Source: Ewingella americana ATCC 33852 (lineage in GTDB: Bacteria > Pseudomonadota > Gammaproteobacteria > Enterobacterales > Enterobacteriaceae). From it: DNA of 64,000 nucleotides. Below the pieces are notes generated by a model. That model saw nothing but the letters and a program-made list of their open reading frames with translations. It ran no database searches and was not told the DNA's origin. Positions 1-64,000 of the stretch are shown here, one piece after another. The stretch lies in assembly GCF_000735345.1 (NCBI RefSeq), contig NZ_JMPJ01000067.1, positions 55,312-119,311 of the forward strand. The letters are read 5' to 3'. Within the stretch, counting starts at the first letter, position 1. Each line of letters opens with the position of its first letter. Position numbers and translations under genes: made by a program.

Positions 1-364
1 CCGTGATATCAAGAGCATCGAGCGTCACCGCCTCGGCTTCTGGCTCTGTGACAATCACGCCACGGCGGTGATGAAAATCATATTGCCACTGTGGATCCGG
101 GTTTTCTGGCCCGTGGATGAAGGCATAACGCACCGGCGGCTGCGCGCTGGTCGTCACCACGCCGACGTGCGCCGCCTGCGTGGCCTGATAAATCACCTGC
201 ACTTCGCCGGTTTCAACATTCACCCGCTCAATGGTTGAACCTGTGAATGAGCCACCGTGCGGGCGGACATCATAGACCAGCCACTGGCCGTCCGGCGTCC
301 AGACGTTAATGTTGGTCAGCTGATGCCCGCGAGCATCGTCGGTTAACTGCTTTTCACCCACCAC
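1..364 (-). CDS. yidR: YidR, DUF3748 family protein (N-terminal part, runs off the window)
   Basis: The first 121 codons of a minus-strand gene whose remainder lies before base 1. The reading is continuous and contains TPDGQWLVYDVRPHGG, GENVETGE-like turns and HGPENPDPQWQYDFHHRRGV, which match the E. coli YidR family (DUF3748, predicted beta-propeller-like protein of unknown function). I chose the GTG at 364-362 because a TAA lies in frame 12 nt upstream, no other start is available, and an AAGAGGAAG ribosome site precedes it. In E. coli yidR lies just beyond the dgo operon, so position supports identity. No biochemical role is established for the family. Confidence 0.8.
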   Translation of the reverse strand, partial: MVGEKQLTDDARGHQLTNINVWTPDGQWLVYDVRPHGGSFTGSTIERVNVETGEVQVIYQATQAAHVGVVTTSAQPPVRYAFIHGPENPDPQWQYDFHHRRGVIVTEPEAEAVTLDALDIT

Positions 365-434
365 GTTTGCTTCCTCTTATTCTCTGCCCTGTGCGGCCTT
401 GCCTAAGAGTAAACGTTTTTGCTGAGGCACAACA

Positions 435-1751
435 CTATTTGGCGGCCGGCATGGCTCCTTTGCCCGCATTCACCAGCATGGAGCGTTTGCGGCCCAGAAC
501 CAGCCCCAACAGCCCGCCCAAAATAAGCGCGGCGGCCACGGCAATCAGCGCCGCATCGTAGCTGTGGGTCACGTCTTTGATGCGCCCCATAATCGGCGGG
601 AAGGTCAGCCCGGCAATATTTGCCACGGCGTTTATCAGCGCAATGGAGGCAGCACCCGCCACCCCCGCTACCGTCTCGGTGGTCACCGCCCAGAAGATGG
701 GGGTGATGGCCCAGTTCAGCCCGACGGTCAGCACCAGCATGATGTAAGCCAGAACCAAGTTATGGGTAAAAATCGCCCCGAGCAGCAGCAAGCCCGACAC
801 AATCAGCGGCAGCCCAAGGTGCAAGGCGCGCTCTTTAGTGCGGTCCGAGTGGCGACCATTCAAATACATGAAAATACAGGCGAAAAGGAAAGGCACCGCC
901 GACAGCAGGCTAACAATCAGGTTGCTCTGCTCCGACACCACGCCTTTGACGATCAGCGGCAAAAATAGCGTGATACCAATTGTCCCAAAGGCTTGTAATA
1001 ACCACAGCAGGCTTAATGCCCAGACCTTTTTGCTTTTTAACGCCGCCGACCAGCGATGATCTTTATTTATTACTGACTCACCCGCTTCACGATTTAATTG
1101 CTGAGTTAACGCATTACGCTGCGCCTCGCTCAGCCATTTGGCTTTCAGCGGGGAATCATCTAAATAAAACCACGTCACTATCCCCAGAAAAAAAGCGGGA
1201 ATGCCTTCCAGCAGGAATAACCAGCGCCAACCTTCAATGCCTAAGAAACCGTGCATATTAAGAATTGTGCCGGAAATAGGTAAACCAACTACCGACGCCA
1301 GCGCTGCGCCAATATAAAACAGCGACATGGCCCGTGCTCTGTCACTGCGCGGATACCAGCAGGAGAGATAATAGATGATCCCCGGCGTGAAGCCCGCCTC
1401 TGCCGCCCCGAGCAGGAAGCGCATGACGTAGAGCTGCACCGGCGTCTGCACCAGACTCATTCCGGCGGCCAACAGCCCCCAGGTGATCATGATGCGGGCA
1501 ATCCACAATTTAGCGCCGACGCGGGTTAAAATCACATTACTCGGCACTTCGAAAATAATATAGGAAATATAAAATATCCCGGCGGCGATCCCATACATTT
1601 CCGCTGTAAGCGCCAAATCAGCATTCATCTGCAATGCCGCCACCGAAATATTAGAACGGTCGATATAGGCAATGAGATACAGCAGCATAATAAAAGGAAT
1701 GATCCTGATATTCATTTTCTTAATGGTCGAGGAGTACAATTCACTATTCAT
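435..1751 (-). CDS. MFS transporter of the anion:cation symporter type, probable D-galactonate importer
   Basis: About 438 residues with 12 hydrophobic segments, typical MFS length. The N-terminal motif YIDRSNISVAAL, the VGAKLWIARI segment and the GxxxRFLLGAAEAGFTPG motif place it in the anion:cation symporter (ACS) family that carries organic and sugar acids by proton symport. It is the last gene of the dgoR-K-A-D cluster, so galactonate uptake is the natural job. It does not read like E. coli DgoT, which begins with a CYVDRANLAVA motif and differs throughout; it is closer to the tartrate/rhamnogalacturonide-type branch. The ATG at 1751 has AAGGTG six bases upstream; a GTG nine bases earlier is possible but poorly spaced. 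Separated from dgoD by 216-225 nt carrying an ERIC element. Confidence 0.75.
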   Translation of the reverse strand: MNSELYSSTIKKMNIRIIPFIMLLYLIAYIDRSNISVAALQMNADLALTAEMYGIAAGIFYISYIIFEVPSNVILTRVGAKLWIARIMITWGLLAAGMSLVQTPVQLYVMRFLLGAAEAGFTPGIIYYLSCWYPRSDRARAMSLFYIGAALASVVGLPISGTILNMHGFLGIEGWRWLFLLEGIPAFFLGIVTWFYLDDSPLKAKWLSEAQRNALTQQLNREAGESVINKDHRWSAALKSKKVWALSLLWLLQAFGTIGITLFLPLIVKGVVSEQSNLIVSLLSAVPFLFACIFMYLNGRHSDRTKERALHLGLPLIVSGLLLLGAIFTHNLVLAYIMLVLTVGLNWAITPIFWAVTTETVAGVAGAASIALINAVANIAGLTFPPIMGRIKDVTHSYDAALIAVAAALILGGLLGLVLGRKRSMLVNAGKGAMPAAK

Positions 1752-1852
1752 CGTACGCACCTTGGTGTTGAATTACGTGTAGGGGAGCCCCTATCCCGCC
1801 AAGCGGAATAAAAACCCGTAGGTATTATTTTTATTAAAAAGAGTACTTATTT

Positions 1853-1976
<124 letters not shown>

Positions 1977-1977
<1 letters not shown>

Positions 1978-3125
1978 TACCATTCGGCGACCGAGCCATC
2001 CTCATACCGCCACACCGGATTGCGCCAATCGGGAGCCTGCTTGCTGCGTTCAATTACCAGTTCTTCATTGATAACCACACCCAGCCCCGGCTTCGACGGC
2101 GGCAGGAAGAACGCCCCTTCCATCGAGAAATCCTCTTTATTGACCACGTAGTCGAGCAATTCAGCGCCCTGATTGTAGTGGATGCCCATGCTCTGCTCCT
2201 GAAACACCGCATTGCGGGAAACAAAGTCGACGTGCAGGCAAGCCGCCAGCGCGATAGGTCCCAGCGGACAGTGCGGCGCGAGGGTGACGTCATAAGCTTC
2301 GGCCATCGCGGCGATTTTGTAGCACTCGGTGATGCCCCCGGCGTGGGAGAGATCGGGCTGTAAGATTGCCAATCCGCCCTGCTCTAGCACGCGTTTAAAC
2401 TCGAAGCGCGAATACATGCGCTCACCGGCGGCAATCGGGATGTGGGTTTGCGCGGCCAGCCGCGGGTAATATTCCGCCTGCTCGGCTAGAACCGGCTCTT
2501 CAATAAACAGCGGGCGATAAGGCTCCAGCTCTTTGATCAGCACTTTTGCCATTGGCGCATTCACCCGGCCATGGAAATCCAGACCAAACTCAATGCTGTT
2601 GCCGAAGGCTTCGCGGATTTGCGCCACCACGGCGACCGTGGCGTCGATTTTGCGCGAACTGTCGATAAGTCCCATCTCTTCGCAGCCATTGAGCTTGAAG
2701 GTGTCGAAGCCAATGCCCTGCAATTTACGAATCCCTTCAATCACTTCCGCCGGGCGGTCGCCGCCCACCCAGCTATAAGCCTTGATTTTATCTCGCACTA
2801 AACCGCCAAGCAGCTGATAGACCGGCACGCCGAGCGCCTTGCCCTTGATGTCCCACAGCGCCTGATCGATACCGGAAATAGCACTCATCAAAATAGGGCC
2901 GCCGCGATAAAAACCGCCGCGATACAGGGTTTGCCAAATATCGTTGATGCGCGCCGGGTCTTGGCCAATCAGGTATTCGCTCAGCTCGTGTACCGCAGCC
3001 TCTACGCTGCGGGCGCGGCCTTCAATTACCGGCTCGCCCCAGCCGCTGATGCCTTCGTCGGTGTCGACTTTCAAAAACATCCAGCGCGGTGCCAGACGGT
3101 AAGTGGTCAGTTTGGTAATTTTCAT
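1977..3125 (-). CDS. dgoD: D-galactonate dehydratase
   Basis: Converts D-galactonate to 2-dehydro-3-deoxy-D-galactonate, the first committed step of the De Ley-Doudoroff galactonate pathway in the cytosol. The 382 residues equal the E. coli length and are highly similar from [11 protein letters not shown] to the C-terminal DGSVAEW. Enolase-superfamily catalytic positions are present: Mg ligands D183, E209 and E235, and the bases H185 (GLDFHGR) and H285 (LAPHCPLGP). Start ATG overlaps the dgoA stop by 4 nt (ATGA), implying translational coupling. The stop codon borders an ERIC repeat. Confidence 0.97.
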
Positions 3126-3757
3126 TGCAGTGCTCCCTGATAGGCGTCGATAAAGGCGCGTGCCTGTTGTTGCGTGCGCGAAACCGGCTGTCCGGCGCGG
3201 TATAAATCACTGCCGAGGCCAGCTCCGATGCAGCCCGCCGCCATAAACAGATGCAGGTTTTCCGGCGTGACGCCGCCCACGGCGAACACCGGGATCTCCG
3301 GCGGTAACACTGCTTTCAGTGCTTTGATGTAGTCCGGGCCGAAGGCGGAAGAGGGGAAGATTTTCAGCCCCTGCGCTCCGGCTTCCAGCGCGGTAAAGGC
3401 TTCGCTGGCCGTGGCACAACCGGCGCAGACCACCATGCCCAACTCGACGGCGCGGCGGATCACCGGCGCGGAGGTATTTGGCGTCACCACCAGCTTGCCG
3501 CCCAATTCGGCGAGCTGGTCGACATTTTGCGGCGTTAGCACGGTGCCGCCGCCAATCAGCGCACGCGCGCCATATTTAGCACTCACGGCTTTGATGCTGG
3601 TTTGCCAGTCGGGTGAATTCAGCGGGATTTCGATGGCGTTGAAGCCCGCCTCAATCAGCACTTCCACGTGCTGCTCCACCTCGGCAGGCATGATGCCGCG
3701 CAGGATGGCGATCAGTGGCAGCAGTTCGCCGTCGAATACCTCAGTTTTCCAACTCAT
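3122..3757 (-). CDS. dgoA: 2-dehydro-3-deoxy-6-phosphogalactonate aldolase
   Basis: Class I KDPGal aldolase, splits 2-dehydro-3-deoxy-6-phosphogalactonate into pyruvate and glyceraldehyde 3-phosphate. 211 residues form a single TIM barrel. The Schiff-base lysine is K132 in [12 protein letters not shown], and the catalytic glutamate is E43 in AIEIPLNSP; the phosphate-binding GGVTPEN motif follows near residue 160. In E. coli the 205-residue protein aligns along its length. Preceded by AAGGAG; its start lies 17 nt inside dgoK and its stop overlaps dgoD, so the three genes are coupled. Confidence 0.96.
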
Positions 3758-4640
3758 TGACTATGCTCCTTATTCCCGCCTGAAAAGCCGCATCGCCCTC
3801 AATAACTTGGGCCTGAATCCCCGCCATTTTCAGCGCGGGGAGATAACGTTGGGTCAACGCCGGGCTGCCCACCAGCACCAGCGGGCCGTGCTCTCGGCTG
3901 AGCGAGTAGTGTTGTTGCATTTGTGCCACTTCGTGGCCGATTAATAGGCCGGAGAGCCAGTCGCTGACCGAGGTTTTCGCCAGTTTTCCCAGCACTCGCG
4001 CGGCCCTGACTTCAAACAGTCGGCGCATCAGGCTGCTGTCGTAGAAGCCCTGCTCCATGCCTTTGGCGAAAGCCGCGCTGTCGGCAGTTTGCTCCGGCAG
4101 GCCGCTGCCAATCAGCGAATGGTTCAGCAGCAGGTGGTGCAGCTCGCCGGTCATCACGGTAGAGAAATCCACCACGCTGTCGCCCTCAAGGCGCACCCAT
4201 TTGCTGTGGGTGCCGGGCAGCTGGTAAAACTCGCTGGCGTGGGTGGCATAGGCTCCCACCAACTGGGTTTCTTCGCCGCGCATCACGTTGAGGTTGTCTT
4301 CACTTTCGATGCAAATACCCGGAATAATGCGCACATTGGCCGATGTAGCCTGCTCGACAGGTGTCAGCCGATGGGCGATTTCCGACAGACTGATCGGGCA
4401 ACGCAGATAGGGCGCTGGCACCCAGCCCGCGTCGCTGCCGACCATTCCCGCCATCAAGACCGGCAGACCCTGCTGTTGCCACGGGGCGATAAGTTGCTGG
4501 AAAACCTGCGCCGGCGTTCGCCCTTCGAGGCGGGTAACCCCGGCGGTCGACTGCTGGCTGTCGACGCATTTGCCGTCGCGATAAAGCCAAGCGCGCAGGT
4601 TGGTGGAGCCCCAGTCAACGGCGATATAGCTGTGGTTCAT
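3741..4640 (-). CDS. dgoK: 2-dehydro-3-deoxygalactonokinase
   Basis: Phosphorylates 2-dehydro-3-deoxy-D-galactonate with ATP to give the aldolase substrate. 299 residues; N-terminal phosphate motif IAVDWGSTNLRAW, the mid-protein LPGTHSKWV motif typical of the DgoK family and a C-terminal VGSPALTQRYLPAL nucleotide-site segment. ATG at 4640 follows GGAGATGCC and overlaps the dgoR stop by 4 nt. Position between regulator and aldolase matches the E. coli dgoRKAD order. Confidence 0.95.
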   Translation of the reverse strand: MNHSYIAVDWGSTNLRAWLYRDGKCVDSQQSTAGVTRLEGRTPAQVFQQLIAPWQQQGLPVLMAGMVGSDAGWVPAPYLRCPISLSEIAHRLTPVEQATSANVRIIPGICIESEDNLNVMRGEETQLVGAYATHASEFYQLPGTHSKWVRLEGDSVVDFSTVMTGELHHLLLNHSLIGSGLPEQTADSAAFAKGMEQGFYDSSLMRRLFEVRAARVLGKLAKTSVSDWLSGLLIGHEVAQMQQHYSLSREHGPLVLVGSPALTQRYLPALKMAGIQAQVIEGDAAFQAGIRSIVNELEN

Positions 4641-5350
4641 GGCATCTCCTGCAAACGGCGGGTGGTGCTGGCAATCATGGCTAACGCCGCCTGCTCCGCC
4701 TCATCTGGATGTTGTAAGCGAATGGCGTCGTACAGCGCCTGATGCTCGCGCAGGGTGCGCGGCATATTATTGGCGTCGGGCATGTAGGTTCTTTCGAAAA
4801 CGGCGCGTTGCAGAGAACTGATGACCACGCTGAGCTGCTGCATAATAGGGTTATGCACCGCCGCCAGCACGGCTTCGTGGAAACGGACGTCGGCCTCGTT
4901 AAACGCCTGACGCTCCTGAGCAAATGCCACCATGTCGTTGAGCGCAGCTTCAATACGCATCAGGTCGGCAGCCGTGGCGCGCGCGGCGGCCCAGTGAGCG
5001 ATTGCCGGTTCCACTAAGTTGCGGATTTCACTCATGGCGGCGATAAGTTCGGGCTTATCGCCCTGCGCCAGTGACCACTGCAAGACGTCGGTATCGAGGA
5101 AATTCCACTGATCGCGCGGAGTGACGAAGGCGCCGCGATAGCGCTTGATGTCTATCAGCCGTTTGCCGGTCAGAGAACGCATCACTTCACGGATAACGTT
5201 TCGCGAGGTTTGAAACTCTTCGCATAGCTCAGATTCAGGAGCCAGAGCGGCGCCCGGAGGGTATTTTCCCGCCACAATCTGTTCGCCCAATGCCAAAATA
5301 ATGCGATCAGTTTTGCTTAATAGACTGTCTTCATTCACCACAACGTCCAT
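4637..5350 (-). CDS. dgoR: Galactonate operon repressor, GntR/FadR family
   Basis: 237-residue regulator with an N-terminal winged helix (SELCEEFQTSRNVIREVMRSL recognition region near residues 39-60, then RYRGAFVTPRDQWNFLDTDVLQW) and a C-terminal FCD ligand domain with NEADVRFHEAVL and the histidines expected to hold a metal. It is close to E. coli DgoR over its whole length, with about eight extra N-terminal residues. DgoR represses its own operon and is released by galactonate. First gene of the operon; two palindromic operator candidates lie 37-70 bp upstream. Confidence 0.95.
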   Translation of the reverse strand: MDVVVNEDSLLSKTDRIILALGEQIVAGKYPPGAALAPESELCEEFQTSRNVIREVMRSLTGKRLIDIKRYRGAFVTPRDQWNFLDTDVLQWSLAQGDKPELIAAMSEIRNLVEPAIAHWAAARATAADLMRIEAALNDMVAFAQERQAFNEADVRFHEAVLAAVHNPIMQQLSVVISSLQRAVFERTYMPDANNMPRTLREHQALYDAIRLQHPDEAEQAALAMIASTTRRLQEMP

Positions 5351-5386
5351 GCCATCTCCGGCTAAAAGTCATTCAACTTGTGACCG

Positions 5387-5420
5387 ATTGTAGTACCCAT
5401 AATTTGGGTTGTACTACAAT
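5387..5420 (-). promoter_or_regulatory. Paired DgoR operator candidates
   Basis: TTGTACTACAA at 5409-5419 is a perfect odd palindrome of the FadR/GntR type. TTGTAGTACCC at 5388-5398 matches it at nine of eleven positions in palindrome terms. The two centres are 21 bp apart, about two helical turns, and the outer arms ATTGTAGTAC and GTACTACAAT are perfect inverted repeats. They lie directly upstream of dgoR. E. coli dgoR is known to be autoregulated through paired inverted repeats of this kind. Confidence 0.7.
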
Positions 5421-5491
5421 TCAGATCACAATTTAGACAATCAGCAACATTGGCTTAACAATTGTGTGAAGTGGCGACAGCTAGCGGGCAT

Positions 5492-5513
5492 AAAAAAAGC
5501 GGCCATTGGCCGC
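5492..5513 (-). terminator. Intrinsic terminator of yidA
   Basis: On the minus strand GCGGCC-aat-GGCCGC is followed by seven T residues, 19 nt after the yidA stop. It separates yidA from the dgo promoter region. Confidence 0.85.
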
Positions 5514-5531
5514 CCTGTTTATCAGTCTAAA

Positions 5532-6347
5532 TCAGACATTTAATACAAATTTTTCAACGGCATAGGCCACGCCGTCTTCAAGATTGGTCTTGGTCACGAA
5601 CTGGCTCACGGCTTTCACGCTGTCCAGCGCGTTGCCCATTGCCACGCCGATACCGGCATATTCCAGCATGGCGATGTCGTTTTCCTGATCGCCAAGTGTC
5701 ATGACGTTTTCACGCGGAATACCCAGTTTTTCCGCCAAGGCTTTGACGCCTTCGCCTTTGTTCACGCGCTTATCGAGGATCTCGAGATAGTACGGCGAAC
5801 TTTTCATGATGGTGTAGTTCACTCGAGCTTCAGCAGGGATTTGCGCGATGGCGCGGTCGAGCAGCTCGGGATGATCGATCATCATCACTTTCGGGAAAGT
5901 CATCGCCGCATCCATCTCTTCTGCCGGGCAGAAATGCAGGGGAATGCCGGTGACCGCCGACTCATTGACGGTGTACTGGCTGATATCGCGGTTGGCGGTA
6001 AACAGCTCAGTACGGGTCAGCGCGTGGTAGTGAACGCCCAGCTCGCGAGACAACTTCTCAAAGTAATGATAATCATGGATATCCATGGCTATTTCGGCAA
6101 TCACGCTGCCATCCTGCGCGTTATGCACCAAAGCGCCATTATTGGTAATGCAATAACAACCCTCTTGCTGCAAATCCAGCTCCATCAGGTAACGCTGCAC
6201 GCCAACGAACGGACGCCCGGTCGCCAGAACAATCTGCACGCCTTTGTCGCGAGCGGCGGACAGTGCTTTTTTCACCGCGGGTGTCACTTCATGCTGCGGA
6301 TTGAGCAACGTGCCGTCCATATCAATTGCGATTAATTCAATAGCCAT
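5532..6347 (-). CDS. yidA: Sugar-phosphate phosphatase, HAD IIB (Cof) family
   Basis: 271-residue HAD phosphatase (E. coli YidA 270). Motif I is DMDGTLLNP near residue 9, motif II LATGRP near 42, motif III lysine in DKRVNKGEGVKAL, and motif IV GDQENDIAML; the large C2B cap lies between motifs II and III. YidA dephosphorylates several sugar phosphates in vitro; its physiological substrate is unsettled. The frame is open upstream to 6461, but the ATG at 6347 matches the family start MAIELIAIDMDGT and has GAGGATGC ahead of it. Transcribed alone between the gyrB terminator and its own. Confidence 0.93.
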   Translation of the reverse strand: MAIELIAIDMDGTLLNPQHEVTPAVKKALSAARDKGVQIVLATGRPFVGVQRYLMELDLQQEGCYCITNNGALVHNAQDGSVIAEIAMDIHDYHYFEKLSRELGVHYHALTRTELFTANRDISQYTVNESAVTGIPLHFCPAEEMDAAMTFPKVMMIDHPELLDRAIAQIPAEARVNYTIMKSSPYYLEILDKRVNKGEGVKALAEKLGIPRENVMTLGDQENDIAMLEYAGIGVAMGNALDSVKAVSQFVTKTNLEDGVAYAVEKFVLNV

Positions 6348-6411
6348 AGCATCCTCTGAATTGTCGGTATCTGGCCCAATGCTAGCGCGATATGCCGAGT
6401 TGATCACGGAT

Positions 6412-6445
6412 AAAAAAAATCCGAAGTGATTTCTCACTCCGGATT
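6412..6445 (-). terminator. Intrinsic terminator downstream of gyrB
   Basis: Minus-strand AATCCGGAGTGA-gaaa-TCACTTCGGATT (one mismatch in a 12-bp stem) is followed by a run of T residues. It lies 146 nt beyond the gyrB stop, with an ERIC element between. Confidence 0.85.
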
Positions 6446-6463
6446 CATTTATACACATCATTT

Positions 6464-6589
6464 AATACCCAAAATCATTCGTGCTGTATCAAGGCGGCAA
6501 CTGAATGAACCCCGGGAGCTTACACAAGTAAGTGACCGGGGTGAAAGAAGGCAGCCAACGCCGAGACGGCGCGAAGGATGCCGGGTATT
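6464..6589. repeat. ERIC repeat between gyrB stop and its terminator
   Basis: 126-bp copy ending in AATACCC and GGGTATT. The core AACCCCGGGAGCTTAC and AAGTAAGTGACCGGGGTG correspond to the two standard ERIC primer sites. The right end is one base from the gyrB stop codon, so the element is transcribed as part of the gyrB 3' end. Confidence 0.95.
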
Positions 6590-6590
6590 T

Positions 6591-10113
<3,523 letters not shown>

Positions 10114-10122
10114 TAATTCAGA

Positions 10123-11223
10123 TCAAAGCCTCATTGGCATAACGACATATGCAGCGGATTGACTCGCTGCATCTTCAATCTGCACGCTCGACACTGAGTC
10201 AGTCAGCAGCAGATTAACGTCTTCGCACTTCAGCGCATTCAGCACGTCGAGCACGTAACTGACGTTAAAGCCGATTTCCATTTCAGTGCCGTCGTAGCCG
10301 ACGTCCAGAATCTCTTCAGCTTCTTCTTGCTCTGGGTTGTTGGCCGTAATTTTCAACTGGTTATGGCTGACATACAGGCGAACACCGCGGAATTTCTCGT
10401 TGGAAAGAATGGCGGCGCGAGCAAAGGCTTGCTTGAGCAAGTCACAGCCCGCTTGCAGCGTTTTGTCGGGATTTTTCGGCAATACGCGGCGATAATCAGG
10501 GAAACGACCATCAACCAGCTTCGACGTGAAGATGAAGTCACCGACGTGCGCACGGATGTTATTGCTGCCAATTTGCAGCTGCAACAGAGCGTCGCCGCCA
10601 TCTAGCAGGCGAACCAATTCCATCACGCCTTTACGCGGCACGATCACCGAATGCGACGGCAACGCCTGCCCGATAGGCATGGAGCAGACCGCCAGACGGT
10701 GGCCGTCGGTCGCCACGGTGCGCAGCTCTTCGCCTTCCGTCTCAAACAGCATGCCGTTTAAGTAGTAGCGAACGTCCTGATGCGCCATGGAGAACTGAGT
10801 GGCTTCAATCAGGCGTTTTAAGGTCGCCTGCGGCAAAGTGAATTCGACTTCGCTCTGCCAGTCGTCCAGATTTGGGAAGTCAGTCGCAGGCAGAGTCGAC
10901 AGCGAGAAACGGCTTCGGCCCGAGCGAACTAACATGCGGTCGCCGTCCAGCGCCACGGAGATTTCCGCGCCGTCTGGCAGACCACGGCAAATATCAAAGA
11001 ATTTACGCGCCGGAACGGTGGTCGCGCCCACTTCATGGGGTTGAGACAGGGCCACCTTCGCCACCATCTCCATCTCTAAATCGGTACCTGTCAGCAACAG
11101 CGAACCCTCAGTCACCTGTAAAAGCAGGTTGCCGAGAATAGGTAAAGTTGGTCGCCCACCCAGCGGGCTACTGACCTGTTGCAGCGGTTTTAGCAAATGC
11201 TCACGTTCAACAATAAATTTCAT
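10123..11223 (-). CDS. dnaN: DNA polymerase III beta sliding clamp
   Basis: 366 residues, same as E. coli, three repeats of the clamp fold. Opens MKFIVEREHLLKPLQQVSSPLGGRPTLPILGN and ends YVVMPMRL, the C-terminal peptide near the protein-binding pocket. Forms the dimeric ring that tethers polymerases and also stimulates DnaA-ATP hydrolysis with Hda. Starts 4 nt after the dnaA stop without a visible Shine-Dalgarno sequence, so translation is probably coupled to dnaA. Confidence 0.98.
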   Translation of the reverse strand: MKFIVEREHLLKPLQQVSSPLGGRPTLPILGNLLLQVTEGSLLLTGTDLEMEMVAKVALSQPHEVGATTVPARKFFDICRGLPDGAEISVALDGDRMLVRSGRSRFSLSTLPATDFPNLDDWQSEVEFTLPQATLKRLIEATQFSMAHQDVRYYLNGMLFETEGEELRTVATDGHRLAVCSMPIGQALPSHSVIVPRKGVMELVRLLDGGDALLQLQIGSNNIRAHVGDFIFTSKLVDGRFPDYRRVLPKNPDKTLQAGCDLLKQAFARAAILSNEKFRGVRLYVSHNQLKITANNPEQEEAEEILDVGYDGTEMEIGFNVSYVLDVLNALKCEDVNLLLTDSVSSVQIEDAASQSAAYVVMPMRL

Positions 11224-11227
11224 AGCG

Positions 11228-12619
11228 CTAGGAGGATAATGTTCTGATTAAGTTAGAGAAATCTTCTTTGATGTCGTGACTTTCTTCACGCAACTGCTCG
11301 ATTTTACGGCAGGCGTGCAACACCGTTGTATGGTCGCGACCACCGAACGCATCGCCGATTTCTGGCAGGCTGTGGTTGGTGAGCTCTTTCGCCAATGCCA
11401 TCGCCATCTGGCGCGGGCGGGCTACCGAACGAGAACGTCGTTTGGAGAGCAGGTCTGCAACCTTAATCTTATAATACTCGGCCACCGTTTTCTGAATATT
11501 ATCAATGGTGACCAACTTCTCTTGCAGCGCCAACAGATCGCGCAGCGCTTCACGAACGAAGTCGATAGTGATCGCCCGGCCAGTAAAGTTGGCGTTGGCA
11601 ATCACGCGGTTCAGCGCCCCTTCCAGCTCACGGACGTTAGAACGCAGACGTTTAGCAATAAAGAAGGCGACTTCTCCCGGCAGGCGAATGTCGTTTTCAT
11701 CGGCCTTTTTCATCAAGATGGCGACGCGGGTTTCAAGCTCCGGTGGCTCAATTGCCACGGTCAAACCCCAGCCGAAGCGGGACTTAAGCCGGTCTTCGAC
11801 GCCGTTAATCTCTTTCGGATAACGGTCAGACGTCAGGATGATTTGCTGGTTACCTTCAAGCAGGGCATTAAAGGTATGGAAAAACTCTTCCTGAGAACGC
11901 TCTTTATTAGCAAAGAATTGGATGTCATCGATCAGCAGTGCATCGACTGAACGGTAGTAGCGTTTGAACTCTTCAATGGCATTGTTTTGCAGGGCTTTAA
12001 CCATGTCCTGAACAAAACGCTCGGAGTGCATGTACACCACTTTGGCATTGGCTTTACGCGCCATGATGCCGTTGCCGACCGCGTGCAATAAGTGGGTTTT
12101 ACCCAGACCGGTGCCGCCATAAAGAAAAAGAGGGTTGTAAGCGCCGCCCGGATTGTCCGCCACCTGACGTGCCGCAGCGCGAGCCAGCTGGTTCGACTTA
12201 CCTTCAACGAAGTTGTCAAAAGTATGCTTGGGATTCACATTCGAGCGATACGACAGTTCAGGCTGTGCTGCCGAGCTATCCCAGCTTGGACGCGAAGGAG
12301 CAAGGCGTGGCGCAGGCTGTGCCGCAGGCGAGCTAACGCTGGCGGTAACCGGCTGGTTAACGCGTTGAATAAGGGGCTTGCTGCCGACTTCAAAACGCAA
12401 TAATGGCGCATCTGTGCCGCAGAAATCGTTGAGCAACCCATTGATATTGTTTAAATACTTGTCTCTCACCCAATCAAGGACAAAACGATTAGGTGCGTAA
12501 AGCGCCAACGTATTGTCACTGAGTTCCGCCTGCAGGGGGCGTATCCACATACTGAATTCTGTGGCAGGTAACTCATCCTGCAAACGGGCAAGACATTGCT
12601 GCCAAAGCGAAAGTGACAC
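11228..12619 (-). CDS. dnaA: Chromosomal replication initiator DnaA
   Basis: 463-residue AAA+ initiator. Domain I is the first 80 residues ([19 protein letters not shown]), domain II a Pro/Ala-rich linker of roughly residues 85-130, domain III has Walker [10 protein letters not shown], Walker B LLIDDIQF and the arginine finger region, and domain IV carries the DnaA-box motif [15 protein letters not shown]. The GTG at 12619 was chosen because it aligns with the E. coli GTG start (V/MSLSLWQQ) and has GGAG upstream; an in-frame GTG four codons earlier also exists. oriC is 37 kb away, as usual in Enterobacterales. Confidence 0.98.
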
Positions 12620-13035
12620 GGCGGACTCCACTCGAACAAGATCAAAAAAAGAAAAGGATCAGGATATTTTTTAAATCATGATTTTTGACACACGAACCAC
12701 CCGGCGTGGCGGGGGTTGAGTCTTCAATCACCCTGTCAGTGATATGAATTACCGTGCGAACCGCTTTTTACGGTTTTGTCGACAGCGAACCTGCTGGGAT
12801 CGCGATCGGAATGGCGGATCATAGCGCAATCCGGCACAGAGATCCTCCCCTTCCTGACAGATTAGATCCTTTTTATCCACAGGCTACGATCAGCAAGTGG
12901 GTAAGCTTAGCCGATCCTAAAAAAATTAGGTGTCGGAATCATCACTCACTGCAAAAAATCAGATTTATTCGCTGCGTTTTTAATCAAGGCGATCGCCAGA
13001 TCACATAACTAAATGCAAGGATCTGCGGTCGATCC
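12620..13035 (-). promoter_or_regulatory. dnaA promoter region with DnaA box and dense GATC sites
   Basis: Intergenic control region of dnaA. A perfect DnaA box TTATCCACA lies at 12873-12881. Thirteen GATC (Dam) sites occur between 12640 and 13034, far above the one per 256 bp expected by chance, as in the E. coli dnaA promoter where SeqA and DnaA act. Exact -10/-35 positions for the minus-strand promoters were not assigned with confidence. Confidence 0.75.
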
Positions 13036-13063
13036 TTGCGCTTTGGGGTGGAGTCCGTATAAT
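13036..13063 (+). promoter_or_regulatory. rpmH promoter
   Basis: TTGCGC at 13036-13041, 16-nt spacer, and a perfect TATAAT at 13058-13063. The surrounding GATCCTTGCGCTTT and CCGTATAATCCTC read like the main E. coli rpmH promoter. It leaves a long untranslated leader of about 220 nt before rpmH. Confidence 0.8.
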
Positions 13064-13281
13064 CCTCAGCCCTACGTGTGATGCCTGTGTTCCTGATGGT
13101 CATAGCCTGATGGGATTAAGCGGTGACCACGGGCTATATATGGTAAACATCTGCTAATGTAAATTGACTCAGGACTGTACAGTTATTACAATCCCGCTTC
13201 TTTATATGTTGCGATAAAGGCATCGGTTGTTTTTTCACCGACAGCCAACGCGTTTACTGATCAGTAATAATTTAAGTTTAG

Positions 13282-13434
<153 letters not shown>

Positions 13435-13452
13435 TAAAAGCTAACCTATTTA

Positions 13453-13812
13453 GTGGTTAAGCTCGCTTTTCCCAGGGAGTTACGTTTGTTAACTCCCCGT
13501 CATTTCACTTTCGTCTTCCAGCAGCCACAACGGGCTGGCACGCCGCAAATCACTATACTCGGCCGCCTGAACGAGCTGGGGCATCCCCGCATGGGTCTCA
13601 CCGTTGCAAAAAAACACGTCAAACGCGCTCATGAGCGTAACCGGATAAAGCGCCTAACCCGCGAAAGCTTCCGGCTACTTCAGCACAAGCTGCCTTCGAT
13701 GGATTTTGTGGTAGTGGCTAAAAAGGGTGTCGCCGATCTAGATAATCGTGCATTGACGGAAGCGTTGGAGAAATTATGGCGTCGACATTGCCGGCAGGCT
13801 CCCGCATCCTGA
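13453..13812 (+). CDS. rnpA: Ribonuclease P protein component
   Basis: 119-residue basic protein that assists RNase P RNA in processing tRNA 5' ends. Begins [21 protein letters not shown] from a GTG at 13453, like E. coli, and contains the family signature [17 protein letters not shown]. Lies 18 nt after rpmH. Its last 37 nt overlap yidD in another frame. Confidence 0.97.
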
Positions 13813-14033
13813 TCGGGTTGATACGTGGTTATCAGCTTTTTATCAGTCCCTTGCTTGGGCCACATTGTCGTTTTCGACCAACCTGCTCTCAATACGGTAT
13901 TGAGGCCATTGGTCGTTTTGGCATGTTAAAAGGCAGTTGGTTGACATTGAAACGCGTATTAAAATGCCATCCTTTGAACCCAGGTGGTGATGACCCCGTG
14001 CCGCCGAAAACCGACAATAACAGAGAACTCTAA
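13776..14033 (+). CDS. yidD: Membrane protein insertion efficiency factor YidD
   Basis: 85 residues. Contains the three conserved cysteines of the family in [15 protein letters not shown] and [15 protein letters not shown]. Peripheral inner-membrane protein with an N-terminal amphipathic helix, thought to help YidC-dependent insertion. Starts 37 nt inside rnpA and ends 2 nt before yidC, so all three are likely cotranslated. Confidence 0.95.
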
Positions 14034-14035
14034 CG

Positions 14036-15670
14036 ATGGATTCGCAACGCAATCTCTTTCTCATCGCTCTGCTGTTCGTGTCTTTCATGATCTGGCAGGC
14101 CTGGCAGACGGACCACGCTCCGCAGCCAGCCAATCAGACCACGCAACAGACTGCGAATACTGCTAACGGCGATGCTGCTAACCAGGCTGTTCCTGGCAGC
14201 GGACAGGGCAAAATGATCACCGTCAACACTGACGTGCTGTCATTGAGCATCAACACCCGTGGCGGTGACATTGATCAGGCTTTACTGACTGCTTACCCAA
14301 CGTCTCTGGGTTCAAGCGAACCATTCCAGCTTCTGGAAACCACTCCTAATTTCGTCTATCAGGCTCAAAGCGGTCTGACGGGCAAAAACGGCCCAGACAA
14401 CCCGGCTAACGGCGAACGTCCTCTGTATCAAGCAAGTCAGGACAACTTCACCTTAGGCGAAGGTCAGGCTGAACTGCGTATCCCTCTGACTTATACCGCT
14501 CAGAACGGCGCAGTGATCACCAAAACTTTCGTTATCAAGCGCGGTTCTTACGCGGTGAATGTTGAGTACAACATCAACAACACCACGGCTACCCCACTTG
14601 AAATGACGCTGTTTGGCCAGTTGCGCCAAACCACCGAGCTGCCTAAGCACAGAGATACCGGGAGCAATAACTTTGCCCTGCATACTTTCCGTGGCGCAGC
14701 TTACTCGTCTAGCGATGACAAATATCAGAAGTACGCGTTCGATAAGAGCGAAGCGCTGAACGTCACCACTCAGGGCGGTTGGGTTGCCATGTTGCAGCAG
14801 TACTTTGCAACGGCGTGGATCCCATCAGCGAAAGACACCAACAACTTCTACACCACGACCAATAACGGCATTTCCGCTGTTGGCTTCAAAGGTGCACCTT
14901 TTGTTGTTCAAGCTGGCGCGCAGCAACAAGTGGCTTCTACCCTGTGGGTAGGTCCAGAGATTCAGGATCAAATGGCCGCCATCGCGCCGCACCTTGACCT
15001 GACTGTTGACTACGGCTGGTTGTGGTTCATTTCTCAGCCACTGTTCAAACTGTTGAAGTTCATTCACGGTTTCATCGGTAACTGGGGCTTCTCCATCATC
15101 ATCATCACCTTTATTGTTCGCGGTATCATGTATCCACTGACCCGCGCTCAGTACACGTCGATGGCGAAAATGCGTATGCTGCAGCCGAAACTGGCCGCGA
15201 TGCGTGAACGCATTGGTGATGACAAACAGCGCATGAGTCAGGAGATGATGGCGCTGTATAAAGCAGAGAAAGTGAACCCGTTGGGTGGCTGTCTGCCGCT
15301 GGTTATCCAGATGCCAATCTTCCTGGCACTGTATTACATGCTGTCTGGCTCCATTGAATTGCGCCACGCGCCGTTCGCCCTTTGGATCCATGACCTGTCA
15401 GCGCAAGACCCGTACTACATTCTGCCGATCTTGATGGGTATCACGATGTTCTTCATTCAGAAGATGTCGCCGACTACCGTCACAGACCCAATGCAGCAGA
15501 AGATCATGACCTTCATGCCGGTCATCTTCACCGTGTTCTTCCTGTGGTTCCCATCTGGTCTGGTGCTGTACTACATCGTCAGTAACTTGGTTACCATTCT
15601 CCAGCAGCAGCTGATTTATCGCGGGCTGGAAAAACGTGGTCTGCACAGCCGCGACAAGAAAAAATCATAA
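14036..15670 (+). CDS. yidC: Membrane protein insertase YidC
   Basis: 544 residues (E. coli 548). One N-terminal membrane segment ([16 protein letters not shown]), a large periplasmic beta domain from about residue 25 to 335, then five C-terminal membrane segments with the positively charged loop containing [25 protein letters not shown] and the catalytic-groove arginine at [15 protein letters not shown]. Inserts inner-membrane proteins alone or with SecYEG, including ATP synthase subunit c encoded in this window. Start ATG follows GAGAACTCTAACG. Confidence 0.97.
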
Positions 15671-15739
15671 GTCAGTCTCAGGGGCTTCCGGCCCCTGAAA
15701 TGCAAATCTTGTGAAATTCTGAGCTTGTGTAATTAACAG

Positions 15740-15765
15740 AAAAGGCGATCATTTGATCGCCTTTT
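15740..15765. terminator. Terminator-like hairpin between yidC and mnmE
   Basis: AAAAGGCGATCA-tt-TGATCGCCTTTT, 12-bp perfect stem ending in four T. A second GC-rich hairpin (CAGGGGC...GCCCCTG) without a T tract lies at 15676-15696. Sits 27 nt before mnmE, so read-through or a promoter within the hairpin region must serve mnmE. Confidence 0.55.
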
Positions 15766-15792
15766 GTACATTCAAAACAGAGATAATTCGCT

Positions 15793-17157
15793 ATGAGCAC
15801 CTCAGATACCATTGTTGCCCAAGCCACGCCTCCCGGCCGCGGCGGAGTCGGCATTCTGCGCGTTTCCGGCCGCGCGGCGAGCCAGATTGCGCAGGAGATC
15901 TTAGGTAAGCTGCCCAAGCCGCGCTACGCCGACTATCTTCCCTTCCGCGACGTGGACGGCTCGACGCTCGACCAAGGCATCGCGCTGTGGTTCCCCGGCC
16001 CCAACTCCTTCACCGGCGAAGACGTGCTGGAGCTGCAAGGCCACGGTGGCCCGGTGATCCTCGATTTGCTGCTTAAGCGTATTATCTCGCTGGACGGTGT
16101 GCGCATTGCGCGTCCGGGCGAGTTCTCTGAGCGCGCCTTCCTCAATGACAAGCTGGACTTGGCGCAGGCCGAGGCCATTGCTGACCTGATTGACGCCAGC
16201 TCCGAGCAGGCCGCGCGTTCGGCGGTGAACTCCCTTCAGGGCGCATTTTCCAACCGTGTTCATCATTTGGTGGAAGCACTTACTCACCTGCGAATCTTTG
16301 TGGAAGCGGCTATCGACTTCCCGGATGAGGAAATCGACTTCCTGTCTGACGGCAAAATTGAAGCCCAGCTCAATACGGTGATCGGCGACCTTGATGCCGT
16401 GCGTGCCGAAGCGCGTCAGGGCAGCCTGCTGCGTGAAGGGATGAAAGTGGTGATAGCCGGCCGTCCAAACGCTGGAAAATCTAGCTTGCTCAATGCGTTA
16501 GCGGGGCGCGAGGCGGCCATTGTCACCGACATCGCCGGTACCACGCGTGACGTGCTGCGCGAGCACATTCACCTCGACGGCATGCCGTTGCACATCATTG
16601 ACACCGCCGGTCTGCGCGAAGCCAGTGACGAAGTTGAGCGAATTGGTATCGAACGTGCATGGAATGAGATCGAACAGGCCGACTTAGTGCTGTTTATGGT
16701 TGATGGCACCACCACCGACGCTACCGAGCCTGCGCAAATTTGGCCGGAGTTTATGGCCCGTCTGCCAGAGACATTGCCGATTGTGGTGGTGCGCAATAAG
16801 GCCGATATCACAGGTGAAACGCTGGGCATGACCGAAGTGAATGGTCACTCACTTATTCGCCTTTCGGCGCGCACCGGCGACGGCGTAGACCTGCTGCGTG
16901 AGCATCTGAAACAGGTTATGGGCTTCAATCACAATATGGAAGGGGGCTTCCTCGCCCGCCGCCGTCACTTGCAGGCGCTGGAACTGGCGGCTGAACACCT
17001 GATCCGCGGTAAAGACCAGCTTATAGGCGCGCGCGCCGGGGAGTTACTGGCAGAAGAGCTGCGCATGTCGCAGCAGGCGCTGAGTGAAATTACTGGGGAA
17101 TTTACCTCGGATGACCTGCTTGGGCGCATTTTCTCCAGCTTCTGTATCGGAAAATAA
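15793..17157 (+). CDS. mnmE: tRNA-5-carboxymethylaminomethyl-uridine synthesis GTPase MnmE
   Basis: 454 residues, the E. coli length. N-terminal folate-binding domain ([22 protein letters not shown]), central helical domain and G domain with G1 [15 protein letters not shown]3 DTAGLRE, G4 RNKAD and the C-terminal FCIGK whose cysteine is essential. With MnmG, also encoded in this window, it modifies the wobble uridine of several tRNAs. ATG follows the motif AGAGATAATTCGCT. Confidence 0.98.
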
Positions 17158-17190
17158 GCCAGAAACGCGATAAGTTTGTAAGTGAACACT

Positions 17191-17224
17191 AACCGCATTA
17201 ACTCTTTGTTAATGCGGTTTTTTT
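17191..17224 (+). terminator. Intrinsic terminator of mnmE
   Basis: AACCGCATTAAC-tcttt-GTTAATGCGGTT followed by seven or more T residues. Its T tract overlaps the last codon region of the convergent LysR gene. Confidence 0.9.
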
Positions 17225-18140
17225 ATGCCTGCGCGATGGCCGGTATAGGCAAATTTTCACTCAACCAGAAGTGATCCACCTCGGCCTGTAACCAGTCGCG
17301 GAAGTAACCCACCCGCGGTAAGTCGCGCTTTCCGGAGGGGATCTCCAGCCAGTAGCCGTTGCTGCTCTCAAGGTCGAGTGCCGACACCGGCACCAGCAGC
17401 CCGCTGCGCAGCTCGTTGCGGATCATCATCAGGTCCAACACCGCGTAGCCCGCGCCGGTGACGCAGGCGTTAATCACCTGATCTTCAGTGCTGAACTCCA
17501 GCCCGCAGGAGAGTTTGCTTTCGCACAGCCCCGCCGCCTCCAGCCAGCGTGGCCAGTTGTCCAGCCGGGTTTCGCCATTAAGAATATGCAGCTGCGGTTG
17601 GGCGTCGATTGGCGGGAAATTCCCCCCAATCATCATCAACGGGCTGGCTACCAGCATCAGCCGCTCGTGGCACAACCACTCTCCGCGCCCTTCGCTTTCC
17701 GCCCGGCTGCCAAAACGCACCGCGCAGTCAAAATCACAATATTGTTGCCGTGCTTCGCTGATCAGTGCGATTTGCAGCTGGCTATTGCGCTGGCGCAGGG
17801 CCACCAGCCTCGGGGCCAGCCAGCGCGTGGCGAAGGTAGGCGCGACCTGTAAACGCAAATGCTGTAGCGGGTTACGCAGCTGAATGTGGCACACCCCTTC
17901 CTCAAGAATATCCAGCGACTGCCGCACAATAGGCAGCAGCAGCATGGCGTCCTGCGTCAAAGCCAATCCACTGTAGCTGCGCACAAACAGCAGCTTGCCG
18001 AGGAAGTCCTCCAGTTGCTTAGTCTGGCGGCTGGCGGCGCTCTGGGTAATGCACAGCGCCTGTGCCGCTTTGCTAAAACTCAGCGTCCGACACGTTTCCT
18101 CAAAGACCCGCAACATACTGAGCGATGGGAGTTTTCTCAC
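17223..18140 (-). CDS. LysR-type regulator (GcvA-like), probable controller of the adjacent Fae-family operon
   Basis: 305 residues. N-terminal winged helix: LSMLRVFEETCRTLSFSKAAQALCITQSAASRQTKQLEDFLG, residues 7-48. The effector domain has the GcvA-branch hallmark CDFDCAVRFGS and ends near RVGYFRDWLQAEVDHF. Divergent from the MFS-fae-AKR-ALDH operon with 242 bp between, the classical arrangement for a LysR activator and its target. The effector is unknown; by context it would be the operon's substrate or an intermediate. I do not recognise an orthologue with a known role. Confidence 0.85.
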   Translation of the reverse strand: MRKLPSLSMLRVFEETCRTLSFSKAAQALCITQSAASRQTKQLEDFLGKLLFVRSYSGLALTQDAMLLLPIVRQSLDILEEGVCHIQLRNPLQHLRLQVAPTFATRWLAPRLVALRQRNSQLQIALISEARQQYCDFDCAVRFGSRAESEGRGEWLCHERLMLVASPLMMIGGNFPPIDAQPQLHILNGETRLDNWPRWLEAAGLCESKLSCGLEFSTEDQVINACVTGAGYAVLDLMMIRNELRSGLLVPVSALDLESSNGYWLEIPSGKRDLPRVGYFRDWLQAEVDHFWLSENLPIPAIAQA

Positions 18141-18382
18141 AATCCGACTGGCCTCTCACAATGCAACTATGCGTTACCTATATGTTGCTAATTTGGTACA
18201 TAACGCTAGCCCTCGTCGCCTCTATTTCTACAAAACCGGAAGCCGATCACATGCGTTTTTGAGGGAGGGGTATGACTAAAACGCACTCGCTTAAACGGAG
18301 GGTTTACTGCCACATTGTTAACACGTAAGAAACATAAAAATTACAATAACCCTACAACATCCACCTCAGCGGAGGACGTGCA
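18141..18382. promoter_or_regulatory. Divergent LysR/MFS control region
   Basis: Shared 242-bp intergenic region. Two nested inverted repeats stand out: GCGTTA at 18171-18176 with TAACGC at 18201-18206, and GCAAC at 18164-18168 with GTTGC at 18184-18188. They are plausible LysR-binding half sites in the region close to the regulator gene, but no consensus T-N11-A site can be singled out. The MFS start has a strong GGAGG nine bases upstream. Confidence 0.45.
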
Positions 18383-19744
18383 ATGTCCCATCTGACGCAG
18401 CAGTACACTCGAATGGATGACGTGCCGTTAAATCGTTTCCATATCAAAATCGCCGGGCTGACCTTCGGCGCTCACTTCACCGACGGCTATGTGCTCGGGG
18501 TGATTGGCTTCGCTCTGGCGCAAATTAAGCCGCAAATGGGCATTACGCCCTTTTGGGAAGGCATGCTCGGCAGTTCAGCCCTGATCGGCCTGTTCCTCGG
18601 CAGTCTGGTTCTCGGTTGGATCTCCGATTATGTCGGCCGCCAGAAGATCTTCTGCTTCAGCTTCGTGGTGATCACCCTCGCCTCCGCGCTGCAATTCTTC
18701 GCCACCACGCCGGAGCAACTGTTCCTGCTGCGCGTGCTGGTCGGCATCGGCCTTGGCGGTGATTTCTCGGTCGGCCACACCATGCTGGCGGAGTTCTCCC
18801 CGCGCAAACATCGCGGCGTGCTGCTCGGCTCCTTCAGCGTGATCTGGACGTTCGGCTACGTGGCGGCGGGGTTTGCCGGGCATTTCCTCACCATGTTGGG
18901 TCCCGACGCGTGGCGCTGGCTGCTCTCCTCTTCGGCCCTGCCCGCCTTCATCATTCTGCTGATGCGTATCGGCACGCCGGAGTCCCCGCGCTGGCTGATG
19001 GGCAAGGGGCGGCGTGACCAAGCGATGGCCATCGTGCATAAATATTTTGGCCCCAACGTGCTGCTGGTCGACGAAGCGCCAGTGGCTTCTCGCCAACGCT
19101 TCCTGTCACTCTTCGGCCCGAAATATCGCCGCCGCACCGCCTTCAACAGTCTGTTCTTCGTCTGTCTGGTGATCCCGTACTTTGCTATCTACACCTTCTT
19201 GCCGTCGATTTTGCAGGTGATGGGGCTGGACACCAACTTCACCACCGACCTGCTGCTCAATGGCCTGCTGATTGTCGGCGCGCTGCTGGGGATAGCCCTC
19301 ACCGTGGTCTGCTCGCGCCGGGGTTTCCTGATTGGCTCCTTTATCTTCCTCGCCGCCTGTCTGGTGATGCTCAGCATCATTCCGGTTCATCAATCCGGCT
19401 GGCTGATCCTGTTCTTTGCCGCCTTCACCTTGGTGATGTCGGCGGTCAGTAATCTGGTCGGAGTCTTCCCGGCAGAAAGCTTCCCGACCGAAGTGCGCTC
19501 AATGGGTGTCGGCTTCGCCACCTCGATGAGCCGTCTCGGCTCGGCTATCGGCACCGGCCTGCTGCCACTGGCCATCATGCATTACGGCATGCCTGCCACC
19601 ACCGGACTGCTTGCGGTGGTGCTGATCATCGGCGCCATTGTCTCTATCGCCTGGGCGCCGGAAACCAAAGGGTTAAGTCTGGTAGACGCCGCCCAAGACT
19701 CGGCTCGACGCGCTGCACACCCCGCGCCAGCCCCCGCTAAATAA
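18383..19744 (+). CDS. MFS transporter, sugar-porter/YaaU-like
   Basis: 453 residues, 12 predicted membrane segments. Motifs include DGYVLGVIGFAL in helix 1, GWISDYVGRQKIF (MFS motif A), RVLVGIGLGGDF, the PESPRWLMGKGR segment after helix 6 and APETKGLSL after helix 12, all typical of the sugar-porter branch and reading like E. coli YaaU, whose substrate is unknown. First gene of a four-gene operon; the next gene begins 26 nt downstream. Probably imports the compound handled by the Fae-family protein, aldo-keto reductase and aldehyde dehydrogenase. Ends in an Ala/Pro-rich cytoplasmic tail. Confidence 0.85.
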   Translation: MSHLTQQYTRMDDVPLNRFHIKIAGLTFGAHFTDGYVLGVIGFALAQIKPQMGITPFWEGMLGSSALIGLFLGSLVLGWISDYVGRQKIFCFSFVVITLASALQFFATTPEQLFLLRVLVGIGLGGDFSVGHTMLAEFSPRKHRGVLLGSFSVIWTFGYVAAGFAGHFLTMLGPDAWRWLLSSSALPAFIILLMRIGTPESPRWLMGKGRRDQAMAIVHKYFGPNVLLVDEAPVASRQRFLSLFGPKYRRRTAFNSLFFVCLVIPYFAIYTFLPSILQVMGLDTNFTTDLLLNGLLIVGALLGIALTVVCSRRGFLIGSFIFLAACLVMLSIIPVHQSGWLILFFAAFTLVMSAVSNLVGVFPAESFPTEVRSMGVGFATSMSRLGSAIGTGLLPLAIMHYGMPATTGLLAVVLIIGAIVSIAWAPETKGLSLVDAAQDSARRAAHPAPAPAK

Positions 19745-19770
19745 TGCCAATGCTCAATAGGAGAGATCTC

Positions 19771-20274
19771 GTGGAAATGTATATCGGAGAAGGTTTCGAA
19801 GGTAACGGCGTCAACGCCTCGCACATCAACATCATGATTGGCCCGCGCAATGGCGTGGTCGGTCAGGCTTTTTCGAGCAGCCTCGCATCGCCGAGTCAGG
19901 GCCACTGCCCCTTTATGGTGGTGATTAAGCCCAACGTTCCGGCCAAGCCAATGACGCTGTACGTCAACAAAGCCGAGATTAACGGCGAGCTGCACGGCAA
20001 CGCCACGTGGGGCGCGTCCCAAGCCGCGATCGCCAAAGCCGTGACTGAGGCGCTGCTCGACGGCACTCTGCCGCCCGAGGCAGAAGACAACTGGTGCATC
20101 GTCACCGCCAACTGGGTGAACCCCGGCTGCAATGACATCGACGAGGTTTACCACAACAACTATCGCGCCTGCCGTCAGGCCATTCGCGCCGCGATGGGCA
20201 AATTGCCGCAGCGCAGCCAGCTGGCCGACGCGCTGCCAGAGTTGGGCAACCCGTTCTACACCCCAAAAGCTTGA
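19771..20274 (+). CDS. Formaldehyde-activating-enzyme (Fae) family protein
   Basis: 167 residues, the usual Fae size. Matches to the family: YIGEGFEGNGVNASHINIMIGPRNG at the N terminus with the conserved histidine that acts as catalytic acid/base in methylotroph Fae, then MVVIKPNVPAKPMTLYVNKAEI, the WGASQAAIAKAV helix and the DGTLPPEAEDNWCIVTANWV strand. Classical Fae condenses formaldehyde with tetrahydromethanopterin in the cytosol. That cofactor is not known from Enterobacterales, so the reaction here may differ. GTG at 19771 sits 7 nt after AGGAG; the ATG two codons later is too far from it. Second gene of the operon, 10 nt before the aldo-keto reductase. Family call is confident, reaction is not. 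Confidence 0.8.
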   Translation: MEMYIGEGFEGNGVNASHINIMIGPRNGVVGQAFSSSLASPSQGHCPFMVVIKPNVPAKPMTLYVNKAEINGELHGNATWGASQAAIAKAVTEALLDGTLPPEAEDNWCIVTANWVNPGCNDIDEVYHNNYRACRQAIRAAMGKLPQRSQLADALPELGNPFYTPKA

Positions 20275-20284
20275 GGAGCTGAGC

Positions 20285-21328
20285 ATGGAATACATCAATC
20301 TGGGCCAGAGCGGCCTGAAAGTCTCCCGCCTGTGCCTCGGCACCATGAATATGGGAAGCAAACAGTGGAAGCCGTGGATCTTCGATGAAGCCCAGAGCGA
20401 GCCGCTGATCCGCCACGCGCTGGAGTCCGGTATTAACTTTATCGACCTTGCTGACTTCTACTCCAGCGGCGCGGGTGAAGAGGTGGTGGGCCGAGTTCTC
20501 AGCCGCATCGCCAATCGCGACGAGCTGGTGCTGACCACCAAAGTCGGCTACCCGATTGGGGCCGGGTTTAACAATCAGGGCCACTCGCGTAAACACATTA
20601 TGGAAAGCATCGACGCCAGCCTGAAACGCCTCGGCACCGATTATGTCGACATCTACATGCTGCACTATTTCGACGTCAACACGCCGATTGAAGAGACGTG
20701 GGCGGCAATGAACGACATCGTGCGCAGCGGCAAAGCGCGCTATGTCGGCGTCTCCACCATGTACACTTGGCAGTTGGCGAAAATCCTCTGGTGCTGCGAG
20801 CGCAACGGCTACGCCAAGCCAATCAACATGCAGCTTCAGCTCAACTGCGCCTACCGCGAAGAAGAGCGCGAGATGATCCCCTTCTGCCGCGATCAGGGGC
20901 TGGGCGTGTCAGTCTTCAGCCCGCTGGCGCGCGGCCTGCTGAGCTGCGACTTCAACTCAGTGCGCAACCAGACCGACTTCTTCACCCAAGAAATGTACGC
21001 CGACGGCACCTCGCGCAATGTCGCCCAGTCGGTCAGCCACGTCGCGCAGCTGCGTGAACTGCCTCCGGCGCAAATTGCTCAGGCGTGGGTGCTCAGCCAT
21101 CCGGGCGTGGACTGCATGCTGGTTGGCGCGGATTCGGTGCAGCAAATCGACAGCGCCATCGCCGCGCTCGATACCCCCATCAGCGCCGACGAGCGTTACG
21201 AGCTGGAGCGCAATTACACGCCGTGCGACGTGATCAACGATTACACCGCGGGGAAACGCATCGCGCGCGAAAGCCGGGCGGCAAATGGCTTATTTATGGA
21301 TAACTTAACCACAAGGAATATTGCATGA
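20285..21328 (+). CDS. Aldo-keto reductase
   Basis: 347 residues forming one (beta/alpha)8 barrel with the full catalytic tetrad: D54 and Y59 in NFIDLADFYSSG, K86 in TTKVGYP and H127 in MLHYFD. NADPH-dependent reduction of an aldehyde or ketone, or the reverse oxidation, is expected; it reads like the YajO/Tas-type aryl-alcohol dehydrogenase branch. The frame is open upstream into the fae gene, but the ATG at 20285 follows GAGGAGCTGAGC and starts the usual EYINLGQSGLKVSRLCLGTMN strand. Its stop overlaps the next gene by 4 nt. Confidence 0.88.
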   Translation: MEYINLGQSGLKVSRLCLGTMNMGSKQWKPWIFDEAQSEPLIRHALESGINFIDLADFYSSGAGEEVVGRVLSRIANRDELVLTTKVGYPIGAGFNNQGHSRKHIMESIDASLKRLGTDYVDIYMLHYFDVNTPIEETWAAMNDIVRSGKARYVGVSTMYTWQLAKILWCCERNGYAKPINMQLQLNCAYREEEREMIPFCRDQGLGVSVFSPLARGLLSCDFNSVRNQTDFFTQEMYADGTSRNVAQSVSHVAQLRELPPAQIAQAWVLSHPGVDCMLVGADSVQQIDSAIAALDTPISADERYELERNYTPCDVINDYTAGKRIARESRAANGLFMDNLTTRNIA

Positions 21329-22770
21329 GTGCTTATGACGCCCTGCTGCGCACCGGCTGGTACTACGACGGCCAATGGCGCGAGTCGGCCTCCCGCTACC
21401 CGGTGATCAACCCGGCGACCGAGGCCGTCGTGGCAGAAGTCGCTAACGCTGGCACAGCAGAAACCGAAGCTGCGATTGCCTCTGCCGCCGCCGCGCTGCC
21501 TGCATGGCGAGCGCAGACCGCCAAGGCGCGGGCGCAAATCCTGCAACGCTGGTTTTCGCTGATCATGGCGCATCAGGCCGAGTTGGCGGAGCTGATGGTG
21601 ACCGAGCAGGGCAAAGTGCTGGCCGAGGCCAGTGGCGAAGTCGCCTATGCCGCCAGCTTTATTGAGTGGTTTGCCGAAGAGGCCAAGCGCGCCAACGGCA
21701 AGACCATCCCTTCGCCAAAAGCTGGCAATCAAATTCTCACTTTTAAAGAGCCGGTTGGCGTGGTGGCGGCCATCACCCCGTGGAACTTCCCGCTGGCGAT
21801 GCTCACCCGCAAGCTAGGCCCGGCGCTGGCTGCGGGCTGTACCGCCGTCATCAAACCGGCCAATGAAACGCCGCTCTCGGCCTTCGCGCTGATTGTGTTG
21901 GCGGAGCAGGCTGGCGTGCCACCGGGAGTGATCAATGCCGTCACGGGCGACACTCCCGCCATTGGCAGCGCGCTAATGGCCAGCCCGCTGGTGCGCAAAA
22001 TCTCCTTCACCGGCTCGACGCCAACCGGCAAATTGTTGATGCGTCAGGCCGCCGACACGGTGAAAAAGCTCTCTCTTGAACTGGGTGGCAACGCGCCCTT
22101 TATCGTGTTTGACGATGCCGACCTTGATGCCGCCGTCGCCGGAGCCATGGCGGCAAAATTCCGCAATAGCGGCCAAACCTGCGTCTGCGTGAACCGTTTT
22201 TATGTGCAAGACGGCATTTATGAGCGTTTTGTGGAAAAACTGGCCGAAGCGGCGAGCAGCCTGAAAGTCGCGCCGGGCATGACCGACGGCGCGCAGCAGG
22301 GTCCGCTGATTCACGGCAAAGCCGTCGAGAAGGTGGAAGCGCATGTCAAAGACGCGTTGCAACACGGCGCGCGGCTGATGTGCGGCGGTGAACGCCACGC
22401 GCTGGGTGCCTCTTTCTTCCAACCCACGGTGCTGGCGGATGCCAAAGAAACCATGCTGCTAGCCCGCGAAGAGACCTTCGGCCCGCTAGCCGCCTGCTTC
22501 CGATTCAGCGAGGAGCAAGAAGTGATCGAACGCGCCAACGCCACGCCGTTCGGGCTGGCGGCCTATCTCTACACGCGCGACTTGGCGCGAGCATTCCGCG
22601 TTACGGCGGCCCTTGAGAGCGGCATGGTGGGCATCAACGAAGGGATTATTTCCACCGAAGTCGCGCCCTTCGGCGGCGTAAAAGAGTCAGGACTGGGCCG
22701 CGAAGGCTCGGACTGCGGGCTGGAGGAGTATCTGGAAACCAAATACGTCAATCTGGGCGGACTGCTGTAA
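21325..22770 (+). CDS. NAD(P)-dependent aldehyde dehydrogenase, succinate-semialdehyde dehydrogenase (GabD) type
   Basis: 481 residues, normal family length. Active-site residues are all present: N154 (TPWNFP), K177 (VIKPAN), E252 (LELGGN) and C286 (SGQTCVCVN). Oxidises an aldehyde to the acid. The sequence is of the GabD type, but substrate cannot be fixed from sequence, and its place in an operon with a Fae-family protein argues against assuming GABA catabolism. ATG at 21325 overlaps the preceding stop (ATGA). Followed by a hairpin that closes the operon. Confidence 0.88.
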   Translation: MSAYDALLRTGWYYDGQWRESASRYPVINPATEAVVAEVANAGTAETEAAIASAAAALPAWRAQTAKARAQILQRWFSLIMAHQAELAELMVTEQGKVLAEASGEVAYAASFIEWFAEEAKRANGKTIPSPKAGNQILTFKEPVGVVAAITPWNFPLAMLTRKLGPALAAGCTAVIKPANETPLSAFALIVLAEQAGVPPGVINAVTGDTPAIGSALMASPLVRKISFTGSTPTGKLLMRQAADTVKKLSLELGGNAPFIVFDDADLDAAVAGAMAAKFRNSGQTCVCVNRFYVQDGIYERFVEKLAEAASSLKVAPGMTDGAQQGPLIHGKAVEKVEAHVKDALQHGARLMCGGERHALGASFFQPTVLADAKETMLLAREETFGPLAACFRFSEEQEVIERANATPFGLAAYLYTRDLARAFRVTAALESGMVGINEGIISTEVAPFGGVKESGLGREGSDCGLEEYLETKYVNLGGLL

Positions 22771-22791
22771 CTCACTTCATCTCAATAAAAA

Positions 22792-22828
22792 CAGAAACCC
22801 GCGCTCACTCTGGTGACGCGGGTTTCTG
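22792..22828 (+). terminator. Terminator hairpin of the Fae-family operon
   Basis: CAGAAACCCGCG and CGCGGGTTTCTG form a perfect 12-bp stem around a loop that can pair further (TCACTCTGGTGA). The T tract afterwards is weak, so termination may be partial. Confidence 0.6.
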
Positions 22829-22832
22829 CATT

Positions 22833-23089
22833 TCAGCCTTTAAAAAGTCTATTTATGAGCCTTTTCGAGAAAATAAAACCTATAAAGCTCACTTAAGAGC
22901 CACGGAGTACTGTAAGTGTCAGATATGAGCTATTTGATATTTACGCTGGCCTTAAAAGTTCTTTTCTGAACCCTAATCAATTTAATTCATTGTATTTAAA
23001 TAAATTAATTCAGACGTCCAAACCACGCTCCAGTGCTACCACCAGCGTTTACGTCGTATGCAAACACTGGCGGCAGAACCTCTGCAAAG
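22833..23089. other. AT-rich spacer, no gene seen
   Basis: Intergenic DNA between the converging aldehyde dehydrogenase and cytochrome genes. Distinctly AT-rich (for example TTTAATTCATTGTATTTAAA near 22980). No convincing coding frame, terminator for the cytochrome gene or repeat was found. It may mark the edge of the accessory segment. Confidence 0.5.
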
Positions 23090-24376
23090 TTAGCCCTTAT
23101 CAGGCTCGGTCAGCTTACGCATGGCTTTAACCTGTGCGGCGCTGACCCTTTCGGCCTGATTTCCCCAGCCGTTGCGGATGAAGTTCACGACGTCGGCGAC
23201 TTCTTGATCTTCCAGTCGGTCGGCGAAGGCGGGCATTTTCGCCCCTTTGCCGGAGGTGACGGTGACCGGCGAGTGCGCGCCGCGCAGCACGATATTGATC
23301 ATTGATGACGGATCGGCGCTGACCACCACCGGGTTTTGCGCCAGCTGCGGATATTTGTTCTTTTCGCCCTGCCCGCTGGCTAAGTGGCAGTCGGCGCAGT
23401 TATCCATATAGAGCTGCGCGCCCGTGGCGGCGAGGTCGCCTTTCTCCAGCGCCTGCGCGGTGGCGCTGTTATTCACCTGAACCCTGAATTGACCGTCGGC
23501 AGGCAGCGATTTGAGATACACGGCAATAGCCTGCCGGTCGGCGTCGGTCAGGTATTGCGTGCTGTCCTGCACCACCTCGACCATCGAGCCAAAGGCGGTG
23601 CTTCGCGGCGTGTGGCCCTGCTGCAAGAACTGGGTGATATCGCCCTCGGTCCACTGCCCCAGCCCGGTGGTGGCGTCGCCGCGCAGGTTTGGCGCATGCC
23701 AGCCGTCCAAGGTGCCGCCGGAGAGATAGGCGCGATTGCCGTTATCCAAAGCTTTCTCTTGGAAGCCGACGCCGCGTGGCGTATGGCAGCTGCCACAGTG
23801 CCCCAACCCTTGAACCAGATAGGCTCCACGGTTCCAGTTGGCGGTCTGTTTCGGGTCGGAGTAGTAAGGCTTCTGTTGCAAAAATACTTGATTCCACACC
23901 GCCAGCGGCCAGCGAATGTTGAGCGGGAAAGGGATGTCGCTCGGCCGGTTGGTTTGTGCCACCGGCACGACCTGCTGGGTGAAGTAGAGGTAGAGGTCGC
24001 GGGTATCGCTGTCGGTGATTTTATTGAATGAAGGGTAAGGCATCGCCGGATACAAATGGTGGCCGTCTTGGGCAATGCCTTGACGCAGCGCCCGGCTGAA
24101 ATCCTGCTCGCTGTAACTCCCAATGCCGGTCAGTTTGTCCGGCGTGATATTGCTGGCATAGATGGCACCCACCGGCGTCATCATCTTCAAGCCACCGGCA
24201 AAAGGCTTGCCGCCCGGCGCGGTGTGGCAGGCGGCACAATCCCCGGCGCGCGCCAGATACTCGCCATGTTTAATCTGCGCGGCCACGTCGCTGTCGGCAT
24301 GGGCAGTCTGCACCAGCCCGTTGATTGCCATGGCGAGCCACAGCCCGTAAGACTTTATGGTTATTTTTCGCGTCAT
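23090..24376 (-). CDS. Three-haem cytochrome c, alcohol/gluconate dehydrogenase cytochrome subunit type
   Basis: 428 residues with a signal peptide (MTRKITIKSYGLWLAMAING...TAHA, cleavage about residue 27) and three haem-binding motifs: CAACH 47-51, CGSCH 194-198 and CADCH 327-331. This three-domain layout is that of the cytochrome subunit of membrane alcohol, gluconate or 2-ketogluconate dehydrogenases, which passes electrons from a periplasmic oxidation to ubiquinone. Methionine-containing stretches that could supply axial ligands follow each domain. No catalytic dehydrogenase subunit lies next to it, so its partner must be encoded elsewhere or be a different protein. Confidence 0.85.
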   Translation of the reverse strand: MTRKITIKSYGLWLAMAINGLVQTAHADSDVAAQIKHGEYLARAGDCAACHTAPGGKPFAGGLKMMTPVGAIYASNITPDKLTGIGSYSEQDFSRALRQGIAQDGHHLYPAMPYPSFNKITDSDTRDLYLYFTQQVVPVAQTNRPSDIPFPLNIRWPLAVWNQVFLQQKPYYSDPKQTANWNRGAYLVQGLGHCGSCHTPRGVGFQEKALDNGNRAYLSGGTLDGWHAPNLRGDATTGLGQWTEGDITQFLQQGHTPRSTAFGSMVEVVQDSTQYLTDADRQAIAVYLKSLPADGQFRVQVNNSATAQALEKGDLAATGAQLYMDNCADCHLASGQGEKNKYPQLAQNPVVVSADPSSMINIVLRGAHSPVTVTSGKGAKMPAFADRLEDQEVADVVNFIRNGWGNQAERVSAAQVKAMRKLTEPDKG

Positions 24377-24505
24377 CCGGAGGGTTACTTTGGGTCACAA
24401 TGAAAGGCTGACATTATGCCGCCGAGCGGGGCGAAAAATCACTCAATTCACGCCACGAATTAAGGCCAGATCGTAACCAAGGGTTTATGGCTGATTTTGA
24501 GCATG

Positions 24506-24532
24506 AAAAAAGCCCGGCGCACGGGCCGGGCT
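24506..24532 (-). terminator. Intrinsic terminator of the chemoreceptor gene
   Basis: Minus-strand AGCCCGGC-ccgtgc-GCCGGGCT followed by a run of T, 22 nt after the stop codon. Confidence 0.88.
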
Positions 24533-24553
24533 TGGGGGAAAGTCAGGTAAAAA

Positions 24554-26449
24554 TTAGAGTTTGAAGCCCGACACCACGGTTTCCAGTTGCAGGGTTTGCT
24601 CCTGCATAGCCTGCGCGGCGGCGGACACCTGCTCCACCAGCGCGGCGTTTTGCTGAGTGGTGTTATCAAGTTGGGTGATCGCCACATTCACCTGCTCAAT
24701 GCCCAGACTCTGCTCTTGGCTGGAAGACATGATTTCATTCATCAGCGTGGCAACGTTGTTCACCCCGGTCATCAGCTCATCCATGGTGCTGCCCGCCGTG
24801 GCGACCAACTGGCTGCCGGAGGTGATATCCGCCACCGAATCCTCAATCAGCTTTTTGATCTCACGGGCCGAAGTGGCGGAACGCTGCGCCAGACTGCGCA
24901 CTTCGGAGGCTACCACCGCGAATCCACGCCCCTGTTCACCCGCGCGCGCGGCTTCTACCGCGGCATTGAGTGCCAGAATGTTGGTCTGGAAGGCAATGCC
25001 GTCAATCACGCTGATGATGTCGACGATTTTCTTCGACGAGTGAGTGATAGACCCCATGGTGTCCACCACTTGGCGCACCACCCGCGTGCCTTTCTCGGCG
25101 ACGTTGGAGGCATCGCGCGCCAGCTGGTTGGCACTTTCCGCGTTGCCCGCGTTCTGTTTCACCGTGCTGGTCAGCTCTTCCATCGAGGCCGCCGTCTCTT
25201 CAATCGAGCTGGCCTGCTCCTCGGTTCGCGCCGAGAGATCTAGGTTACCGCTGGCAATCTGCCTCGACGCCGAGGCAATCGCCAGCGAGCTGTCGCCCAC
25301 CTGCTTAAGCAGCGACTGGAGGAAGTCGAGGAAGTTGTTGAAGCTGCTATTCACCGCGTTGAACTCAGGGCTACTGCTTTTTGGCAGGCGCTGGGTCAAG
25401 TCCGCACCACCGGCCGAAAGCTGGCTGATGTTGCGATTCAGCGCGGCGAGTTGGCGCATAAACAGCTTGATGCCGGCGATCAGTACAATCAACAGCAGCA
25501 GAACCATCGGGATCTGCACCAGACCGAGGCTGGCCAGAATGCTATGGGTGCGCTGCAACAGCTGGCTGGTTGGCATGTCGGTGGCGATATACCACGGCCC
25601 CTGAATGCGGCTCATAAACAGGGTGTGGCCGGTGCCGTCATTGTCATAATCCGACACCAGATTGCTGCTGTCTTTAATCTGGTCGAGGCTTTTTCTGATC
25701 TGCCCGGCCAATGCAGACTGGTCACCCAGCGAAGTCAGCTTCGGCAGCTTTTCATCGCCACTGTGGCTGGTGCCAACAATGGTGCCATCCTGCTGGACGA
25801 TATAAATCGTGCCGTGGACCTTTTTCTCCATATCAGCCACCAGCTGATTGAAGAAGCCCAGCGTGACGTCGATGGTCGCCACGCCCCACTGGTCAGCGCC
25901 TTTGTAAATCGCCATCGCACAGTTGGTGCGCGGCTGGGTGCTGGCATCGTCAAAATAGGCCGGAGCCCAGACACACTGGCCCTTTTCACCTTTCAACGCC
26001 CCGACGTACCACGACTGCTCGAAGTAGTTAGGCGACTCCGCGCTGTTCCAGAAGGTGTTTTCCGTCAGCTCATTGCTGCCGTTGCGGGCAAAGAAGGTGC
26101 TGAACTTCACTTTGGCCGGGTCGCGCTTGTTGGGCAGAGGCCAAATACCGCCGCCGAACACCGCGCTGTCGCCATACTGATCCACTAATGGCGGCAGAAG
26201 TTTGTCGATGGAGGCGCTGTCCATCTGCGCCACGCTCTGGGTAATGCTTCGAACCTGCGACTCAACTTTATTCAGGCGATCGTTGATAGCCACGGCAATA
26301 TCGTCAACCTGATTGGCGACTTGCGTGCTTTCAGCCTGTTTCAATTTAGGAGAGATAAACACCTGGATGACGATAAGCGTAACGATAACCAGCACAATAA
26401 AAAATAAGCTGATCAAGGCGATAAAGCGTGATTGCGTTGTTTTTAACAT
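24554..26449 (-). CDS. Methyl-accepting chemotaxis protein with periplasmic Cache-type sensor
   Basis: About 631 residues. First membrane segment near residues 9-30 ([20 protein letters not shown]), a periplasmic domain of about 290 residues reading as a double Cache fold ([33 protein letters not shown]), a second membrane segment ([15 protein letters not shown]), HAMP and a signalling domain. The signalling tip has the invariant [22 protein letters not shown]-type hairpin. It ends VVSGFKL and lacks the NWETF-like CheR/CheB tether. ATG at 26449 gives a basic N terminus before the first helix; GTG at 26464 is an alternative. Ligand unknown; Cache sensors often bind amino or organic acids. Confidence 0.9.
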
Positions 26450-26470
26450 TTTCGCGGTACTCACAGGCAA

Positions 26471-26772
26471 AGCAGCGAGAGCGCTGCTTAAGTACTAACG
26501 GCATTTTCTGGCGTTTCTTTATGTGCTGTTAGCAGATATATCTTGTAAGTCAGTTTCGTCCTCAGCACACCAGAACATCCTTCGGGCAGCGAAATTTGTT
26601 ATAAATAGGTTAATTACGTGACAACGCTCACCTTTAGGGAGTGGTAAGCGCATTTTTAAGCAGTGAAAATGCGATTAAAGGCGGTTTTTAAGCAGTTTTT
26701 AATGATTTCTCTTAATGTTATCCTTCCTTTCTTAATAGAAAATAAGCCGAACCATTAATCATGGAGTGAACA
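26471..26772. other. Divergent promoter region between the chemoreceptor gene and yieE
   Basis: 302-bp intergenic region with AT-rich stretches, including GATTAAAGGCGGTTTTTAAG and CAGTTTTTAATGATTTC, that could hold promoters in both directions. No operator or RNA gene was recognised. The CAGTGAAAATGCG/AAGGCGGT area has no stable hairpin. Confidence 0.4.
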
Positions 26773-27498
26773 ATGGCGTGCCATTTTGCTAAATGGGTTG
26801 CAGCGGAGCCTGAGCCGGATACTCACCGCCTTCCCCCAAACGTACTTTTATCGGCCAGAAGCCTTTCCGAAAAGCAGCGTAAACGTTTTCTCAGTGGCCG
26901 CGTGCTGCTGGCCGAAATGATGTTTTACCTGTATGGCATTACCGAACTGCCCGCGATCATTACCCTGCCTAGCGGCCGCCCGAGCTTTGAGTCGCAAAAC
27001 CTGCCTGATTTCAGTCTGGCTTACGCCGGAACCACGGTGGGGGTGATGTTGAGCAGCGAAGGCAAGGTTGGGCTGGATTTGGAAGTGATCCACGCCCGCA
27101 GCGCGTTAATTAATTCGCAGCAACAAGCCCAGCTGTCCGCCGTGGAGCAGACGTGGATCGCGCTGCAAAGCGACCCGGTGGAGTCGGCGCTTCAGCTGTG
27201 GTGTATTCGCCAAAGCATGCTGAAGCTGTCCGGGCTGACCGAGCACGGCGAGAAAAGCCTGAGCCTTAACCCGGCGTCGGGCCGCCTGCGTTCTGCCATC
27301 ACGCCTGAAGCTCAGGTGATGAGCGACATCGACGGCTCTCTGACCTGGGCCTGCGCGCACTCTCCGGCCATTGCCCGCCTGCTGTGCTGGCGATATTCCC
27401 CCGAAAGTGGTTTTACGCGCACCCAAACGCTCTCAATTCAACAGCAGCCCCACTCGCCGCATTTCATGAAGTTCACCAGCTTGCCTCCGGCGAAGTAG
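26773..27498 (+). CDS. yieE: 4'-phosphopantetheinyl transferase superfamily protein YieE
   Basis: 241 residues (E. coli YieE 249). Carries the transferase core: SGRPSFE near residue 75, the metal motif KVGLDLEVIH near residue 100 and a weakened W-x-x-K-E region, read here as WCIRQSMLKLSG near residue 145. Family members attach the phosphopantetheine arm of CoA to carrier proteins. The second motif normally reads (W/F)xxKEA; here the residues are IRQSMLK, so the KE pair is not conserved and activity is uncertain. Position next to yieF matches E. coli. Confidence 0.82.
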   Translation: MACHFAKWVAAEPEPDTHRLPPNVLLSARSLSEKQRKRFLSGRVLLAEMMFYLYGITELPAIITLPSGRPSFESQNLPDFSLAYAGTTVGVMLSSEGKVGLDLEVIHARSALINSQQQAQLSAVEQTWIALQSDPVESALQLWCIRQSMLKLSGLTEHGEKSLSLNPASGRLRSAITPEAQVMSDIDGSLTWACAHSPAIARLLCWRYSPESGFTRTQTLSIQQQPHSPHFMKFTSLPPAK

Positions 27499-27602
27499 TT
27501 TTTCCCCGCCAACGCGCCGTGCGAATGCTGTCCGGCGCCAGCAATCTGGTCTAGATTTATCCTGAGGCTCATTCAAGCAATTCCCCATAACAGGAGTCAT
27601 TC

Positions 27603-28175
27603 ATGTCAACGCAACCCCTGAAGTTTGTCACTCTGTTAGGCAGTCTGCGCAAAGGCTCGTACAACGCGATGGTCGCGCGAACACTTCCTAAACTCGCCCC
27701 TTCCGGCGTGAGCATTGACGCTTTGCCGTCGATTGGCACCCTGCCGCTGTATGACATGGACGTGCAGCAAGAAGAGGGGTTCCCGGCGGATATTGAAGCC
27801 ATTGCCGAGCAGATCCGTCAGGCTGATGGCCTGATCATCGTGACGCCGGAGTATAACTACTCGGTACCGGGTGGGTTGAAGAATGCTATCGACTGGCTGT
27901 CGCGTCTGCCAAACCAGCCCATCGCAGGCAAACCGGTGCTGATCCAGACCAGCTCAATGGGGCCGATTGGCGGCGCGCGCTGCCAATATCACCTGCGCCA
28001 GATTTTGGTGTTCCTCGACGCGCAGGTGATGAACCGTCCTGAGTTTATGGGCGGCGTGATCCAGAACAAAGTGGATGAGCAGACGGGCGAAGTGATTGAG
28101 CAAGGCACGCTGGATTTCCTCACCGGCCAGCTCAATGCCTTCGCCGACTTCACGCGTCGCGTCACGGCAAAATAG
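27603..28175 (+). CDS. chrR: NADPH-dependent FMN quinone/chromate reductase
   Basis: 190 residues (E. coli YieF/ChrR 188), flavodoxin-like fold. FMN phosphate loop LLGSLRKGSYNAMVAR near the N terminus and the TPEYNYSVPGGLKNAIDWLSR motif that contacts flavin. The enzyme reduces quinones by two electrons and also chromate and other acceptors, limiting oxidative stress. ATG at 27603 has AGGAGTCATTC upstream. Synteny yieE-yieF-adeP-yieH is the same as in E. coli. Confidence 0.94.
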   Translation: MSTQPLKFVTLLGSLRKGSYNAMVARTLPKLAPSGVSIDALPSIGTLPLYDMDVQQEEGFPADIEAIAEQIRQADGLIIVTPEYNYSVPGGLKNAIDWLSRLPNQPIAGKPVLIQTSSMGPIGGARCQYHLRQILVFLDAQVMNRPEFMGGVIQNKVDEQTGEVIEQGTLDFLTGQLNAFADFTRRVTAK

Positions 28176-28196
28176 CGCCAGCGGAAAACCAAAGAC

Positions 28197-28232
28197 AAAC
28201 GGCCCGTCACTCACATGACGGGCCGTTTTTTT
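28197..28232 (+). terminator. Terminator between yieF and adeP (converging genes)
   Basis: AAACGGCCCGTCA...TGACGGGCCGTTT stem followed by several T on the plus strand. On the minus strand the T tract is broken (TTTGTCTTT), so it serves yieF best and adeP partly. Confidence 0.88.
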
Positions 28233-28249
28233 ATGCGTCGACGCAGGGA

Positions 28250-29587
28250 TTAGTGGCTATCGACAAACACAATTTTCAGTACGAACAGCAGCGCGACAAC
28301 CACTACGCACGGGCTGATCTCTTTCCAGCGGCCGGTGCCGACTTTCATCACCACGTAGGAGATAAAGCCTAAGGCGATACCTTCGGTGATGGAGAAGCTG
28401 AACGGCATCATGACGGCGGTGACGAAAGCCGGGACAGCCTCGGTGAGGTCATCCCATGTCACGCGCGCCAAGCTTGAGGTCATCAGCACGCCGACGTAAA
28501 TCAGCGCACCGGCGGCAGCATAGGCTGGCACCATTCCCGCCAGCGGAGAGAGGAAAATCACCAGCAGGAACAGGATACCGGTGACCACCGCAGTCAGGCC
28601 GGTGCGGCCACCCACGGAGACGCCGGAGGAGCTTTCGATGTAAGCCGTCACGGAAGAGGTGCCGACAAAAGCCCCGGCAACGGAGCTGATGCTGTCGACG
28701 TACAGCGCCTGCTTCATCTGCGGGAATTTGCCTTGCGCATCGGTCAGCCCGGCTTTGTCCGTCACGCCAATCAGGGTGCCTGATGAGTCAAACAGGTTCA
28801 CCAGCATGAAGGAGAAGATAACCCCCGCCAGCCCGATGTTTAACGAGTTTTTCAGGTCAACTTGGCCAACCACAGAGGTGACACTCGGCGGCATGGAGAA
28901 GAAGCCGGTGAAATGTACGTCGCCGATAATAAGACCGATCACCGTCGTCACCACGATAGACACCAGCACGGCGGCGTGGATGTTACGCGAAGCCAGCACG
29001 GCAATGATGAAGAAGCCCAAGGCTCCCAGCAGCACGTTGTGCGAGGTCAGGTTGCCGATAGTCACGATGGTGTCCGGGTTCGGCACAATAATGCCGGCGT
29101 TTTTCAGCCCCATCATGCCGATAAACAGCCCGATACCGGCCGTGATACCAATCCTCAGGCTGGCCGGGATATTGGCAATCATCCAGTAACGGATGCGGAA
29201 AATGGTCAGCAAAAGGAAACCGATTGCGCCCCAGAAAATAGCACCCATGCCGATCTGCCATGAAATGCCCATCGCGCCAACCACGACAAAGGCGAAGAAC
29301 GCGTTCAGCCCCATCGCAGGTGCCAGCGCCACCGGCAAGTTCGCCACCAGCCCCATCAGGATGCTGCCGAATGCTGCAATCAGGCAGGTTGTCACGAACA
29401 CAGCTTGTTTATCCATACCGGCCACGCCAAGGATCTGCGGGTTCACGAACACGATATAGACCATGGTCAGGAACGTCGTCAGCCCGGCGATAGTTTCAGT
29501 GCGAACGGAAGTGCCGTGCTGCGTCAGTTTAAACAGACGTTCGAACAGGCCCTGTCCGCTGGAGACATTGCTTTGTGGTTTACTCAT
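28250..29587 (-). CDS. adeP: Adenine permease, NCS2/AzgA family
   Basis: 445 residues, E. coli AdeP length. Inner-membrane proton symporter for adenine. Opens with FERLFKLTQHGTSVRTETIAGLTTFLTMVYIVFVNP, the AzgA-family signature, and has NLFDSSGTLIGVTDKAG and GTSSVTAYIESSSGVSVGGRTGLTA, segments that line the purine site. About 13-14 hydrophobic helices. A structured region occurs in its leader at 29627-29674. Confidence 0.95.
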   Translation of the reverse strand: MSKPQSNVSSGQGLFERLFKLTQHGTSVRTETIAGLTTFLTMVYIVFVNPQILGVAGMDKQAVFVTTCLIAAFGSILMGLVANLPVALAPAMGLNAFFAFVVVGAMGISWQIGMGAIFWGAIGFLLLTIFRIRYWMIANIPASLRIGITAGIGLFIGMMGLKNAGIIVPNPDTIVTIGNLTSHNVLLGALGFFIIAVLASRNIHAAVLVSIVVTTVIGLIIGDVHFTGFFSMPPSVTSVVGQVDLKNSLNIGLAGVIFSFMLVNLFDSSGTLIGVTDKAGLTDAQGKFPQMKQALYVDSISSVAGAFVGTSSVTAYIESSSGVSVGGRTGLTAVVTGILFLLVIFLSPLAGMVPAYAAAGALIYVGVLMTSSLARVTWDDLTEAVPAFVTAVMMPFSFSITEGIALGFISYVVMKVGTGRWKEISPCVVVVALLFVLKIVFVDSH

Positions 29588-29626
29588 TGAGTGGGTTCCG
29601 AAGAAGGGAAAAAACAGTCGACGGCT

Positions 29627-29674
29627 ATCCTACCCCAAAAAGTGCTTTTTGGATGCCACTCGGTAGGATTTTTT
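29627..29674. other. Nested hairpin between adeP and yieH
   Basis: Outer stem ATCCTACC (29627-29634) with GGTAGGAT (29662-29669), inner stem CCAAAAA-gtgc-TTTTTGG (29635-29652), then five T on the plus strand. On the plus strand this has terminator form though no known plus-strand gene precedes it. On the minus strand it would lie about 40-85 nt before the adeP start, in its leader. Function unknown. Confidence 0.55.
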
Positions 29675-29774
29675 CTGGCACGAAAAGCAGCACATTTTGT
29701 CGCGTACAGGATAAAGTTGAGGTCAAAGATCTTAAATTCATGATGCCATGACAAAAATCCCTGCCGGAGGAAAT

Positions 29775-30476
29775 ATGTCCGTAAGCCAAAATATTGCCAA
29801 CTCTCACGCGTCGCCGATCGACTGCGTGCTTTTTGACTGTGACGGCACGCTGGTGGACAGCGAACTGCTGTGCTGCGAAGCCTACGTGGAGATGTTCGCC
29901 CACTTTGGCGTCACCGTCTCTTTTGACGAGATGTACAAGACCTACAAAGGCGTCAAACTGTACGAAATCATCGCCATCATCAATAAACAGCACGGGCTGG
30001 ATGTGCCGAAGGAAGAGATGGAAGTGGTTTTCCGCCAGCACGTGGCGCGGCTGTTTGATAGCAAGCTGACGGCCATCGACGGCGTACACCAGCTGTTAGA
30101 GCAGATTCAGGTGCCAATGTGCGTGGTTTCTAACGGCCCGGTGAGCAAGATGCAGCTTTCACTCGGCAAAACCGGCTTGCTGCCGTTTATGGGCGATAAC
30201 CTGTTCAGCGGCTACGACTTGCAGCGCTGGAAGCCGGACCCGGCGGTGCTGTATAAAGCCGCCGAAGTGATGCAGGTGGACATCAAACGCTGCATTCTGG
30301 TGGAAGACTCGGTGGCTGGCGCGCAGGCGGGGATCGCCGCCGGAATTCCGGTGTTTTACTACTGCGCCGACCCGCACAACCCGCCTCTCGACAACCCGCT
30401 GGTGACCACTTTCTATGATATGCGCGAACTGCCTGCGCTGTGGCACGCCAAGGGATACGCCATCACGGCGCGCTAG
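29775..30476 (+). CDS. yieH: HAD-family phosphatase YieH (6-phosphogluconate phosphatase)
   Basis: 233 residues from the ATG at 29775, which follows GGAGGAAAT; the reading frame opens 27 nt earlier but without a ribosome site. HAD motif I FDCDGTLVDS, motif II VVSNGP, motif III RWKPDP and motif IV LVEDSVAGAQAG. Reads through as E. coli YieH, which removes phosphate from 6-phosphogluconate and related compounds in vitro. The N terminus carries about 10 extra residues before the core. Confidence 0.93.
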   Translation: MSVSQNIANSHASPIDCVLFDCDGTLVDSELLCCEAYVEMFAHFGVTVSFDEMYKTYKGVKLYEIIAIINKQHGLDVPKEEMEVVFRQHVARLFDSKLTAIDGVHQLLEQIQVPMCVVSNGPVSKMQLSLGKTGLLPFMGDNLFSGYDLQRWKPDPAVLYKAAEVMQVDIKRCILVEDSVAGAQAGIAAGIPVFYYCADPHNPPLDNPLVTTFYDMRELPALWHAKGYAITAR

Positions 30477-30489
30477 AAAGCAGAAAAGC

Positions 30490-30514
30490 AAAAGGCCCCG
30501 CGATGGGGCCTTTT
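30490..30514. terminator. Bidirectional terminator between yieH and phoU
   Basis: AAAAGGCCCC-gcgat-GGGGCCTTTT, perfect 10-bp stem with A and T tracts on both sides, placed between two converging genes. Confidence 0.9.
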
Positions 30515-30540
30515 CATTGGGTTAGCAGAAAGAGAAGCTG

Positions 30541-31275
30541 TTAGTCTTCTTTCTTCTCTTTTTTGCTGTCAGTCAGCAGCTTGTCCAGCGCGTCGCCGCC
30601 CACGTGACGGAAATCCTGACCTTTCACGAAGTAGAAGATGAACTCGCAGATGTTCTGGCAACGGTCACCGATACGCTCGATAGAACGGGCGCAGAACAGC
30701 GCGGTCAGCACGCTTGGAATGGTGCGCGGATCTTCCATCATGTAAGTCATTAACTGACGCACAATGCCTTCGTATTCCTGATCGACTTTCTTGTCTTCGC
30801 GATAAATACGCACCGCTTCGTCGAGATCCATACGGGCAAAGGCGTCCAGCACGTCATGCAGCATCTGCACAGTGTGGCGGCCCAGAGACTCCAGACTGAC
30901 TAGCAGCGGCTGATGCAGATGGGAGAACTTCTCCAGCGCCGTGCGGCAGATTTTATCCGCCACGTCACCAATGCGTTCCAGCTCGGAAATGGTTTTGATG
31001 ATCGCCATCACCAAACGTAAATCGCTGGCGGTCGGCTGGCGTTTCGCGATAATGCGCACGCAAGCTTCGTCGATAGCCACTTCCATCATGTTAACTTTGT
31101 CATCGCCTTTGATGACCTGCTGAGCCAACTCGCCATCCTGATTGTGCATGGCGGTAATGGCGTCAGTCAGTTGTTGCTCAACCAGACCGCCCATCGCCAG
31201 CACCTGAGTACGGATGTGCTCAAGCTCTGCATTGAACTGGCCGGAAATGTGTTTATTTAAGTTCAGGTTATCCAT
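30541..31275 (-). CDS. phoU: Phosphate signalling regulator PhoU
   Basis: 244 residues (E. coli 241). Two three-helix bundles with the conserved metal motifs ([16 protein letters not shown] and [17 protein letters not shown], each an E/DxxxD pattern). PhoU links the Pst transporter to PhoR so the Pho regulon is off when phosphate is plentiful. I chose the ATG at 31275 ([18 protein letters not shown]) over the upstream open frame because it matches the family and follows AGGTAAG. Last gene of the pst operon, 10 nt after pstB; the three extra C-terminal residues are lysine- and glutamate-rich. Confidence 0.96.
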
Positions 31276-31285
31276 TTTTCTTACC

Positions 31286-32077
<792 letters not shown>

Positions 32078-32162
32078 TTATCTTTCGCGCGCCGCAGCTG
32101 CGACGCCGGGTAACTGTGATGGCGGCCGGAGCCACCCTCAATAAATGTAATTTTGCTCTAAC

Positions 32163-33050
32163 TTACTGTTTCTTCTTGGCGAAAATCACACGCGCCAGGA
32201 TGTTCAGCAGCAGGACGCAGACGGTGATCAGCAACACACCTGCCCAAGCCAGCTCTTGCCACTCGCTAAACGGACTCATCGCGAATTTGAAGATGGTCAC
32301 TGGCAAGTTGGCAATCGGCTGCATCATGTCGGTGCTCCAGAACTGGTTGGAGAGCGACGTAAACAGCAGCGGCGCGGTTTCACCGGCAATACGGGCAATC
32401 GCCAGCAGGATACCGGTCATGATGCCCGACACCGACGCTTTCAGCGTAATGGCAGAAATCATCTTCCACTTTGGCGTCCCCAGCGCGTAAGCCGCTTCAC
32501 GCAGGCTGTCCGGCACCAGTTTGAGCATGTTTTCCGTGGTACGGATAACAATAGGTATTTGCAGCAATGCCAGTGCAAGTACGCCAGCCCAACCGGAGAA
32601 GTGACCCATTTTCGCCACCACAATGGTGTAAACGAACAGGCCGACCACGATTGAAGGCGCGGAGAGCAGAATGTCATTGATGAAGCGAATCACTTCAGCC
32701 AGCGGCGATTTACGGCCATATTCAGCCAGATAAACACCCGCCATCACGCCGAGCGGGGTACCAATCACGGTCGCCCACAGGATCAGCAGGCCGCTACCGG
32801 CGATGGCGTTAGCCAAACCACCACCCGCGGTGTTTGGCGGAGGGGTGTTTTCGGTGAACAGCGCCAAGGACATGCCGTCGACACCTTTCACTACGGTGGT
32901 GAATAAGATCCACACCAGCCAGAACAGGCCGAAGGCCATGGTTGCCATCGACAACAGCAGGGCAACGCGGTTCTTCTGACGGCGCCACGCCTGACGTTTA
33001 CGGCGTGACTGTAATAAAGCTTCGTTGCTTTGCATTTCCATCGTGGTCAT
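32163..33050 (-). CDS. pstA: Phosphate ABC transporter permease PstA
   Basis: 295 residues, six membrane segments, one half of the phosphate channel. Contains the EAA-loop motif ETAPLLFT region and [25 protein letters not shown] that docks on PstB. Start ATG is directly next to the pstC stop (TAAATG), so translation is coupled. Very close to E. coli PstA throughout. Confidence 0.96.
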
Positions 33051-34007
33051 TTAGCGGCCCTCTTTCTTAGCAAGACGCAGAATCATCACTTTGGACAAGG
33101 CCAGAACGATGAAGGTGATAACAAACAGAATCAGACCGAGTTCCATCAGCGCCGAGGTGTGCAGGCCAGCTTCGGCTTCGGCAAACTCATTCGCCAACGC
33201 GGAGGTAATACTGTTGCCCGGCATATACAGCGAGGCGCTGTCGAGCTGGTAGGTGTTACCGATGATAAAGGTCACCGCCATGGTTTCACCCAGCGCGCGG
33301 CCAAGGCCCAGCATGATGCCGCCGATAACGCCGTTTTTGGTGAAAGGCAGCACGATGCGCCAGATAACTTCCCACGTGGTACAGCCGATGCCGTACGCGG
33401 ACTCTTTCATCATCACCGGCGTCTGCTCAAACACGTCGCGCATTACGGAGGCGATATAAGGGATGATCATGATGGCGAGGATAACGCCCGCGGCCAGAAT
33501 ACCGATACCAAAGCCCGGACCTGCGAACAGGGCACCGACGATGGGAATGCCGGAAAGGACTTCGCCAACCGGAGCCTGGAAATAGGTGGCAAACAGCGGC
33601 GCGAAGATAAACAGGCCCCACATGCCGTAAACAATACTGGGGATAGCCGCCAGCAGTTCAATCGCGATCCCCAGCGGGCGGCGCAACCAGTTAGGTGCCA
33701 GCTCGGTGAGGAACAGTGCGATACCAAAGCTGACCGGAACGGCAATCAGCAAGGCAATAATCGAGGTAACAACCGTGCCGTAAATTGGCACCAGTGCGCC
33801 GAATTGTTCGTTCGGGGCGTCCCAGGTTTTCGACCACAGGAAAGAGAAACCAAATTTCTCGATGCTTGGTAATGAGGCAATAAACAGCGAGACGATAATA
33901 CCGCCCAGCAGCAATAGCACAATCAGCGCTGCCAGCTTAACTAGCGCGCCGAAGATGATGTCACCGTTTTTACTTGGTGCTTTGATAGACGGCTTGTATT
34001 CAGCCAT
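33051..34007 (-). CDS. pstC: Phosphate ABC transporter permease PstC
   Basis: 318 residues (E. coli 319), partner of PstA. Basic cytoplasmic N terminus, then six membrane segments; the EAA-like loop is [23 protein letters not shown], and [14 protein letters not shown] is the conserved segment lining the channel. Separated from pstS by 134 nt holding a strong hairpin and a shortened ERIC. Confidence 0.96.
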
Positions 34008-34032
34008 ACCACTCTCTTCTTGTTCAGATTTA

Positions 34033-34058
34033 ATTCCCTCTCCGGACGGAGAGGGAAT
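34033..34058 (-). other. Intercistronic hairpin pstS-pstC
   Basis: Perfect 12-bp stem ATTCCCTCTCCG / CGGAGAGGGAAT with a 2-nt loop in sequence (4 nt when the closing pair opens), without a T run. It lies between the abundant binding-protein gene pstS and pstC, where partial termination or 3'-end protection would give more PstS than permease. Confidence 0.65.
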
Positions 34059-34086
34059 GAGGCAGAAGACCTGTACTCTAACTCAA

Positions 34087-34139
34087 AATCATTTAAGTTC
34101 CATCAAGGCGACCAACGCCGAGACAACTTAAAGATGATT
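34087..34139. repeat. Internally deleted ERIC (about 53 bp)
   Basis: Left end AATCATTTAAGTTCCATCAA-GGCG and right end CCAACGCCGAGACAAC-TTAAAGATGATT match the outer arms of the full ERIC copies in this window (ATCAAGGCGG and CCAACGCCGAGAC), while the central GAGCTTAC...GTAAGTGA core is missing. The ends still pair (AATCAT..TTAAGTT with AACTTAA..ATGATT). It borders the pstS stop codon. Confidence 0.7.
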
Positions 34140-34141
34140 GA

Positions 34142-35182
34142 TTAGTAAAGAGCTTTACCGCTGCTGTCTTTGATATTGGATTTCCATGCTGCGCGAACTT
34201 GTTCAACAACAGATTCTGGCAGAGTGGCGTAATCCAAATCAGTAGTCAGCTTGCCGCCGTTTTTGTAAGACCAGTCAAAGAACTTCAGCACTTCAGCGCC
34301 GTTGGCTGCGTTAGCCTGCTCTTTGTAAACCAGAATGAAGGTGGTAGAGCTGATTGGCCACGCGTTGTCGCCTTTCTGGTTAGTCAGGTCCTGAGCGAAG
34401 GTTTTCTTCCAGTCAGCGCCTTTAGCTGCCGCGCTGAAAGAAGCTTCAGTTGGGCTGATTGACTTGCCGTCTGCATCCACCAGCTTGGTGTATGCCAGAT
34501 TGTTTTGTTTAGCGTAAGCGTATTCAACATAACCGATTGAGCCCGGCAGACGTTGAACGAAAGCGGCAACGCCGTCGTTACCCTTGCCGCCCAGACCGAC
34601 AGGCCAGTTTACCGTTGAACCTGCGCCAATCTTGTCTTTCCACTCAGAGCTAACTTTAGTCAGGTAGCTGGTGAACACGAAAGAGGTACCTGAACCGTCA
34701 GCACGGCGCACGACCGCGATGTTGGTGTCTGGCAGTTTCACGCCTGGGTTCAGCTTAGTGATTGCCGCGTCATTCCATTTTTTGATTTTGCCCAGATAGA
34801 TATCACCCAGCGTTGCGCCATCCAGCGTCAACTGACCAGATTTGATGCCCGGGATGTTAACAGCCAGTACCACGCCACCGATCACGGTTGGGAATTGGAA
34901 CAGACCGTTCTTTTGCAGATCTTCTTCTTTCATTGGCGCATCAGATGCACCGAAGTCGACAGTTTTAGCGATGATTTGCTTAACGCCGCCGGAAGAGCCG
35001 ATACCCTGATAGTTAACCTGGTTGCCAGTGGCTTTTTGGTAAGCATCAGCCCATTTGGCATATACAGGTGCAGGGAAGGTGCCGCCAGCGCCAGTCAAGT
35101 TACTAGCAGCGAAAGCAGACATTGCTGTGAGGGAGAAAGTCGCTGCCACAATACCGGCGACGGTGTTACGCATCAATTTCAT
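34142..35182 (-). CDS. pstS: Periplasmic phosphate-binding protein
   Basis: 346 residues as in E. coli. Signal peptide [25 protein letters not shown], mature start near [21 protein letters not shown]. Phosphate-contacting stretches include [24 protein letters not shown] and [10 protein letters not shown]. Delivers phosphate to PstCAB. First gene of the operon, under Pho boxes. Confidence 0.97.
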
Positions 35183-35280
35183 GTTCCACTCCTAGTGGTT
35201 TCTTATTTGTTCGATCTTGGGTTCGACCCAGCTCGAGGCTACTTAAAGTGTTTGGCACAGGAGGAAAATAGGACAGTTTG

Positions 35281-35320
35281 GTGACAGTAAAATGTACGTT
35301 ATATGACAGTTTTATGACAA
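35281..35320 (-). promoter_or_regulatory. Two Pho boxes (PhoB sites) of pstS
   Basis: Minus-strand TTGTCATAAAACTGTCAT at 35320-35303 matches the CTGTCATA-A-TCTGTCA-T consensus closely, and ACATTTTACTGTCAC at 35295-35281 forms a second, weaker box in phase. The order and spacing mirror the E. coli pstS promoter. A candidate -10 (CCTATTTT) follows near 35262-35272. Expected effect: PhoB activation at low phosphate. Confidence 0.85.
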
Positions 35321-35365
35321 AGGTCACAAAATAGCCGATGCGGGCAAGTTCTGGAGATTTGAAGA

Positions 35366-35392
35366 GTAAAAAGCCGACCCGGAGGTCGGCTT
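35366..35392 (-). terminator. Terminator downstream of glmS
   Basis: Minus-strand AAGCCGACC-tccg-GGTCGGCTT followed by TTTAC. Lies 144 nt past the glmS stop, beyond the ERIC copy. Confidence 0.8.
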
Positions 35393-35410
35393 AAGCTGTC
35401 ACATAACAGT

Positions 35411-35536
35411 AATACCCTAAATCATTCACGTTGTATCAAGGCGGCAACTGAATGAACCCCGGGAGCTTACATCAGTAAGTGACCGGGGTGAGTGCAGGCA
35501 GCCAACACCGAGACAGCGCGAAGGATGAAGGGTATT
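35411..35536. repeat. ERIC repeat between glmS stop and its terminator
   Basis: 126-bp copy ending AATACCC and GGGTATT, core AACCCCGGGAGCTTAC / AGTAAGTGACCGGGGTGAG. About 90% alike by eye to the gyrB copy at 6464-6589. Its last base is the first base of the glmS stop triplet. Confidence 0.95.
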
Positions 35537-37365
35537 TATTCGACGGTGACAGACTTCGCTAGATTACGTGGCTGATCGACGTCGGTACCTTTGATCAGTG
35601 CAACATAGTAGGAAAGCAGCTGTAACGGCACGGTGTAGAAAATGGGGGCGACAATTTCTTCGACGTGTGGCAGTTGGATAATCTTCATGCCGTCTGAGTC
35701 GGTGAAACCCGCATCTTGATCGGCGAAGACGTACAACAAGCCGCCGCGCGCACGCACTTCTTCAATGTTCGACTTCAGCTTTTCCAGCAATTCGTTGTTA
35801 GGTGCCACCACGATAACCGGCATATCCGCATCAATCAGCGCCAGCGGGCCGTGTTTCAACTCACCCGCAGCATAAGCTTCAGCGTGAATATAAGAGATCT
35901 CTTTCAGCTTCAGCGCACCTTCCATCGCGATTGGATATTGGTCGCCACGGCCCAAGAACAGGGCGTGATGCTTGTCAGAGAAACCTTCAGCCAGTGTTTC
36001 GATGGTTTTATCCAGCGACAGCATCTGTTCGATACGCGCAGGTAATGCCTGCAACGCGTGAACGATGTCGTGCTCGACCTGTGCGTCCATCCCTTTCAGG
36101 CGGCCCATGCGCGCCACCAGCATCAGCAGAACGGTCAACTGGGTGGTGAAAGCTTTGGTCGATGCCACGCCGATTTCGGTGCCAGCTTTGGTCATTAGCG
36201 CCAAGTCAGACTCACGAACCAAAGAAGAACCCGCCACGTTACACACGGCCAGCGAGCCCAGATAACCCAGCTCTTTGGACAGGCGCAGCGCTGCCAGCGT
36301 GTCGGCCGTCTCGCCGGATTGCGACAGGGTGATGATCAGGCTGTTCGGGCGCACGGCGGATTTGCGGTAGCGGAATTCAGAGGCGATTTCGACATCGCAA
36401 GGCATACCGGCCAGAGATTCAAACCAGTAGCGCGCCACCATGCCGGAATTGTAAGAAGTACCACAGGCAATGATCTGCACATGCTGCACGCGAGACAAGA
36501 TCTCGTCGGCTTTTTCGCCCAGCTCGCTCAGATTCACCTGACCGTGGCTGAAACGGCCTTCCAGCGTGTTTTTAATCGCCAGAGGCTGCTCGTAGATCTC
36601 TTTTTGCATGTAGTGGCGGAATACACCTTTATCACCGGCGTCATACTGCACATTAGATTCGATTTCTGCGCGACTTACCGCGTGGCCCTTGCTGTCAAAG
36701 ACGTTAACCGCGCGGCGGGTAATTTCTGCCACGTCGCCTTCTTCAAGGAACATAAAGCGGCGAGTCACAGGCAGCAGGGCAAGCTGGTCAGACGCGATGA
36801 AGTTTTCACCCACGCCCAGACCAATCACCAGCGGGCTACCAGAGCGCGCGGCTACCAGCACGGACGGATCGCGACGGTCCATCACCACGGTGCCATAAGC
36901 GCCACGCAGTTGAGGAATAACGCGCTGAACCACTTCCAGCAGCGTACCGCCCTGCAATTGCTCCCAATGAACCAAGTGAGCAATAACTTCAGTATCTGTT
37001 TCAGAATCAAAGCGATAACCGCGTTCAATTAACAGAGCACGCAGAGGTTCGTGGTTTTCGATAATACCGTTATGCACTACCGCAATATAATCAGACACAT
37101 GCGGGTGGGCATTCGCTTCAGAAGGCTCGCCATGGGTCGCCCAGCGGGTGTGCGCAATACCGGTGCCGCCGCTCAGAGGCGTTTCCGCCAGAGCATCAGC
37201 CAGCATTTGCACTTTACCTACGCGACGCAGACGGTTCAGCTTGCCATCGGCATCGACCACTGCCAGACCCGCTGAGTCATAACCGCGATACTCGAGGCGG
37301 CGTAAACCTTCTAACAGAATTTCAGCAATATCACGTTGCGCTACTGCGCCAACAATTCCACACAT
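35536..37365 (-). CDS. glmS: Glucosamine-6-phosphate synthase (glutamine-hydrolysing)
   Basis: 609 residues, the E. coli length. N-terminal glutaminase with the processed catalytic Cys2 ([17 protein letters not shown]), then two SIS isomerase domains ([36 protein letters not shown]) and the C-terminal [11 protein letters not shown] tail. Makes glucosamine 6-phosphate, first step toward UDP-GlcNAc. Follows glmU by 220 nt; the leader has hairpins that could be targets of small-RNA control as in E. coli. Confidence 0.98.
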
Positions 37366-37478
37366 CAGTTTTATTCCTATTTAAAGCCTGTTCACAGACC
37401 TTATTTTTGTCGCCTGACCTGATTGATATCCGGATTTTTTCCGGGTTCCCCGAGCCTTGTAGAAGTTGGGGATTATTA

Positions 37479-37519
37479 TGTTTTGGTCTGCATTTCCCGA
37501 GAAAACACAGACCAAAACA
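37479..37519 (-). promoter_or_regulatory. Hairpin in the glmU-glmS intergenic leader
   Basis: TGTTTTGGTCTG and CAGACCAAAACA make a perfect 12-bp stem with a 17-nt loop, about 115-155 nt before the glmS start. A smaller CCGGA/TCCGG hairpin lies at 37430-37444. In E. coli the glmUS transcript is cut after glmU and glmS is activated by the sRNA GlmZ in this leader; whether this hairpin is the equivalent is inference. Confidence 0.5.
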
Positions 37520-37585
37520 CAACTCTGGTATCAGAAAAACACGCCGAAACGTGCCTTTCTGAATTAACTATAGCGGTTAAACGCG

Positions 37586-38956
37586 TTACTTCTTCTTCAC
37601 CGGACGTTGCCAGTCAGGCTTATGCACCTGCTGTACGCGGCTGATAACCAAACCGTTTTCTGGCACGTCGCGAGTCACCGTGGTGCCTGCGGCGATAGTC
37701 ACGTTGTTGCCAACGCTAACCGGCGCCACCAGCTGGGTGTCTGAGCCAACAAAGACGTCGTTGCCAATCACCGTTTTAAACTTGTTCACGCCGTCGTAGT
37801 TGCAGGTAATGGTACCCGCGCCAATATTCACGTTGTCGCCAATCTCAGCGTCGCCAAGATAAGAGAGGTGACCGGCCTTCGAGCCTTTGCCCAGTCGCGC
37901 TTTTTTGATTTCGACGAAGTTACCGACGTGCGCGCCCTGCGCCAGCTCGGCACCCGGACGAAGACGGGCGAATGGCCCCACGGTACATTCAGCTTCCAAC
38001 ACGGCGTTTTCGAACACGCTGTACGGGCTGATTTCGCAGTCATCGCCAATCACGCAGTTCTTCAGCACGCAGCTCGCGCCGATTTTCACGCGATCGCCAA
38101 GCTTAACGTTGCCTTCAATGATCACGTTGGCGTCGATCTGCACGTCAATGCCGTGCGACAGCTCGCCGCGCAAATCGAAGCGCGATGGATCTAACAGCAT
38201 CACGCCCGCCAGCAACAGGCGCTCGGCCTGCTCACTCTGGTAAACGCGCTCAAGGCGGGAGAGCTGAAGGCGGTTGTTGACGCCATCAACTTCGCTATTA
38301 CGCGCTGGGTGAACCGTGGCAATCTGATGCCCTTCGGCATGGGCCATGGCAATAATGTCGGTGATGTAATATTCGCCCTGAGCATTATTGTTATTGAGTT
38401 GCCCCAGCCAGCGTTTGAACGATGCGCCGTCAGCCACCAGAATACCGGTATTAATTTCTTTGATTTTCAACTGTTCGGCGTTGGAGTCTTTCTGCTCAAC
38501 GATGCCCGTTACCGTGCCATTTTCACGCACGATGCGGCCATAGCCCGTTGGATCATCCAGCACCACGGTAAGTAAACCAATGCCACCTTCCGGTTTGGCT
38601 TTCAGCAGCTTATCCAGCGTTTCAACAGAAATCAGCGGGACATCGCCATACAGCATCAACACGTTTTCATCATCGGCAAAGTGCGGCGCGGCTTGCTGCA
38701 TTGCATGCCCGGTGCCCAGCTGCTCGGCTTGAAGTACCCAGTTCAGCCCCTCTTCGGCCAGCGACTGTTTCAGCAAATCGCCACCGTGGCCATAAACCAG
38801 ATGAACATTATTGGCACCTAAACGGGTCGCAGCATCGATAACGTGCTGAACCATCGGCTTACCAGCCAGAGGATGAAGAACTTTAGGAAGGTTGGAGTAC
38901 ATGCGAGTCCCCTTGCCTGCGGCAAGGATCACAACACTCAATGCGCTGTTAGACAT
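37586..38956 (-). CDS. glmU: Bifunctional N-acetylglucosamine-1-phosphate uridyltransferase / glucosamine-1-phosphate acetyltransferase
   Basis: 456 residues. N-terminal pyrophosphorylase with [25 protein letters not shown], and C-terminal left-handed beta helix of hexapeptide repeats ([41 protein letters not shown]). Makes UDP-GlcNAc for peptidoglycan and lipopolysaccharide. An ATTTCGCTTTGAAAAAT element at 39021-39036 upstream resembles a NagC site weakly. Confidence 0.97.
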
Positions 38957-39202
38957 AGGTAACCTGACAAATCCAATTTGAGGGACAAAAGTAACCTGTT
39001 AAGTAACAGAATTACTACATATTTCGCTTTGAAAAATGCCTACAAGCCGCAGCCCGCAAGGCCTGAGCATTGTATAGCCAATACTATGGAAATCGACGAT
39101 TAAAGTGGCTGCTTTACGCATTAGTATTCCATTTAATGCCGGGCGTTGTCATAAGAATAAGATGCAAAATTGCCCTTATTTATTGCCCAAAAAAAAGATA
39201 GC

Positions 39203-39230
39203 CAAAAAAAAGCGACCCGAAGGTCGCCTT
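39203..39230 (-). terminator. Terminator of the atp operon
   Basis: Minus-strand GCGACC-ttcg-GGTCGC stem followed by eight T residues, 18 nt after atpC. Tetraloop TTCG adds stability. Confidence 0.9.
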
Positions 39231-39244
39231 TTCAACTGATGTTG

Positions 39245-39667
39245 TTACATCGCTTTTCTGGTCAATTCGATTACGCGAAGTTTCGCGATCGCTTTAGCCA
39301 GTTCCGCAGACGCCTGAGCGTAGTCGACGTCGCCGTGAGAACCACTGATGTGTTCTTCCGCTTTACGCTTAGCTTCAAGCGCTCGCGCTTCGTCGAGGTC
39401 TTGCCCACGGATTGCAGTGTCAGCCAACACGGTCGTTGCGCTCGGTTGCACCTCAAGGATGCCACCCGAGAGATAGATATACTCTTCTTCACCGTGTTCT
39501 TTAACAATGCGCACCATACCAGGCTTGATGGCGGTGAGCAGCGGAGCATGCCCCGGGAAAATACCCAGTTCGCCTTCGCTACCCGTCACCTGGATCTTTT
39601 GTACCATGCCAGAAAACATTCTCTTTTCCGCACTGACAACATCCAGATGGTAAGCTTTTTCAGCCAT
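39245..39667 (-). CDS. atpC: ATP synthase epsilon subunit
   Basis: 140 residues (E. coli 139). N-terminal beta barrel ([39 protein letters not shown]) and C-terminal helical hairpin that can inhibit ATP hydrolysis. The frame is open five codons further, but ATG at 39667 matches the family start. 27 nt after atpD, last gene of the operon. Confidence 0.96.
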
Positions 39668-39694
39668 GTCATCCTCTCTCACAACAAGCTAGCG

Positions 39695-41104
<1,410 letters not shown>

Positions 41105-41109
41105 CTAGC

Positions 41110-41973
41110 TTAAACCGCGGAGGCTCCCCCGACGATCTCGGTGAGTTCCTGAGTGATGCTGGCCTGACGAGCTTTGTTGTATACCAACTGCAGCTCTTTG
41201 ATCAGGCTGCCGCCGTTATCGGTTGCGGCTTTCATCGCTACCATTCGCGCGGCCTGTTCGCTGGCCAGGTTTTCTACGACGCCCTGATAAACCTGAGATT
41301 CCACATAGCGACGCAGGAGGGTATCCAGCAGTGCTTTAGGATCTGGCTCATACAGGTAATCCCAGGATTTCTTCGCCAGTTCGCCATCTTCTGCCGGAGG
41401 CAGAGGCAACAGCTGAACGATGCGTGGTTCCTGAGACATGGTATTGACGAATTTGTTGCTAACAACGCATAACTTGTCTAAACGACCTTCATCGTAAGCC
41501 TGCAACATCACTTTTACCGGTCCGATAAGTTCTGACAGAGAAGGGTTATCCCCCATGCCAGTCACTTGAGCAACAACGTTGCCACCTACGGAACCGAAGA
41601 AAGAGGCTGCTTTGGAACCGATCAGGGCTAAGTCAACCTCAACGCCTTTCTCGGACCAGCCTTTCATCTCTGCCAGCAGTTTTTTGAACAAGTTAATGTT
41701 CAAGCCGCCACAAAGACCACGGTCGGTAGACACCACCAGATACCCAACGCGCTTAATTTCACGCTCATCCAGGTACGGGTGCTTATATTCCAGATTACCT
41801 AACGCGAGGTGACCGATCACTTCACGAATGGTTTCTGCATAAGGACGGCTGGCCGCCATGCGATCCTGCGTTTTACGCATTTTGGAGGCGGCGACCATCT
41901 CCATCGCTTTAGTGATCTTTTGCGTGTTTTGCACGCTGCTGATCTTACTACGTATCTCTTTTCCGCCGGCCAT
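41110..41973 (-). CDS. atpG: ATP synthase gamma subunit
   Basis: 287 residues. Begins [33 protein letters not shown] and ends [15 protein letters not shown], the two long helices that form the rotating central stalk. Middle Rossmann-like domain near [15 protein letters not shown]. 70 nt after atpA. Confidence 0.97.
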
Positions 41974-42043
41974 CTCTGCTTCTCCTCATTACCAAACGGC
42001 CTGCTGCTGGTCTGCTAAAGCAGGGCAGCAGGGCCGCTTAGTG

Positions 42044-43585
42044 TTACCAGGACTGGGTTGCTTTGAAGGTATCGAGGATATTTTTGAATTTCCCCTCGAT
42101 CTCATCGTTGTACGCACCAGTTTGGTTGATTTGTTGCAGAAGCTCTGCGTGCTCGCGGTCAGCGTAAGCCAACAGCGCAGCTTCAAAGCTACCGACTTTA
42201 GACAATTCAACGTCTTCCAGGTAACCACGTTCTGCTGCGAAGATAATCAGTGACTGCGCTACGATTGACATCGGCGCGTACTGTTTCTGTTTCAGCAATT
42301 CAGTCACTTTCTGACCGTGGTTCAACTGTTTACGCGTTGCTTCATCCAGATCGGATGCAAACTGGGAGAACGCAGCCAGTTCACGATACTGTGCCAACGC
42401 GGTACGAATACCACCGGACAGTTTCTTCATGATCTTGGTCTGAGCTGCACCACCAACACGGGATACGGAAATCCCTGGGTTTACCGCAGGACGGATACCG
42501 GCGTTGAACAGGTTTGATTCCAGGAAGATCTGACCATCAGTAATCGAGATTACGTTGGTTGGAACGAACGCTGAAACGTCGCCCGCTTGCGTTTCGATGA
42601 TTGGAAGCGCAGTCAGGGAACCAGTTTTGCCTTTCACTTCACCCTTGGTGAATGCTTCAACGTACTCGGCGTTAACACGCGCAGCACGCTCCAGCAGACG
42701 GGAGTGGAGATAGAAAACGTCGCCTGGGTAAGCTTCACGACCTGGTGGACGACGAAGCAGCAGGGAAATCTGACGGTAAGCAACAGCCTGTTTAGACAGG
42801 TCATCATAAACGATCAGTGCGTCTTCACCGCGGTCACGGAAGTATTCACCCATTGCGCAACCGGAGTACGGTGCCAGATATTGCAGTGCAGCAGATTCTG
42901 ATGCAGTCGCAACAACAACGATGGTGTTTTCCAGTGCGCCGTGCTCTTCCAGTTTACGAACCACGTTAGAAATGGTGGACGCTTTCTGGCCGATAGCCAC
43001 ATAGATACATTTGATGCCGGAATCGCGCTGGTTGATGATCGCATCAATTGCCAGAGCAGTTTTACCGGTTTGACGGTCACCGATGACCAATTCACGCTGA
43101 CCACGACCGATTGGGATCATGGCATCAACGGATTTGTAGCCTGTCTGCACAGGTTGGTCTACGGATTGACGTTCGATAACGCCTGGTGCGATAGCTTCAA
43201 CAGCTGAGAAGCCGTCGTGTTCTACCGGACCTTTACCGTCGATTGGCGCACCCAGGGTGTTAACAACGCGACCCAGCAGGCCACGGCCAACTGGAACTTC
43301 CAGGATACGGCCAGTACATTTAACTTTCATACCTTCGGCGAGGTCAGCGTAAGGGCCCATTACAACGGCACCTACAGAGTCGCGCTCCAGGTTCAGGGCG
43401 ATAGCGTAACGGTTACCCGGCAACGCAATCATTTCGCCTTGCATGACATCGGCTAAGCCGTGCACGCGGATGATCCCGTCACTGACGGAAACGATAGTAC
43501 CTTCATTGTGAGCTTCGCTCACCACATTGAACTGAGCAATGCGCTGCTTGATCAGTTCGCTGATTTCGGTGGAATTCAGTTGCAT
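42044..43585 (-). CDS. atpA: ATP synthase alpha subunit
   Basis: 513 residues, identical in length to E. coli. Nucleotide-binding P loop [13 protein letters not shown] near residue 169, the arginine-finger segment [11 protein letters not shown], and N-terminal [19 protein letters not shown] that docks with subunit delta. Non-catalytic partner of beta in the F1 hexamer. 12 nt after atpH. Confidence 0.98.
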
Positions 43586-43597
43586 GCTCCAGTCCCC

Positions 43598-44131
43598 TTA
43601 AGACTGCAAGACGTCTGCCAGGCGTTCAAGACGACTGCGAACGCTGCCATCAATCACCATATCACCTGCACGGATTACGACACCGGCAAGAACAGACTTG
43701 TCAATTTTGCAATTCAGCTTAACTTTGCGAGACAGACGTTTTTCCATCGCAGCAGCAATCTTAGCCTGCTGATCTTCGGACAGTGGAGTTGCTGAAGTAA
43801 CTTCTACTTCGGCAATGGCCTCTAAAGAGGCACGCAGTTCGATGAACTGTTGCAGCACTTCCGGAAGAACGCGTAAACGTCCATTTTCAGCCATAACCTT
43901 AATCAGATTTTGGCCTGCGTCGTCGAGTTGTTCACCACATACCGCGATAAACGTTTGAGACAGAGTTTCTGGTGCTAAAGCCCCGGAAAGCAGTTCTTCA
44001 ATTTGTTCATTGCGTGTGACTTCAGCCGTGAACGCCAGCATGGACTGCCAGCGATCTAAGCTTTGGTGCTCAACGGCAAAGTCAAAAGCTGCTTTGGCGT
44101 AGGGGCGAGCTACAGTTACAAATTCAGACAT
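43598..44131 (-). CDS. atpH: ATP synthase delta subunit
   Basis: 177 residues. N-terminal helical bundle [23 protein letters not shown], the typical OSCP/delta start, and C-terminal segment [25 protein letters not shown]. Joins F1 to the b2 peripheral stalk. 14 nt after atpF. Confidence 0.97.
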
Positions 44132-44145
44132 CAGCCCCTCCCTCC

Positions 44146-44616
44146 TTACAGTTCAGCGACCAGTTTATCAACGATGTCGCTGTTAGCAGCTTCATCCACG
44201 GAACGTTCGATGATCTTCTCGGCGCCAGCAATGGCCAAAATCCCGACTTGCTTACGCAACTCTTCACGGGCGCGTTGGCGTTCGGCGTCGATCTCTGCCT
44301 TAGCTTGCGTCACGATCTTGTTACGTTCCTGCTCGGCTTCGGCTTTCGCTTCGTCGACGATCTGCGATTTACGCTTGTTCGCCTGTTCGATGATTACCTG
44401 AGCTTCAGCTTTAGCTTTTTTCAGTTGGTCGGTCGCATCGGCTTGCGCTAAGTCCAGCTCTTTTTTTGCACGTTCTGCGGAAGACAAACCTTCAGAAATC
44501 TCTTTCTGACGTTTTTCGATGGCAGCCATAATTGGCGGCCATACGTACTTCATGCAGAACCAGACAAACAGGACAAACGCGATAGCCTGGCCGAGGATTG
44601 TTGCGTTAAGATTCAC
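44146..44616 (-). CDS. atpF: ATP synthase b subunit
   Basis: 156 residues, E. coli length. One N-terminal membrane helix ([24 protein letters not shown]) followed by a long charged coiled coil, with [25 protein letters not shown] near the end that binds delta. Dimer forms the peripheral stalk. Confidence 0.97.
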
Positions 44617-44634
44617 AGCACAATGCCTCTTTCA

Positions 44635-44951
<317 letters not shown>

Positions 44952-44970
44952 CAGTAGTGTTGAAAGAAAA

Positions 44971-45768
<798 letters not shown>

Positions 45769-45775
45769 TTAGTAG

Positions 45776-46174
45776 TTAAGTACGGTAACTGTTAATGACG
45801 GCCGGTGCTAAAATCTGAGTCATCAACACCGATAAATAAGCCAAACCAAGCGGAGCAAAAACCGCCTTAAACAGGCCCAGCGCGATAATCATCAAGATAA
45901 TCGTTATCAGAACCTTCAGCGCTTCTCCGATGGCAAAAGTCCAGGCAACTCGTCCAGAAACCGCTGTTTGCCCCTGCTGACGCATTGCGAAAAGCGTGAA
46001 CAATACATTCGGTAGCCATGCGGCCATTCCGCCCATTAAGCCGGAGGTGGTCCACGTCAGGCTTTTAAAGCCAAATGCAGCACTGAGCAGAACAAAGGTC
46101 AGTAACTGCAGTATTAACAGCTTTCTGGCCACCTTCGCGCCGTTCTTGCTGTACAAAATACCTGATACAGACAT
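45776..46174 (-). CDS. atpI: ATP synthase accessory protein AtpI
   Basis: 132 residues (E. coli 126). Four hydrophobic helices; starts MSVSGILYSKNGAKVARKLLILQLL. Believed to assist c-ring assembly or Mg uptake; not essential. First gene of the operon, 22 nt before atpB. Confidence 0.92.
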   Translation of the reverse strand: MSVSGILYSKNGAKVARKLLILQLLTFVLLSAAFGFKSLTWTTSGLMGGMAAWLPNVLFTLFAMRQQGQTAVSGRVAWTFAIGEALKVLITIILMIIALGLFKAVFAPLGLAYLSVLMTQILAPAVINSYRT

Positions 46175-46824
46175 GACGTTTGTTCTCTCCGTACTAAGTA
46201 CCTAGCTGGAGGTATGCTGAGTGCCGTATATCATAGCCTTTACGGTTTTGAGTCAAGCAGCAAAAAACGAGCAAATTATACGGGCCACTCAAACGAATTC
46301 AATGGATAAGTAGCGAAAAGGTGAACAATTATTTAAATTTTAAGCTTTAAGGCTATTTTCATAAGCAAACTATCGTCGTAAATGACCTTTTATCATTTGT
46401 ACGAGTATTCCAGTGCTTAACAAAGAAGCGTGCGTTGGATCACACAATTGCTATTTTCATCAGCTAATACAGCAACGGTAACGTGAAACCTTAGCTATTC
46501 TGGCCTTTTAAAAGTAATAAAAATCAATGAGATGATTAATTTTCGGTCTTTATTAAAACGGAATGCAAAATAACTGCACTTCCGTGAAACAATAACCCAA
46601 CAAATAACAACAATTTCATTACATGAGTTTTATCTTAGCCAGAGCCAAATTTTATTTTCAACCGTAACTATTTCCTGCCTGATTAGATCTGAAAGGTCAT
46701 CCAACTGCTATCAGAGTGTAAAAATGAGGTAAAACTCGAACTGGCTGCTTTAATTTAATTAGCCTGCTTATTTTACCTTTCATACACATTTGAAATTTTG
46801 ACGATTTATTGACTCATCGCAAAT
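46175..46824. promoter_or_regulatory. Long AT-rich region between rsmG and atpI, presumed atp promoter region
   Basis: 650 bp without a convincing gene, matching the long gap at this place in E. coli. Strongly AT-rich from about 46310 to 46820. The atp operon promoter must lie here, reading left on the minus strand; I could not select -10/-35 elements safely. No repeat, tRNA or terminator of rsmG was recognised (rsmG also reads leftward from 47445 and would need one here). Confidence 0.5.
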
Positions 46825-47445
46825 TTAGTTTGCCTTAAGGATAACTAAATGGCGCTCTCCCTCGAGTTCAGGCACCTTCAATTTGACGATCTCTTCCAAC
46901 GTGACGCCATCAGGTAGAGAGTCTAGTTCATCATCGGGACGAACGCCTTTCAGCGCGTAAAAACGCCCCTGCCCTTTCGCTGGCAAGTGGTGACACCACG
47001 ACAGCATATCTTGCAGCGAGGCGAAGGCGCGGCTAATCACGCCGTCAAACGGCGGCTCAGGGATAAACTCTTCCACGCGGCTCTGTACCGGCTCGACGTT
47101 AGTCAGCCCCAGCTCGTGTTGCACCTGACGCAAGAAACGCACGCGCTTGCCGAGGCTGTCGAGCAGGGTGAAGTGAGAGTCTGGGCGAACAATAGCCAGC
47201 GGGATGCCCGGCAGGCCCGGTCCCGTGCCGACGTCAATAAAACGCGAGCCGGTCAGGTGCTTGTTCACCACGATGCTGTCCATGATATGGCGAACCAGCA
47301 TCTGCATTGGGTCACGAACCGAGGTCAGGTTGTAGGCCTTATTCCACTTGTGCAGCATGTTGACATAGGCCACTAACTGCTGTTTTTGCTGATCGGGTAA
47401 CGATAATCCAGCCGCAGCCAGCAGCGAGTCTAATTTCTTATGCAC
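46825..47445 (-). CDS. rsmG: 16S rRNA (guanine527-N7)-methyltransferase
   Basis: 206 residues (E. coli 207). SAM-binding motif [17 protein letters not shown], followed by [16 protein letters not shown] and SRAFASL; methylates G527 of 16S rRNA. I place the start at the GTG at 47445, which has AGAGGACC upstream and fits the family; the TTG six codons earlier lacks support. Lies 127 nt after mnmG; a hairpin GGCCGCC...GGCGGCC at 47530-47558 lies between. Confidence 0.95.
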
Positions 47446-47572
47446 AATGAGGTCCTCTGACAAAAGCTATGTCCGTTCGAATTGGGGAAGAATGATAAAA
47501 CAGCTGGTGAAGCGGGAAAAGCGAGATTTGGCCGCCAGAATGAAATCATCCGGCGGCCAGAACGAGAGGAAA

Positions 47573-49462
47573 TTAAGCGCTACGGCGCAGCAGACCCTGT
47601 TTTTTCAACCAGATAAGCAGAATCGAGATGGCCGCCGGTGTGATACCGGAAATACGGGTTGCCTGACCGATCGACGTCGGTTTGTGATCGTTAAGCTTGG
47701 CGATCACTTCGTTCGATAAGCCATTCACCTGACGATAATCGAGATCCAGTGGCAACAGGGTGTTCTCGTTGCGCTGCTGTTTTTCGATCTCATCTTGCTG
47801 GCGAGCGATATAGCCTTCGTATTTAACCTGAATTTCAACCTGCTCGGCAGCCTGAGCGTCCGGCACCGAAGGGCCAAACGGCGCGAGGCTGGTCAGCAGC
47901 TCGTAAGTCATCTCTGGGCGACGCAGCAACTCTTCGGCACTGGCTTCTTTCGACAGCGGCGCGGACAGATTCGCGTTAACCAGTTCAACTTGCTCAGACC
48001 GCGGATTCACCCAGATACCGCGCAGGCGCTGGCGTTCGAGCTCGATCATCTCTAGTTTCTGGTTGAAGCGTGCCCAGCGAGCATCGTCAACCAAGCCAAG
48101 TTCACGGCCTTTTTCAGTCAGGCGCAAATCAGCATTGTCTTCACGCAGCATCAGGCGATATTCAGCGCGCGAGGTAAACATGCGGTACGGCTCTTTGGTA
48201 CCCAAGGTGCAGAGGTCGTCGACCAACACGCCAAGGTAAGCCTGATCGCGACGCGGTGCCCAACCTTCTTGCTCGAAGGCGTAGCGCGCGGCGTTCATAC
48301 CTGCCAGCAAGCCCTGTGCGGCAGCTTCTTCGTAGCCGGTGGTGCCGTTGATCTGTCCGGCAAAGAACAGGCCCGGAATGAATTTGCTTTCCAGCGTCGG
48401 TTTCAAATCACGCGGATCGAAGAAATCGTATTCGATGGCATAGCCCGGACGCACGATAACGGCATTCTCCAGACCCTGCATGGAGCGGACGATCTGCATC
48501 TGCACGTCAAACGGCAGGCTGGTAGAGATACCGTTTGGATAGACTTCGTTGCTGGTCAGCCCTTCAGGCTCAAGGAAGATCTGATGGGAGTTACGATCGG
48601 CGAAGCGCATCACCTTGTCTTCGATCGACGGGCAGTAGCGCGGGCCGATCCCTTCGATGATCCCGGCGTACATTGGGCTGCGATCCAAATTATTGCGGAT
48701 CACATCATGGGTTTTCTCATTGGTGTAGGTCATGTAGCAAGGGATCTGGCGCGGATGCTGTGCCGCGTTGCCCATGAATGAGAAGACCGGAGCCGGGTTG
48801 TCACCGTGCTGAGGCGCTAATGCACTGAAGTCGATAGAGCGCGCGTCGATACGCGGAGGCGTACCGGTTTTAAGGCGATTTACCCGCAGAGGCAGTTCAC
48901 GCAGGCGCTGTGACAAGGAGATCGCTGGTGGATCACCGGCACGGCCGCCGCTGTAGTTCTCCAGACCGATATGGATTTTCCCATCAAGGAAAGTCCCCAC
49001 GGTCAAGACAACAGATTTGGCGCGGAATTTAAGCCCCATTTTGGTCACGGCGCCCACCACTGTGCCATTCTCAACAATCAAATCTTCAACAGACTGTTGG
49101 AAGATCATCAGGTTTGGCTGGTTTTCCAGTGCTGTACGAACCGCTTGGCGATACAAGACGCGGTCTGCCTGAGCACGTGTGGCTCGAACGGCCGGACCTT
49201 TACTCGCGTTTAGTATCCTAAACTGAATCCCCGCATGATCGATGGCCGTTGCCATCAAACCGCCCAGTGCGTCCACTTCTTTAACCAGATGTCCTTTCCC
49301 GATCCCACCAATCGCTGGGTTACACGACATTTGTCCTAGCGTGTCGATATTGTGGGTCAATAACAGGGTTTGACGTCCCATTCTGGCTGAAGCCATAGCG
49401 GCTTCGGTGCCTGCATGGCCACCACCGATGATGATGACGTCAAATTGTTCCGGATAAAACAT
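47573..49462 (-). CDS. mnmG: tRNA uridine 5-carboxymethylaminomethyl modification enzyme MnmG
   Basis: 629 residues, E. coli length. FAD site [16 protein letters not shown] at the N terminus, family signatures [11 protein letters not shown] and [17 protein letters not shown], and a C-terminal MnmE-binding helical domain. FAD- and folate-dependent partner of MnmE. Transcribed leftward away from oriC, as in E. coli where its transcription affects initiation. Confidence 0.98.
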
Positions 49463-49554
49463 GGTACTGCACCTCGGAGTTCATGCGATGAAAGGGTGTG
49501 TGGTGTTGGGAGGAGGGATTCTACTCAAGTTTTGAGGTTCCACAAGTCCCGGGG

Positions 49555-49826
49555 GATCGTCACTAATTAAAAGAAGATCTTTTTTATTTAAAGATCTCTT
49601 ATTAATACTTCTATTAGGATCACGATCCTCTGTGCATAAGTCTTTATTGTCGAATAAGATCAACAAGCTAAGCACGATCGAATGCTGTGAATGATCGGTG
49701 ATCCTGTTCAGTATAAGCTGGGATCAGAATAGAGAGTTATGCACAGCATGAAATGCGACCTAAGGTTGTTAGAGGGATAACTACCGGTTTTACCCTGCTT
49801 TACAGCCTAGTTATCCACATCTGATC
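49555..49826. other. Replication origin oriC
   Basis: 272-bp region between mnmG and mioC. The AT-rich unwinding element at 49555-49620 has 13-mer-like repeats starting GATCT (AAGATCTTTTTTATTTAAAG). DnaA boxes: R1 TGTGCATAA 49631-49639, R2 TTATGCACA 49737-49745, R4 TTATCCACA 49811-49819; the R3 place (AGGGATAACTACCGG) is degenerate. Eleven GATC sites: 49555, 49576, 49593, 49618, 49624, 49658, 49676, 49693, 49700, 49722, 49823. The stretches GTGAATGATCGGTGATCCTG and GTATAAGCTGGGATCAGAAT match the E. coli origin. Confidence 0.96.
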
Positions 49827-49841
49827 GCTGAATATTTACAC

Positions 49842-50285
49842 TTATTTGAGCAAATTAATCCAATTGATCACCCAAATCTCAGCGGGATCTTCAGGAATTT
49901 CATGTTGGGTCACATCGATTTCCATGCGATCGCCAATTCTTTTTGCGCCCAAAGCAGTCAGTTTTTGATCCAATGATCGGATCGCGCCACAGAAAGTGTC
50001 GTATTCACTGCTGCCAAGACCCAATGCCCCGAACTGTACTTTAGACAGATCCGGCTGCTGTTCTTCAAGCTGTTCCAGGAAAGGCTGAAGGTTGTCAGGA
50101 AGTTCACCTGCACCATGTGTTGAACACACCACCAGCCAAATACCTTCGGCCGGGACTTCATACAGCTCTGGACCATGCAATGTCTGAGTACTAAAACCGG
50201 CTTCTTCCAGCTTTTCTGCAACATGTTCCGCTACATATTCGGCACTGCCAAGCGTACTGCCACTGATCAGGGTAATGGTAGACAT
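49842..50285 (-). CDS. mioC: Flavodoxin-like protein MioC
   Basis: 147 codons (E. coli MioC 147 residues). FMN site ITLISGSTLGSAEYVAEHV and SSTHGAGELPDN, then GLGSSEYDTFCGAI. Flavoprotein linked to biotin synthesis in vitro. The frame opens ten codons earlier but ATG at 50285 matches the family start. Transcribed toward oriC, which begins 15 nt after its stop. Confidence 0.95.
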   Translation of the reverse strand: MSTITLISGSTLGSAEYVAEHVAEKLEEAGFSTQTLHGPELYEVPAEGIWLVVCSTHGAGELPDNLQPFLEQLEEQQPDLSKVQFGALGLGSSEYDTFCGAIRSLDQKLTALGAKRIGDRMEIDVTQHEIPEDPAEIWVINWINLLK

Positions 50286-50344
50286 AATGCTCTCACCTGA
50301 TAAAAGAAACGACATTGTACGCTGTGAATCAGCTGGGATCTACC

Positions 50345-50353
50345 TGTGGATAA
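50345..50353 (-). promoter_or_regulatory. DnaA box in the mioC promoter
   Basis: TGTGGATAA (TTATCCACA on the other strand), a perfect consensus box 60 bp upstream of mioC. In E. coli the mioC promoter is repressed by DnaA through boxes at this position. Confidence 0.8.
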
Positions 50354-50374
50354 TAGGGGTATATAAATTAGGTC

Positions 50375-50836
50375 TTATGGCTTGATGGTGCGCATAATGG
50401 GGTTCTGCAAGGAGATCAGTGTCTCCGTTGACTGAATCTCATCAATGGTCTGGATCTTGTTGATAAGTACGTGTTGCAGAGAATCAATCGAGCGGCACAT
50501 GATCTTTATAAAGATGCTGTAGTGGCCGGTGGTGTAATAGGCTTCAACCACCTCTTCGATGCTTTCGAGCTTGGTCAGCGCTGAAGGGTAGTCTTTGGCG
50601 CTCTTGAGGATAATGCCGATAAAGCAGCAGACGTCGTACCCCAGCTGCTTAGGGCTGACGGTAATATTGGCGCCAGTGATGATCCCCGCCTGTTTCATCT
50701 TCTCGACGCGCACGTGAATGGTGCCGGGGCTGACGGCGAAAACTTTCGCCAGTTCGGCATAGGCGGTGCGTGCATTGACCATCAGGGCGTTAAGAATGGC
50801 GCGATCGAGATTATCGATCTGATAAATTTCGGTCAT
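50375..50836 (-). CDS. asnC: Lrp/AsnC-family regulator AsnC
   Basis: 153 residues (E. coli 152). N-terminal HTH (IDNLDRAILNALMVNARTAYAELAKVFAVSPGTIHVRVEKM) and C-terminal RAM domain (GYDVCCFIGIILKSAKDYPSAL, IQTIDEIQSTETLISLQNP). Activates asnA when asparagine is low and is affected by it. ATG at 50836 follows GAGAGGAAAAAA; the open frame upstream is not the start. Divergent from asnA with 154 bp between. Confidence 0.96.
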   Translation of the reverse strand: MTEIYQIDNLDRAILNALMVNARTAYAELAKVFAVSPGTIHVRVEKMKQAGIITGANITVSPKQLGYDVCCFIGIILKSAKDYPSALTKLESIEEVVEAYYTTGHYSIFIKIMCRSIDSLQHVLINKIQTIDEIQSTETLISLQNPIMRTIKP

Positions 50837-50990
50837 TTTTTTCCTCTCATATTCTCGTATTAACAATTTATGCTGCCTAAAAATGAGGGATTAAAAGCCT
50901 TAAGGCAATATTTATTGTTGGATATTGAATCTATCTCTTACTTTGTTGCTTAATCAGTTGTATTGAAGACAAGGGAATGAGAAAACAACA

Positions 50991-51983
50991 ATGAAAACTA
51001 AATTTATCGAGAAACAGCGTCAAATCAGCTTTGTGAAAGCCACCTTCTCCCAGCAGCTGGAAAAACAGCTGGGCCTGATTGAAGTGCAGGCACCTTTATT
51101 AAGCCAACTGGGCGACGGCACGCAGGACAACCTCTCCGGCAGCGAGAAGGCGGTTCAGGTGCATGTGAAATCCTTGCCAGACTCGACCTTTGAAGTGGTT
51201 CACTCTCTGGCGAAGTGGAAGCGCAAAACCCTCGGCCAGCACGACTTCAGCGCGGGCGAAGGGCTGTATACCCACATGAAGGCGCTACGCCCAGATGAAG
51301 ATCGTCTGTCGCCGGTACACTCGGTCTGTGTCGATCAGTGGGATTGGGAACAGGTGATGGGAGATGGCGAACGATCCCCGGCTTTCCTCAAAGCCACGGT
51401 GCGTAAGATCTACGCCGGTATAAAGGAAACAGAAGCGGCGGTGAGCCGTGAGTTCAGCCTGACGCCGTTCTTGCCGGAGGAGATCCACTTTGTTCACAGC
51501 GAAACCCTGCTTCAGCGCTTCCCTGAGCTGGATGCCAAGCAGCGCGAGCGCGCCATCGCCAAAGAGCTGGGCGCGGTGTTCCTGATGGGCATTGGCGGCA
51601 AATTGTCTCACGGTAAATATCATGACGTTCGCGCGCCGGACTACGACGACTGGAGCAGCGCGGGCGAAGCCGGGCTGTCTGGCCTCAACGGCGATATTCT
51701 GGTGTGGAATCCGGTATTGGAAGATGCCATTGAGCTTTCATCCATGGGCATTCGCGTTGACGCGGCAACCCTGAAGCACCAGCTGGCGCTGACGGATGAC
51801 GAAGCTCGTTTGCAGCTCGACTGGCATCAGGCGCTGCTGCGCGGTGAAATGCCACAGACCATCGGCGGCGGCATTGGTCAGTCTCGTTTGGTGATGCTGT
51901 TGCTGCAAAAGCCGCATATCGCGCAGGTGCAGTGCGGCGTTTGGTCGCCACTGCTGCACGATAGCGTTGAAGGTGTGCTCTAA
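50991..51983 (+). CDS. asnA: Aspartate-ammonia ligase (asparagine synthetase A)
   Basis: 330 residues, same as E. coli. Class II tRNA-synthetase-like fold; begins [40 protein letters not shown] and has SSMGIRVDA and [15 protein letters not shown] near the active site. Makes asparagine from aspartate, ammonia and ATP. Expected to be under AsnC control. Ends 9 nt before the converging viaA; no terminator visible between. Confidence 0.97.
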
Positions 51984-51992
51984 AAGCGCGAG

Positions 51993-53462
51993 TTAATCCC
52001 GCTGCCAGCGGCGCTGGACGCGGCTTTTCATCCCGGTATCAAAGCGCCAAATGTGGTCGAAGATGCGCATGATGCCGGGCTTGCCGTATTGCGACATCGC
52101 CAGAGCATGAAAACGGTGATGTTTATCCTGCTGCAAATGCTTCACTCTCTTCTTAACTTCTTCTGGCAGCCGTTGGGCGATGAAATCCGAGATGATCACC
52201 GCGTCGGCGTCGTGCCACTCTGGCGATGACAGCTTATCTAGAGTAGCAGTCAGACAGGCAGCCAAATCGGTGCCGCCCCTGAAATGCTGGCCGAGAAAGC
52301 GCAAAGCCTGATCCAGCCCGTTAGAAGAGGTCAATTCGTAATGAATCACCTGACTGGCGAACAGCATAATGTAGCAGCGGCGGTTGTCGGCCAGCGCGAT
52401 CCGCAGCAGTGCCAGACAGAACGCCTTGGCGCACTGCTCATTAAAGCCGCCCATTGACCCCGACGTATCCACGCAGATGACAAAAGGCCCGCGCGGCTGA
52501 GGCTCTTGCTGCTGGTGCACCACCGGGCGTTTCACCACTTTTTCGCGCCACACGTCCCCTTGCAGCCGGTAGGTCATCAGGCGCTTTTCCAGCAAGCGCC
52601 GGTAAAACTCATATTCCAGCTCGGGAATACCTAAAGTCCCCAGCTCGGTAGGCATCAGTCGCAAAATATCGTCGCTTTGATGAATGCCATTCACCTCTTC
52701 GGGCACCGTCGCGGGCTCACGCACCATCAGCCGATGTTCTTCCATCTTGGCGTCTTCATGCGGGCTGGTTTTGGCTTTCTGGCTGCGACCCAGCTGCTCG
52801 GCGAGCCTCTGTAGCTCAGGCTGCTGCTGCAAAAAAGCGCCGTAGCGCGACAGCGACTGCACTTCGCCACGCTGCCGCTGGCCCTTGCTCATATCCCACA
52901 GGCGTCCGGCGGCGGCATCGTTCTCTGCTAATAAAGGAGAGAGTTCGCCGCTGAGTTCCAGCCGCTGCTGTAGCTCTTCCTGCAACTGCTCCTGTTCCTG
53001 CTCAAGCAGCTGATGATGAACGGTCACCGTCTGGAAAGTGAGATTTAACCGCCAGCGCTGGAGAAATAGCGTTTGGAAGCTATTGCCGGTTTTCGGGCCG
53101 CGCGTCTCCTCGGCGTTTTGCTGCAACGAACGCGCCTCGGTAATAAAAGGAGAGTTTAGCGACTCAAGCTGTTCAATCAGCGTAGGCAGCTCGGCCTGAA
53201 AGGTGGCGGCGTCAATCTGCTGGCAGTGCTGATAAAGGTAGAACTCTTTGGCGAGGTCCGGCGGCACCGGCGTATCGTGGATACGCTGGCGCAGTCTGAA
53301 CTTCCATTCGGGCAAGTCTTTGGTCAGCGCGCGCTTCAGGCGTGGGAATTTTTCGAAGAAAATCGCCAGCTGCGGCGTGACCAGCAGGCCGATGATCAGC
53401 TCTTCGATCAGCTCACCTTCGCTGATCGACAATAAGAGATCGAGGGATTCCAGACTGAGCAT
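51993..53462 (-). CDS. viaA: VWA-domain protein ViaA, partner of RavA
   Basis: 489 residues (E. coli 483). Helical N-terminal half, then a von Willebrand A domain with the MIDAS motif [13 protein letters not shown] near residue 330 and [11 protein letters not shown]. With RavA it acts on respiratory complexes (fumarate reductase, Nuo) and iron-sulfur or aminoglycoside-related stress in E. coli. Start 3 nt after the ravA stop. Confidence 0.95.
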
Positions 53463-53465
53463 GGA

Positions 53466-54974
53466 TCAGTGTCCGCTGAACAAGTCTTGCTGGTGGCGGA
53501 GTTGCTCCGACACCGCCAGCATGCTGGCTTCAATCTTCGCGGCCCACTCGGCGGCGACAAACAGACAGTTTTGATGCTGGCTGAACTCGTGGCGCTGCTG
53601 GTTAAATTTGGCATTCAGCCCTTCCAGCGTGCTTTTCATCTCATCGGGGACGGCAATCTGCTCTTTACCCGGCAAGGTCAGTGGCGTCGACTGGCGGCTG
53701 ATATCCAGCACCAGCAGTTGCAGCTTGTCATCCACCTCCGCCTCAATGTTCTGCGCGAAGCCCATGCCGTTAAGCTTCACCTTCAGAACCCCTCCTTTAT
53801 TAAGCCACTCGTCGAGCACGCTTCTTTCCACCAGCAGGTGAGAAACCTGAATATCGTGCAGATGAAGCGGGGTTTGCAGCAGCAGGGTCAGGCTAGTGGC
53901 CGAAAGCGTGTCCGGCAGGGTGTATTGCGGCTTGCGGCTGAAAATACCCGCCTTTTTGAGCACTTTGATCGACTGTCTGGAGCTTTGTTGCTGCTGATAC
54001 TGCATCCATTCCTGATTCAGCTGGCGCAGCTTCATTAATAGCGTCTGCTGCTGGTAAGCCTGTTCGGTGATCATCTGCTCGATTTGGGTTTGCAGCAGGT
54101 GATAAGTGTTCAGGTCGTGCCACAGGCAATCTTTCAGCAAAATCAGGTCGATAGGCGTGATGGCTTGACGGCCGCTGAAGAAGGCGCAGGCTTGCAGCAG
54201 GCGCAGGGCTTTCTTCCAGCGGCGGTCCGAGACATAAGGCGCGGTGTCCAGCGCGTCCAGACGCTGGCGCAGCTGGAAAATCAGCTCGAAGCAGGATTCC
54301 GGCAAGGTCACCTTGTCTATTTCAGGCTGCCACTGCTGATACTCTTCATCGCTAATGCTCAAGGCTTCCGGCACCAGATTGGCGCTTTCGTTTGGTCGGG
54401 AAGTCAGCAAAGAGCGGAAATTCTGCTTATCCTGCACCTTGTCCAGCCATAGGCGGATCAGCATACGGTCATAGAGTGCTTCAAGACTGCCGTCGGCCTC
54501 GGGCAGTTCATTGGAGGCGCTGACCAGCAGGCGCATCGGGATGGCATCCTCGCGCTCGCCGTTACGAAAGCGCCGCTCGTTAATGGCGGTCAGCAAGGTA
54601 TTGAGGATAGCCGGGCCGGCTTTCCAAATCTCATCCAGAAAAACAATCTCCGCCTCGGGTAAATAGCCGGAAGTCAGGCGCAGATAGCGACCTTCGTCTT
54701 TCAATGCTTGAATCGACAGCGGGCCAAAAACTTCTTCGGGAGTGGAGAAACGCGTCATCAGGTATTCAAAAGCGCGGGCGTGGCGGAAGGCAAACTTAAG
54801 GCGGCGGGCAATCAGGCTTTTAGCGATGCCGGGCGGCCCGAGCAGAAACACGCTTTCGCCGCACAGCGCGGCCAGCAGGCACAACCGGATGGCTTCCTGA
54901 CGCTCGTACAATCCGTGTTCTAAAGCATTGGCAAGACGGGCAATCCGTTCTGCAAGTAAAGGAGAATGCGCCAT
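53466..54974 (-). CDS. ravA: MoxR-family AAA+ ATPase RavA
   Basis: 502 residues (E. coli 498). Walker [16 protein letters not shown] near residue 44, Walker [21 protein letters not shown], sensor 1 [14 protein letters not shown], and a C-terminal extension with the LARA domain. Hexameric; binds the inducible lysine decarboxylase in E. coli. ATG preceded by GGAAGATCCAGT. Confidence 0.95.
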
Positions 54975-55275
54975 ACTGGATCTTCCGGTTTCCGTGAGTA
55001 AATGAGATCAGTGAAATTACTGGGCTGTGAATGATAATAAACCATGGCCTATTTTTATTGATATAGCTTACGGATATAGATTGTTGATTACACAAATCTT
55101 TCTATTATAGATACTGTGGGTTTATCTGCCTTAATCGCCAATACCTTGTTTATATAGGGGTAGGCAATTGGATTTATTCGTGCATACTGTGCGCCGTTTA
55201 GTGGGCATTCAGCCCTGAGCGCATCTTTCGCTTACGGAATTCTTTGCATAAAAGAGCAGCAAAAAGAAACCAATT
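54975..55275. promoter_or_regulatory. Divergent promoter region of ravA and kup
   Basis: 301-bp intergenic region, AT-rich at 55015-55170. Holds promoters for two divergent genes; no specific operator, repeat or RNA gene was identified. Confidence 0.4.
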
Positions 55276-57144
55276 ATGAGCACAGAACATAAACGGTCAC
55301 TCCCCGCAGTAACCCTGGCCGCCATTGGTGTGGTTTATGGTGACATTGGCACCAGCCCTCTCTACACCTTGAGAGAGTGTTTTTCAGGCCACTACGGCTT
55401 TAACGTTGAACCCAGCGTTGTCTTTGGTTTTCTTTCCCTGATTTTCTGGATGCTTATCCTCATTGTCTCGCTGAAATACCTCACTTACGTGATGCGCGCA
55501 GACAACGCCGGTGAAGGCGGGATCTTGACCCTCATGTCCCTCGCGGGCCGTAACACCTCGGCACGAACCACGGCGATATTGGTCATTCTCGGGCTTATCG
55601 GTGGCAGCTTCTTCTATGGCGAAGTGGTGATCACCCCGGCGATTTCGGTCCTATCCGCGATGGAAGGCTTAGAGATTGCCGCCCCGTCGCTCGACCCTTA
55701 CATCGTCCCGCTCTCCATTACCGTCCTGACCTTGCTGTTCATCATCCAGAAGCACGGCACCGGCATTGTCGGCAAGCTGTTTGCCCCGGTGATGCTATTG
55801 TGGTTCCTGACGCTGGCGGTGCTGGGTATTAACAGTATTGCTCAAAACCCTGAAGTGCTACAGGCCATGAACCCGATGTGGGCGGTGAACTTCTTTATTG
55901 AGCATAAATCCTTCTCCTTCCTGGCGCTCGGCGCGGTGGTGCTGTCCATCACCGGTGTTGAAGCGCTGTATGCCGATATGGGCCACTTCGGCAAATTCCC
56001 TATCCGTCTGGCGTGGTTCACCGTGGTGTTGCCTTCGCTGGTGCTGAACTACTTCGGCCAAGGCGCTCTGCTGCTCAAGAACCCGGAAGCGATTAAAAAC
56101 CCGTTCTTCCTACTGGCACCTGACTGGGCGCTGATCCCACTGCTGATTCTGGCGACCCTTGCCACCATTATCGCCTCGCAGGCGGTGATCTCCGGCGTGT
56201 TCTCCCTGACTCGTCAGGCCGTCCGCTTGGGCTATCTGCCGCCAATGCGCATCATCCACACCTCCGAGATGGAAGCCGGGCAGATTTACATCCCCGCCAT
56301 TAACTGGACGCTCTATTTCGCGGTGGTTATTGTTATCGCCAGCTTTGAGCACTCCAGCAATCTGGCCGCCGCCTATGGTATTGCGGTGACCGGCACCATG
56401 GTGCTGACCACCATTCTCTCCTGCACCGTGGCGCTGAAAAACTGGCACTGGAAAGCCTTCTTGGTCGGCATCCTGCTGGTGGTTCTGCTGTTTATCGACG
56501 TGCCGATGTTCGCGGCGAACGCCACCAAGCTGTTCTCCGGCGGCTGGCTGCCTCTGACACTCGGCCTTTGCATGTTCATCGTGATGACCACGTGGAAAAG
56601 CGAGCGTTTCCGCCTTATGCGCCGGATGCACGAGCACGGCAACTCGCTGGAAGCGATGATCGCCTCGCTGGAGAAATCGCCGCCGGTGCGCGTGCCGGGC
56701 ACGGCGGTTTATATGTCCCGCGCTATTAATGTCATTCCGTTCGCCCTGCTGCACAACCTCAAGCATAACAAAGTGCTGCACGAGCGCGTGGTGCTGCTGA
56801 CGCTGCGCACTGAAGACGCGCCTTACGTTCACAACGTGCGCCGGGTGACTATCGAGCAGCTCTCGCCAACCTTCTGGCGCGTGGTGGCAAGCTACGGCTT
56901 TAAAGAGACGCCAAACGTTGAGGAAGTGTTCCACCGCTGTGGGCTGGAAGGTCTGCCGTGCCGCATGATGGAAACTTCATTCTTTATGTCCCACGAGTCG
57001 CTTATCCTCACCAAGCGGCCTTGGTATCTCTACTTCCGCGGCAAGCTGTTTATGGCCCTCAGCCGTAACGCGCTGCGCGCACCGGACCAGTTCGAGATCC
57101 CGCCTAACCGCGTTATCGAGCTAGGGACGCAGGTCGAGATATAA
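55276..57144 (+). CDS. kup: Low-affinity potassium transporter Kup
   Basis: 622 residues, the E. coli length. KUP/HAK family inner-membrane K+:H+ symporter; signature [19 protein letters not shown] at residues 18-36, 12 membrane helices to about residue 445, then a cytoplasmic C-terminal domain. [22 protein letters not shown] is the family's second conserved stretch. Confidence 0.97.
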
Positions 57145-57160
57145 TTCATCGGCTATTAAC

Positions 57161-57195
57161 AAAGGGCACTTTCGAGTGCCCTTTGGCTTTTCTAA
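57161..57195 (+). terminator. Terminator of kup
   Basis: AAAGGGCACT-ttcg-AGTGCCCTTT, perfect 10-bp stem with a TTCG loop, followed by GGCTTTTCT. Confidence 0.88.
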
Positions 57196-57246
57196 AAGCC
57201 GTGAAAAGTCATTAACTCAAATTTATCGCGGCTTTCTAAACGGGGT

Positions 57247-57341
57247 AGCGAAACGTTTCGACAGCGATCACAATTTCATCACAAGGCGATTGCCAGTTTT
57301 TAGCATAGTCATAAACTCAGCAGTGAGCGAAACGTTTCGCT
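57247..57341 (+). promoter_or_regulatory. rbs promoter with two RbsR operators
   Basis: Promoter TTGCCA (57290-57295), 16-nt spacer, TAAACT (57312-57317). Operator 2, AGCGAAACGTTTCGCT at 57326-57341, is a perfect palindrome at the expected start of transcription, as in E. coli. Operator 1, AGCGAAACGTTTCGAC at 57247-57262, is nearly identical and upstream of -35. Centres are 79 bp apart. A possible CRP half site TTGTGATG lies between them. Confidence 0.85.
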
Positions 57342-57354
57342 GTCGGAGTTCACA

Positions 57355-57774
57355 ATGAAGAAATCACCGCTTTTAAATGCCGAAATCTCCCATGTCATTG
57401 CCAGGTTAGGTCATACCGATCAGCTGGTTATTGCCGATGCCGGTTTACCGGTACCCGCATCTTCCCAACGCATCGATCTGGCGCTAACTGCCGGTGTTCC
57501 TACTTTCTTGCAAGTTTTCAAGGTAGTGACTCATGAGATGCAGGTCGAGCGCGCGATTCTCGCCGAGGAGATCGTCGACAAAAACCCTCAACTCCATGAA
57601 GCGTTACTCGCGCAGTTGAAACAGCTTGAGCAACACCAGGGAAACACTATCAGCCTTGAGTACATCAGCCATGAGTCATTCAAGGTGCAAACCGAACAAA
57701 GCCGGGCCGTGGTCCGTAGCGGGGAATGTTCGCCGTACGCGAACGTTATTCTTTGTGCTGGCGTAACCTTCTGA
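57355..57774 (+). CDS. rbsD: D-ribose pyranase
   Basis: 139 residues, E. coli length. Interconverts beta-pyranose and beta-furanose ribose so that RbsK can use it. Conserved catalytic histidine in [22 protein letters not shown] and the C-terminal [13 protein letters not shown]. First gene of the operon, 14 nt after operator 2. Confidence 0.97.
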
Positions 57775-57781
57775 GGCCTTT

Positions 57782-59287
57782 ATGCAACCTTTGCTGCAAC
57801 TCTCAGGGATTGATAAAGCGTTTCCCGGCGTCAAAGCGCTCTCCGGCGCGGCGCTGAGCGTCTATCCGGGTCGCGTGATGGCGCTGGTGGGTGAAAACGG
57901 TGCCGGTAAGTCCACCATGATGAAAGTGCTGACGGGGATCTATCAAAAGGATGCCGGTTCACTGCGTTTTCTGGGGGAAGAGGCCGCGTTTAATGGGCCG
58001 AAAGATTCTCAGGAAGCCGGGATCGGCATTATTCATCAGGAGTTAAACCTGATCCCCCAGCTGACTATCGCGGAAAACATCTTTCTTGGCCGCGAGTTTG
58101 TGAATGGTTTTGGCCGCATCAACTGGAAGAAGATGTATGCCGAAGCCGACAAACTGCTGGCGCGCCTGAACCTGCGTTACAGCAGCCATCGTCTGGTTGG
58201 CGAGTTATCGATTGGTGACCAGCAAATGGTGGAAATCGCCAAGGTGCTGAGCTTCGAGTCCAAGGTCATCATCATGGATGAACCGACTGACGCCTTAACC
58301 GATACCGAAACCGCCTCTTTATTTAACGTGATCCGCGAGCTGAAAGCGGCGGGTTGCGGCGTGGTGTACATCTCGCACCGCATGAAAGAAATCTTCGAAA
58401 TCTGCGATGACGTCACCGTGTTCCGCGACGGCCAGTTTATCGCTGAGCGCCCGGTAAGCGAATTGCAGGAAGACACGCTGATCGAAATGATGGTTGGCCG
58501 CCGCCTTGAAGAGCAATACCCGCGCCTCAAACAAGAGCGCGGCGCGCTGCGCCTTCAAGTGCGCAATGTCTCCGGGCCGGGCGTCAAAGATGTCAGCTTC
58601 AACTTATATGCCGGTGAAATTCTCGGCGTCTCCGGGCTGATGGGTGCCGGTCGTACTGAGTTGATGAAGATTCTCTACGGCGCGCTGCCGCGTAAAGCGG
58701 GTTATGTCGCGCTGGATGGCCGCGAAGTCGTCACTCATTCCCCGCAAGACGGGCTGGCGAATGGCATCGTTTATATCTCTGAGGACCGTAAACGCGACGG
58801 ACTGGTGCTCGGGATGTCAGTCAAAGAGAACATGTCGCTGACCGCGTTGCGCTACTTCAGCCGCGCGGGGGGCAGCCTGAAACATGCTGATGAGCAGCAA
58901 GCCGTCGGCGATTTCATTCGCATGTTCAACATCAAGACGCCGTCCATGATGCAGCCTATCGGCCTGCTCTCCGGGGGCAATCAGCAGAAAGTAGCTATTG
59001 CTCGCGGGCTGATGACGCGTCCAAAAGTTCTGATCCTCGACGAACCAACGCGCGGCGTTGACGTCGGCGCCAAGAAAGAGATTTACCAGCTCATTAACCA
59101 GTTCAAGCGCGAAGGTTTGAGCATCATTTTGATTTCGTCAGAAATGCCAGAAGTTATCGGCATGAGTGACCGGATCATGGTGATGCACGAAGGCCATTTA
59201 AGCGGTGAATTCCCGATAGAACAGGCTACGCAAGAAGTGTTGATGGCAGCCGCTGTCGGCAAGCAATACGGCGTGACGCAGGAGTAA
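57782..59287 (+). CDS. rbsA: Ribose ABC transporter ATP-binding protein
   Basis: 501 residues with two fused ATPase halves. First: Walker [13 protein letters not shown], signature [13 protein letters not shown], Walker [13 protein letters not shown]. Second: degenerate P loop [13 protein letters not shown], signature [14 protein letters not shown], Walker [13 protein letters not shown]. This asymmetry is normal for the family. 7 nt after rbsD. Confidence 0.97.
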
Positions 59288-59293
59288 TCAACT

Positions 59294-60265
59294 ATGAGTT
59301 CTCAGACTATGCCAGCCAAAAAGGGCTGGTTCACAAAAGAATGGTTGTTAGAGCAGAAATCGCTGATTGCGCTGCTGGTGCTGATTGCCGTGGTCTCTTC
59401 CATGAGCCCGAATTTCTTCACGCTGAACAACCTGTTTAACATTCTTCAGCAAACCTCGGTCAACGCCATTATGGCCGTGGGCATGACGCTGGTTATCCTG
59501 ACTTCCGGTATCGACTTATCCGTCGGCTCGCTCTTAGCCTTAACCGGCGCGGTGGCGGCGTCGATTGTTGGTTTGGAAGTGAATGCGCTGGTGGCCGTTG
59601 CCGGTGCGCTGGCCTTGGGCGCGGCGGTAGGTGCCGTCACCGGGGTGATTGTCGCCAAAGGCAAGGTTCAGGCGTTTATTGCCACGCTGGTGATGATGCT
59701 CCTGCTGCGCGGTGTCACCATGGTGTACACCAACGGTAGCCCGATCAGCACCGGATTTACCGATGTTGCTGATACATTTGGCTGGTTTGGTATCGGTCGC
59801 CCGCTGGGCATTCCGACGCCGGTCTGGCTGATGGTGGTGGTGTTTGCGCTGGCTTGGTACATGCTGCATCACACCCGTTTAGGACGTTATATCTATGCGC
59901 TGGGCGGCAATGAGTCCGCGACGCGTCTGTCAGGTATCAGCGTTGATAAAGTTAAAATTATCGTCTACTCCCTGTGTGGTTTATTAGCGGCTTTAGCCGG
60001 CATTATCGAAGTGGCGCGTTTGTCCTCTGCGCAACCGACTGCCGGTACCGGTTATGAGCTGGACGCAATTGCCGCTGTGGTGTTGGGAGGAACCAGCCTG
60101 TCTGGTGGTAAAGGACGCATTGTAGGAACGTTGATCGGCGCGCTGATCCTCGGTTTCCTGAATAACGGTTTGAATTTATTAGGCGTATCCTCCTACTACC
60201 AAATGATAGTCAAAGCAGTCGTGATATTGCTGGCTGTTCTGGTAGATAACAAAAGCAACAAATAA
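59294..60265 (+). CDS. rbsC: Ribose ABC transporter permease
   Basis: 323 residues (E. coli 321), 8-10 membrane helices. [21 protein letters not shown] and [26 protein letters not shown] are the conserved coupling segments of the sugar ABC permease family. 6 nt after rbsA. Confidence 0.97.
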
Positions 60266-60288
60266 CCTCCCCTACAGGAATTATGACC

Positions 60289-61179
60289 ATGAATATGAAA
60301 AAACTGGCAGTTTGGGTTTCCGCAGCAGCGATCACCGCCTCTTTCAGCGCCAACGTACTGGCTAAAGACACCATCGCGCTGGTGGTCTCTACGCTGAACA
60401 ACCCGTTCTTCGTTTCCATGAAAGACGGCGCACAGAAAGAAGCTGACAAGCTGGGCTACAACCTGGTGGTGCTGGATTCCCAGAACAACCCGGCGAAAGA
60501 GCTGGCAAACGTGCAGGACCTGACAGTTCGCGGCACCAAGCTGATGCTGATCAACCCGACTGACTCAGACGCCGTGGGTAACGCCGTTGCCATGGCTAAC
60601 CAAGCTAAAATCCCTGTGATCACCCTTGACCGTCAGGCAAGCAAAGGCGAAGTGGCGAGCCACGTGGCCTCTGATAACGCCTTCGGCGGTAAAATGGCCG
60701 GTGATTACATCGCCAAGAAAGTCGGTGAAAACGCCAAAGTTATCGAACTGGAAGGTATTGCCGGGACTTCGGTTGCCCGCGAACGTGGCAAAGGCTTCGC
60801 TCAGGCGGCTGAAAAACACCACTTCACTATCCTTGCGAGCCAGCCAGCTGACTTCGACCGTACTAAAGGTCTGAACGTGATGCAGAACTTGCTGACTGCA
60901 CACCCAGACGTGCAGGCGGTATTCGCTCAGAACGACGAAATGGCATTAGGTGCGCTGCGTGCATTGCAGACCGCCGGTAAAACTGACGTTCTGGTGGTCG
61001 GTTTTGACGGCACCGAAGATGGCATCAAAGCGGTTAACAGTGGCAAGATGGGCGCAACCGTGGCCCAGCGTCCTGACCAGATTGGTGTAATTGGTGTTCA
61101 GACTGCTGATAAAGTGCTGAAAGGCGAAAAAGTACCTGCTGTTATTCCAGTGGATCTGAAACTGGTTGCACAGCCGTAA
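60289..61179 (+). CDS. rbsB: Periplasmic ribose-binding protein
   Basis: 296 residues, matching E. coli RbsB. Signal peptide [25 protein letters not shown], mature [22 protein letters not shown]. Ligand residues include the aromatic pair after STLNNPFF and the DRQAS segment. I prefer the ATG at 60289 on family grounds; the ATG two codons upstream is also possible because AGGA lies just ahead. Also presents ribose to the Trg chemoreceptor in E. coli. Confidence 0.96.
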
Positions 61180-61190
61180 TTGACAGACTC

Positions 61191-61215
61191 TGCGCCGCTC
61201 CTGTTGGGCGGCGCA
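61191..61215 (+). other. Intercistronic hairpin rbsB-rbsK
   Basis: TGCGCCGC / GCGGCGCA, 8-bp GC-rich stem around a 9-nt loop, no T run. Likely protects the 3' end of rbsB mRNA and lowers rbsK relative to the binding protein. Confidence 0.6.
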
Positions 61216-61235
61216 ACATGACTCAGGGAACGCAA

Positions 61236-62165
61236 ATGGATACAGGTAAACTGGTAGTTCTCGGCAGTATCAATGCCGACCATATTCTCAATATCAATCA
61301 ATTCCCCCAGCCCGGCGAAACGGTGATCGGTAAACAATATACCGTGGCTTTTGGCGGCAAGGGTGCCAATCAGGCGGTCGCCGCCGGGCGCGCCGGGGCG
61401 GATATTTCCTTCATCGCCTGCGTCGGTGAGGATGATATTGGTGAGCGCGTTCGTCAGCAGTTAGCCAGTGACAACATCGATACTTCTCCCGTTGAGGCAA
61501 TCGCCGAAACCACCACCGGCGTGGCGCTGATTTTCGTTAATGCCGAAGGCGAGAACGTGATTGCTATTCATGCTGGCGCTAACAACGCGGTGACGCCTGA
61601 CTACCTGAATCGCTATCAACAGAAAATCGTCGACGCTTCCGCGTTGCTGATGCAATTAGAATCTCCGTTAGAAACCGTCATCGCCGCCGCCAAGCTGGCG
61701 AAGCAGCACGATACTCAGGTTATCCTCAATCCTGCTCCGGCTTGTGAGTTGCCCGATGAACTCTTGTCGCTGGTGGACATGATCACGCCGAACGAAACCG
61801 AGGCCGAACGCCTGACCGGCATTCAGGTGAATAATAATGAAGATGCCCAACGCGCCGCGAAAGCGCTGCATGATAAAGGCATCGAAACCGTGATTATCAC
61901 GCTGGGCAGCAAAGGCGTGTGGCTAAGCCAGCAAGGTGAAGGCAAGCAGGTCAGCGGCTTCCGCGTTAAAGCTGTGGACACCATCGCGGCCGGAGACACC
62001 TTCAACGGCGCACTGGTCACCGCCCTGCTCGAAGGCACAGCTATGGACCAAGCCGTGCGTTTTGCACACGCCGCCGCCGCTATCGCCGTGACTCGCCCAG
62101 GCGCGCAGCCTTCTGTGCCTTGGCGTAATGAAATCGACGACTTCCTTGCGCGTCAGGAGTCCTGA
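61236..62165 (+). CDS. rbsK: Ribokinase
   Basis: 309 residues, E. coli length. PfkB family: N-terminal GSINADHILNINQFPQPGET and FGGKGANQAVAAGRAGA, C-terminal signature DTIAAGDTFNGAL with the catalytic aspartate. Phosphorylates ribose at O5. ATG at 61236 fits the family; upstream in-frame ATG at 61218 falls in the hairpin flank. Confidence 0.96.
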   Translation: MDTGKLVVLGSINADHILNINQFPQPGETVIGKQYTVAFGGKGANQAVAAGRAGADISFIACVGEDDIGERVRQQLASDNIDTSPVEAIAETTTGVALIFVNAEGENVIAIHAGANNAVTPDYLNRYQQKIVDASALLMQLESPLETVIAAAKLAKQHDTQVILNPAPACELPDELLSLVDMITPNETEAERLTGIQVNNNEDAQRAAKALHDKGIETVIITLGSKGVWLSQQGEGKQVSGFRVKAVDTIAAGDTFNGALVTALLEGTAMDQAVRFAHAAAAIAVTRPGAQPSVPWRNEIDDFLARQES

Positions 62166-63173
62166 TTGGCCACCATGAAAGATGTCGCCCGCGTCGCGGG
62201 CGTCTCAACCTCCACCGTCTCTCATGTCATTAATAACAATCGCTTTGTCAGCGAGGCTATTCGCGAAAAAGTCACTGCGGCGATAGACAGCCTTAACTAC
62301 GCCCCATCCGCCCTCGCCCGCAGCCTGAAACTGAATCAAACCCGGACGATAGGCATGTTACTCACCGCCAGCAGCAACCCCTTCTATGCTGAAGTGGTGC
62401 GCGGCGTGGAGCGCAGCTGCTACGAACGCGGCTATAGCCTGATTCTCTGCAATACCGACGGCGACGCCGAGCGCATGAACCGCAGCATGGAAACTTTGCT
62501 GCAAAAGCGCGTCGACGGGCTGCTATTAATGTGTACCGAGAACCACCGCCCGTCTCAGGACGCTATCAGCCGTTACCCTTCACTGCCTATTGTGATGATG
62601 GACTGGGCACCTTTCGGCGCGGCGAACGATGTCATTCAGGATAATGCCCTGATCGGCGGCGTGATGGCGACGGAATATCTGATTAGTCAGGGGTATCAGC
62701 GCATTGCCTGCATCACCGGCCCATTGGATAAAACTACCGCCGTACAGCGACTGGACGGTTATCGTCAGGCCATGCAGCAGGCTGGCTTGCCGGTGTTGCC
62801 GGGCTATGAAGTCAGTGGTGATTTTGAATTCGCCAGTGGCCTGCCCGCCATGGAGCAGCTGCTCGCCCTGCCGCAGCGCCCCGAGGCGGTGTTCGCCAGC
62901 AATGACGCGATGGCGGTTGGGGTTTATCAGGCACTCTATAAAGAAGGGCTGCGCGTGCCGGATGACATCGCGGTCATTGGCTATGATGACATCCAACTGG
63001 CGCAATACATGACGCCGCCGCTGACCACCATTCATCAGCCGAAAGACTCACTGGGCGAACTGGCTATCGACGCGCTTTTACATCGTTTGAAAGAACCTGA
63101 AGCTGAGCCTCAGGTTTTGGTATTAACGCCAGAGTTAGTGGTGCGCGGCTCGGTTGGCTCAATCCACCGCTAG
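62166..63173 (+). CDS. rbsR: Ribose operon repressor, LacI family
   Basis: 335 residues (E. coli 330). N-terminal HTH and hinge [29 protein letters not shown]...[11 protein letters not shown], then a periplasmic-binding-like domain. Starts with TTG directly after the rbsK stop, as in E. coli; an ATG three codons later is the alternative. Binds the GAAACGTTTC palindromes found upstream of rbsD. Its final 15 nt overlap the converging yieP gene. Confidence 0.95.
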
Positions 63174-63848
63174 AAGCAGTTTTTGGCAGGCCAGAAGTGC
63201 CCCCTCTGCATCGCTGGCCAGAATAGCGTCGACCAACGCCTGATGGTATTCCAGCTTAATCACCTCATTGCCGGTGATGGCTCTGAAGTAGCTTTGGTAA
63301 ACCGAGCTGAACAAATTCGAGAATGAGGTCAGGAAGGGATTCTTTCCGGCTTCATAGATAAGCTGGTGGAATTGGGTGTCGACTTTAATCCAGCGCTCGC
63401 GGTCAAAGCGATAATGCAGCTCCTTCATCTCCGCCATATATATAGAAAGAAGTTCCTTCTGCTCTTTCGTCGCCGTGGTGGCCGCCAGTGCGCAAGCCTG
63501 TGGTTCAAGCGCGCGGCGCAAAATCACAAAGTGCGCCATCACCTGATCGAAGTTCTCGCGGGTCATCCACCAGTTTAAAAGTTCCTGATCAAGAAAGTTC
63601 CAGTTTGATTGCGGCATCACCCGCGTCCCAATCCGTGGGCGTGGCAATAGCATCCCTTTGGCCGTCAGCGTCTTCACTGCTTCGCGCACCGCCGTTCGGC
63701 TCACCCCGAAAAGATCACCCAATTCAATTTCACCGGGCAAGATACTGCCCTCGGCATATTCAGCAGATAAGATGCGCTGGGCGATTTTCTCCGCCAATAG
63801 ATAAGAAAGATTGCGCTGGGCGGCTTGTTGTTGGGCGTTAAGGGGCAT
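63159..63848 (-). CDS. yieP: GntR/FadR-family regulator YieP
   Basis: 229 residues (E. coli 230). Winged helix [41 protein letters not shown] at residues 37-77, then FCD domain with [16 protein letters not shown] and the metal-site histidine in [10 protein letters not shown]. Targets are not well defined. In E. coli hsrA lies between rbsR and yieP; here the two genes overlap tail to tail. Confidence 0.93.
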
Positions 63849-64000
63849 TAAAAGGGCATCCTGAGATTCAGTGGTCTTATTATAGAAAAGAGTTTACCCC
63901 AGTGTTACGGGTCGAAAAGGCCATTTTGTGTAGAAAACTGGGTGATTGTTGTCCATTTTTGCCATGTTTGTTGAAAAAAAGAACGGTCAGTAAATTATTT
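63849..64000 (-). promoter_or_regulatory. yieP upstream region with a TATAAT element
   Basis: Minus-strand TATAAT at 63884-63879, about 31 nt before the yieP start, is a good -10; the -35 (ACACTG region) is weak. In E. coli an rRNA operon follows yieP, but no rRNA sequence is reached before the window ends. Confidence 0.4.

Follow-up and report, generated by a model that had tools for sequence, protein, structure and literature searches.

What reaction does a protein of the formaldehyde-activating enzyme (Fae) family carry out in an enteric bacterium, within an operon of import and aldehyde genes and apart from tetrahydromethanopterin (H4MPT), on which classical Fae depends? The question is raised by a 64,000-nucleotide stretch of the Ewingella americana ATCC 33852 genome (the window). 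A gene for a LysR-family regulator (17223..18140, minus strand; GcvA was the top NCBIfam score, under cut-off) faces four divergently transcribed plus-strand genes. These encode an MFS importer of the Pfam Sugar_tr family (18383..19744), the Fae-family protein of 167 aa (19771..20274), an aldo-keto reductase (AKR, 20285..21328; PF00248, 227.8 bits) and an SSADH-type aldehyde dehydrogenase (ALDH, 21325..22770). The fae gene has a GTG start with AGGAGA upstream, and an in-frame ATG at 19744 is a second possible start. The ORF coordinates agree with the gene order and the tight spacing described in an earlier note on this DNA (MFS-fae 26 nt, fae-AKR 10 nt, AKR/ALDH 4-nt overlap), and the closing hairpin it had proposed, terminator-like and on the plus strand, folds at –27.0 kcal/mol at about 22792..22828. 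Its view of a single operon of catabolic design, joining import to aldehyde enzymes, is supported as well. In the divergent promoter region, a block at 18245..18289 (GATCACATGC...GGGTATGACTAAAACGCACTCG) is kept in a MAFFT alignment of 20 intergenic regions (the window and 19 Enterobacterales) and is a candidate operator. No Rfam element reached gathering score within 13500-27000.

The operon grouping is not a chance one, because Fae, AKR and ALDH genes are joined in 80/80 of the loci retained (the best 80 of 348 relatives in a genome scan), which come from Enterobacterales, Pseudomonas and one Paucimonas MAG. MFS is present in 74 of these 80 loci; of the six without it, two break off short of the MFS position, and the four intact ones carry a Dpp-type ABC transporter. 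A LysR-family gene is found in 18/18 enterobacterial and in 52/62 Pseudomonas/Paucimonas loci. The idea that the module is peculiar to one enteric genome is ruled out by the 348 relatives; moreover, the excerpt of PMC6372532 lists Fae, ALDH and AKR together in region RGP103 of P. aeruginosa CR1. That region, known there as a genomic-region listing, differs from the window module in its additional gluconate dehydratase and its label of aldehyde detoxification. In G949, a related Fae adjoins urease accessory and amidase genes, with no AKR or ALDH. None of 5,426 complete E. coli genomes had 80% of the fae-AKR stretch at the sensitivity used; a partial match occurred in 5,259 of them, and the five matches listed are yajO.

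The unit looks self-contained and is probably mobile: at the corresponding site, the same-genus genome G001 has 153 bp in place of the 5.8-kb segment 17225..23016, and five genomes of the genus have an empty site there. Plain horizontal gain is likely. The locus of Serratia sp. Ag1, one of the 18 enterobacterial ones, keeps it from being proven: the distance between the module and the end of mnmE is ~5.3 kb there, and the region also holds a relative of window gene 26773-27498, as does that of S. oryzae. Old presence in the region followed by loss is possible. Comparison of two edge stretches gave no direct repeats of 10–20 bp, and a search for viral carriage gave 24 pattern stretches and no relative.

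The third protein of the module is a true member of the Fae family. It scores 170.9 bits against PF08714 (Pfam cut-off 27; E 2.7e–50) and 140.1 bits against NCBIfam TIGR03126 (cut-off 118.05), and its predicted fold matches M. extorquens Fae 1y60 with a TM of 0.92 (rmsd 1.5, 28% identity). The N-terminal catalytic-region histidine and the KPMTLYVNKAEI segment, both noted earlier from the sequence, are indeed present. H18 is invariant in 91/91 subfamily loci examined and aligns with the histidine of classical Fae, which we take to be the catalytic-region His22 of M. extorquens Fae; the K59/T62/K67/Q84 region is also alike. The dN/dS of fae is 0.016–0.074 against five enterobacterial relatives. 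In contrast to classical H4MPT-dependent Fae, the subfamily carries D->N at 20, MF->TW at 79-80 and F->W at 115, and the altered N20, T79-W80 and W115 argue, at the level of sequence, against an unchanged Fae pocket. The window module also differs in its import/AKR/SSADH-type operon and in its genome, where we found neither Mch nor Ftr (completeness 100); the claim that the H4MPT pathway is absent is thus borne out for the two markers searched. Among module genomes or records searched, Mch was found in 1/12 and Ftr in 1/14, both in G624, where one of three Fae matches lies near mch. In most of the hosts searched, the subfamily occurs apart from these two markers. In the tree, the window protein fell in a 22-row set (100/99), separate from 20 classical-type rows (99/100) and 6 other rows. 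Of the placement among classical Fae, Fae2/Fae3 and orphans envisaged in the earlier note, this separation between sets of rows is what the tree gives; one clade of all 26 orphan rows is a possible grouping (p-AU 0.255), and the rows include neither a named Fae2/Fae3 nor a function-tested Fae. According to the excerpt of PMC5023235, Fae2 and Fae3 are likewise Fae-family proteins with no assigned reaction, but they accompany canonical fae1 in a methylotroph.

The strongest clue to the reaction comes from plasmids. Twelve plasmid records carry an AKR at least 69% identical to that of the window; eight of them have Fae, and four (three Ensifer, one Vibrio) have an aspartase/fumarase-superfamily lyase instead. 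These four, from two lineages, are the only plasmid records with the lyase at E 1e–80 and form the basis of the link; the lyase gave no match in a phylum sample of 398 proteobacterial genomes at E 1e–120, a strict threshold, since the likeness between the two known lyases is only 41%. The lyase clusters of Ensifer adhaerens and Vibrio pelagius (L155, L156) share with the module a LysR gene and an orthologous AKR (70–71% identity to the window AKR), and no annotated Fae was found in the lyase regions inspected (locus level). Their importers are a Dpp-type ABC transporter in Ensifer, common to the lyase cluster and Fae clusters (binding protein 58–76%, ATPase 60–73%), and a BCCT in Vibrio, 43% identical to the BCCT of G031. 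Both regions encode a BADH-like (betaine-aldehyde-dehydrogenase-like) ALDH, the Vibrio enzyme being 69% identical to that of Ensifer, whereas the window module has the SSADH type. Next to an AKR, and in Ensifer an ABC importer, that both cluster types have in common, Fae and SSADH-type ALDH are thus exchanged for lyase and BADH-like ALDH. By analogy, the replacement points to cleavage as the Fae-like step. The earlier note had proposed trapping, isomerising or condensing; these are open on our data, and cleavage is favoured over them because an aspartase-type lyase stands in for Fae in the sister clusters.

The ALDH appears to follow its partner, SSADH-type with Fae and BADH-like with the lyase. 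The window enzyme scores 673.8 bits against TIGR01780 (cut-off 646.35) and 682.6 against the E. coli-type equivalog PRK11241, under the cut-off of 828. It retains C286 and E252, presumably the catalytic Cys/Glu, and R162 and R280, which we take to be the carboxylate-binding Arg pair. Such an enzyme fits an acid semialdehyde substrate, as judged from its residues. ALDHs of Fae loci have R280 in 89/90 and R162 in 90/90 cases; the two lyase-cluster ALDHs have neither. R162 is not specific to SSADH, because the G823 locus, with an AldA-like ALDH only and no SSADH-type enzyme, retains it. In the AKR, D54/Y59/K86/H127, presumably the Asp-Tyr-Lys-His tetrad, are conserved in 89/89 AKRs compared; S. 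clavuligerus has a beta-hydroxyacid-dehydrogenase-type reductase where the AKR would stand.

Importers are of four kinds across module loci: OCT-like MFS, BCCT (G031), betaine-type ABC (OsmF-like, in S. clavuligerus) and Dpp-type ABC (Ensifer, G823, Pseudomonas). The best solved relatives of the window MFS are OCT1 (92 bits), the glucose transporter GlcP (83) and OCTN2 (74), and three of the four kinds have organic-cation or betaine kin. Among the matches listed, no importer scored above cut-off against an NCBIfam model whose substrate is betaine or another quaternary amine; the only models that the Dpp-type ATPase passes are those for nickel-, opine-, dipeptide- and ProV-type subunits. The variable importers hint at a betaine-like or cationic substrate.

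Taken together, our preferred reading, a tentative one held at short of an even chance, is a LysR-controlled, probably mobile module in which an H4MPT-free Fae would act as a beta-eliminating lyase does, cleaving a substituted C4 aldehyde acid, and the SSADH-type ALDH would end the route at a dicarboxylate. We infer that the importer would take up a small compound, betaine-like or cationic and built on a four-carbon acid backbone, which the AKR, acting as a dehydrogenase, would convert to a terminal aldehyde. The Fae-like protein would bind this aldehyde and expel an amine (or other substituent) by acid-base elimination with participation of His18, and the ALDH would oxidise the remaining small acid semialdehyde to fumarate or a close relative, which would enter central metabolism. 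In the sister clusters the order would be reversed, the BADH-like ALDH oxidising the substituted aldehyde before the lyase expels the substituent. Speaking against this reading are the non-AKR reductase of S. clavuligerus, the G823 locus with no SSADH-type ALDH, the G949 Fae with neither AKR nor ALDH beside it, the narrow base of the lyase link (two lineages, four plasmid records), the GlcP likeness of the MFS and the importer scores against quaternary-amine models. The most specific substrate candidate, a guess, is homoserine betaine (N,N,N-trimethylhomoserine), presumably the head group of DGTS betaine lipids. A fuller and doubtful version would have the Fae-fold enzyme split homoserine betaine aldehyde into trimethylamine and fumarate semialdehyde, which the SSADH-type ALDH would convert to fumarate; in Pseudomonas, the neighbouring GMC enzyme, which resembles choline dehydrogenase, would first act with AldA and the dehydratase to split the lipid head-group glycerol ether into pyruvate and homoserine betaine, and Fae would be a non-homologous replacement of the aspartase-type lyase. 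DMSP (dddD) catabolic clusters combine LysR, a variable BCCT/ABC importer, a lyase, a reductase and a CoA-acylating ALDH. Their layout is like that of the module, a resemblance only, but their lyase is different and their ALDH is CoA-acylating. Roles of Fae as an aldolase for 4-hydroxy-2-oxobutanoate, as a Weimberg-type dehydratase or as a ureidoglycolate-type carbinolamine lyase (sole hint, the urease neighbours in G949) were dropped as unsupported.

The alternative that survives best, though a rather unlikely one, is a sugar-acid or polyol pathway, in which a GMC alcohol dehydrogenase, AldA and a mandelate-racemase-family dehydratase would produce a 2-keto-3-deoxy acid and Fae (C-C cleaving or dehydrating), AKR and SSADH would finish its breakdown. 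All three genes adjoin the module in G745 (Pseudomonas), G686 and G823, and AldA and dehydratase do so in G744; the dehydratase is kin of galactonate dehydratase, Fae, ALDH and AKR share the CR1 listing of PMC6372532 with a gluconate dehydratase, and the Sugar_tr assignment of the MFS would suit a sugar. However, a dehydratase ortholog (at least 84%) occurs in 7/16 module genomes tested and in 0/7 enterobacterial ones, three of these seven having only a 35% relative, and it lies on a contig other than that of the module in G684 and G624. The module core therefore works without it, and the dehydratase/AldA/GMC set was demoted as the main substrate clue. BCCT and betaine-type ABC importers also mismatch a sugar acid. 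Formaldehyde handling without H4MPT, where substrate breakdown releases formaldehyde and the Fae-like protein loads tetrahydrofolate or another amine, agrees with the family, fold and His18. We regard it as unlikely: the subfamily substitutions oppose an unaltered pocket, the five genes of the operon include no other C1 gene, an ALDH with both arginines suits an acid semialdehyde rather than formaldehyde, assuming their carboxylate-binding role, and the aspartase-type lyase has no part in such a scheme. Quite improbable is an unspecific aldehyde detoxification island, as the CR1 region is labelled in the excerpt of PMC6372532: three aldehyde-related proteins would suit it, but MFS stands beside the enzymes in 74 of the best 80 loci, the four intact exceptions have a Dpp-type ABC instead, and the ALDH is SSADH-type. 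An ordinary H4MPT-linked Fae with partner genes elsewhere or overlooked, which the TIGR03126 equivalog-domain score would allow, is highly improbable and was set aside because Mch and Ftr were found neither in the window's own genome nor in any other searched module genome but G624.

A literature search restricted to open-licence papers found no functional study of the gene set. Judging by excerpts, PMC5209427 (glutathione-dependent Gfa) and PMC12238654 (which cites M. extorquens) are off target for this module, and PMC4744692, on choline use in Roseobacter, states that Roseobacter lacks fae.

Public records label this subfamily 'formaldehyde-activating enzyme', a label that may mislead metabolic models because most of the hosts searched are without H4MPT marker genes. 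With an aspartase-type lyase standing in its place next to a shared AKR and importer, the unassigned reaction of the Fae-like protein becomes directly testable. The swap could give the Fae fold a role outside C1 metabolism, in the breakdown of a betaine-like compound by Pseudomonas and Enterobacterales.

The operon is real and widespread. A LysR-type regulator gene (window positions 17223–18140, reverse strand) is divergent from genes for an MFS importer (18383–19744), the Fae-family protein (19771–20274), an aldo-keto reductase (AKR, 20285–21328) and an aldehyde dehydrogenase (ALDH, 21325–22770). A one-genome-per-species scan gave 348 relatives, of which the best 80 were fetched (18 enterobacterial, the remaining 62 all Pseudomonas apart from one Paucimonas MAG). 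Fae, AKR and ALDH occur together in all 80 of these loci and the MFS in 74, two of the six misses being loci that end early. An earlier note had described a single operon with a Fae-family protein, an importer, an AKR and an ALDH in an enteric bacterium, which holds; the set is, however, not peculiar to that bacterium. Within the genus, a Fae profile match was found in one of six genomes, that of the window itself, and within the order in 4 of 394, three above the cut-off and the fourth a 22-bit fragment with three stops. With dS near saturation, Fae dN/dS was 0.016–0.074 against five enterobacterial relatives (below MFS, ALDH and LysR in all five comparisons, and close to AKR) and 0.186 and 0.203 against two Pseudomonas. 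A block at 18245–18289, common to 20 divergent intergenic regions, is a candidate LysR operator.

In a tree of 52 Fae rows, the window protein falls within 22 gamma- and betaproteobacterial rows (support 100/99), apart from 20 classical-type rows (99/100) and six further rows. The 22-row set is joined at 88/77 by Ensifer and comparison genome G823; Streptomyces clavuligerus and genome G949 form long branches of unsure placement, and the tree test neither supported nor excluded a single clade for all 26 rows (p-AU 0.255). Of 398 genomes sampled from the phylum, 22 have a match, with module-type proteins at 293–319 bits and others at no more than 138.6 (seven-row profile including the window and genome G085). 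Residues H18, N20, K59, T62, K67, T79, W80, Q84 and W115 are identical in 91/91 loci, G949 among them, and six classical-type rows have D at 20, M at 79 and F at 80 and 115; the S. clavuligerus protein differs from other subfamily members at 117–118. Across the whole subfamily, catalytic-region residues are constant and neighbouring ones altered, the pattern to be expected if partner or substrate had changed. The divergent Fae-family gene of G949 (locus L126, 8980–9507) has urease accessory genes on one side and an amidase gene on the other; neither AKR nor ALDH was found nearby, so the subfamily may have more than one job.

The window protein is a Fae-family member, yet it does not pass the pathway test for a classical Fae, which joins formaldehyde to tetrahydromethanopterin (H4MPT). 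The earlier note had remarked that this cofactor is not known from Enterobacterales. The H4MPT-pathway markers Mch and Ftr were not found in its own genome (completeness 100), where the window gene is the single Fae profile match. Among genomes or records with the module, Mch was matched in one of 12 (two of them plasmid records) and Ftr in one of 14, both times in genome G624, one of whose three Fae matches lies near mch; the others searched gave no match. We found no functional study of the Fae/AKR/ALDH set in the open-licence literature searched. Region RGP103 of P. aeruginosa CR1, for which Fae, ALDH, AKR and gluconate dehydratase are listed, is labelled 'aldehyde detoxification' (PMC6372532), and in Methyloversatilis methylamine induces Fae3, with wild-type growth of single fae2 or fae3 mutants (PMC5023235).

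The operon is probably mobile. In G001, a genome of the same genus, flanks 95% and 93% identical to the window's are 153 bp apart, versus 5,792 bp (17225–23016) in the window; four other members of the genus have the cytochrome gene ∼0.1–1.2 kb after mnmE and no Fae. The closest operon, in Enterobacter sp. Ag1, has 82% DNA identity across 5.5 kb, and neither window flank aligned at that locus. Module neighbours vary from one enterobacterial host to another, and GC content is 59% in the module, 53% in the left flank and 57% in the right. Most simply, all five genes would have moved together. It is nevertheless possible that the module was lost from an old place instead, because in Serratia sp. 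Ag1 (one of 18 enterobacterial loci) the mnmE end lies ∼5.3 kb from the module, with a 52% relative of the window gene at 26773–27498 in between, and S. oryzae also has a relative of that gene near the module. Judging from these loci (L014, 2–1158; L016, 329–1030), the region after mnmE may be a hotspot or the module's old home. Immediately right of the module the window carries a cytochrome c-like gene (23090–24376, haem motif read by eye) with a counterpart after mnmE in five other genus members.

A search of plasmids with the AKR gave 102 records at E 1e–80; 12 are at least 69% identical, the next among the matches listed being 50%. Eight of the 12, from Burkholderia or Caballeronia, top the Fae plasmid search, and four are from Ensifer adhaerens (three) and Vibrio pelagius. 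Annotation was inspected in one Ensifer record (L155, 6039–10045) and in Vibrio (L156, 4804–10020). Fae is not annotated in either region; an aspartase/fumarase-superfamily lyase lies there beside an ALDH and the orthologous AKR, together with a gene for a LysR regulator and one importer (Dpp-type ABC in Ensifer; BCCT in Vibrio, set off by a transposase gene). The lyase scores under the curated cut-offs of named lyases and was found in only those four records of the plasmid search (E 1e–80); the one Ensifer record with Fae in the Fae plasmid search is distinct from them. The Ensifer and Vibrio lyases are 41% and the ALDHs 69% alike, and the Vibrio BCCT is 43% like that of genome G031. The binding protein of the Ensifer lyase cluster shares 76%, 70% and 58% identity with its Fae-cluster counterparts in another Ensifer, G823 and Pseudomonas. 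One and the same AKR, joined in Ensifer by one and the same importer, thus serves either Fae with an ALDH of succinate-semialdehyde dehydrogenase (SSADH) type or the lyase with a betaine aldehyde dehydrogenase-like ALDH (456 bits to that nearest model in Ensifer, below the cut-off of 668.6). ALDHs of Fae loci carry R162 in 90/90 cases and R280 in 89/90, the exception being the AldA-like enzyme of G823; both arginines, which we take to bind the carboxylate in SSADH, are missing from the two lyase-cluster ALDHs.

The importers vary. The best solved match of the MFS is OCT1 (92 bits); GlcP, a glucose transporter, scores 83 and OCTN2 74, and the MFS stays below the cut-off of each of the 25 NCBIfam models listed. 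In G031 a BCCT transporter lies between fae and AKR (319 bits to the betaine BCCT model, against a cut-off of 650). On an S. clavuligerus plasmid, an OsmF-like betaine ABC importer (186 bits, cut-off 400) immediately precedes fae (L008, 7968–8540), which is followed by a reductase of beta-hydroxyacid-dehydrogenase type, replacing the AKR, and by an SSADH-like ALDH (527 bits, below the cut-off of 646). The importer of Ensifer and G823 is a Dpp-type ABC system; an ATPase of the same kind is present in four Pseudomonas loci without the MFS though the flank is present (L042, L063, L065, L090), and many other Pseudomonas loci have both. Three of the four importer kinds, each a weak indication alone, suggest cationic or betaine-like solutes.

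The main rival explanation comes from a conserved neighbouring module of LysR, AldA-type ALDH and mandelate-racemase-family dehydratase genes, which adjoins the Fae module on one side or the other in G745 (L127), G744 (L128), G686 and G823 (L127, 12782–16844; L125, 1116–5428; L133 with L130). In G745, G686 and G823 a choline-dehydrogenase-like GMC gene comes next, while G745, G744 and G686 carry a second MFS. This adjacency favours the view that the dehydratase may belong to a sugar-acid route. However, its ortholog (at least 84%) occurs in 7 of 16 module genomes and in none of the seven enterobacterial ones, and lies on a different contig from the module in G684 and G624. Alternatively, the dehydratase may cleave a larger conjugate of the Fae module's substrate. 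The best solved relatives of the adjoining module (e.g. 4e4u) bear superfamily names only. Among the 62 Pseudomonas/Paucimonas loci, a putative porin (read by eye; no Pfam or NCBIfam match) is present in 37 and the AldA start in 14, many loci ending earlier. The window also has a galactonate-dehydratase-like gene (2043–3086, reverse strand), 35% identical to the Pseudomonas dehydratase, which may belong to a separate sugar-acid operon of its own.

Read most plainly, the exchange between Fae and lyase suggests that both enzyme pairs reach the same end via a different order of steps. In the lyase route, the ALDH would act on a substituted, bulky aldehyde and the lyase would then remove the substituent from the dicarboxylate; elimination by the aspartase/fumarase superfamily yields fumarate. 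In the Fae route, the substituent would depart at the aldehyde stage, the hydrogens beside the carbonyl being acidic, and the SSADH-type ALDH would receive the plain acid semialdehyde. In Fae, a small aldehyde is bound beside an amine and a histidine serves in acid-base catalysis, hence the proposed chemistry would be near the existing activity of the fold. Homoserine betaine as substrate would fit every step: its terminal alcohol would suit the AKR, its amine would lie beta to the resulting aldehyde, its backbone has four carbons, and the betaine importers would match. No paper on its catabolism appeared among the open-licence papers listed for it. Overall, we suggest that the Fae-like reaction is most likely a cleavage replacing a lyase step, an unusual and testable proposal for a variant within the known Fae family.
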